From: an uncultured Alphaproteobacteria bacterium | GTDB lineage: Bacteria; Pseudomonadota; Alphaproteobacteria; RF32; CAG-239 | NCBI GenBank assembly: GCA_949297665.1 | Contig: CASFTO010000009.1 | Location: 1-37,233, forward strand | Direction of reading: 5' to 3' | Length of the DNA stretch: 37,233 bases | Shown here: positions 1 through 37,233 of the stretch, in pieces | Position numbering within the stretch: position 1 is the stretch's first letter | Layout of the letters: each line of letters begins with the position of its first letter | Position numbers and translations under genes: made by a program | The notes under the pieces: generated by a model | What the model saw: the letters and a program-made list of their open reading frames with translations, nothing else | The model's database searches: none | What the model was told of the DNA's origin: nothing

Positions 1-77
1 CTCGCTTTTGCTGGCTCTTTTGCTCTTTAAAACTGATTTTTATGGCTTATATCTATGGCGTTTAAGGAGGAGGGGAT
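1..77 (+). other. left edge, possible tail of an upstream gene
   Basis: Two plus-strand frames are open from the left edge. One stops at the TAA at 63-65, just before a strong Shine-Dalgarno site (about 65-74). The other runs through that site and stops at about 92-94 with a hydrophobic then basic tail. Either could be the end of an upstream gene co-transcribed with the gene at 78. The fragment is too short to choose or to assign a function. Confidence 0.25.
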
Positions 78-740
78 ATGTTTACGCGTCATGAGAAAAA
101 AGAAGAAAAACGTTTTTTTAGAAGTTTATTTGGAAGTGTTTGGAATTTTTGGACCAGTCCGACGGGGGCTTTTATTCTAGCGGTTTCTGCTATTGCTCTC
201 GGATACTATCAATTTTATGTCAGTCGGCCGATTTTGCGCTATCAAACTAATACGGTAAAGTTGATTTCTTCTAATAATACTAATGAATATGCGGTCGATG
301 TTAAAGGAAAAAAATATAAAGATTTATACTTAACGAAAGTGTATCTCTATAATCAGGGAGAACAGGCACTTTCAGGTACCGATGTTTCTCATGTCGGGCA
401 TGATCCTATTCGGATAGAAGTGCCTAAAGACGCTATGATGCAACATTATAATTTGGATAATGATGAAACGACTAATGCTATTACGGCCGAAGTTGTACCT
501 TATGGGGAAGATTTGATTTTGAACTTTGATTTTCTTAATCCTGACTATCAGTATGTTGTCAATATTTTACATGAGAAACCGACGGATGGTATTAAAGTTG
601 CCGGTAGTGCGCTTAATGTTAATGAAATTACAAGAGCTATTAGTGACAGAGAATTGAAGAATTGGCTCGTGTGGGGATTGGGGGCTCTTTATTTGTTGTT
701 AATTATTCGCTATGTTTTGAAAAAGGTCGGAAAACATTAA
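78..740 (+). CDS. hypothetical two-span membrane protein
   Basis: A 220-residue protein that I do not recognise. A charged N-terminus (residues 3-17, Lys/Glu/Arg rich) precedes a first hydrophobic span at about 30-48. A soluble, probably extracytoplasmic domain of about 140 residues follows, with beta-type patterning and many Asn, Asp and Tyr. A second span lies at about 194-213, followed by a basic tail (KKVGKH). This is an N-in, C-in topology with a periplasmic central domain. The start is supported by a very strong GGAGGAGGGG ribosome site directly before the ATG. The next gene begins 64 bases downstream, so co-transcription is possible. No catalytic motif is visible. Confidence 0.75.
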   Translation: MFTRHEKKEEKRFFRSLFGSVWNFWTSPTGAFILAVSAIALGYYQFYVSRPILRYQTNTVKLISSNNTNEYAVDVKGKKYKDLYLTKVYLYNQGEQALSGTDVSHVGHDPIRIEVPKDAMMQHYNLDNDETTNAITAEVVPYGEDLILNFDFLNPDYQYVVNILHEKPTDGIKVAGSALNVNEITRAISDRELKNWLVWGLGALYLLLIIRYVLKKVGKH

Positions 741-804
741 GAGTATTTTAAGCTCTCAAAGCTATAAATTGTATGTGTCAGTAATTTATTGAGGGGTTAA
801 TTTT

Positions 805-1443
805 ATGAAAAAATCACTTATTTGCAGTGTGTTATCAGTTTCTTTGTTAACTGCTTGTGCAACAGATCCTTATACGGGGCAAAGTAAAGTTTCTAATACC
901 GCTTGGGGAACTGGTATTGGTGCTCTTGCAGGTGCGGGTATTGGTGCTTTAGCCGGTGGTGAGAAAGGTGCTTTAATCGGTGCAGGCGTTGGTGCGGCTG
1001 CAGGTGCCGGTACTGGTGCTTATATGGATGTTCAGGCACGTAAATTGCGTCAAGAATTGTTGAATACCGGTGTTCAAGTGCAAGAAGTTAATGGTCAGAT
1101 TTATTTGATTATGCCGGGTAATATTACGTTTGATTCTAATGATGCTAATATTAAGCCGGGTTTCCAACCGGTTTTGAACTCTATTGCTAAAGTTATTAAC
1201 GAATATAGCAAGACAATGGTTCAAGTTAATGGTTATACGGATAGTACTGGTGGTGCCGCTACCAATAACTCTCTTTCTTTGATGAGAGCTAACTCAATTT
1301 CTAATTACTTGAGATTGAAAGGTGTTGATGCTAGTCGTATTGTTTCTAACGGTTATGGTTCTTCTAATCCGATTGCATCTAATGCAACTGCTGCAGGCAG
1401 AGAACAGAATCGTCGTGTTGAAATTGTGCTGATTAATCGTTAA
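805..1443 (+). CDS. OmpA-family lipoprotein with glycine-zipper segment
   Basis: A 212-residue outer-membrane lipoprotein of the YiaD/Pal type. The signal peptide ends in a lipobox (LTAC, lipidated Cys18). Residues about 33-75 are a Gly/Ala-rich glycine-zipper segment expected to insert in or lie on the membrane. Residues about 105-211 form an OmpA-like peptidoglycan-binding domain, with the conserved GYTDSTG stretch, the NxxLSLMRAxSxxxYL helix and the terminal GREQNRRVEIVL motif whose Asp and Arg contact diaminopimelate in this family. By family, it anchors the outer membrane to the cell wall. The ATG follows a GAGGGG ribosome site with 8-base spacing, and a terminator follows the gene. Confidence 0.93.
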   Translation: MKKSLICSVLSVSLLTACATDPYTGQSKVSNTAWGTGIGALAGAGIGALAGGEKGALIGAGVGAAAGAGTGAYMDVQARKLRQELLNTGVQVQEVNGQIYLIMPGNITFDSNDANIKPGFQPVLNSIAKVINEYSKTMVQVNGYTDSTGGAATNNSLSLMRANSISNYLRLKGVDASRIVSNGYGSSNPIASNATAAGREQNRRVEIVLINR

Positions 1444-1466
1444 GCCGTTTTTTATTATTGCAGATA

Positions 1467-1491
1467 GGGGAGCATAGCGGCTCCCTTTTTT
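1467..1491 (+). terminator. terminator after OmpA-like lipoprotein gene
   Basis: A hairpin with arms GGGAGC (1468-1473) and GCTCCC (1480-1485) and a 6-base loop is followed by a run of T. It lies 24 bases after the stop codon. Confidence 0.8.
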
Positions 1492-1564
1492 GTTGACAGA
1501 AAATGTTTTAATATCTAGTATTTCCGTAAAATTAAATTATTGTAAAACTTAAAATTTTTATGTG

Positions 1565-2677
1565 ATGAAAAATACTATTTTAAAACAAATTAATGATATC
1601 GGAGCGAAAATCGGGTATCCTTTTTATTTCTACGCTGACGGTTCGTTTGGTAAATCTATTGTATCCGGTAAGATGAATGCTATTGTGGTTGTAAAAGGAA
1701 AATTTACTGCTTCTGGTCTTAAAAATGAATGTTTGGCTATTTGGGATGATGAAAATTTATCTTTAAGCGAAGCTATTATCTGTCTTAAAAAGAAAATGAA
1801 TTTTCCGATTTATATTTATTCTGATGGAATATGCGGGAAAACACCTCGCTTAGGTAGGTGTTCTTCTATTATGGTTGTTAAGAAGCCGTTTATTATTCGG
1901 AAAATGACGGAGAAGGCGTGTCAGTCGGTAAATCCTAAAATCGACCATATTATGCCAGAAGTTCATCGTGCAAAATGGGTTATGCCCGAGCCTGAAGAGA
2001 ATAAGCCGACTCCTATTCAATTGGCTCGTTTGGAAGTGGCGCGTCAAGCATTGCTAGAAGGTGTAGATTTAACCTATGAAGAAGAGGAAGCTCTTGTTTA
2101 TTTTGGAACAGATGAGGAAGTGAGAGCGTATTTTCCTTATTTGAAATGTAGCGAACTGTTGATTTGGAAAGGTAATCAAAAACTTTTAGAAGAATATATT
2201 GAGGATAATAGCTTTTGTTGTGAAGATGTTTTGGCTGAACGTTGTTCTGATGATGTTATTCTGAAATATTTTGATAATTGGTTGGTTGATGTCAAATTTA
2301 TGGAAAAATTGCTTGAATTAGGGAGATTTGAACTGATTGAGAAAATTCAAGAAGTTTCTTCTCTTAATCATCCTTCGGCTTTGGGGGAGATTGCTCGATA
2401 TGTGGAAGCTATTCTTAAAGCCGGATATCCGCAACTTTTGAAAATTCAAATTCAAAAGTATGACGATTGGCTCGATGATGATGTTGTATTGCTTGTGCAA
2501 TCCGGTAATTTGGAAATGATTAAGTATTATTTGGATTATCATCATCTTTGTTCTGCAGCACAGAAAGAGTTAGTGAAACTTGCTAATTCTCAGTTGATTG
2601 AGATGTACCAAGAACGATATGAGTTTGATGCTGATATTGCTGAAATGGCTAAATGGCGTGGATTACTCAGTGCTTAA
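1565..2677 (+). CDS. unknown protein with duplicated N-terminal module and helical C-terminal half
   Basis: A protein of about 370 residues that I do not recognise. The N-terminal part contains an internal duplication: residues 18-47 and 80-109 share the pattern (Y/F)P(F/I)Y(F/I)Y(A/S)DG..GK...G...(A/S)I(V/M)VVK..F, a short beta-rich unit. Residues about 150-370 are predicted from composition to be helical, with ankyrin- or LRV-like repeated helices rich in Leu, Asp and Glu. There is no signal peptide or membrane span, so it is probably cytoplasmic. The start is uncertain: GTG at 1562 is immediately followed by ATG at 1565, and no good ribosome site precedes either. It converges on ackA and shares a bidirectional terminator with it. 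Confidence 0.75.
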   Translation: MKNTILKQINDIGAKIGYPFYFYADGSFGKSIVSGKMNAIVVVKGKFTASGLKNECLAIWDDENLSLSEAIICLKKKMNFPIYIYSDGICGKTPRLGRCSSIMVVKKPFIIRKMTEKACQSVNPKIDHIMPEVHRAKWVMPEPEENKPTPIQLARLEVARQALLEGVDLTYEEEEALVYFGTDEEVRAYFPYLKCSELLIWKGNQKLLEEYIEDNSFCCEDVLAERCSDDVILKYFDNWLVDVKFMEKLLELGRFELIEKIQEVSSLNHPSALGEIARYVEAILKAGYPQLLKIQIQKYDDWLDDDVVLLVQSGNLEMIKYYLDYHHLCSAAQKELVKLANSQLIEMYQERYEFDADIAEMAKWRGLLSA

Positions 2678-2691
2678 TATGACAAGGCTAT

Positions 2692-2726
2692 AAAAAAGGC
2701 TTTCTTCTTATGAAGAGAGCCTTTTG
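2692..2726. terminator. bidirectional terminator between convergent genes
   Basis: An interrupted inverted repeat (AAAAGGCT ... AGCCTTTT, with an inner CTT/AAG stem) has A-runs on one side and T-runs on the other. It can serve both the plus-strand gene ending at 2677 and ackA ending at 2751. Confidence 0.7.
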
Positions 2727-2750
2727 GTTTGGGTATAGATAAAATTTTAT

Positions 2751-3935
2751 TTATGCATTAAATACAATTTGCATTGTATCTTTAGCAATCATGTACTCTT
2801 CATCGGTTGGGATAACGAATACGCGAACTTTTGAGTCTTTAGTGGAAATTTCTGTAATATCACCACGTTTGCTGTTAGCTTCTTCATCTAAAGTAATGCC
2901 TAAGTAAGCTAAACGTTCTACAACTAATTTTCTTACTAAAGAACCATTTTCACCAATACCAGCTGTGAATACGATAGCGTCAACACCGCCTAAAACTGCA
3001 ATGTATGCACCTATGAAACGGATGATGCTGTGAACGTATGTATTTAACGCATCTGTTGCGGCTTCTTCTACACCGTAAAGTGTTTCAATATCGCGGTTGT
3101 CGGAATATCCGCACAGACCATACATACCACTTTTCTTATTCAAAATTTCATTAACTTCATCTGGTGTTTTGTTTTGTGTTTTGCAGATGTATAATGGAAT
3201 ATATGGGTCAATATCACCGCAACGTGTTCCCATAACGAGACCGGCTAGTGGAGTGAAGCCCATTGATGTATCTTGACAAAGACCGTTGTCAACGGCAGAG
3301 ATAGATGCACCGTTTCCTAAATGGCAAGTGATGATTTTGCCTTTTTTGCCGATTAATTCAGCTGCTTTTTGAGAAACGTATGCGTGTGATGTACCATGGA
3401 AACCATAGCGGCGAATCTTGTATTTTGTATATTGTTCAATCGGAAGAGCATACAAGAATGCTTCTTTTGGCATGGTTTGGTGGAATGCAGTATCAAAAAC
3501 AACTGTTTGCGGAACATTTGGCAAAAGTTTTTTTACGGCTCTGATACCCAATACGTGAGCATGGTTGTGTAATGGAGCTAATTCGGATAATTCTTCAATT
3601 TGGTCAATTACAGTATCTGTTACCAAAACAGAGTTTTTGAAAATGTCGCCGCCTTGCACGATACGGTGTCCAACAGCGTCGATCTCGTCCATTGATTTCA
3701 ATGCGCCGTTTAGCAATTCTTTAGTTACTTCTGCAATGGCTTCGTTATGCGTTGGCAAAGCTACTTCTCTGGTTCTTTTTTCACCACCGGTGATTTTGAT
3801 TTCTACGAAAGAACCATGAATACCGATACGGTCTGCTTTTCCTTTAGCGATAACATCATATTTGTCGCCATCAACATTAAATAACTGGTATTTTAATGAA
3901 GATGAACCTGAGTTTAATACAAGAATCTTTTTCAT
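2751..3935 (-). CDS. ackA: acetate kinase
   Basis: Interconverts acetyl phosphate plus ADP and acetate plus ATP, the energy-yielding last step of the Pta-AckA route, in the cytoplasm. At 394 residues it has the family's usual length. The expected ASKHA-fold motifs are present: LVLNSGSSSLKYQ at the N-terminus, GHRIVQGG, VFDTAFHQ, RYGFHGTSH, HLGNGAS, GTRCGDIDP and TAGIGENG, plus the late PTDEEYMIA with its catalytic-region Glu. It lies 24 bases downstream of pta in the same orientation, so the two form an operon. Nothing is missing or unusual. Its presence supports fermentative acetate production or acetate scavenging. Confidence 0.98.
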   Translation of the reverse strand: MKKILVLNSGSSSLKYQLFNVDGDKYDVIAKGKADRIGIHGSFVEIKITGGEKRTREVALPTHNEAIAEVTKELLNGALKSMDEIDAVGHRIVQGGDIFKNSVLVTDTVIDQIEELSELAPLHNHAHVLGIRAVKKLLPNVPQTVVFDTAFHQTMPKEAFLYALPIEQYTKYKIRRYGFHGTSHAYVSQKAAELIGKKGKIITCHLGNGASISAVDNGLCQDTSMGFTPLAGLVMGTRCGDIDPYIPLYICKTQNKTPDEVNEILNKKSGMYGLCGYSDNRDIETLYGVEEAATDALNTYVHSIIRFIGAYIAVLGGVDAIVFTAGIGENGSLVRKLVVERLAYLGITLDEEANSKRGDITEISTKDSKVRVFVIPTDEEYMIAKDTMQIVFNA

Positions 3936-3959
3936 TTTATTTTCCTTATTGGGGTTAGA

Positions 3960-4964
3960 TTATTTGGTTGCTTGAATTGCGGTAATTGCAATCATTCCAA
4001 CGATGTCTTCGGCTAATGCTCCACGCGATAAATCGTTTACAGGTGCATTTAAACCTTGCAACATCGGTCCGTATGCTTCGCATCCGCATAAACGTTGCAA
4101 TAATTTGTAGCTGATGTTTCCTACTTCAAGACATGGGAAAATTAAAACATTTGCTTGTCCGGCAACTCTGGAATCTGGTGCCTTTTTCTTTGCAACAACA
4201 GCATCTAATGCGGCGTCAGCTTGCATTTCTCCGTCAATCATGATTGGGAGACTCTTATATTCGTCAAGCAACAACATGTCTTGAGCAAGTTTGGTGGCAT
4301 TGCGTACTTTATCTACCATACCGCCAGAGCCAGAACCTCTGGTTGAATATGAAAGCATGGCAACTTTTGGAGATAAACCAAATTTCAAAGCGGTTTCAGA
4401 ACTTGCTAAGGCCATGTCGGCTAATTCTTGTTCGCTTGGGTTGATGATGATAGCGCAGTCTGAGAAAATATAGGGCTTATCATTGGCTACCAAAATTAAA
4501 GCGGAAGATACGCTGCGATCTTTGTGTGCAGATTTGATGATTTGAAGAGCAGGTCTTACAGTATCTGCAGTAGAGTGATTTGCTCCTGATACCATACCGT
4601 CTGCATCGCCGGCTTTAATCATTAATGTTCCAAAATAATTGTAGTTTAATGCTAGTTTCTTGGCGTCGTTTGGCGTCATGCCTTTGGCTTTGCGCAATTC
4701 GTATAATAAATCGGCGTATTTTTCTAATTTGTCGGAGGTTTCCGGTTGCAGTAATTCAATTCCTTCCATACTCCAGTTATTCTTGTCGAAGTATGCTTTG
4801 ATTTCTTCCGGATTACCCAATATGATTAGTTTGGCCGCTTTTCTTTCAGCAATGGTGTGCGCTGCTTGTAAAATACGTTCATCTTCGCCTTCCGGTAATA
4901 CAATCGTTTTCAGCTCTTTAGAGGCTCTCTCTAAAAGGCTATCAAGAAATTTGGTTATTTTCAT
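3960..4964 (-). CDS. pta: phosphate acetyltransferase
   Basis: Transfers acetyl from acetyl-CoA to phosphate, giving acetyl phosphate for AckA. The open frame extends upstream to 5018, but the ATG at 4964 has an AAAGGA ribosome site at normal spacing and begins where the family homology starts, giving 334 residues. This is the short, single-domain class without the N-terminal DRTGG/AAA regulatory region of E. coli Pta. Diagnostic stretches are VLPEGEDERIL, GANHSTADTVRPALQIIKS, STRGSGSGGMVDKV, GEMQADAALD and the C-terminal NDLSRGALAEDIV. It is the first gene of the pta-ackA operon. Confidence 0.97.
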   Translation of the reverse strand: MKITKFLDSLLERASKELKTIVLPEGEDERILQAAHTIAERKAAKLIILGNPEEIKAYFDKNNWSMEGIELLQPETSDKLEKYADLLYELRKAKGMTPNDAKKLALNYNYFGTLMIKAGDADGMVSGANHSTADTVRPALQIIKSAHKDRSVSSALILVANDKPYIFSDCAIIINPSEQELADMALASSETALKFGLSPKVAMLSYSTRGSGSGGMVDKVRNATKLAQDMLLLDEYKSLPIMIDGEMQADAALDAVVAKKKAPDSRVAGQANVLIFPCLEVGNISYKLLQRLCGCEAYGPMLQGLNAPVNDLSRGALAEDIVGMIAITAIQATK

Positions 4965-5102
4965 CTCTATCGTCCTTTTGTGATGTATATTTGAAAAGTT
5001 TTTTTCAGTTAATATCATAACCTTTTAAAAGGCAATAAAAAAGTTTGATTTTTATGCTTTTACGTTATAAATCTAATTATAATTAATTTGGGAGATTTTA
5101 TC

Positions 5103-6137
5103 GTGTTTAGATTTTTCTTTGTTGTGACGTTGGGATTTATTTTTGCCGGTGATGTTGTGGCTAAACCTCTTTTTGAGGCGGATGTTAATGTGGATGTTAC
5201 CGCTGATAATGTCGTGGAAGCTAAAAAACAAGCTATGAATAAAGCCAGAAGAGATGCCTTAAATGAAGTTTTGTTGAGTATCAGCTCAAATCAGAGTGTC
5301 CAGGAGTTGGATAAATTAAATGATAATCAGATTCAACATTTTATTGCAGGTGTTATGGTGCTTATGGAGAAATCTTCAAATGTTCGTTATATTGCAGATT
5401 TGCGAGTCACAGTTAATGAAGATGTCTTAAAAGCGTATATGGCCGAAAATAATTTGCCTATGATTGTGGGGGAGGAACAAACTATTTTGGTCGTCCCTTT
5501 GCTTGAGCAAGCGGATGGTACGCTTGATTTATGGAGTGATGCAAATTTTTGGAGACAGGCTTTTGTCGGACGTCGTGATGTACGCAAAGGTAACCTCATT
5601 CTTCATGATATAGATAAAAATTTAGGAAATATTACGGCTGTTGAGGCTAATCGTTTTTATGATATGACGGATGCAGAGTTTGGGGAACTTTCCAGCTTTA
5701 ATAATGTGGAAAATATTTATGTTTTGAAATATTCACTAAAAGATGGTAAGGTTTATGTTAAATCTTTTCCAAGTCGTGAAATTGCTGAAGTAATTATAGT
5801 CGAAAATGCTACTCCGCAGGATATGATAGATGCTGTATTGCCCTTTTTTAAAGATGTTAAAAAAGCTGCTAAACTTGAAAATTGGCATGATGATGACAAA
5901 ATTGTTAATCAGAAAGTAGATGCTGTTTATTCTTATTCGAAACTTGGTGAATGGCTTACTTTGAAACGTTTTTTGGAGACAAATTCGCAAGTTAAAGATG
6001 TTCAGGTCGTTTCTATGGCAAACGGTAAAGTTCATTTTAGTTTTATCTATAACGGTGTTTGGGAAAAATTGCAGGCTAATTTGGCTTTGAGGGGATATAA
6101 ATTAAAGAAAGAAGGAGGTTATTATGTCATCAGCTAA
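5103..6137 (+). CDS. DUF2066 family exported protein
   Basis: A 344-residue protein of the DUF2066 family, a proteobacterial envelope family of unknown biochemical function. I place the start at the GTG at 5103 because a GGGAG site sits 8 bases before it and the resulting product begins with a clean signal peptide (about 20 residues, ending near VVAKP). The open frame itself extends to a TTG at 5088. The mature N-terminus has the family's pattern VDVTADNVVEAKKQAMNKARRDAL, followed by the later conserved region around WSDANFWRQAF. The last 14 bases overlap the perM start, so the two are translationally coupled, an arrangement common in alphaproteobacteria. Confidence 0.85.
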   Translation: MFRFFFVVTLGFIFAGDVVAKPLFEADVNVDVTADNVVEAKKQAMNKARRDALNEVLLSISSNQSVQELDKLNDNQIQHFIAGVMVLMEKSSNVRYIADLRVTVNEDVLKAYMAENNLPMIVGEEQTILVVPLLEQADGTLDLWSDANFWRQAFVGRRDVRKGNLILHDIDKNLGNITAVEANRFYDMTDAEFGELSSFNNVENIYVLKYSLKDGKVYVKSFPSREIAEVIIVENATPQDMIDAVLPFFKDVKKAAKLENWHDDDKIVNQKVDAVYSYSKLGEWLTLKRFLETNSQVKDVQVVSMANGKVHFSFIYNGVWEKLQANLALRGYKLKKEGGYYVIS

Positions 6138-7197
6138 AGTGCAAAGTCGCTTTTATGTGAACCCTTATATGTGGTTTGTTATCTTTTTTGTGTTCTTCTT
6201 CTTTCTTTATATGCTTCGTTCTGTTTTGATGCCTTTTGTGGCCGGTATTTTGTTGGCATATTTGTTGAACCCGCTGACAATTAAATTACAGAAATGTAAA
6301 ATGTCCAGAACTTGGGCGACCGTTATTGTTTGTATACTGATGATTTTGTTGGTAATTCCCGCTATATTCTTGTTTTTGGGTATGGTCGAAAGTCAGTTGA
6401 CGTTGCTTATTCAGGCTACACCTAAATATTTGGCCTTGTTGTTGGATAAAATTCGTCCGATGCTGAAGCATTTAGCTGAAAAGTATCCTGATTTGTTTGC
6501 AGGTAATTTGGAAAATATGATTAAGGGAAATATCGGTAATGGGGTGAAATTAGCAAGTAAATTATTTCAAGGCTTAATCGCAAACGGGTTTGCTTTTATT
6601 AATCTTATTTCGCTTATCTTAATTACTCCTATCGTCGCTTTTTATATGTTACGCGATTGGGATACTTTTGTTACAAAATTTGAAGGATTGTTACCGAAAA
6701 AATCTAAAAGGGGTATTATGCAAAGTATGCAAGAAATTAATACAATTATTGCCGGTTTTATTCGTGGACAGCTTAGTGTTTGTGTGATTTTAGGTTTGTA
6801 TTATTCCATTGGCTTGAAGTTGGTGGGGTTAGAATTAGGCTTACTTGTCGGTTTTATTGCCGGAGTTATTTCTTTTATTCCGTATGTCGGCTCAATTACC
6901 GGTTTTGTGTTGGCGATAATTTTGGCTTTTGCGCAGTTTAACGATATTACGCACGTTATGTATGTTGTTGCCGTATTCTTGAGCGGACAGTTTTTGGAGG
7001 GAAATTTCTTAACACCTAAATTGGTGGGTGATAATGTCGGATTGCATCCGGTTTGGGTTATGTTTGCGTTATTGGCCGGTGGTGTTTTGCTAGGTTTCCT
7101 CGGATTAATGTTGGCGGTTCCTGTTGCTGCGATTATCGGCGTTTTGTTACGTAATCTTATTAAACGTTATAAGATGAGTTCGCTTTATCTGGATTAA
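6124..7197 (+). CDS. PerM / AI-2E family transporter
   Basis: A 357-residue inner-membrane protein of the AI-2E transporter (UPF0118/PerM) family. It has two N-terminal spans (about 17-50), one at about 65-88, a cytoplasmic amphipathic region at about 95-150, and then a C-terminal block of spans. The family signature is in the second half: TPIVAFYMLRDWD, IIAGFIRGQL, GFIAGVISFIPYVGS and the final HPVWVMFALLAGGVLLGFLGLMLAVPVAA. Substrates of this family are mostly unproven, and some members export autoinducer-2 or act as Na+/H+ antiporters. The start overlaps the preceding gene and has an AAGGAGG site. The next gene starts 4 bases after its stop. Confidence 0.92.
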   Translation: MSSAKVQSRFYVNPYMWFVIFFVFFFFLYMLRSVLMPFVAGILLAYLLNPLTIKLQKCKMSRTWATVIVCILMILLVIPAIFLFLGMVESQLTLLIQATPKYLALLLDKIRPMLKHLAEKYPDLFAGNLENMIKGNIGNGVKLASKLFQGLIANGFAFINLISLILITPIVAFYMLRDWDTFVTKFEGLLPKKSKRGIMQSMQEINTIIAGFIRGQLSVCVILGLYYSIGLKLVGLELGLLVGFIAGVISFIPYVGSITGFVLAIILAFAQFNDITHVMYVVAVFLSGQFLEGNFLTPKLVGDNVGLHPVWVMFALLAGGVLLGFLGLMLAVPVAAIIGVLLRNLIKRYKMSSLYLD

Positions 7198-7201
7198 AAC
7201 G

Positions 7202-7711
7202 GTGCTGATTGTTAATATTAATGGGCCGATTAATGCTGGAAAGTCAACGGTCGGACGAATCTTGATTCAATTGTTGGAAGGCTCGGCTTTTCTAGAAGTT
7301 GATGAACTGCTTTCGGATGAAGAACAAGAAAAACTTCAACTTGATTTTAAAGCTGGAATAGCTGAGCGGTTGCGACGGCTTGCTGAAGTTATGCATAATG
7401 AGAAAAAATTACAGAGATATAAATTCTTGTTTTTTGCTTATCCTATGAGCCAACGTAATTTTGATAGTTGGCGTCAATGGACAGATGAATATGATAAGTT
7501 TGTTTGTGTTACGTTAGCTCCCTCTATGGAAATGTGTCTTAAAAATCGCGGAACAAGAGAACTCTCAGAGCGAGAAAAGATGCGTATTGTTGAGATGTAT
7601 CAACAAGGGTATCAAAATCCGATTGGCACAGATAAAATTATTTGTAACGATGTGCAGACCCCGTTACAAACGGCTTTGTTGATTAAAGAATTTTTGCTGG
7701 AGAATTTTTAA
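7202..7711 (+). CDS. small P-loop kinase-like protein
   Basis: A 169-residue protein with a Walker A motif at residues 8-16 (GPINAGKST) directly after the first beta-strand, an acidic segment near residue 33 (VDELLSDEE), and a C-terminal Arg-rich lid-like region (KNRGTRELSEREKMR). This is the layout of small nucleotide or antibiotic kinases of the shikimate-kinase or chloramphenicol-phosphotransferase type, but the substrate cannot be named. It starts with GTG 4 bases after the perM stop and is probably coupled to it. In many alphaproteobacteria an hda-like gene occupies this place; this protein is not a DnaA-family ATPase. Its last bases overlap the end of the convergent GNAT gene. Confidence 0.8.
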   Translation: MLIVNINGPINAGKSTVGRILIQLLEGSAFLEVDELLSDEEQEKLQLDFKAGIAERLRRLAEVMHNEKKLQRYKFLFFAYPMSQRNFDSWRQWTDEYDKFVCVTLAPSMEMCLKNRGTRELSEREKMRIVEMYQQGYQNPIGTDKIICNDVQTPLQTALLIKEFLLENF

Positions 7712-8145
7712 AGTTCTTTGACCATTCGAATAAAATTAATACCTTTTTCTTCAAATAAATCGCCGTCTTGTTTGAACCCGAGTTTTTCATAAAAACCAAC
7801 AACGGAAAGCATTGCGTGCATTACCATTGTACTATATCCGATTTCTTTTGCGGTCTTTTCGGCGTATTCAATTAATTTTTTACCAATCCCTTCTCCTTGG
7901 TGGACGACGTCTACCGCTACTTGCATTACTCTGATTTCCTCATTATCCAGCGGAACCATAATTAAGCCGCCAATTAATTTATCACTTATCGAATCTATGC
8001 AACCGATATGCAGGAAACCAGCTTCTTCTTCTCGGAAAGAATCGAGAAATTTTAATCCTAATGGTTGCAATAATATACGATAGCGTAAATCCAACAGTTC
8101 CTGATAACGTCCGGAACCAAATTCTATGTCTATAAATTTCATCAT
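7708..8145 (-). CDS. GNAT family N-acetyltransferase
   Basis: A 145-residue acetyl-CoA-dependent acyltransferase of the GNAT fold. Motif A is clear: a beta-4 strand, MQVAVDVVHQ, then the acetyl-CoA pyrophosphate loop QGEGIG (residues 83-88) and helix KKLIEYAEKTAKE. Motif B follows with FYEKLGFKQDG, typical of this superfamily. The acceptor substrate is unknown. A GGAGG ribosome site precedes a double ATG (ATGATG), so the start may be either codon. The 3' end overlaps the stop of the convergent P-loop gene by four bases, and no terminator separates them. Confidence 0.9.
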   Translation of the reverse strand: MMKFIDIEFGSGRYQELLDLRYRILLQPLGLKFLDSFREEEAGFLHIGCIDSISDKLIGGLIMVPLDNEEIRVMQVAVDVVHQGEGIGKKLIEYAEKTAKEIGYSTMVMHAMLSVVGFYEKLGFKQDGDLFEEKGINFIRMVKEL

Positions 8146-8303
8146 TGCAACCTCCGTATTATTTGCAGAATAATTTTATTGTTCTCTATTTAAGCACAGT
8201 TTTATGTGACTTGCAATACTAAAGTGTTTAAAATCTGTTGCGTTCCGTTAAAATTTAATTTATGACAGATATAAGTTTGTAAATTTGTTTTAAGGATAAC
8301 TCT

Positions 8304-10106
8304 ATGCAGGATTTGGCGAAAATCAGAAATTTTGCGATTATTGCTCATATTGATCATGGTAAATCTACAATAGCAGACAGAATTATTGAACGTTGCGGCG
8401 GGTTGGAACGCCGAGAGATGACAGAGCAGGTTTTGGATTCCATGGATATTGAACGTGAACGCGGAATCACTATTAAGGCGCAGACTGTTCGTTTGAAATA
8501 TGTGGCTCGTGACGGGCAAGAGTATGTATTGAATTTGATTGATACTCCCGGACATGTGGACTTTTCTTATGAGGTTTCTCGTTCTTTGGCTGCTTGTGAG
8601 GGTTCGGTGTTGGTGGTTGATGCGACACAAGGTGTTGAGGCGCAAACATTGGCTAATGTTTATTTGGCAATCGATAATAATCATGAAATTGTACCGGCTC
8701 TTAATAAAGTTGATTTACCCTCTGCAGATGTTGAAAAAGTTAAAACTCAAATTGAAGATGTTATAGGGATTGACGCGAGTGATGCGGTTGAAACTTCCGG
8801 AAAAACAGGGTTTGGTATTGATAATCTTTTAGAAGCTATTGTACATCATTTGCCGGCACCTCAGGGAGATGTTGAAGCTCCGCTTAAGGCACTTTTGATT
8901 GATAGTTGGTATGATTCTTATTTGGGCGTTGTTATTTTAGTACGTATTAAAGATGGTGTGCTTCGTAAAAAACAAGTCATCCGTATGATGAGCAATAATG
9001 CGACTTATACTGTTGATAGATTGGGTGTTTTTACACCAAAAATGCAAGAAGCTGATGAATTGTCTGCCGGAGAAGTTGGGTATATTACAGCAAGTATCAA
9101 AAGTGTTGGCGACTGTAGTGTCGGTGATACGATTACAGATAATAAGAGACCTTGTGAGCAGGCTCTGCCTGGATTTAAACCTTCTATACCGGTGGTGTTC
9201 TGTTCTATCTTTCCGGTTGATAGCAGCCAATATGAGGCTTTAAAAGATGCGTTGGCAAAATTGAAACTTAATGATGCCAGTATTGATTATCAAAATGAAA
9301 ATTCAGCGGCTTTGGGACTCGGTTTTAGATGTGGGTTCTTAGGGCTGTTGCATATGGAGATTATTCAAGAGCGAATTGGTCGTGAATTTGATTTGGATAT
9401 TATTACAACAGCTCCATCTGTGGCCTATAAAATTAATTTGACCAAGGGGGAAACTATTATGTTGCACAATCCTGCTGATATGCCGGATTTGTCAACAGTG
9501 GCTTCTATTGAAGAGCCAATGGTTAGAGCGACAATTCTTGTGCCTGATACTTATTTAGGAGCAGTCTTGAAGCTTTGTACGGAGCGTCGAGGTTTGCAGC
9601 AAGAGCTGACGTATGTTGGTTCCAGAGCGATGGTGGTTTATCGAATCCCTCTTAATGAAATTGTGTTTGATTTCTATGATCGCTTAAAATCCATTACAAG
9701 CGGATATGCTAGTTTTGACTATGAATTGGTTGGTTATGAACAATCAGATTTGGTTAAAGTGCAGATTTTAATTAATGAGGAACCTGTTGATGCATTGGCG
9801 TTTTTATGTCATAGAAGCGAAGCCGAATCTAGAGGGCGTCAAATTTGTGAGAGATTGAAAGATTTAATTCCGAGACATTTGTTTAAAATTCCGATTCAAG
9901 CTGCAATTGGCGGTCGTGTTGTAGCACGAGAAACTATTTCAGCTATGCGTAAAGATGTGACAGCTAAATGTTATGGCGGTGATGTTACTCGTAAACGTAA
10001 ACTTTTAGATAAGCAGAAAAAAGGTAAACAAAGAATGCGACAATTTGGTAAAGTAGAAGTGCCTCAATCTGCGTTTATTGAAGCGTTACGTATTGGAGAT
10101 GATTAA
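8304..10106 (+). CDS. lepA: elongation factor 4 (back-translocating GTPase LepA)
   Basis: A ribosome-associated translational GTPase of 600 residues, the usual length. All GTPase motifs are present: G1 [10 protein letters not shown]2 in [12 protein letters not shown]3 DTPGHVDF and G4 NKVDL. EF-G-like domains II, III and V follow, then the LepA-specific C-terminal domain, including [28 protein letters not shown] and [13 protein letters not shown]. The ATG has an AAGGA site with 8-base spacing. The gene stands alone between the GNAT gene and a terminator. Confidence 0.98.
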
Positions 10107-10120
10107 TCTTGATTTGATGA

Positions 10121-10157
10121 AAAAATAGACGGCTTGTTAGTGCCGTCTATTTTTTTC
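10121..10157. terminator. terminator after lepA
   Basis: A perfect 9-bp stem ATAGACGGC (10125-10133) / GCCGTCTAT (10142-10150) with an 8-base loop is flanked by A-run and T-run. It can also serve the convergent minus-strand gene ending at 10170. Confidence 0.85.
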
Positions 10158-10169
10158 TTTGTGGTTAGA

Positions 10170-10925
10170 TTATTTGACGTCAAAACGTTTTATGGAATTG
10201 GCTTTTGCTAAGGTTTCTTCTTGTTTGCTGTTACGGGGAAATTTGCCGCGGTTTTGATAAACCCTTAATTCCATTCCATAGTATGGATATAATTGTTTGA
10301 ATGTGGGTTGCGAGGAATCCGGATAGGGAATCTTATTAAGTAAAGAGGATAGACTCTTTTGTTTGAGTTCTTCTTTGTAGGTTAATTTAGGTTGTAAGGT
10401 TTCCTCTTGCTGCGGAGCGGTTAATTTGGTGTTTTCATCTAATTGATATATTTCTTGTTTTGTGATTGTTTTAGTAGATGTAGATTCAGAATCGGAGCTG
10501 TCTGCCGGAAAGATTATATGAGTTGATGTTTTTGCGGATGGAACTTTAATCTTTTGTACGGATTTGATGGTGTTTCCTGAAATTGGCAGAGTCGATTTTT
10601 TCTTTGTTTTTAAGGAGGTTGGTGAGGGATTGTATGATGCTGATGTTGCTTGAGATGTTAGAGATGTTTTTCTTTGAGTTTGTTCGGATTGGATTGAGGG
10701 GCTGGAAACTGAATATTCTTCTGTTTGTTGTTGATTTTCTTGGGCTTCTTCTTCAGTTTGGACATAACGCGGGCGCATCAGACGAATGTCTTGAACTTCT
10801 TGATTTTGTTGGAAGGCTCCGCTCGGAATGAAAAATGCATATTGTTGAGGGGATGTATTGGCTGATACTGATTTATATAGAAAAAAACTGGACAAGATTA
10901 TGCTTATAATGTATGGATATTTCAT
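10170..10925 (-). CDS. exported Ser/Gln/Thr-rich low-complexity protein
   Basis: A 251-residue protein of unknown function. It has a signal peptide (hydrophobic residues 5-17, likely cleavage near VSA-NT at about 22). The mature protein is dominated by Ser, Gln, Thr and Lys with little hydrophobic core, suggesting a disordered periplasmic or surface linker. The C-terminal 60 residues (TYKEEL ... LYPYYGMELRVYQNRGKFPRN) are the most ordered and may be the functional part. A GGAG site lies 7 bases before the ATG. It is divergently transcribed from the HExxH protein gene at 10970 with only 44 bases between the starts, so the two share a promoter region. Confidence 0.75.
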   Translation of the reverse strand: MKYPYIISIILSSFFLYKSVSANTSPQQYAFFIPSGAFQQNQEVQDIRLMRPRYVQTEEEAQENQQQTEEYSVSSPSIQSEQTQRKTSLTSQATSASYNPSPTSLKTKKKSTLPISGNTIKSVQKIKVPSAKTSTHIIFPADSSDSESTSTKTITKQEIYQLDENTKLTAPQQEETLQPKLTYKEELKQKSLSSLLNKIPYPDSSQPTFKQLYPYYGMELRVYQNRGKFPRNSKQEETLAKANSIKRFDVK

Positions 10926-10969
10926 GGATTGACTCCGTGCTATATGAAAAACTTTGTGAGGGATTATAG

Positions 10970-11689
10970 ATGAAAAAAGTTTTTTTTGCCTTAATTTTTA
11001 CGGCCTCGCTTGCTAAAGTTGGATATGCAATCGATGATAGTCTTATGAAACGTTATGCTGATGAGTGTTTGAGTGTTATTGATAAACCTGTGGTTGAAGT
11101 TACTTCGGCTTATGGAAAACTTCGGTATAATTATACGAGAGGGAAAGATTTTCTTATGCGAGAAACTCAAGAAAAATATAAGGCCAATGGACTCGAGATG
11201 CCTGAAGATTTTATTCCGATTGGTTTGACGAAAGTGAGAGATGGTTTTAGTTTTAATTTAACTGTCGGGCAAATCGAAATTAGTCATGGTTATGAGTGTG
11301 TTTATCCCGAAAAAATAGAAGCTCATCTTGGATATTATGTGCCTACTATTTATATTTCGAAAGATTTAGAAAAAGATTCTTGTTTGTATGATGTGGCTGT
11401 AAGGCACGAGAAAACGCATATGCAAATTTATATTGAAGCTCTGGATTATTTTTTGCCCGAATTTAAAAAAACAACAGAGAGACTCTTTGAAAATGTTGGG
11501 GTTAAAATTGTTGCGCCGGGGCAGCAAGCTGATGTTGTTGCAAAAGAGTTAAATGTTGAGTATTTGCAAAAGTTGCAACAAAAGGTTGAGGTGTGGCGAA
11601 AAGAAGTGGAAACCGAACAGATGAAATTAGATTCTGTTGAAAATTATATTATCGAAAATAAACTTTGTGAGAAATTTGATAAAAAGTAA
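10970..11689 (+). CDS. exported HExxH protein, putative zinc metallopeptidase
   Basis: A 239-residue periplasmic protein with a signal peptide (residues 1-20, cleavage after GYA). A zinc-binding HExxH motif is formed by H146-E147-K-T-H150, within AVRHEKTHMQIYIEAL, and E156 is a candidate third ligand. The motif context (an acid- or basic-flanked HEKTH helix late in a small exported domain) resembles predicted Zn-dependent proteases such as DUF922, but I cannot confirm the family. Four Cys (33, 110, 138 and 234) may form disulfides. A coiled-coil-like charged tail runs from 185 to 230. The ribosome site is GAGGGA. A strong terminator follows. Confidence 0.75.
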   Translation: MKKVFFALIFTASLAKVGYAIDDSLMKRYADECLSVIDKPVVEVTSAYGKLRYNYTRGKDFLMRETQEKYKANGLEMPEDFIPIGLTKVRDGFSFNLTVGQIEISHGYECVYPEKIEAHLGYYVPTIYISKDLEKDSCLYDVAVRHEKTHMQIYIEALDYFLPEFKKTTERLFENVGVKIVAPGQQADVVAKELNVEYLQKLQQKVEVWRKEVETEQMKLDSVENYIIENKLCEKFDKK

Positions 11690-11696
11690 ATTATAG

Positions 11697-11728
11697 AAAA
11701 AAAAGCCACCTTTAGGTGGCTTTTTATG
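11697..11728. terminator. bidirectional terminator
   Basis: A stem AAAAGCCACC / GGTGGCTTTT with a 4-base TTTA loop (11701-11724), A-rich on the left and T-rich on the right, lies between convergent genes ending at 11689 and 11736. Confidence 0.88.
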
Positions 11729-11735
11729 TTGTTTT

Positions 11736-12404
11736 TTAACAGCTGTAGTCTTTCTTTAAACCAGAAATGCATTCATATATGCCTTTATAGGCAGAATCGA
11801 TAAATTGCATGTCTTTGGCTGAATTGTTGCCGTAGTATATGCGGACAGTTGTCATTCCGCATTGCTTAGCAAAATCTAAATTTGAATAACTATCGTCTAC
11901 AAAAATGCAATCTTTCGGATTGACACCGATTTTTTCACATAAACGTTTATATACATCGGGGCTTTCATTCTTTTTATATACGTCAAAATCTTCTACCGAG
12001 TAGAATCTATTTTCAAAAAAGTTATATAAACCGATGTGTTTTAATATTTTTTCGCAAATGTCTTTGGATGATGTAGAAAATATGTATTGCGGACATTGCA
12101 GACCTTGTAAATTTTCTAATAAGTTTTCATACGGGGCTATCGTTTTTACTAACTCGCTTTTGTAATTATGGTATGATTTATATAGTTCTTTATGCGGTAT
12201 GCCATATTCTCGTGCAAATATTTCTAATCCATCCCGATAGGTGGCATACGACTCTTTTACTTTGGCCGTGGCTTCTTTAAAACCCAAAGGAACGTTGAAT
12301 TCCTCTATCGCCGCTGCTGCCGTGGCTTCGTTTAATTTGTTTTTATATTCGTCTGTTTCGTAATATAGGGTGTTATCTAGGTCCCAAATTATGGTTTTTT
12401 GCAA
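11736..12404 (-). CDS. HAD-superfamily hydrolase, pyrimidine 5'-nucleotidase type
   Basis: A 222-residue cytoplasmic phosphatase of the haloacid dehalogenase superfamily. Motif I is WDLDNTLY, with nucleophile D8 and acid/base D10. Motif II is around FSTSSK (residues 109-114). The motif III Lys lies in the KKNESPDVYKR region. Motif IV is FVDDSYSNLDFAKQCGM (D170, D171). The helical cap between motifs I and II, and the DLDNTLY plus DDSxxN combination, match the SDT1-like pyrimidine 5'-nucleotidase group common in alphaproteobacteria; the substrate is inferred. The start is TTG, supported by a GGGAG site 8 bases upstream. Confidence 0.85.
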   Translation of the reverse strand: MQKTIIWDLDNTLYYETDEYKNKLNEATAAAAIEEFNVPLGFKEATAKVKESYATYRDGLEIFAREYGIPHKELYKSYHNYKSELVKTIAPYENLLENLQGLQCPQYIFSTSSKDICEKILKHIGLYNFFENRFYSVEDFDVYKKNESPDVYKRLCEKIGVNPKDCIFVDDSYSNLDFAKQCGMTTVRIYYGNNSAKDMQFIDSAYKGIYECISGLKKDYSC

Positions 12405-12692
12405 TTTTTATACTCCCTGAAATTTTATCCGTCGGATATCTTATATGTTGATATGATTTAGGTCAACCCCTTTTTAGTGAAAAATTTGGTCAGAAATATT
12501 TTTTTTAAAAAGCTGTTAGTAACGTATTTAAAGATATTGGAGGGGGGGTTATTGACCTTTTAAAAAAAAAAAATCGTTTTAATTTTAGTATGATATCAAA
12601 AATTTAAAAAAAATGAAGGCTCATACCTTGTCAAAATAGATGTTTTTTTTATGATGACTTTAGTTGTTGAAACGGGGCTTTAAAAGTATTTT
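12405..12692. other. non-coding, very AT-rich region upstream of nrdD
   Basis: No convincing gene lies here. The stretch has long A and T homopolymers (for example around 12560-12573 and 12640-12652) and probably contains the promoter of the HAD gene on the minus strand and the distal upstream part of the nrd promoter. A complete FNR-type palindrome was sought and not found. Confidence 0.6.
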
Positions 12693-12708
12693 TTACTATA
12701 TCTAGTGT
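12693..12708 (+). promoter_or_regulatory. NrdR box 1
   Basis: TTACTATATCTAGTGT agrees well with the published NrdR palindrome acaCwAtATaTwGtgt, including the core CTATATCTAG. NrdR is the ATP/dATP-sensing repressor of ribonucleotide reductase genes. Box 2 lies 33 bases downstream, start to start, which puts both on nearly the same face of the helix. Confidence 0.75.
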
Positions 12709-12725
12709 GTCTTTACTGTTTTTTA

Positions 12726-12741
12726 ACACAATATGTAGTAT
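12726..12741 (+). promoter_or_regulatory. NrdR box 2
   Basis: ACACAATATGTAGTAT is a second match to the NrdR consensus, 17 bases after the end of box 1. It overlaps a possible -10 element TATGAT (12739-12744), which suits repression by blocking RNA polymerase. Their position argues that nrdD starts at 12803 and not at the earlier in-frame codons from 12707. Confidence 0.75.
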
Positions 12742-12802
12742 GATGCTCGTGAAGTCAAAAAATGAACTTGTTACATTTATGAGAGAAGGGAATAATAAAA
12801 AA

Positions 12803-14863
12803 ATGGCAAATAATGAGTTGCAAATGCCCACGGCAAAAAAGTATAAAATGCCGTTTAAAAGTATAACGAAAAGAGATGGTACTCTTGCAGATTTTGACGG
12901 TGATAAAATTTATAATGCAATTTTGAGAGCCGGCGAAATTACAAATGAGTTTGGTAGTGATGATGCTTGGCTTTTGACAGCTCAGGTGATGAAGATTTTA
13001 TCTCATAAATTTGATGAGTCTTTGCCTTCCGTTGAAGATATTCAAGATGTTGTTGAACAGGTTCTTATTTCTTCAAATTACTTTAAAACAGCTAAATCTT
13101 ATATCTTGTATCGTGATAAAAGAAATAGAATGCGTGGTGACGGTAAAACAGTTATTGATGTTGAAAGCTCTGTTAATGAGTATTTGGAAAATTTGGATTG
13201 GCGTATTAAAGAAAATGCTAATCAGGGATATTCTAACGGCGGCTTGATTTTGAATGTTTCAGGTAAAGTTACCGCAAATTATTGGTTGTCGCATGTTTAT
13301 CCGGCAGAAGTTGGGGAAGCTCACAGAAATGGTGATATCCATATCCATGATTTGAGTATGTTGGCTGCTTATTGTGCCGGTTGGTCTTTGAAAAACTTGT
13401 TGCGCGAAGGCTTTAACGGTGTTCCCGGAAAAGTTGAGGCAGGTGCTCCGAAACATCTTTCTTCCGCTGTCGGGCAGATGGTTAATTTTATGGGGACATT
13501 GCAAAATGAATGGGCAGGAGCTCAGGCGTTCTCTTCGGTTGATACTTATTTGGCTCCGTATGTCAGAAATGATAAATTGACATATGAACAAGTTGAGCAG
13601 TGTATGCAGGAATTAATTTATAATCTCAATGTTCCTTCTCGTTGGGGGTCGCAGACGCCTTTTACTAACTTTACTTTTGATTGGGTGTGCCCAGAGGATT
13701 TGCGTGATCAACATCCTATTATTGCCGGTGTTGAACAAGAATATACTTATGGCGATTTGGGCGAAGAAATGGCAATGATTAATAAAGCCTATATCAATGT
13801 TATGATGGGCGGTGATGTTAAAGGAAGACCATTTACTTTTCCTATTCCTACATACAATATGACTTGGGATTTTCCTTGGGATGATGAAAATACAGAGTTG
13901 TTGTTTGAAATGACGGCTAAATATGGCTTGCCTTATTTCCAGAATTTCTTGAATTCATCGTTGAAACCAGGGCAGATTCGTTCTATGTGCTGTCGCTTGC
14001 AATTGGATTTGAGAGAATTATTGGCGCGCGGTAATGGTTTGTTTGGTTCTGCTGAACAGACTGGTTCTGTGGGAGTTGTTACTATTAACTGCGCTAGACT
14101 CGGATATGTGTATAAAGGGAATGAAACGGCAATGTTTGCAAGAGTTGATGAGTTGATGAATATTGCCAGAACTTCGTTGGAAATTAAAAGAAAAGTTATT
14201 CAACGTTTGATTGATAACGGATTATTCCCGTTTACTAAGAGATATTTGGGTACTCTTCGTAATCACTTCTCTACTATCGGTGTTAATGGTATGAATGAAA
14301 TGATTAGAAACTTTACTAATGATGAACATAATATTGCGGATGCTTGGGGACAGGCTTTTGCCGAGAAATTCTTAGATTTTATTCGTGATAGATTAGTGAA
14401 GTTTCAAGAAGAGACCGGGCATATGTATAACCTTGAGGCGACTCCGGCTGAAGGTGCAACAACCAGATTTGCCAGAGAAGATAAAAAACGTTATGTCGGC
14501 ATTATTCAGGCGGGGACTCCTGATGCTCCATTCTATACGAATTCTTCTCAATTGCCGGTTGGTTATACTGATGACCCATTTGAGGCTTTGGATTTGCAAG
14601 CCAGATTGCAATCTAAATATACCGGGGGGACCGTGCTTCACCTTTATATGAACCAACGTATTTCCTCCGCAAAAGTTTGTCGTGACTTTATTAAAAAGGT
14701 TTTGGCCAATTATCGGTTGCCTTATATCACGATTACACCGACTTTCTCTGTTTGTCCAAAACATGGGTATATTGCCGGTGAACATGAATTCTGTCCGATT
14801 TGTGATCAAGAAAAAAAGGCAGAAAAGTTAAAAATGCTTGCAAAAAAGCAAGAAGTAGCGTAG
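12803..14863 (+). CDS. nrdD: anaerobic (class III) ribonucleoside-triphosphate reductase, catalytic part
   Basis: Reduces ribonucleoside triphosphates to deoxy forms by glycyl-radical chemistry in the absence of oxygen. I start it at the ATG at 12803, downstream of the NrdR boxes, giving 686 residues; an AGAAGGG site lies 12 bases upstream. Residues about 13-110 are an ATP-cone allosteric domain (SITKRDGTLADFDGDKI). The catalytic core shows NEWAGAQAFSSVDTYLAPY, the thiyl-radical region MCCRLQLD (C396/C397) and FGSAEQTGSVGVVTINCARLGY. A zinc site C-x2-H-x9-C-x2-C is near the end (CPKHGY ... CPIC). The protein stops 19 residues after the last zinc-site Cys, without the usual C-terminal RVxGY glycyl-radical segment, which is encoded by the next gene. 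Confidence 0.96.
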   Translation: MANNELQMPTAKKYKMPFKSITKRDGTLADFDGDKIYNAILRAGEITNEFGSDDAWLLTAQVMKILSHKFDESLPSVEDIQDVVEQVLISSNYFKTAKSYILYRDKRNRMRGDGKTVIDVESSVNEYLENLDWRIKENANQGYSNGGLILNVSGKVTANYWLSHVYPAEVGEAHRNGDIHIHDLSMLAAYCAGWSLKNLLREGFNGVPGKVEAGAPKHLSSAVGQMVNFMGTLQNEWAGAQAFSSVDTYLAPYVRNDKLTYEQVEQCMQELIYNLNVPSRWGSQTPFTNFTFDWVCPEDLRDQHPIIAGVEQEYTYGDLGEEMAMINKAYINVMMGGDVKGRPFTFPIPTYNMTWDFPWDDENTELLFEMTAKYGLPYFQNFLNSSLKPGQIRSMCCRLQLDLRELLARGNGLFGSAEQTGSVGVVTINCARLGYVYKGNETAMFARVDELMNIARTSLEIKRKVIQRLIDNGLFPFTKRYLGTLRNHFSTIGVNGMNEMIRNFTNDEHNIADAWGQAFAEKFLDFIRDRLVKFQEETGHMYNLEATPAEGATTRFAREDKKRYVGIIQAGTPDAPFYTNSSQLPVGYTDDPFEALDLQARLQSKYTGGTVLHLYMNQRISSAKVCRDFIKKVLANYRLPYITITPTFSVCPKHGYIAGEHEFCPICDQEKKAEKLKMLAKKQEVA

Positions 14864-14891
14864 AATAGTATTATATATGAAAGGGAGACAA

Positions 14892-15125
14892 ATGAGCAAT
14901 ATTATTAATATTAATGACGTTATGTTGGATGATTCCGAAAGACAACGTTGTGAAGTTTATACCAGAGTTATGGGATATATTCGACCAACAACAGAATTTA
15001 ATGTTGGTAAAAAAGGTGAGTATAATAGCAGATTGTGTTTCTGCGAAGAAAAAGCGGTGCAGGGATGTGAGGCTCGTGAATGTGTTTGCAGAGCTGAAAA
15101 TACATTGGCTTTGGCTGCAGAATAA
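14892..15125 (+). CDS. separate glycyl-radical subunit of class III ribonucleotide reductase, cysteine-rich
   Basis: A 77-residue protein whose residues 20-47 match the C-terminal glycyl-radical segment of NrdD: CEVYTRVMGYIRP followed by FNVGKKGEY. Gly28 in RVMGY is the predicted radical site. The start at 14892 follows a GGGAG site; an earlier in-frame ATG at 14877 has none. It begins 28 bases after the nrdD stop in a different frame and ends 24 bases before nrdG, so all three are one operon. The C-terminal part is unusual: Cys49, 51, 59, 64 and 66 form a CxC-x7-C-x4-CxC cluster, suggesting a metal site or redox role. I infer that it completes NrdD in trans and is activated by NrdG. Confidence 0.88.
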   Translation: MSNIININDVMLDDSERQRCEVYTRVMGYIRPTTEFNVGKKGEYNSRLCFCEEKAVQGCEARECVCRAENTLALAAE

Positions 15126-15149
15126 TCTCTTGCTTAGAGGTGGGTGTTT

Positions 15150-15851
15150 ATGAACCCTATTAGAATCGGCGGTATTGAGAAATTCAGTATCGTCGATTTT
15201 CCAAATAAGATGTCCGCTGTTGTCTTTATGCAGGGATGTCCTTGGCGTTGTCCGTTTTGCCATAATACGCATCTTCAGGATGTTAATGCCGATACAAATA
15301 TTGTTTGGCACAAATTTGTTGAGTTTCTTCAACAAAGAAAAGGTATGCTGGATGCTGTTGTGTTTTCCGGGGGGGAGCCTTTGGTGCAAGATGGTTTGAT
15401 TGATGCTATTGATGAAGTTAAATCTTTAGGATATCAAATCGGATTACATACCGGAGGTTATCGTCCAGAGAAGTTTATCGAAGTGTTGAAACATGTTGAT
15501 TGGGTCGGATTCGATATTAAAGCTCCGTTTGATAAGGAAAAATATAAAGTTGTTACCGGTGGTTGGGGGGATGTTGATAAGGTTTTGGATAGCTTAAAAG
15601 AACTTATTGCCTCCGGTATTGCATTTGAATGTCGTACGACTTGCGATCCTCGTTTTTTAACGATTGATGATCTTTATCAAATTGCTGATACTCTTAAAAG
15701 TATGGGGGTGAAAGAATATTATCTTCAAAAGTATCGGAAAGTCCCTTCGGATATGGATACTTCGGAAAGTCAGTGTTTGGCTTTGGTGGAAAATGAAGAT
15801 TTATTAAAGCACTTAAAAGAAAATTTTGATGTTTTTGATGTGCGAAAATGA
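15150..15851 (+). CDS. nrdG: anaerobic ribonucleotide reductase activating protein (radical SAM)
   Basis: A 233-residue radical-SAM activase. It uses a 4Fe-4S cluster and S-adenosylmethionine to generate the glycyl radical on the reductase. The cluster motif is C30-x3-C34-x2-C37 (GCPWRCPFCHN). FSGGEPLVQ supplies the SAM-binding GGE motif. Length and the GIEKFSIVDFPNK start match the NrdG2-type activases. The ATG at 15150 has an AGAGGTG site; an in-frame GTG at 15144 is less likely. It is the last gene of the nrdD operon and is followed by a terminator. Confidence 0.95.
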   Translation: MNPIRIGGIEKFSIVDFPNKMSAVVFMQGCPWRCPFCHNTHLQDVNADTNIVWHKFVEFLQQRKGMLDAVVFSGGEPLVQDGLIDAIDEVKSLGYQIGLHTGGYRPEKFIEVLKHVDWVGFDIKAPFDKEKYKVVTGGWGDVDKVLDSLKELIASGIAFECRTTCDPRFLTIDDLYQIADTLKSMGVKEYYLQKYRKVPSDMDTSESQCLALVENEDLLKHLKENFDVFDVRK

Positions 15852-15877
15852 TACTGCACTTGTCGGGAAATGTTTAG

Positions 15878-15909
15878 ACGTCATCGTTTTTTTATGATGA
15901 CGTTTTTTA
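15878..15909 (+). terminator. terminator of the nrd operon
   Basis: A perfect 8-bp stem ACGTCATC (15878-15885) / GATGACGT (15896-15903) with a 10-base loop is followed by a T-run. Confidence 0.85.
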
Positions 15910-15970
15910 TTGCGATTAGTTAAAAAATCGTGTATATTATAGGTAGGTTTAATTAGGGAGGAGAAAAAAG

Positions 15971-16618
15971 ATGTCTAATGATCCAGCTTTTGATTATATT
16001 CATGGTAATGAGGGGTTTAATTCTCATTCTTTGAAGGAAATACTTACGGAAATGGGGTTTAGTGATAATGATTATTTGCATGTAGACGCATCTCATAAAG
16101 TAAAAGTGGCAGTTAGTCGTGATAAATCGGGATACTTAATAGAGGACCCTTCTCGCTCTTTTGGGGGGATGGATGCTAATACCGGAAAAGATAATTGTAA
16201 AAATATGGCGGAGGATATAAGAACTAATCTCAGAAAAAATGGAGAACAACAGATAGCCTCTGGGTATTTTGGTCGTAATAACGGTGTCTATGCGGCGATG
16301 ACTTCTTTCGGTGGGGATATGATTGTTACGACAGATCCTCGAGTTATTGTCGCTTTGGAACAGCAGTTTGGGTTTAAAGATGTCGGAATGGGCGTTCCTT
16401 TGTCTATTGGTGATGAACAAATTATGGATATGCGTGATGCTGAAAAATGGAGAGCCGTTAAAGCGAATGGTGAGCGTATTGTAAATAGTATTGCAAAAGG
16501 GGAGAAAGTGAAGGCTCCTAAAAATATTATTTCTGACATTAGAACTCAACATAAGAAAAATGTTCAGGCGCGTCAAATTATGGAACGGAAAAGAATGATG
16601 GGCGTGATTCGATCTTAG
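15971..16618 (+). CDS. hypothetical soluble protein
   Basis: A 215-residue protein that I do not recognise. It has no signal peptide or membrane span. The N-terminal half contains GNEGFNSHSLKEILTEMGFSDNDYLHVD and a Gly/Asn-rich middle (SFGGMDANTGKDN). The last 50 residues are strongly basic (KKNVQARQIMERKRMMGVIRS), a possible nucleic-acid or membrane-surface contact. A GGGAGGAG ribosome site is very strong, so it is probably well translated. It stands alone between two terminators. Confidence 0.72.
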   Translation: MSNDPAFDYIHGNEGFNSHSLKEILTEMGFSDNDYLHVDASHKVKVAVSRDKSGYLIEDPSRSFGGMDANTGKDNCKNMAEDIRTNLRKNGEQQIASGYFGRNNGVYAAMTSFGGDMIVTTDPRVIVALEQQFGFKDVGMGVPLSIGDEQIMDMRDAEKWRAVKANGERIVNSIAKGEKVKAPKNIISDIRTQHKKNVQARQIMERKRMMGVIRS

Positions 16619-16649
16619 TCTTAGATTGTTTGTAAAGTAATATTAAATG

Positions 16650-16677
16650 AAAATGTCTTCTTTTGAAGGCATTTTTT
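16650..16677 (+). terminator. terminator before gyrB
   Basis: AAAATGTCTTC (16650-16660) and GAAGGCATTTT (16665-16675) form an 11-bp stem with one mismatch around a TTTT loop, followed by T-rich sequence. The remaining bases to 16900 are the gyrB leader; I see no clear promoter hexamers there. Confidence 0.7.
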
Positions 16678-16888
16678 ATGAAATGTTTTGTCAAATGTAT
16701 AGGTTATAATTTTTGTATCATACTTCAAATCTACTTTGCAATTTGGTAATTTTGCGCGGTGGTATTTAGTGCGTTGATGAATCGTATATTGGTGTAAAAA
16801 ATAGGGGATAACCTGGGCTTTTTTGTAAAAATTACTTGGTTAAAATTGTGGAAGTGCTATATTAAATCGTGCTTGAAATTTATTATAA

Positions 16889-19342
<2,454 letters not shown>

Positions 19343-19370
19343 TTACATCTACTTAATCGAGATGAAATTG

Positions 19371-19395
19371 AGGGGAGCCACTTGGCTTCCCTTTT
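19371..19395 (+). terminator. terminator after gyrB
   Basis: GGGGAGCC / GGCTTCCC hairpin (19372-19391, 4-base loop, one G-T pair) followed by TTTT. Confidence 0.8.
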
Positions 19396-19520
19396 ATGTT
19401 TTAGAGAATTGAAAATTGAATTTCATACTAACGATTTATACTTGCTTTATTGAGTTGTGTGGTGAACCAAATCTTTGGGAGAGAATTGTTATTGTTCGGT
19501 AATGCAAAATGAATTGATAT

Positions 19521-19555
19521 AAAAAAAGAACCTCTTTTTTGAGAGGTTCTTTAAT
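19521..19555 (-). terminator. terminator of the serS-side operon
   Basis: A perfect 11-bp stem AAAGAACCTCT (19525-19535) / AGAGGTTCTTT (19542-19552) with A- and T-runs lies 3 bases beyond the stop of the minus-strand gene at 19558. It could also act on plus-strand read-through. The 125 bases between this and the gyrB terminator show nothing recognisable. Confidence 0.82.
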
Positions 19556-19557
19556 TT

Positions 19558-19932
19558 TTAATACATTGAATATTTTATGGCGAAGTAAACCAGTATCCAG
19601 ACAATCATCATGCAGATAATTGCTAATATTTTACTTTTTTCATATTCTTTGTATGTGTTCCACATTCCTATTATGCATACAATACAATAGGTTATAGTGC
19701 CTAGAAATGCAGCGGTATAGAAACATAACCAAGTAAACGCTGCCGGATTCATACTTAATAATGATATGTTATTCCAAACAACTTGTAAAAATCTTGTTTC
19801 ATAACCAACGGATTGTTTTAAGAATATCATTAGCAGTCTTGTTACAAAACTTGATGCAATTAAGCCCAAAACAGAAAATTTCCAGAAAGCTACGGCCAAC
19901 GAGTATTGTCCGTAAACGAATTTTCCAAACAT
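19558..19932 (-). CDS. small polytopic membrane protein
   Basis: A 124-residue protein of unknown function with three hydrophobic spans, at about 15-37, 63-90 and 103-122. Loops are short, with a charged loop NTYKEYEKSK between spans two and three. A GGAG site lies 8 bases before the ATG. It is 66 bases downstream of the M49-like peptidase gene in the same orientation and is probably the last gene of that operon, because a terminator follows it at once. Confidence 0.75.
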   Translation of the reverse strand: MFGKFVYGQYSLAVAFWKFSVLGLIASSFVTRLLMIFLKQSVGYETRFLQVVWNNISLLSMNPAAFTWLCFYTAAFLGTITYCIVCIIGMWNTYKEYEKSKILAIICMMIVWILVYFAIKYSMY

Positions 19933-19998
19933 TTGTGTATCTCCTTGTTGTCGTTCTTATTCAATTTATAGCGTATTTCGTATTGTTGCGCAAGTCTT

Positions 19999-21717
19999 TT
20001 AGAAGAAGTTTACAATATTCTTGTATTTTTTCAAGCCTAGTTTTTTATGGGTATTGGCTATGTACTCATGCAAATCGTTCCATGTGGTGTTTTCTTCTAT
20101 ATATTGACGTGCTTTTTGGGGAGATTTGGATAATTGTATCTCAATCACTTGCGTTAGCAAATCATACATTGCAGGACTTATTTTTGCAAAATCAATATGG
20201 ATTAATTTGTTTTCGTCAAAACTAATGGCTTTGTGTTGTAATAGGGTGTTGAATTCTATTAAATCTACAATTTTGTAGGTTTCGGTTGGGAAAATCGGTT
20301 TTGCTCGTAGTAATAGGCGGAAAATCCATGTGGTATAAATTTCTTTTAATTCGTCTTCCGTGATGATGCCTTGTTTAACATATTCCGGCATAAATGATAT
20401 GGATACTGTATCCGCTTTGTTTTCTTCAATAATTGATTTGCAAATACCGGGAGCATTTTGATATTCGCTGCTCGGTCCTAACGAGTGTCCGTTTTCATGA
20501 CCGATTACGAACAGATGGTCTGCTTCTAAATTATAGTATTTGTGGAAATCTGGATGTAAAAATGCGTTGAGCATTTTTTGTGTTCTTTCCGGATCATGGC
20601 TTTGGCGTACTTGGCGATGGTATACATTTCGTCTGCCTCCACCGGTTTTGATGGATAATTTGTCGTTATTCGGGAGGTTTTGTGCTACGGTCATTCCGCC
20701 ACGACACTGGGCGTAATCTCCGGTTAAGCTCACTAAATCTACATCAACCATGGTTTGTTTAAGTTCTGTATTGGCGTTGACGGTTTGTGTATATTTATTG
20801 GCGTGAGGCATTAAACTGCTTAATTGCGGCATTGTGTTTTTAAATTTTAAAAGCAACTCTGTTCCTTTTTTGTTTACAATGCCGACTCGCGCACCAAGCA
20901 TATCCTTGGCGATTACTTCAATGTGTTTTTCCTTTATCAATTTGGCTAATTCGGGATTTTCTAATACGGTTGAGGTCATCTCATCATCGTAATTTTCTCG
21001 GCTTAACGTAAATTCAAGAGGGGTGTCTTGCATCATGGCCCAATGTTTATCTGCAAGCATATCCATGTCTTCATTGTTTTGTAATAAAGCCTGTGCTTGC
21101 CATGATAAATATTCTTTGAACAAGGTGTTGCTACAATAGTGCGCGGCAACTTCTAATTCATTGGCCATGGCTGAAAATTCTTCCTTAAAGTATTCGGTAT
21201 AATCAATCGCTTTTAATTCATCTTTTTCTCTTACGACCATGGTGCGAGCAGATAATATTTTTGCAACTTCTTTATCTTTTCCTGCTGCAAACATGTTCAA
21301 TAAAATTTGGTGAAATTCGCTGATACTTAAATCTTGCGGATAGAAGTTTTTGCCGGCAGGCGTGGTTAGGTTTTTGAAGATGCTTATCGGCTTTTCATCT
21401 ATACCGTTTAATCCGCTTACGCCGTTTAGTGAATTGAACATTTTTAATGATAATGCGGCTTGTTCATTGTGTGAGGCCGCTTGTTCAAGGGCTTTTTTTA
21501 ATGTTATGTTGAGCGGATTATCTTGTTGTAAACTAACATTGTTTAAAATTTTGGCGGCGGCGACTAAATGTTGTAAAGCCTTTTTATCTCCTTCTGTCAG
21601 TGCTTGGTATGCTTCTGATTTATCTGACAAGAGGATTATATCCGTCATTTCCTCTGTGGTCATCTTTTTGAGTTCTTCAATGCTGTAATTTAACTCATAG
21701 CCATTATATGTTGTCAT
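19999..21717 (-). CDS. M49-like (dipeptidyl-peptidase III type) zinc peptidase
   Basis: A 572-residue protein with no signal peptide, so probably cytoplasmic. Zinc ligands are predicted at H407 and H411, with catalytic E408, in VIGHENGHSLGP. The downstream glutamate ligand is in IIEENKADTVS (around E431-E432). The pairing of an HExxH-type site with an EE(N/C)(K/R)AD motif about 20 residues later is the signature of peptidase family M49 and its bacterial relatives. NLPNND with the following GGGRRNVYHRQ also recalls the substrate cleft strand of that family. The substrate is unknown. Its start overlaps the end of the preceding membrane-anchored gene by 14 bases, so the two are coupled. Confidence 0.78.
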   Translation of the reverse strand: MTTYNGYELNYSIEELKKMTTEEMTDIILLSDKSEAYQALTEGDKKALQHLVAAAKILNNVSLQQDNPLNITLKKALEQAASHNEQAALSLKMFNSLNGVSGLNGIDEKPISIFKNLTTPAGKNFYPQDLSISEFHQILLNMFAAGKDKEVAKILSARTMVVREKDELKAIDYTEYFKEEFSAMANELEVAAHYCSNTLFKEYLSWQAQALLQNNEDMDMLADKHWAMMQDTPLEFTLSRENYDDEMTSTVLENPELAKLIKEKHIEVIAKDMLGARVGIVNKKGTELLLKFKNTMPQLSSLMPHANKYTQTVNANTELKQTMVDVDLVSLTGDYAQCRGGMTVAQNLPNNDKLSIKTGGGRRNVYHRQVRQSHDPERTQKMLNAFLHPDFHKYYNLEADHLFVIGHENGHSLGPSSEYQNAPGICKSIIEENKADTVSISFMPEYVKQGIITEDELKEIYTTWIFRLLLRAKPIFPTETYKIVDLIEFNTLLQHKAISFDENKLIHIDFAKISPAMYDLLTQVIEIQLSKSPQKARQYIEENTTWNDLHEYIANTHKKLGLKKYKNIVNFF

Positions 21718-22789
21718 CTATGTTTATCTCCACTGTTTTGAATTTATAAAATTTCATTTTAGGGTTATTGTAATCGGGATTTAATCCCGCTTGTTGTTTT
21801 ATGTAACGATAAATGTTGCTTGCTGTTTGTTCTTTTGGGGATTGTTCTATTTCTTGCGGTAATAAAATATGCTCTCTTTGCTCAAAACGAAACATTAATC
21901 CATCATCTTGGGTGAGTGGTGTGTGAATTGGAATTTCTTGAAGAGATGTAAGTAAGGATAATTTTTGTATTTTTTCATGGGATGAGAATTTTTGTATGGA
22001 ATCTGTGATGTTTTGGGTTAATGAACGGTCGTTATTCAATTTACATATTTTTTTTTCTTGTGATGATAGGCATATTGAGGCGTTCTGTAATAAAATGTAT
22101 TGCGATGAAATAGGGTAGCTTATGGTTGAATATGGTTTTGACGGAATAACGCTTAAAATGATGTCTTTATGGTCTTTTATCAGTCGGTTTAAATTTTCTT
22201 TTTCTTGTTCTTGAGTGGTTGTGGTGATGGGGGGAAGTGGGACATATGTATCAAGAAAATTTTGGAGTTCTTGGTTTTGAAATGTGTTGGATGATGTGGT
22301 ATAATTTATTGTTTTGGGGGAATAATTTTTTGATTGAGTCAGCTCTAATATTTTATCTTCATCAGATGAAACGATAATTTGAGTGGAGTGATTATTGGAT
22401 TTTATTTCAGGGGCAAATATTTGGGCTAATTTTAACAATAGCGCTGATTCATTTATTTCTGGTGTGAATTTAATCTCTGTGGCTTGTGGGGGAATGTAGG
22501 AAAATGCATGCGCTATTGTGCTTAAGTTTTCTCGATTAAGATGTTGTGGAATGAGTATGAACAGTTCTGTTTTTGATGGGGTGGATAAGATTGTTATTGG
22601 TTCTGTTTGTGTGTACCACTGTGGTGTTGAGGTTTGGGCTCTATATTCTAACAGACGGCTCTTTGTTTGATTTAAATCAGTTGAAAAGCAAATGAAATTA
22701 AGGCATATTACAAAAATGATGCTTATGATTAAAAGGCTACGCTTTATTTTTTTTTGTCGTTCTTTCTTTTTATCTACATATAATAACAT
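21704..22789 (-). CDS. membrane-anchored protein with AMMECR1-like C-terminal domain
   Basis: A 361-residue protein with a basic N-terminus (KKKERQKKIKR) and one signal-anchor span at about 18-36, placing the rest outside the cytoplasmic membrane. The Ser/Thr/Gln-rich middle (about 40-270) is unrecognised. Residues about 276-350 resemble the AMMECR1 fold: IPIHTPL, then GLMFRFEQREHILLPQEI, then IYRYIKQQAGL and KMKFYKFKTVEI. This matches the order of that family's HGLxxxxGxRxGxLLPQ, CxKAGL and VYxFxT elements, though the usual Gly-rich turns have diverged. No good ribosome site is seen. It starts 18 bases after the HD gene stop and is probably read through coupling. Confidence 0.6.
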   Translation of the reverse strand: MLLYVDKKKERQKKIKRSLLIISIIFVICLNFICFSTDLNQTKSRLLEYRAQTSTPQWYTQTEPITILSTPSKTELFILIPQHLNRENLSTIAHAFSYIPPQATEIKFTPEINESALLLKLAQIFAPEIKSNNHSTQIIVSSDEDKILELTQSKNYSPKTINYTTSSNTFQNQELQNFLDTYVPLPPITTTTQEQEKENLNRLIKDHKDIILSVIPSKPYSTISYPISSQYILLQNASICLSSQEKKICKLNNDRSLTQNITDSIQKFSSHEKIQKLSLLTSLQEIPIHTPLTQDDGLMFRFEQREHILLPQEIEQSPKEQTASNIYRYIKQQAGLNPDYNNPKMKFYKFKTVEINIDDNI

Positions 22790-22807
22790 CGTGAAAATCT
22801 TTCGCTA

Positions 22808-23437
22808 TCATTCTTGGGGGGATAGGGCGCATCTTTTCATATTTTCTTTTGATAGTGTAATAATGGCGTTTTCCAAATCTCTAAGAATGGGTTCATCCAA
22901 TTCTTTAATCAGAGGTTTCTTTTTTAGAGCCATTTTATAATATTCTCCGCCATTTTCGCATAAGCCCCAATAGCGCACATCTCCGTCTTTATATTGGTTG
23001 GCTTGTAAATTTGCTTCTAATTTATCTAGGACTGAAACAATCTTTGCTTCGCGGGTTTCTTTTTCTTCGTATTCTTGGTATAAGTTATATATTTTTTTAT
23101 TTAGCGGTGCAGGTAACAAATTTTTTAGTTCTTGAATTGCTTGGGCTTCCTTATATTTCTTTTCCTCTTTTATGGACGGGTTGGCTATTTGATTTGCTGC
23201 CGTATAATCTCCGACCTTTCCTTCGGCTATGTCGTGTACTAAAGCCATTTCCAACATCTTAGTATAATCTATGTCGCTCTTAAGGTAGGGGGCGACTAAC
23301 ATTACCAAAAAGGAGAGCTTGAAAATATGCATCGCATCATTTTCCGGTGAGCCTTCATATAAAAGCAAATCTCTTTTGACGACACACACTTCTTCTAATG
23401 CACGCATAAAATTGATGATTTTATCAATCCTTTTCAT
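22808..23437 (-). CDS. HD-domain phosphohydrolase, 5'-deoxynucleotidase YfbR-like
   Basis: A 209-residue metal-dependent phosphohydrolase. HD-domain ligands are visible as H37 (NDAMHIFKLSF), H68-D69 (ALVHDIAEG) and D138 (SVLDKLEA), the spacing of the YfbR / HDDC2 group, which dephosphorylates deoxynucleoside 5'-monophosphates. The open frame runs 18 codons further upstream into the end of serS, but the ATG at 23437 has an AGGAG site 4 bases before it and matches the family N-terminus. It begins 22 bases after serS, so they are co-transcribed. The specific substrate is inferred from family resemblance. Confidence 0.85.
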   Translation of the reverse strand: MKRIDKIINFMRALEEVCVVKRDLLLYEGSPENDAMHIFKLSFLVMLVAPYLKSDIDYTKMLEMALVHDIAEGKVGDYTAANQIANPSIKEEKKYKEAQAIQELKNLLPAPLNKKIYNLYQEYEEKETREAKIVSVLDKLEANLQANQYKDGDVRYWGLCENGGEYYKMALKKKPLIKELDEPILRDLENAIITLSKENMKRCALSPQE

Positions 23438-23459
23438 AACTCTCCTGTGCTCTTGTTGT

Positions 23460-24761
23460 TTATGCTTCTTTGGTTTTGGCGTTTTTACCAATAAATTTCT
23501 TACCGTTCATATATGGTTGCAATTTGGTTGGTATACGGACGGTATAGTCGACTTGTTGGTGGTTTTCGATAAATGGTACTAAGATACGCGGTGTCGCAAT
23601 GCCCGTATTGTTTAATGTATGGACGAATTTAACTTTGCCGTCCTTGTTATCTCTGTATCTTAGATTGGTACGACGTGCCTGCCATTCGGTAATGTTTGAA
23701 CAAGAGTGTGTTTCTCTATAACAATTTTGTGATGGCGTCCAGGCTTCCAAGTCATATTGCCGATATTTCGGGGCTCCCATATCTCCTGTACAAATTTCAA
23801 GTACTTGATAAGGTAATTCCAAATCTTGCAATACTTCTTCTGAAATTGCCAACAATGTCTTGTGCCATTTTTCACTTTCTGCAATATCATTTTTGCAGAT
23901 TACAAATTGCTCGGTTTTTAAAAATTGATGAACGCGAACTAAACCTCTTGTGTCTTTTCCGGCTGCTCCGGCTTCGCGACGGAAACAAGGTGAAAAACCG
24001 GCATATAATACGGGAAGGTCATTTTCAGACAATATTTCATCGGCTCTTAAGGAGTTTAAAACTAACTCGGCTGTTCCTGATAAATATAAATCATCTGCCG
24101 GCATGTAATAAACTTCGTCTTGTGAGAATGGCAGGTAGCCCATACCATATAAAGGTTTTTGTTTGGATAAGGATGGTACGGTTATTGTGGTGAATCCATG
24201 TTCTGTCAATTTATCCAATACCATCATGTGCATTGCTAATTCTAAGCGTGATAATTCATTTTTGATTGCATAAGTTCTGGCGCCAGAAACTTTGGTTATG
24301 CGCTCTAATTCCGACCAATCATTTAATTCCATTAGTTCAACATGGTCTTTGGGGGTAAAATCAAATTTTGTTGGCTCACCGATGCGTCTGATTACAACGT
24401 TGCCGCTTTCATCCGGCCCTACCGGGGATTCGGGACACGGCAGGTTGGGCATTCGCCACATAATGTTATCATACTTTTTTTGTTCTTCTGCTAACAACTC
24501 TTGTTCTTTTTTCAACTCTTCTCCGATTTCTTTGCTTTTAGCAATAATTGCAGGGCGGTTCTCGTTGGATGCGGATTTTATTGAGTTGCTTAGCTTATTT
24601 TTCTCTTCTGCCAAGGTTTGGGTTGATGTCTTTAGTTTGTTAACATCTCTGTGTAAGGCGATTAAGCCGTCTATGTCTATTTGTTCTTTTGTGTAGCCTT
24701 TTTTGGCTAGGCCTTCTTTTACCGTTTCCAGATTTTCTATGATAAATTTTATATCCAACAT
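23460..24761 (-). CDS. serS: serine--tRNA ligase
   Basis: Charges tRNA-Ser with serine. It has 433 residues. Residues about 1-110 are the long antiparallel coiled-coil tRNA-binding arm (LKTSTQTLAEEKNKLSNSIK ...). The class II catalytic core follows with motif 2 in FSPCFRREAGAAGKDTRGLVRVHQF, the serine-pocket segment around EICTGDMGAPKYRQYDLEAW, SCSNITEWQARR, and motif 3 in NTGIATPRILVPFIENHQ. The ribosome site is AAGGA. It is the first gene of a minus-strand operon that continues into an HD phosphohydrolase and envelope genes. Confidence 0.97.
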   Translation of the reverse strand: MLDIKFIIENLETVKEGLAKKGYTKEQIDIDGLIALHRDVNKLKTSTQTLAEEKNKLSNSIKSASNENRPAIIAKSKEIGEELKKEQELLAEEQKKYDNIMWRMPNLPCPESPVGPDESGNVVIRRIGEPTKFDFTPKDHVELMELNDWSELERITKVSGARTYAIKNELSRLELAMHMMVLDKLTEHGFTTITVPSLSKQKPLYGMGYLPFSQDEVYYMPADDLYLSGTAELVLNSLRADEILSENDLPVLYAGFSPCFRREAGAAGKDTRGLVRVHQFLKTEQFVICKNDIAESEKWHKTLLAISEEVLQDLELPYQVLEICTGDMGAPKYRQYDLEAWTPSQNCYRETHSCSNITEWQARRTNLRYRDNKDGKVKFVHTLNNTGIATPRILVPFIENHQQVDYTVRIPTKLQPYMNGKKFIGKNAKTKEA

Positions 24762-25009
24762 CTTTGTGTTTCCTTTTTACATGAATTATTGCAAAAATCT
24801 GAGAATAAATTATCAAGATTTAAAATTAAAAACAATAGAAAATTGAAAGGCAGGCACAAAATGGTACAAATTGGAATATGGTTATAAAGTGGAATTTAAT
24901 AGATTTAGTCTTGGTATAAGTTATGTGATATTGAATTAGTGGTTGAGAGGGATGTTAAAATGTTGTTAGAGTTTGAGAGATGTCTTGTTGATTGGTGAGA
25001 ATTTTTATT
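24762..25009. other. non-coding interval upstream of serS
   Basis: An AT-rich stretch holding the serS promoter on the minus strand. No gene, repeat or structured RNA is recognisable. Confidence 0.5.
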
Positions 25010-25035
25010 AAAAGAGCTCACAACGGAGCTCTTTT
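25010..25035 (-). terminator. terminator overlapping a stop codon
   Basis: A perfect 10-bp stem AAAAGAGCTC (25010-25019) / GAGCTCTTTT (25026-25035) with a 6-base loop. The minus-strand gene's TAA (25034-25036) lies within the stem, so translation termination and the terminator overlap. Confidence 0.82.
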
Positions 25036-25480
25036 AATCGTTTGTATTATTCTTGTTTATGATGTTTTCTCGTGCTTTGCGGGCTTTTTCTGCGAGAGTT
25101 TCTTGGGGATCGGTTGACTGCTTTTGTTGTTCTTCTTGCGGAACTGTTGCTTTTTTTTTTAATGCCGCTGCGTAGGCATTGACAATCTCATTTTCTGCTT
25201 CCGGATTTTCGTTGTATTTCATTTCGCATACATATAAAGTTTTTATGTTTTTTATCTTTTGAATTGATTCCGGTTGCAAGCCCTCAATTAGGATTATGTC
25301 TTTTTTGCTCCGCATAATCTCTATTAGTTTTTCTTTTTCATTTAGCATAAATGTCGGATTTATTGGCTTTCCTTCTCCGGCATAGATGAGAACCATAATT
25401 TCGCCGGCATCGTTTTCCATTAGCTCGTAAACATTTTTCGGGTCTTGTTTTAGTGTGTTGTTTGTTTCAATTTCTGTCAT
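25034..25480 (-). CDS. hypothetical soluble protein
   Basis: A 148-residue protein that I do not recognise. Residues 15-95 look like a small alpha/beta domain (EIMVLIYAGEG, DIILIEGLQPESIQKIKNIKTLYVCEM). The C-terminal 40 residues are charged and Gln-rich (KKKATVPQEEQQKQSTDPQETL) and probably disordered. There is no signal or membrane span. AGGA at 8 bases before the ATG supports the start. It is transcribed divergently from rpsU and ends inside its own terminator. Confidence 0.72.
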   Translation of the reverse strand: MTEIETNNTLKQDPKNVYELMENDAGEIMVLIYAGEGKPINPTFMLNEKEKLIEIMRSKKDIILIEGLQPESIQKIKNIKTLYVCEMKYNENPEAENEIVNAYAAALKKKATVPQEEQQKQSTDPQETLAEKARKARENIINKNNTND

Positions 25481-25573
25481 TTTGTTGTCCTTTAGTGTAG
25501 CTTTAGGTTAAGATTATAACAGAACTTCTTAAAAATCTGTTACATATTTTATTTTTTATGATGTATTTTTTGT

Positions 25574-25601
25574 TTGCATTATAAAAAAATATATGTTATA
25601 G
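25574..25601 (+). promoter_or_regulatory. possible rpsU promoter
   Basis: TTGCAT (25574-25579) and TTATAG (25596-25601) with a 16-base AT-rich spacer precede rpsU by about 50 bases. The match to sigma-70 consensus is moderate. Confidence 0.35.
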
Positions 25602-25649
25602 GGCACTACATTGTTTAATTTTTTTATACAGAGAAAAGAGGTGATTTAA

Positions 25650-25856
25650 GTGGTTCAAGTTACTGTTATCGGTAATGACGTGGCACAGTCTTTGAAAATA
25701 TTGAAGAAAAAAATGCAACGCGAAGGTATCTTTCGTGAAATGAAATTAAGACGTTGTCATGAGAAAAATTCTGAGAAGAAGGCTCGTCGTCAAGCTGAAG
25801 CTATTCGCAGAGCCAGAAAACAGTTGCGTAAGCGCTTAGATACGGAAGGTTTCTAA
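25650..25856 (+). CDS. rpsU: 30S ribosomal protein S21
   Basis: A small basic protein of 68 residues on the 30S platform that helps initiation. It matches the family along its length: [51 protein letters not shown], quoted here only as its family-typical course, with the Arg/Lys-rich helical tail. The start is GTG at 25650, preceded by an AGAGGTG site. A strong terminator lies 20 bases after the stop. Confidence 0.97.
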
Positions 25857-25875
25857 TTTTACTGTTTTATTTAAT

Positions 25876-25904
25876 GGGAATCCTCTTTGAGGATTCCCTT
25901 TTTT
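25876..25904 (+). terminator. terminator after rpsU
   Basis: A perfect 10-bp stem GGGAATCCTC / GAGGATTCCC with a TTT loop (25876-25898) followed by six T. Confidence 0.92.
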
Positions 25905-25929
25905 GTTGGAATGTCGGCAGGAGGTGTTT

Positions 25930-26754
25930 ATGTTGTTTGAAAAAGCTCAGGGTTTATTGAATGCTGAATACGAAACTTATTATCAGGATGCTTCTGAACA
26001 TGCTCGAAAGGTTATGAATGAGAAAAAAATTCATTCTTATCAGGTTTTGGGAGTTGGAAATTATTTGCTAAAGCATGAAGAGGTCTTTCATAATTGTTCA
26101 TTGCCTGAGTTGCAAAAATTGAAAGCAACTTTGTTATTGCATGACCTTGGGCGATTTTATGAAGTCTTTTTGCATGAAGACGGTGGAAGAGTCGATCATG
26201 GTGTGTATGGGGCTAATTTGTTGGAACAAAATACATCTTTTAACGATGTTGAGGTTATTCTTCCTATTCGACATCACGGACATTTAATCGAACGTCTTTG
26301 GGAAGATAGGGATTATTCCAATTTGTCCGAAAAGGAACGCAGAAAAATTCAAATAATCATTTATTTGGTTAGAGATGCTGATAAAATAGCTAATTTTTAT
26401 CTCTTGTCTAGACATTTTCAAGAAATGGAAAATTTGTTTTTTCTAAAGTCATTGTTAGATTATCAAACTAAAATTCCTAGTCCTCTGGTTTGGGAGGCTT
26501 TTATGAAACATTCTGCCGTGGATGTAAAAAATGTTAAAAGTTTTGCAGATCAGGCAATTATGTATATGGCTTGCGTGTTTGATTTGGCGTACGAATCTTC
26601 TTTTGTATTGTTGAATAAGTTAAATATTTTGCAGAAGTTGTTTGATTGTTTTAAAAAATTTTGGGCGGATGATTATGCGCAGATTTGCAAGCATGAATTA
26701 TGGACGTATTGTGAGGCGCGTTTAAGGGGAGATAAAAAGTTTTTCGATTTTTAA
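25930..26754 (+). CDS. HD-domain protein, predicted metal-dependent phosphohydrolase
   Basis: A 274-residue cytoplasmic protein of the HD superfamily. Candidate ligands are H35 (KKIHSYQVLG), H71-D72 (LLLHDLGRFYE), H90 (GRVDHGVYGA), H115/H116/H118 (IRHHGH) and D149/D151 (VRDADKIANF). More than one metal site is therefore possible, as in HD domains that bind two or three metals. The substrate is unknown. The ATG at 25930 follows AGGAGGTG closely; the open frame extends back to 25903, inside the rpsU terminator, which makes that start unlikely. The autotransporter gene begins 61 bases downstream. Confidence 0.85.
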   Translation: MLFEKAQGLLNAEYETYYQDASEHARKVMNEKKIHSYQVLGVGNYLLKHEEVFHNCSLPELQKLKATLLLHDLGRFYEVFLHEDGGRVDHGVYGANLLEQNTSFNDVEVILPIRHHGHLIERLWEDRDYSNLSEKERRKIQIIIYLVRDADKIANFYLLSRHFQEMENLFFLKSLLDYQTKIPSPLVWEAFMKHSAVDVKNVKSFADQAIMYMACVFDLAYESSFVLLNKLNILQKLFDCFKKFWADDYAQICKHELWTYCEARLRGDKKFFDF

Positions 26755-26815
26755 GAGGATTTTAAGGCTTTTGTTGTATCCTTATAATATATTAGCTATA
26801 TGTTTTGAGGGTAAA

Positions 26816-29800
26816 ATGAAACGTTTTAGTCTTTTTTTTGCGGGAATGTCGTTTGTTGCATGTCCTGTATCTGCTGAATATCTTGCTACGCCTCACTTGG
26901 GAGATGATGCGGCTTATAATGTAAAAGCTATTTCTGAAGATGAGTATAATCAGAATGTTTCTGGAAGTGTCTATAAAGTTTATGAGGTTTCTGGGAATGA
27001 TGCACTTGTTCCTCAGTATTATCAATATGAAGTTAATGAGGATAAAACATATAATGAAACTGTTTCTCAAATAGGCCAAGGGAGCGGAGATGGTGAGAAT
27101 CCTGATGTAGACGCAGGTGTCGGACTTAATAATACCGGGGATATTTCTGGTATTTCCGGAACTTTATATAAAGATAATAAATATAGTTATGATTTTACAG
27201 GAACTGATGTTGATACTTATGTTCGTGGTGGTGCTGTCTATAATGGCGGGGTTATTGGACAAAAAGATGGTAACGGACAGTTTACGGGTGTGTCTATTGA
27301 GGCAGATTTTATCGGTAATTCTTTAAAAACTCAGACGCAGACGGAAGGTTTATTACGAGCTCAAGGTGGTGCTTTGGCTAATCAGGGGGAAATTGGTAAT
27401 ATCCAGGGTGATTTTATTCAAAATAGTGCGGATGGTAGATATGCTTGGGGCGGCGCTCTTTATAATGATAAAATTGCTTCAATCGGGAATATTTATGGGG
27501 ATTTTGTTGGAAATTTTGTCGGTGGTGAAAGCTCAGGCGGCGGGGCTATAATTAATGAAGGTTCAATAAATAACTTGCAAAGCGATTTTATTGCTAATCA
27601 TGTTGATACATCCAGTTATGCTGCAGGGGGGGCTATACATAATAATGATCAGGGATATATTGCTGAAATTAATGGCAATTTTATAGATAATTATGCTCAA
27701 GGTGCAGAACAGGCTTATGGCGGAGCTATTGATAATTTGTCGGGGACAATCGGGGATATTAACGGCGATTTTAATAATAATCATGCTGTTTCTGATGAGG
27801 TCGGTCGTTATAATGGAGCTTTTGGCGGCGCTATTTCTAATCAAGAAGGTGCTTTGAGTAATCTTAATGGTAATTTTTACGGAAATTTTGTTTCTTCACA
27901 AATTTATGCTCAGGGGGGGGCTATTTTTAATTCATCAGGTTCTATTGACAATATTCGTGGAGATTTTATTCAGAATCAGGCAAATTCAGATAACGCAAGT
28001 GCTTATGGTGGGGCTATTTATAATGAAACGGCTGTTATTAAGAGTATTAATGGTGATTTTTCCGAAAATACGGCTTCGGCTAAGTTGGAAGCATTGGGTG
28101 GCGCTATTTATAGTATGAATGGTACTGATAGTGGGAATAGTCTTAATATTGTTAATTCTAATTTTTATAATAATACTGCTGTATCTGCTGATGAAAAGGC
28201 TAAGGGAGGGGCTATTTATGCGGACAATCTGACTATTACCGCTCAGGGAAATGATAGCATCTTTCGCGGAAATAAAGCTGATAATAAGAGCAATGCCATT
28301 TATATGGATGGTTCCGTAAATAAAGATGCAGCTATCTTGAATTTGGTAACTAAAGAAAACGGTGATATTGTTTTTGATGATGCCATAGATGGAAATAATT
28401 ATGATGTCAATCTTTCCGGCGATGGCTCCGGTGAAGTAATCTTTAATAATATGGTCGATAATGTTAATAATTTTAATCTCTCCGGTCTGTCTGCTTTTCA
28501 TTTAGGTAAAGATGCTCAAGTTAATATGTCGAATTATGTGGCGAATAATGATGGTGGTACACCCATTTTGACATTAGATGTTGAGGTGGATAAAACGGCT
28601 AACGCTATTAATAATGGTCTTTTGAATATTAGCGGAGATGTTTCCGGTACGACTAATGTTATTGTTAATTCGCTAAATCAAAATATACTTGATGATATTA
28701 CAGATGCTAAGACAATTTTTGTGCAGGCTCCTAATGATGATTTAGCTACCGAATCGAAATTTAATGTTAGCCGTGTTATTGGTAGTCCGTATATGTGGGA
28801 TTCTATTCGTAATTATGGTGGTGAAACTGAAGGAAGTAATTGGTATTTAGTCGTTCGCGATAATAGCGGTGGTGATGATGGTAGCAGTGGTAATGAATCG
28901 TCTGGTGATGTGGTGTATGCTCCGGAAATTCCTGCTTATGTTGGTATGCAGTCGGCCGTGATTGAGCAAAATAGAGGTATCGGACGGAAAATTGCTTCGG
29001 GTTTGCGAGCTGAGCAGAATAAAGGTTGTTGTGATCGGAAATTTCAGCATAAATATAATATGTGGATTGATGCTGATTATGATAATGCAGAGCTTGATGC
29101 TCCTACTCATATGGATGCAAGTATTCAAGGCGTAACGGCTGGTGTTGATTTCAAAACAAATAAGTATAGTCGCTTAGGGGCGTTTGCGGCATATCGTCAG
29201 GGGGATTATGATTTGTCAGGTAAAGGGAAATATGCTGCTGATTCAGGCTCTTCTTTGGATATAGATAGTTATTTGGGTGGTTTATATTATCACTACGGAC
29301 GTTATAATTGGGCAGTCTTGGCTACGGTGTTTGCTGGTACTCAAGATGTTAATATGGAAACAGATGACGGTGTGGCTTTTGCGAATACTGATGCTATGCA
29401 ATATGGAGCTAGTCTTGAAGTAGCTAAAAAGTTTTATCTGCCTTATGCTTGGATTGTTGAACCTAGTGCCGGTTTGTATTATTCCGCTCTTGATTTAGAC
29501 GGCTTTAGGGATAATATGGGGAAACAGGTTGATTTTGATTTGATGCATTATATTGAGGCTGAATTGGGCTTGAGGTTTGAACATCTCTTTTGTTTGAATG
29601 GAGGGACCGCTAAAGTTTATGCTAAACCTTCTATTATTCAAACTTATGCAAGTGGCGATTCTGTTAATATCAGCGGACTGGATGCTATTTCTACTTACGA
29701 TAATCAATTGTTGGGGAGAATGGAACTGGGGGCTAAATTTGGTTTGTCACGCTCTTTGTCTGCATATGCTTCGGCTAATTATACATTTGGGAGCGACTAC

Positions 29801-29842
29801 TCCGGATATGGTATTGATGCGGGCTTGAATTATGCTTGGTAG
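26816..29842 (+). CDS. autotransporter with GGA[IVL]xN repeat passenger
   Basis: A 1008-residue type V secreted surface protein. The signal peptide (about 21 residues, ending PVSA) is followed by a passenger holding eleven copies of a GGA(I/V/L) turn, mostly in the form GGAIxN, spaced about 30-40 residues apart. They alternate with (G/A)DFIxN strands, a pattern of a right-handed beta-helix like that of polymorphic outer-membrane proteins. A non-repetitive stretch and an acidic Gly/Ser linker (DNSGGDDGSSGNESSG) lead to a C-terminal beta-barrel of about 260 residues ending in the aromatic NYAW. Apart from Cys12 in the signal peptide region, the only cysteines I see are the CC pair of KGCCDRK near the start of the barrel, and one in HLFCLNG. 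Start at 26816 has GAGG at close spacing; TATAAT at 26783-26788 may be a -10. Confidence 0.9.
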   Translation: MKRFSLFFAGMSFVACPVSAEYLATPHLGDDAAYNVKAISEDEYNQNVSGSVYKVYEVSGNDALVPQYYQYEVNEDKTYNETVSQIGQGSGDGENPDVDAGVGLNNTGDISGISGTLYKDNKYSYDFTGTDVDTYVRGGAVYNGGVIGQKDGNGQFTGVSIEADFIGNSLKTQTQTEGLLRAQGGALANQGEIGNIQGDFIQNSADGRYAWGGALYNDKIASIGNIYGDFVGNFVGGESSGGGAIINEGSINNLQSDFIANHVDTSSYAAGGAIHNNDQGYIAEINGNFIDNYAQGAEQAYGGAIDNLSGTIGDINGDFNNNHAVSDEVGRYNGAFGGAISNQEGALSNLNGNFYGNFVSSQIYAQGGAIFNSSGSIDNIRGDFIQNQANSDNASAYGGAIYNETAVIKSINGDFSENTASAKLEALGGAIYSMNGTDSGNSLNIVNSNFYNNTAVSADEKAKGGAIYADNLTITAQGNDSIFRGNKADNKSNAIYMDGSVNKDAAILNLVTKENGDIVFDDAIDGNNYDVNLSGDGSGEVIFNNMVDNVNNFNLSGLSAFHLGKDAQVNMSNYVANNDGGTPILTLDVEVDKTANAINNGLLNISGDVSGTTNVIVNSLNQNILDDITDAKTIFVQAPNDDLATESKFNVSRVIGSPYMWDSIRNYGGETEGSNWYLVVRDNSGGDDGSSGNESSGDVVYAPEIPAYVGMQSAVIEQNRGIGRKIASGLRAEQNKGCCDRKFQHKYNMWIDADYDNAELDAPTHMDASIQGVTAGVDFKTNKYSRLGAFAAYRQGDYDLSGKGKYAADSGSSLDIDSYLGGLYYHYGRYNWAVLATVFAGTQDVNMETDDGVAFANTDAMQYGASLEVAKKFYLPYAWIVEPSAGLYYSALDLDGFRDNMGKQVDFDLMHYIEAELGLRFEHLFCLNGGTAKVYAKPSIIQTYASGDSVNISGLDAISTYDNQLLGRMELGAKFGLSRSLSAYASANYTFGSDYSGYGIDAGLNYAW
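27220..28225 (+). repeat. diverged tandem repeats inside the autotransporter passenger
   Basis: Eleven in-frame units of roughly 90-120 bases, each encoding a GGA(I/V/L)x(N/S/A) turn and, in most, a DF(I/V/Y)xN strand. They are diverged at DNA level, so they arose by old duplications. First unit is at about 27226 (GGAVYN) and the last at about 28206 (GGAIYA). Confidence 0.8.
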
Positions 29843-29867
29843 CCGGTTTTTGCTTGTTTTATGACAA

Positions 29868-29898
29868 TAAAAAACCCGCATTTCTGCGGGCTTTTTAT
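29868..29898. terminator. bidirectional terminator between autotransporter and nusG
   Basis: Stem CCCGC (29875-29879) / GCGGG (29886-29890), extended by A-run and T-run flanks. It is placed to end both the plus-strand autotransporter and the minus-strand nusG. Confidence 0.85.
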
Positions 29899-29910
29899 TG
29901 GTCTTGTTTA

Positions 29911-30444
29911 TTAAGATATTTTCTCAACTTGACCGAATTCCAAATCTACCGGTGTGTATCTACCGAAAATGGAAACAGATACTTTGACACGGGATTTTTC
30001 GTTGTCAACTTCTTCTACAACGCCTACAAATGATGCAAATGGCCCATCTGTTACTCTGACTTGTTCGCCGACTTCAAAGTAAATTTCAGTCGATGGACGC
30101 TCAACACCTTCTTCAATTTGTGTCATGATGCGCTTAACTTCTGCCTCACTAATGGCTTGAGGCTTATTGTGGCTACCTAAAAAACCGCTTACACGAGGTG
30201 TGTCTTTTACAATGTGCCATGCATCATCACTCATTTCCATTTTTACTAAAATGTATCCGGGGAAAAATTTGTGTTCAGCATTTACTTTTGTTCCTTTTCG
30301 AACTTCAACGACTTGTTCGGTTGGAACTAAAACCTCTAAAATTCTGTCATCCATTTTTTTTAAAACGGCTTGTTCTCTGATTGATTCAGCTACTTTCTTT
30401 TCTGAACCGGAATATACGTTTACAACATACCAGCGCGCTGTCAT
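29911..30444 (-). CDS. nusG: transcription termination/antitermination factor NusG
   Basis: Binds RNA polymerase to modulate pausing, Rho termination and coupling to ribosomes. It has 177 residues. The NGN domain spans about 4-110, with WYVVNVYSGSEKKVAESI, LVPTEQVVEVRKG and FFPGYILVKMEM ... TPRVSGFLG. The KOW domain is at about 123-175 (VGEQVRVTDGPFASFVGVVEEVD). It lies 9 bases after secE in the same orientation, the normal pair. Immediately downstream is a terminator and then the convergent autotransporter; the usual rplK-rplA neighbours are absent. Confidence 0.98.
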   Translation of the reverse strand: MTARWYVVNVYSGSEKKVAESIREQAVLKKMDDRILEVLVPTEQVVEVRKGTKVNAEHKFFPGYILVKMEMSDDAWHIVKDTPRVSGFLGSHNKPQAISEAEVKRIMTQIEEGVERPSTEIYFEVGEQVRVTDGPFASFVGVVEEVDNEKSRVKVSVSIFGRYTPVDLEFGQVEKIS

Positions 30445-30453
30445 CGAAAACTC

Positions 30454-30645
30454 CTAATATTTGAAGATTAAACGAACTATTGCGGCAAATATCATGTCTA
30501 CGAAAAAGAAAAATGCTGATGCAATTGCAACGATTATCAGTACCATAATCGTAGCGCGCATTACTTCCTTTTTAGAAGGCCAAGTAACCTTTTTTACTTC
30601 TTGTTTAACTTGTCTCAAAAATTGTACCGGACTTGTATTTCCCAT
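30454..30645 (-). CDS. secE: preprotein translocase subunit SecE
   Basis: A 63-residue subunit of the SecYEG channel. It has the short single-span form of most bacteria: an amphipathic stretch FLRQVKQEVKKVTWPSKKEVMRAT (residues about 8-32, shown here in family order) followed by one membrane span at about 33-58. The KVTWPS motif is diagnostic. The Shine-Dalgarno site is weak (GGTAGAG). In many relatives secE follows tRNA-Trp closely; here about 1.37 kb separates them. Confidence 0.96.
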   Translation of the reverse strand: MGNTSPVQFLRQVKQEVKKVTWPSKKEVMRATIMVLIIVAIASAFFFFVDMIFAAIVRLIFKY

Positions 30646-30883
30646 AGCTCTACCATTTCTATTACATTGATAAAATTTAGCAGGATGTTATTGGCATTTT
30701 TTTTGAGTTGCAATAAATTTATACAGCCCTAATTGCTGAACATCCTAACAGATGTGCAAAACATATTAAAGTTTTTTTTAGATGTCAATAAATATATTGA
30801 TTGTTTACGCAGGTAATCTCTTGGAGAGATGTAGCTTGTTATTTGAGTAGGAAAAAGACGTTTTAATATACTTTTATCTTGTA
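30646..30883. other. non-coding leader upstream of secE
   Basis: AT-rich sequence that presumably contains the secE-nusG promoter on the minus strand. A 61-codon minus-strand frame at 30729-30914 lacks a ribosome site and resembles no protein I know, so I do not call it. Confidence 0.5.
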
Positions 30884-30904
30884 TGGTAGAATATATAGGA
30901 CAAT
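30884..30904 (+). repeat. degenerate direct repeat, copy 3 of the tRNA-Trp-end-like sequence
   Basis: Twenty-one bases identical at 17 positions to 31291-31311; the last 12 bases (ATATAGGACAAT) are exact. Read on the minus strand it ends in ACCA. It bounds the segment with the broken small gene at 31003. Confidence 0.6.
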
Positions 30905-30919
30905 ACATGGGCAAGGTTG

Positions 30920-30956
30920 ATTATGAAATTATTTATTTTAGGCAAAATTTCATAAT
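30920..30956. repeat. 11-bp inverted repeat upstream of the broken gene
   Basis: ATTATGAAATT (30920-30930) and AATTTCATAAT (30946-30956) are perfect inverted copies around a 15-base spacer, 47 bases before the pseudogene start. It could be an operator or part of an RNA hairpin. Confidence 0.6.
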
Positions 30957-31002
30957 GCTTTTGAGTTTTAATGATGTTGTTTAACTATTTAAATTAGAGA
31001 TT

Positions 31003-31236
31003 ATGGAGAAAAAAGGTCCTGTAAAAACAGATTATTTGAATCTTTCAGCTTTGCTTAAGGCTGAGAAAAATGTCTATTTAGCTGAATAATTAGCCCTTCA
31101 AAGAGCAAATGCTGGAAGTTCAGGATTTACAACGGAAAGTTATGTACTTGAGATTATTAAGATGAGACACTGCAAAGAACCTAAAGGACTATCCGTGGAA
31201 GATGTTACTAGAAAACATTTTCACGGTGATTATTAA
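31003..31236 (+). pseudogene. small gene interrupted by an in-frame TAA
   Basis: From the ATG at 31003 a frame of 77 sense positions runs to TAA at 31234, broken only by a TAA at 31087-31089 (codon 29). Before it: MEKKGPVKTDYLNLSALL and AEKNVYLAE; after it: LALQRANAGSSGFTTESYVL, then EIIKMRHCKEPKGLSVEDV and TRKHFHGDY. The composition on both sides is protein-like and the frame is kept, so it looks like a recent one-base nonsense change (for example from CAA, GAA or AAA). A terminator follows at 31261, as for a real gene. Product family not recognised; a small DNA-binding or antitoxin-like protein is conceivable but unsupported. Confidence 0.6.
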
Positions 31237-31260
31237 GAATATCTCTAGTTCAAGTGCTAA

Positions 31261-31289
31261 AAAAACCGCCCTTTCGGACGGTTTTTTTA
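31261..31289 (+). terminator. terminator after the broken small gene
   Basis: AAAAACCG (31261-31268) pairs with CGGTTTTT (31279 onward), with an inner CC/GG after one mismatch, then a T-run. It abuts the direct repeat that starts at 31291. Confidence 0.75.
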
Positions 31290-31290
31290 T

Positions 31291-31311
31291 TGGCAGGGGA
31301 TATAGGACAAT
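31291..31311 (+). repeat. direct repeat, copy 2, shares the tRNA-Trp 3' end
   Basis: Its first nine bases TGGCAGGGG are identical to 32015-32023, the complement of the last nine bases of tRNA-Trp including CCA; 13 of 21 positions agree overall. Its last 12 bases equal those of copy 3 at 30893-30904. This is the pattern of a decayed attachment site. Confidence 0.6.
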
Positions 31312-31312
31312 C

Positions 31313-31323
31313 CACGGACTACT
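31313..31323 (+). repeat. inverted repeat, left copy
   Basis: CACGGACTACT is the exact reverse complement of AGTAGTCCGTG at 31903-31913. It lies one base after direct repeat copy 2. A partial third copy in the same orientation (CACGGACT) is at 31950-31957. Confidence 0.6.
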
Positions 31324-31355
31324 ATCTTATAAAAATCATTGCCATTTTATGAAAG

Positions 31356-31378
31356 CTTCAACATAATATATGTTGAAG
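31356..31378. promoter_or_regulatory. near-perfect palindrome, possible operator
   Basis: CTTCAACATA (31356-31365) and TATGTTGAAG (31369-31378) are perfect inverted arms around ATA. No T-run follows, so a protein-binding site is more likely than a terminator. Nothing else recognisable occupies 31379-31460. Confidence 0.5.
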
Positions 31379-31462
31379 AACGTCGCCTAAAACAAATCTC
31401 AATAAGCGACAAATAGAAAAAAATTATCTATTCTGCAAAACTTTTAATTCCTTAAATCCCAA

Positions 31463-31505
31463 ATAAAAAAATCCGCCCATATAAAAATACGGAACGGAAT
31501 TTTTT
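31463..31505 (-). terminator. likely terminator of the small membrane-protein gene
   Basis: On the minus strand ATTCCG and CGGAT form an imperfect stem with a long loop, followed by TTTTTTATTT, directly after the gene ending at 31506. Confidence 0.5.
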
Positions 31506-31730
31506 TTAAGATTTTTTTAGCAAATTTTTTATCTCTTTAATGTCCTCTGAAATCTCGTCTAATTTTCTAGGCGCTTTCGGAATAGGCGCATTTCCAGTTG
31601 CTGACATCATTTTTACCAGATAGCAAAGACAAATGAAGATAACTACGAACATTCCTATAATACTTAATGTTTCGGAATGAGCTCGTAAGTCGGCTATGAC
31701 AAAAGTAATAAATTCTTTTTCAGACATCAT
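31506..31730 (-). CDS. small single-span membrane protein in the tRNA-Trp islet
   Basis: About 74 residues. The open frame begins with TTG at 31754, but the double ATG at 31730-31725 is a more natural start; no clear ribosome site is present for either. A hydrophobic span at about residues 21-41 (SIIGMFVVIFICLCYLV) is followed by a Pro-rich hinge (APIPKAPRK) and a short amphipathic helix LDEISEDIKEIKNLLKKS. This layout, one span plus short cytoplasmic coiled segment, is seen in small phage, toxin-like or membrane-regulatory proteins, and no family can be named. It sits between two inverted repeats (31313 and 31903). Confidence 0.6.
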   Translation of the reverse strand: MMSEKEFITFVIADLRAHSETLSIIGMFVVIFICLCYLVKMMSATGNAPIPKAPRKLDEISEDIKEIKNLLKKS

Positions 31731-31902
31731 AATTTTAAATTTTAAGTGATACAATAATTTTATTTAATGACTTATAAATAGCACTTTTCTATTAAATATC
31801 AAGTAAATTATTCATCATGATTTAGCTGCTTATTTCAAACATCCCAAAACAAAATATAATTTCATCTAATTAACCACTTGTAAAATAAAGGATTTTATTT
31901 TG
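31731..31902. other. non-coding AT-rich stretch inside the islet
   Basis: Presumed promoter region of the small membrane-protein gene. I see no gene or clear promoter hexamers. Confidence 0.4.
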
Positions 31903-31957
31903 AGTAGTCCGTGTAACAAGCGGGAAACAGCCTCATTTGATACATCTCACACGGACT
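31903..31957. repeat. inverted repeat, right copy, with its own hairpin
   Basis: AGTAGTCCGTG (31903-31913) is the reverse complement of 31313-31323. In addition AGTCCGTGT (31906-31914) pairs perfectly with ACACGGACT (31949-31957) across a 34-base loop. It could therefore fold as an end structure of a small mobile element or as a short RNA. Confidence 0.55.
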
Positions 31958-31981
31958 CGATTAAATTATTGATTTAAAAAG

Positions 31982-32006
31982 AAAAAAGACGCCTTTCAGC
32001 GTCTTC
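31982..32006 (-). terminator. terminator of tRNA-Trp
   Basis: On the minus strand AAGACGC / GCGTCTT with a six-base loop is followed by TTTTTC. It lies 9 bases after the tRNA 3' end and separates the tRNA transcript from the islet. Confidence 0.85.
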
Positions 32007-32014
32007 ATCTTGAG

Positions 32015-32090
32015 TGGCAGGGGCAGTAAGATTCGAACTCACGACACTCGGTTTTGGAGACCGATGCTCTACCAACTGAGCTATACCCCT
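32015..32090 (-). tRNA. tRNA-Trp (anticodon CCA)
   Basis: A 76-base tRNA with encoded CCA. The acceptor stem is AGGGGTA / TGCCCCT with one G-T pair, the D-arm has GCTCAGTTGGTAGAGC, the anticodon loop is CTCCAAA with anticodon CCA, and the T-arm is GTGAGTTCGAATCTTAC with the TTCGAAT loop. The discriminator base is G, as expected for bacterial tRNA-Trp. It lies between rsfS and secE on the same strand. Confidence 0.97.
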
Positions 32091-32122
32091 ATGTAAACAC
32101 AGCTATTTTGTTTACTTCAACT

Positions 32123-32151
32123 TTGATACACGTTTAGAAACAATAAATCAA
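32123..32151 (-). promoter_or_regulatory. probable tRNA-Trp promoter
   Basis: On the minus strand TTGATT (32151-32146) and TATCAA (32128-32123) are separated by exactly 17 bases, putting transcription start about 26 bases before the tRNA 5' end. Inferred from hexamers only. Confidence 0.4.
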
Positions 32152-32211
32152 GTCTTTTTTAGAGCTGTCAATAAATAATTTTTTATTGAGTGCCAGCTGT
32201 GTTGTTTTTAT

Positions 32212-32556
32212 TTAGTTTTTGCGTAATTCTGCTACAGAACTCCACATCTTTTCTAGATTGTAAAATTCTCTTACTTCTGGGCAGAAAATGTGTACGATGA
32301 CGTCAAAAGCATCAATCAATACCCAGTTTGCTTTTTCTTCGCCTTCAGAAGAACATGTGTAGCCGTTTTGTTTTAGTTCATATTTCAATTTGTCTGCAAG
32401 AGATGCAACATGACGATTGGAGGTACCGCTGGCGATAACCATGTAATTGGCAATAGAGGTTTTTCCTTTTAAATCTATTGTTACAATGTCATTTGCTTTG
32501 TTATCGTCTAAGACTTTTTGAACTAAATTCAGTAATTTGGTGTCTTCTGTTGTCAT
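32212..32556 (-). CDS. rsfS: ribosome silencing factor RsfS
   Basis: A 114-residue protein of the RsfS/Iojap family. It binds ribosomal protein uL14 on the 50S subunit and blocks subunit joining under nutrient stress. Family signature: DIVTIDLKGKTSIANYMVIASGTSNRHVASLADKL in order, then EGEEKANWVLIDAFDVIVHIF and FYNLEKMW at the end. It begins 12 bases after obgE stop and is in the same operon, a 50S-assembly grouping with obgE. Confidence 0.96.
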   Translation of the reverse strand: MTTEDTKLLNLVQKVLDDNKANDIVTIDLKGKTSIANYMVIASGTSNRHVASLADKLKYELKQNGYTCSSEGEEKANWVLIDAFDVIVHIFCPEVREFYNLEKMWSSVAELRKN

Positions 32557-32568
32557 TTGTTTATCCTT

Positions 32569-33681
<1,113 letters not shown>

Positions 33682-33689
33682 CTACTTTT

Positions 33690-33722
33690 TTGAAAAATAA
33701 AGGGGATGTTTGCCATCCCCGT
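33690..33722 (-). terminator. terminator after rpmA
   Basis: GGGGATG (33702-33708) / CATCCCC (33714-33720), 5-base loop, with T-rich sequence on the minus-strand 3' side. It lies in the rpmA-obgE gap, so obgE expression depends on read-through or on a promoter between 33640 and 33690. Confidence 0.82.
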
Positions 33723-33744
33723 TATCTTTTTTATTTTTGTTGAT

Positions 33745-34002
33745 TTATTCTGCAGGGACAACAGATACATATGTTCTGTCGTTTGCTTTGGTCTTAAATT
33801 CAACTTTTCCTTCGGTAGTTGCAAAGATTGTGTGATCTTTTCCCATGCCTACATTTTCACCCGGATGGAATTTTGTTCCACGTTGACGAATGATGATGTT
33901 GCCGGAGATTACAGATTCACCACCGAATTTCTTTACACCCAAACGACGTCCGATAGAATCGCGTCCGTTTGATGAGCTACCGCCTGATTTCTTATGTGCC
34001 AT
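33745..34002 (-). CDS. rpmA: 50S ribosomal protein L27
   Basis: An 85-residue protein near the peptidyl-transferase centre. It begins [16 protein letters not shown], the form without an N-terminal cleavable extension, followed by [25 protein letters not shown] and [11 protein letters not shown]. It is 20 bases downstream of rplU. Confidence 0.98.
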
Positions 34003-34022
34003 TTTTTTAATCTCCTAGTTGC

Positions 34023-34322
34023 TTATTTACACAAATCGGTAATTTTTACGATTGTGATATTTTGTCTGTGACCATTCTTACGACGATAGTTTTGTCTTCT
34101 CTTTTTCTTGAAAACAATTACTTTGGCGTCTTTGGCTTGTTTTATAATGGTGCCTTTTACGCTTGCTCCGGCAACTAATGGCGTGCCGATGGTATCGTTC
34201 ATAGCCAATACTTCATTAAATATTACTTCACTTCCGGCTTCGCCAGCAATCTTTTCAATCTTGATAACATCATTTGATGCTACTTTATATTGCTTGCCGC
34301 CTGTCTTAATTACTGCATACAT
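34023..34322 (-). CDS. rplU: 50S ribosomal protein L21
   Basis: A 99-residue 23S rRNA-binding protein. It opens with MYAVIKTGGKQYKV and contains the conserved KKRRQNYRRKNGHRQ segment near its end. First gene of the rplU-rpmA operon. The leader at 34323-34391 contains its presumed promoter. Confidence 0.98.
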   Translation of the reverse strand: MYAVIKTGGKQYKVASNDVIKIEKIAGEAGSEVIFNEVLAMNDTIGTPLVAGASVKGTIIKQAKDAKVIVFKKKRRQNYRRKNGHRQNITIVKITDLCK

Positions 34323-34391
34323 TTTAAATCACCTGTTTTTCGAAATTTAAACATAACTTTTTTGTGCACTATACATAACTTTTTAAAGGTG

Positions 34392-34967
34392 TCAATAGGA
34401 ATCTGATGTCAAATTTAAATTAATTTTATTTTGGGAGGCAGATTGGCTCTTTAATAGCCTGAAAAGTCGGGGATGGATGAAAATTCCGCGCCATATCCCT
34501 TTTTTCTCTTTTTGAGCTGTGGCTTGCTCGCTCTGGTAGTTGCTTTCTAAGTATACGATGGCTTGACCGCTTTTTATCATTTCCGCATTTATGTCTTGAC
34601 CGTCAGCATAACAGGTGCAAAGTTCTCGGTCGTATTTGTCCTTTTTATGTATGTGGCATTTGATTTCTTTATTCTTAATTAAGTCTTGCAAATATTGAGC
34701 CGATTGTTTTCCGCATGGATATAATCTACCTTTTTCATTCTTGCAAAATTGTTCGTATTCCGGCGCGTCTATCCCCATTAAACGTATGCGCTTTTTCCCG
34801 ATTTCTAAACTGTCACCGTCAACGACTATAACTTCTTTGGGACTCTTTGGGGTAATCCAATTTTGTTCTTGCGCGTAAATATAATTTGCTGAAAAGATGC
34901 TTAAACAGCTGCTTATTATAAATATTTGTTGCCAAGATGTGTATATTTTTGACAATTTTCTTCCCAT
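34392..34967 (-). CDS. exported staphylococcal-nuclease-like protein (thermonuclease)
   Basis: A 191-residue secreted or membrane-anchored nuclease. The hydrophobic stretch at about 12-30 ending IYAQE is a signal peptide or anchor. The SNase domain has VVDGDSLEIG with D50 as calcium ligand, RLMGIDAPE with R62, D67 and E70 matching Arg35, Asp40 and Glu43 of the staphylococcal enzyme, and KYDRELC with R114 in the place of Arg87. AQKEKKGIWRG closes the domain. The catalytic set looks complete, so it should cleave DNA or RNA in the periplasm or outside. Cys75, 85, 104, 117 and 119 may make disulfides. The ribosome site is weak. Divergent from the lipoprotein gene at 35034. Confidence 0.9.
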   Translation of the reverse strand: MGRKLSKIYTSWQQIFIISSCLSIFSANYIYAQEQNWITPKSPKEVIVVDGDSLEIGKKRIRLMGIDAPEYEQFCKNEKGRLYPCGKQSAQYLQDLIKNKEIKCHIHKKDKYDRELCTCYADGQDINAEMIKSGQAIVYLESNYQSEQATAQKEKKGIWRGIFIHPRLFRLLKSQSASQNKINLNLTSDSY

Positions 34968-35033
34968 TGACGCACTTTCAATATAACTTCTTCATTAATA
35001 GAGTACTGTTAATTTGTTTAAAGGTTAGTTAGC

Positions 35034-36287
35034 GTGCGGAAGAAAATGTTTTTGAGGCTGTTGTGTACAGTTGCTACATTGGCTCTTGTTTCTTGTTCTC
35101 AGTCTTCGTCATGGTGGAATGATGGAGAGTATGAGTATGTTTCTGAACCTCAAGATGATGTGTTTAACGGGCAAAATATGACCGCTAGTGATGCCGGCGT
35201 TTATTTAAATAGTCCCGATAATGCTGCTAAAGTGTATAATAAACGCGTGCCGCCGCTTAATTCTTTAGTTGTTTGCCGTGATAAACAATGCGCTCCGGCT
35301 GAGCTGATGATGTCGAGAGAATATATATTTAATTCGTTGGCTCATCTGGTGGATAATAATTTGGATGCTACGGCACTTCTTTGTGAGGCTAATCCTCAGG
35401 CACATGTTTGTACGAATCCATATTTGACCGTGCCGGCAAAAGTCGGCGTTACGCCAGCTTATGTCTTTTTTGATGGAGTGAAAATTGTTGATGCCTCTAT
35501 TGTTAAAGGAAAAACAGCTCTCAATTTGGCTTTAGGTTATAATCTAAGCTATAACGGACAAACTCCTACGGTTTGTAAACCTGATACTTCAATGTTGTAT
35601 GTTAAGAGTAATAATGATGTTGTTCTTAACGGTAATGGCTTTAAATGCGATATGACAAGTGTCGGTACGACGACTATTCGGGTTATGTTTGATGTCGATT
35701 ATATTGATCTAGATTATGGATATATCGGCGGTTATTATTCTATTGGTCTTTCCGGTCCGGCTAACGGCGGTGGTTCCGGTTATGGCTTGATTCGTTTGCC
35801 TAAAGATGCTCACCCGCTTAATCCGGAATTGATGAAACCTGAAGAAAATGAAAAGGATATGTCTTCTTCTGAAAAGGAAATTGTTAAACCTGAGGTTAAT
35901 GCCGAGGCTCTGAAAAATGTTCCTAGTGAAGATGAAGGGGAGAAAATAACAGAAAATAAAAAAGAAACTTCAATTTCTGAAAGTGCGAAAGCTCCAAACG
36001 AAACAACTAAACGTGAGAAATTGAAACTTCCTGATGATATGAAAAAGGAAACGACTGCTGAAACTCAAAAGTTGCCTTCTAGATCGTTTGAAAATAAGGA
36101 TGAACAACAATATATTAATTCAGCTCAGCCGATTAGAATTACGCCTGATACGGTAGTTAAATCCGACCGAGTTATTCTAAAGCCCGAACAGCCACAGGAA
36201 ATTCGACCTTTTGAAGTGAATAGTGAAGAATATGAACCTAAATTTGAAGAAATTTATGTGGATGATTTGGACGAGTATATAAAATAG
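35034..36287 (+). CDS. lipoprotein with acidic low-complexity C-terminal half
   Basis: A 417-residue protein that I do not recognise. It starts at GTG 35034 (AAAGG 9 bases upstream) or ATG 35046. A signal peptide with lipobox LVSC (lipidated Cys21) is clear. Residues about 60-255 form a compact domain with several Cys (VVCRDKQCAP, LLCEANPQAHVC, TVCKP, FKCD), probably disulfide-bonded in the periplasm, ending in Gly/Tyr-rich DYGYIGGYYSIGLSGP. Residues 265-417 are a Glu/Lys/Pro-rich, probably disordered tail ending in very acidic EEYEPKFEEIYVDDLDEY. Envelope role likely; no enzymatic motif seen. A terminator follows. Confidence 0.78.
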   Translation: MRKKMFLRLLCTVATLALVSCSQSSSWWNDGEYEYVSEPQDDVFNGQNMTASDAGVYLNSPDNAAKVYNKRVPPLNSLVVCRDKQCAPAELMMSREYIFNSLAHLVDNNLDATALLCEANPQAHVCTNPYLTVPAKVGVTPAYVFFDGVKIVDASIVKGKTALNLALGYNLSYNGQTPTVCKPDTSMLYVKSNNDVVLNGNGFKCDMTSVGTTTIRVMFDVDYIDLDYGYIGGYYSIGLSGPANGGGSGYGLIRLPKDAHPLNPELMKPEENEKDMSSSEKEIVKPEVNAEALKNVPSEDEGEKITENKKETSISESAKAPNETTKREKLKLPDDMKKETTAETQKLPSRSFENKDEQQYINSAQPIRITPDTVVKSDRVILKPEQPQEIRPFEVNSEEYEPKFEEIYVDDLDEYIK

Positions 36288-36314
36288 TTTTTAAGGATTA
36301 TGTTGTATTCTTAT

Positions 36315-36346
36315 AAAGCTTCAAATGGATGTTTGGAGCTTTTTTA
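36315..36346 (+). terminator. terminator after lipoprotein gene
   Basis: AAAGCTTCAAA (36315-36325) / TTTGGAGCTTT (36332-36342), 11 pairs including one G-T, followed by T-run. Confidence 0.8.
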
Positions 36347-36387
36347 TGGTTTTTAGACAATAGAAATTAGATTGAGGACTGATAATA

Positions 36388-37044
36388 ATGGATAAAAAAT
36401 TTGTAATCTCATTGATTGGTGCGCCGGCTTCGGGTAAAGGATATATTGCTTCTTCTTTAATCGAAGTCTTAACGCAAAGATATGGTTTTTCACTGGGGGA
36501 TATCTTGTCTATTTCCGTGGGTGCGATGATACGTCAGGAAATTAAAGCTCAATCCGATTTAGGTAAAAAATTGGCAGCAAATATGAAAGAAGGAGGGCTT
36601 GCTCCTGATGCGATTGTTAATGAAATGTTGACGGATTTGTTGGAAAGCGTAAAAGCTAAAATCTTAATTCTAGATGGTTATCCACGCACTGTGGCTCAGG
36701 TGAAAGAATTTGATAAATTGGTTGCTAAATACAATTGTGCCGTTATTTTTAGAGATACACCCGTGAATCTGATTTTGGAACGAGTAAAAAATCGTCGTAT
36801 TTGTGAAAAGTGCGGAATGGCTCATGAGGTCAGCGATGGGCAGTGTTCATGCGGCGGACGTTTGATTAAACGCAAAGATGATGAAGTTTTGCCAGAGAGA
36901 TTGGCTGAATATGAACAGATGACAAAGCCGGCCGTGTTGGAATTAAAAGAAGAAAATAAGAATTTTTATTGGTATGAAGGAACGGCGGAAGGTAAAGATA
37001 TTGCTCGCGACTTTTTGAAAGCTAATGAGCAATATTTGAGGTAA
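36388..37044 (+). CDS. adk: adenylate kinase (divergent, zinc-LID type)
   Basis: A nucleoside-monophosphate kinase of 218 residues, ATP + AMP to 2 ADP. P-loop GAPASGKG (residues 11-18), NMP-binding SVGAMIRQEI, MKEGGLAPDAIV, DGYPRT (96-101) and RKDDEVLPERLAEYE (from about 162) follow the adenylate-kinase order. The LID carries C139-x2-C142 and C153-x-C155, a zinc-binding arrangement with non-standard spacing in the second pair. The P-loop and the SVGA segment (usually STGDM) deviate from consensus, so this could be a paralogue with altered specificity. The gene is alone, not in the ribosomal-protein operon that often holds adk. GAGGA lies about 9 bases before the ATG. Confidence 0.82.
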   Translation: MDKKFVISLIGAPASGKGYIASSLIEVLTQRYGFSLGDILSISVGAMIRQEIKAQSDLGKKLAANMKEGGLAPDAIVNEMLTDLLESVKAKILILDGYPRTVAQVKEFDKLVAKYNCAVIFRDTPVNLILERVKNRRICEKCGMAHEVSDGQCSCGGRLIKRKDDEVLPERLAEYEQMTKPAVLELKEENKNFYWYEGTAEGKDIARDFLKANEQYLR

Positions 37045-37057
37045 TTTTATTTTTGCT

Positions 37058-37090
37058 AAAAAAAAGGGGCTTTAATTAGTCCCCTTTTTT
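37058..37090 (+). terminator. terminator after adk
   Basis: AAAAAGGGG (37061-37069) / CCCCTTTTTT (37081-37090) stem around an 11-base loop. Confidence 0.85.
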
Positions 37091-37104
37091 GATTGTATTT
37101 TGAA

Positions 37105-37127
37105 AACCACGCGTTAGACGCGTGGTT
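37105..37127 (+). repeat. IS left-end hairpin
   Basis: AACCACGCGT (37105-37114) and ACGCGTGGTT (37118-37127) are perfect inverted arms with loop TAG. In IS200/IS605 elements such imperfect or perfect palindromes near each end bind the TnpA dimer. Confidence 0.75.
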
Positions 37128-37161
37128 CAGTAAAGCTTATAGCGATGAGTTTGACATAACG

Positions 37162-37215
37162 CTCCATAAGGTTAAAATATTGCGGTCTGCCAAGACGCAA
37201 TATAACCTTATGGAG
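37162..37215 (+). promoter_or_regulatory. leader hairpin sequestering the tnpA ribosome-binding site
   Basis: CTCCATAAGGTT + ATATTGCG on the 5' side pair with CGCAATAT + AACCTTATGGAG on the 3' side, 20 pairs interrupted by a three-base AAA bulge. The 3' arm ends in TGGAG, the only Shine-Dalgarno match before the ATG at 37223, so it is closed in the folded RNA. IS200 is known to limit TnpA synthesis in this way. Confidence 0.7.
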
Positions 37216-37222
37216 ATCATTT

Positions 37223-37233
37223 ATGAAAAATGA
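37223..37233 (+). CDS. tnpA: IS200/IS605 transposase TnpA, first codons only
   Basis: ATG AAA AAT GA... starts 7 bases after the GGAG at 37212-37215. Only three whole codons are in the window (MKN), so identity rests on the hairpins before it. Confidence 0.55.

Follow-up and report, generated by a model that had tools for sequence, protein, structure and literature searches.

An apparently decayed, membrane-anchored MEMO-AMMECR1 protein encoded together with an M49-like peptidase in uncultured Alphaproteobacteria

Introduction

Conservation of MEMO and of AMMECR1 extends from bacteria to humans; what they primarily do in biochemical terms is still open, as PMC11081632 states for MEMO1. One stretch of DNA from an uncultured alphaproteobacterium (37,233 nucleotides, contig CASFTO010000009.1 of assembly GCA_949297665.1; hereafter “the window”) raises the question of what an AMMECR1-like domain does when it is carried behind a membrane span by a gene that runs into the gene for a zinc peptidase. 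This gene, here called AMM, is real and the earlier observation is confirmed; comparison with its relatives suggests that the product is the worn-down descendant of a membrane-anchored MEMO-AMMECR1 fusion. A natural series from intact to stripped proteins, tied to one peptidase, separates the role of catalytic residues from that of a scaffold, and the AMM family names a testable peptidase partner.

Results and Discussion

The AMM locus

Seryl-tRNA synthetase, HD phosphohydrolase, AMM, M49-like peptidase and a small membrane protein (SMP) follow one another in the window with gaps of 22, 18, −14 and 66 bases (Table 1); the 14-base overlap of AMM and peptidase, claimed in the sequence-only reading, could be read directly from the sequence. 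The host genome measures 1.9 Mb in 109 contigs. Near relatives with named records are uncultured Alphaproteobacteria, which we take from the record names to be gut bacteria.

Table 1. Features of the AMM locus, in positions of the window.
Feature	Position	Strand	Size or basis
AMM gene (apparently decayed membrane-anchored MEMO-AMMECR1 protein)	21704..22789	-	361 aa, ATG start
AMM predicted cytosolic tail, residues 1-17 (MLLYVDKKKERQKKIKR)	22739..22789	-	pairwise identity 0.77, 16 congeners
AMM membrane span, about residues 18-37	22679..22738	-	hydropathy, AlphaFold helix
AMM Asn31 codon, within membrane helix	22697..22699	-	N in 131/131 readable rows
AMM residues 38-190, presumed MEMO remnant without metal ligands	22220..22678	-	position; profile links via sister genera; weak direct match
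AMM residues 199-361, AMMECR1 fold without RGC cysteine motif	21707..22195	-	profiles and structure matches
AMM Cys240 codon, invariant Cys pair	22070..22072	-	16/16 congeners
AMM Cys249 codon, invariant Cys pair	22043..22045	-	16/16 congeners
GGAG in Val353-Glu354 codons, placed like peptidase ribosome-binding site	21728..21731	-	sequence reading
AMM stop/peptidase start overlap	21704..21717	-	14 bases
M49 (DPP III-like) zinc peptidase without signal sequence	19999..21717	-	572 aa; phmmer to 6eom
HENGH zinc motif of peptidase (position 407)	20485..20499	-	
EENKAD motif of peptidase (position 431)	20410..20427	-	
SMP, three hydrophobic regions	19558..19932	-	124 aa
Terminator-like hairpin with T run, downstream of SMP	19522..19552	-	sequence reading
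HD-domain phosphohydrolase (YfbR-like)	22808..23437	-	18 bases upstream of AMM
Seryl-tRNA synthetase, housekeeping neighbour	23460..24761	-	

An AMMECR1 domain behind a presumed MEMO remnant

Profile matches to the C-terminal part of AMM stay under the cut-offs: Pfam AMMECR1 (PF01871) covers residues 276-353 with E 0.00069 and 19.6 bits (curated cut-off 25), NCBIfam AmmeMemoSam_A covers residues 277-353 with E 9.8e-05 and 21.8 bits (cut-off 99), and a PF01871 search of the window's own genome returned no match. The AlphaFold2 model of AMM, calculated with 85 aligned relatives, has a mean pLDDT of 88; the AMMECR1 structure 1vaj fits its residues 199-361 (Z 12.2, 157 residues, rmsd 3.4), Foldseek with the model found three AMMECR1 entries at E 4e-7 to 1.8e-6, and a profile of the congeners matches the AMMECR1 part of intact relatives at E 6.3e-17. 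The structure matches bear out the claim of a diverged AMMECR1-like C-terminal domain, and another fold for this region is rejected, as the structure search put it in AMMECR1. The extent first proposed, residues 276-361, was right as to identity but not as to limits: the fold starts near residue 199 and is about twice as long, so that some 80 of the 230 residues described as unrecognised belong to AMMECR1. The RGC cysteine motif is absent from window AMM, where its alignment column holds a gap.

The composition reported for the middle of the protein stood, with 30.9% Ser, Thr and Gln in residues 40-275 vs 8.6-16.8% in three neighbouring proteins. The description as unrecognised did not, nor is a new domain in residues 40-275 supported: residues 199-275 are AMMECR1, and residues 38-190 lie in the place of MEMO. 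The MEMO profile PF01875 found no match in AMM or in the window's own genome. In sister genera the protein measures about 520 aa: a similar membrane span leads into a full MEMO and a full AMMECR1 domain, each of which clears its curated NCBIfam cut-off by a wide margin in L045 and L038. In-between sizes occur in other genera (377-396 aa, 408-432 aa, and 501 aa where MEMO is weaker). For the decayed genera g2, g5 and g13, the segment that separates the span from AMMECR1 gives E 5e-12 against intact MEMO. Matches of the same region from the window genus are weak: against the decayed genera plus g16 it reaches E 0.013 and a score of 20.2, with 13.0 as the best of 40 column shuffles, and against intact MEMO E 0.014 and 22.5, with 18.3 as the best of 40. 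VIA-align rows for residues 54-166 are generic alpha/beta dehydrogenases at Z below 6, with no MEMO entry listed. It is position and the in-between forms, rather than proof by direct comparison, that make it likely that residues 38-190 derive from MEMO.

Repeated loss of catalytic residues

A profile built from eight close relatives was searched against 153 genomes of the order and matched AMM in 128. For residue counts, 140 of the 143 genomes with the peptidase were mapped (G076, G093 and G152 left out) and an upstream frame was present in 136, giving an AMM alignment of 132 rows after G009, G124, G144 and G148 were dropped; for the cysteine and tail counts only, G009 was put back and the G144 stub added. 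The metal ligands of MEMO1 are H49, H81 and C244 according to PMC11081632; intact relatives of AMM keep these ligands, as in human MEMO1 and the LigB-type extradiol dioxygenases, and window AMM has lost them, its row showing Q, N and a gap in the three columns. All five ligand and motif columns are lost in this row, whereas the three MEMO ligands and the RGC cysteine of AMMECR1 are all kept in 63/132 rows. On the peptidase tree, which comes from a quick search and has 33 open forks among 132 inner branches, we count no fewer than 6 losses of the metal triad and no fewer than 9 of the RGC cysteine, considering losses only and assuming regain to be absent. One triad-loss row, G066, is truncated at the end of its contig, but with G073 and G074 in the same clade the number of events is unaffected. 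Triad and RGC cysteine are both missing throughout the clade formed by g1 (the window genus), g2, g5, g13 and g16.

Genus g16 has lost the AMMECR1 domain itself: seven genomes encode stubs of 159-184 aa, made up of tail, membrane span and one small alpha/beta domain, which mostly keep the overlap with the peptidase gene. The AlphaFold model of one stub has a pLDDT of 82.7, and a fold search with it returned nothing below E 0.001. Two further genomes of g16 depart from this arrangement. In G144 a single open frame (L180, 1095-3335(+)) encodes the stub joined to the peptidase, 746 aa in all; either the fusion is natural or it stems from an indel or a fault of the assembly. G148 has no AMM gene ahead of its peptidase; here AMM has seemingly been lost and the peptidase stays.

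The M49-like peptidase and other neighbours

The window peptidase matches 6eom, the DPP III of Caldithrix abyssi, in phmmer at E 1.6e-26 and 5zum at E 2.3e-6; the Pfam M49 profile gave no row for it at E 5 or better. Its zinc motifs are kept (HENGH at 407, EENKAD at 431). The second M49 zinc motif has the general form EExxA(D/E), and E431, E432, K434 and A435 are invariant in 13 rows. Sequence comparison thus places the protein with the M49/DPP III enzymes of HEXXH type. Caldithrix abyssi DPP III (6EOM; PMC5805324) shares with it the pentapeptide zinc motif and a length of about 550 aa, differing in having HEISH for HENGH; the window peptidase is in addition paired with AMM.

All 128 AMM-matching genomes have the peptidase directly downstream of AMM on the same strand, with the match starting −13 to +20 bases from the end of AMM, and this neighbourhood analysis upholds the conserved linkage with an M49-like zinc peptidase that the sequence-only reading had proposed. 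The peptidase occurs without an AMM profile match in 15 genomes, where we found an AMM frame missed by the profile (2), a stub (7), a fusion (1), no AMM (1), a contig edge or no frame (3), or, in G152 of another family, no AMM gene (1). In the class sample it is present in 6/289 genomes, 4 of them from the window's family.

SMP lies downstream of the peptidase in 37/40 loci with enough sequence; among the three remaining loci, L053 has an SMP that overlaps the end of the peptidase gene. SMP has a conserved start with an FWK motif, and the window SMP has no Pfam or NCBIfam match below E 0.05. Directly upstream of AMM, an HD phosphohydrolase is found in 12/37 loci and a HAD phosphatase in at least 12/37. 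From the same-operon system suggested earlier we therefore retain the small membrane protein; the HD phosphohydrolase is probably not part of the module.

Many relatives (L038, L045, L056 and others) have a gene for L-serine ammonia-lyase between peptidase and SMP, the assignment having been tested in L045; a radical SAM enzyme, considered for this 460-aa gene, was rejected. A frame of ammonia-lyase length occupies the same place in L043 and L048, two loci with a decayed AMM.

What selection has kept

Comparing the window with L001 gave an omega of 0.22 for AMM and of 0.04 for the peptidase; the corresponding values in five further pairs of the window genus were 0.10-0.17 and 0.03-0.04, some of the dS values behind these estimates being saturated. 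A pseudogene was considered for AMM and rejected, as an omega well under 1 indicates purifying selection. For tail plus span, omega is 0.06. Among the 16 congeners the tail (residues 1-17) has a mean pairwise identity of 0.77 vs 0.32-0.51 elsewhere in AMM and 0.37 after the span. In g1, g2 and g16 conservation is higher in the tail than in the domain, and in the mostly intact genera g6, g8, g12, g14 and g15 it is higher in the domain; the shift towards the tail is absent in g13 (all decayed) and in g3 and g7 (partly decayed).

Within the membrane helix, Asn31 is N in all 131 readable rows (G066, with its cut sequence, is the missing one), including members without AMMECR1. As 115/132 rows have no other Asn in the 16 columns ahead of it, this conservation is hardly an artefact of alignment sliding. 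Glu354, in 131/132 rows, is the sole other residue kept as widely; its codon lies within a GGAG string ten bases ahead of the peptidase start, and it may be held by the peptidase's ribosome-binding site. From what is generally known of membrane helices, an Asn that is buried in one and has outlasted nearly everything else in the protein suggests that this helix packs against a partner.

The repeated loss of catalytic residues, with the membrane segment kept, suggests a tether or adaptor instead of an enzyme, and the proposal we tentatively prefer is that AMM now serves as a non-catalytic membrane tether or adaptor for the peptidase and a membrane partner. The ancestor would have been a membrane-anchored MEMO-AMMECR1 fusion enzyme with both domains in the periplasm. 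In the window genus, as in others that lost them independently, neither the metal site nor the cysteine motif of AMMECR1 is left. Selection still acts on the short, predicted cytosolic tail, the Asn-bearing helix and a folded outer domain, which in the window genus has an invariant Cys pair. The helix may pack through Asn31 against a membrane partner, with SMP as the best candidate, or against AMM itself; the tail may hold or regulate the co-translated cytosolic M49 dipeptidyl peptidase (a predicted activity), and the outer domain could act as sensor or spacer. Homology, gene order, residue losses, selection and the conservation of Asn31 come from computation; that AMM binds SMP or the peptidase, and that it regulates, is a guess. 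Possible, though we hold it doubtful, is a more far-reaching picture of a two-sided membrane module shared by the whole family, in which a cytosolic M49 peptidase captured a MEMO-AMMECR1 enzyme that was several times made into an Asn-defined pseudoenzyme adaptor, down to a stub of 160-180 residues, and in which signals or peptides from outside reach the peptidase via helix and SMP.

The outer domain may instead still be an enzyme in its own right, or bind a ligand such as a peptide or small molecule, at a site that has been remodelled; the peptidase would then simply be expressed alongside it to make use of peptides. The domain is itself under purifying selection (omega 0.20-0.32 across AMM regions, window vs L001), the C-terminal half of AMMECR1 is its better conserved part (identity 0.51), and the ammonia-lyase adjoining the peptidase in many relatives offers a context of amino-acid catabolism; we nevertheless consider such a role unlikely, given the loss of every ligand and motif column in the window row, the persistence of the gene in g16 without AMMECR1 and the faster evolution of the domain compared with the tail.

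Topology and cysteines

AMM has exactly one hydrophobic span (residues 14-40, hydropathy 2.64), and the AlphaFold helix across the anchor covers residues 7-40. The bias of K/R residues places the N-terminus inside in 99/132 rows, with KKKERQKKIKR ahead of the span in window AMM. C240 and C249 are invariant in 16/16 proteins of g1 and an unrelated Cys pair in 8/8 of g16, and two unrelated invariant pairs fit an oxidising compartment. DsbA-like proteins are present in the window genome (motifs CGYC, CGHC and CSHC), but DsbB and VKOR gave no match there, so disulfide formation is unsure. We infer from these features a topology with the N-terminus in and the domains outside, and a disulfide.

In the reverse arrangement, with the C-terminal domain cytosolic and in direct complex with the peptidase, the peptidase would sit where its start suggests: hydrophobicity exceeds the export threshold in only 2/128 proteins (median hydropathy maximum 0.19), and these exceptions we read as the fusion (G144) and a too-early start (G141). 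The single polypeptide of G144, if real, would leave peptidase and outer domain on one side of the membrane, and the charge bias is equal in 20/132 rows and reversed in 13/132. Against this stand the basic stretch before the span, the N-inside majority, the Cys pairs of g1 and g16 and the signal-peptide-like starts of exported fusions in other classes, and we regard a cytosolic C-terminal domain as decidedly improbable. Still harder to credit is a plain relic, a frame kept only for translational coupling to the peptidase through the overlap and with a dispensable product, since the unbroken adjacency, the extreme shrinkage in g16, the apparent loss in G148 and the GGAG string inside the AMM frame would suit it, but the omega values, above all that of tail plus span, and the invariance of Asn31 do not.

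With the outer domain placed outside, as under the tether proposal, the extracytoplasmic AMMECR1 of the sequence-only reading is favoured by the signal-anchor span and the N-inside bias, and loses its uniqueness to exported fusions in other classes. As the peptidase is without an export signal, the module would span the membrane instead of being confined to the envelope.

Comparison with known systems

AMMECR1 was found in 47/289 genomes of the class and 103/398 of the phylum. For fusions we read 24 MEMO-fused frames from the 39 best-scoring loci, which is not a random draw; a signal-like hydrophobic start is present in 10 of these 24 MEMO-AMMECR1 fusions and in 0/7 from the class sample. Exported MEMO-AMMECR1 thus occurs outside the window's order, with other partners, and outside placement alone is not new; what is unusual in the AMM family is the M49 coupling with recurrent decay.

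Among the papers it covered, a literature search found none joining AMMECR1 with dipeptidyl peptidase III and no description of an AMM-peptidase module; PMC11081632, PMC6393860, PMC7159879 and PMC5805324 were among those consulted. Burroughs et al. 2019 (dioxygenase superfamily) is cited for “Memo-Ammecr1 systems” in PMC7159879.

The AmmeMemoRadiSam system (TIGR04335 for A, TIGR04336 for B, TIGR04337 for the radical SAM protein) resembles the ancestral AMM in its fused A and B domains. AMM differs in its membrane anchor, its M49 partner and the absence of a linked radical SAM gene from what we saw, and window AMM also in the loss of motif residues and in failing the cut-offs. TIGR04337 had no match in the window genome (G000) and exceeded its cut-off in 8/127 genomes of the order, all of genus g13. 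These genomes (L058-L061 and four more) have AmmeMemoRadiSam-type radical SAM genes alongside a decayed MEMO-AMMECR1 protein; in one of the genus, G103, the radical SAM gene is on another contig.

Soluble MEMO-AMMECR1 fusions in other Alphaproteobacteria (L063, L064, L069, L071) have the domain order of the AMM family. Unlike AMM, they are without a membrane span (7/7 read, one of them cut off) and adjoin a radical SAM gene, with TIGR04337 over the cut-off in the two tested.

Exported fusions in other proteobacterial classes (L195, L196, L199, L204, L210) carry a signal-like hydrophobic N-terminus before MEMO, that of L195 lying just under the threshold (1.59). In contrast to the AMM family, no M49 peptidase occurs in the flanks read, and four of the fusions are followed by a gene for a membrane protein. 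This gene is overlapped by 4 bases in L195 (fusion at 2043-3347), L196 (2052-3353), L199 (155-1444) and L210 (33-1331), and Gate (nucleoside recognition, PF07670) domains were found in the two membrane proteins tested.
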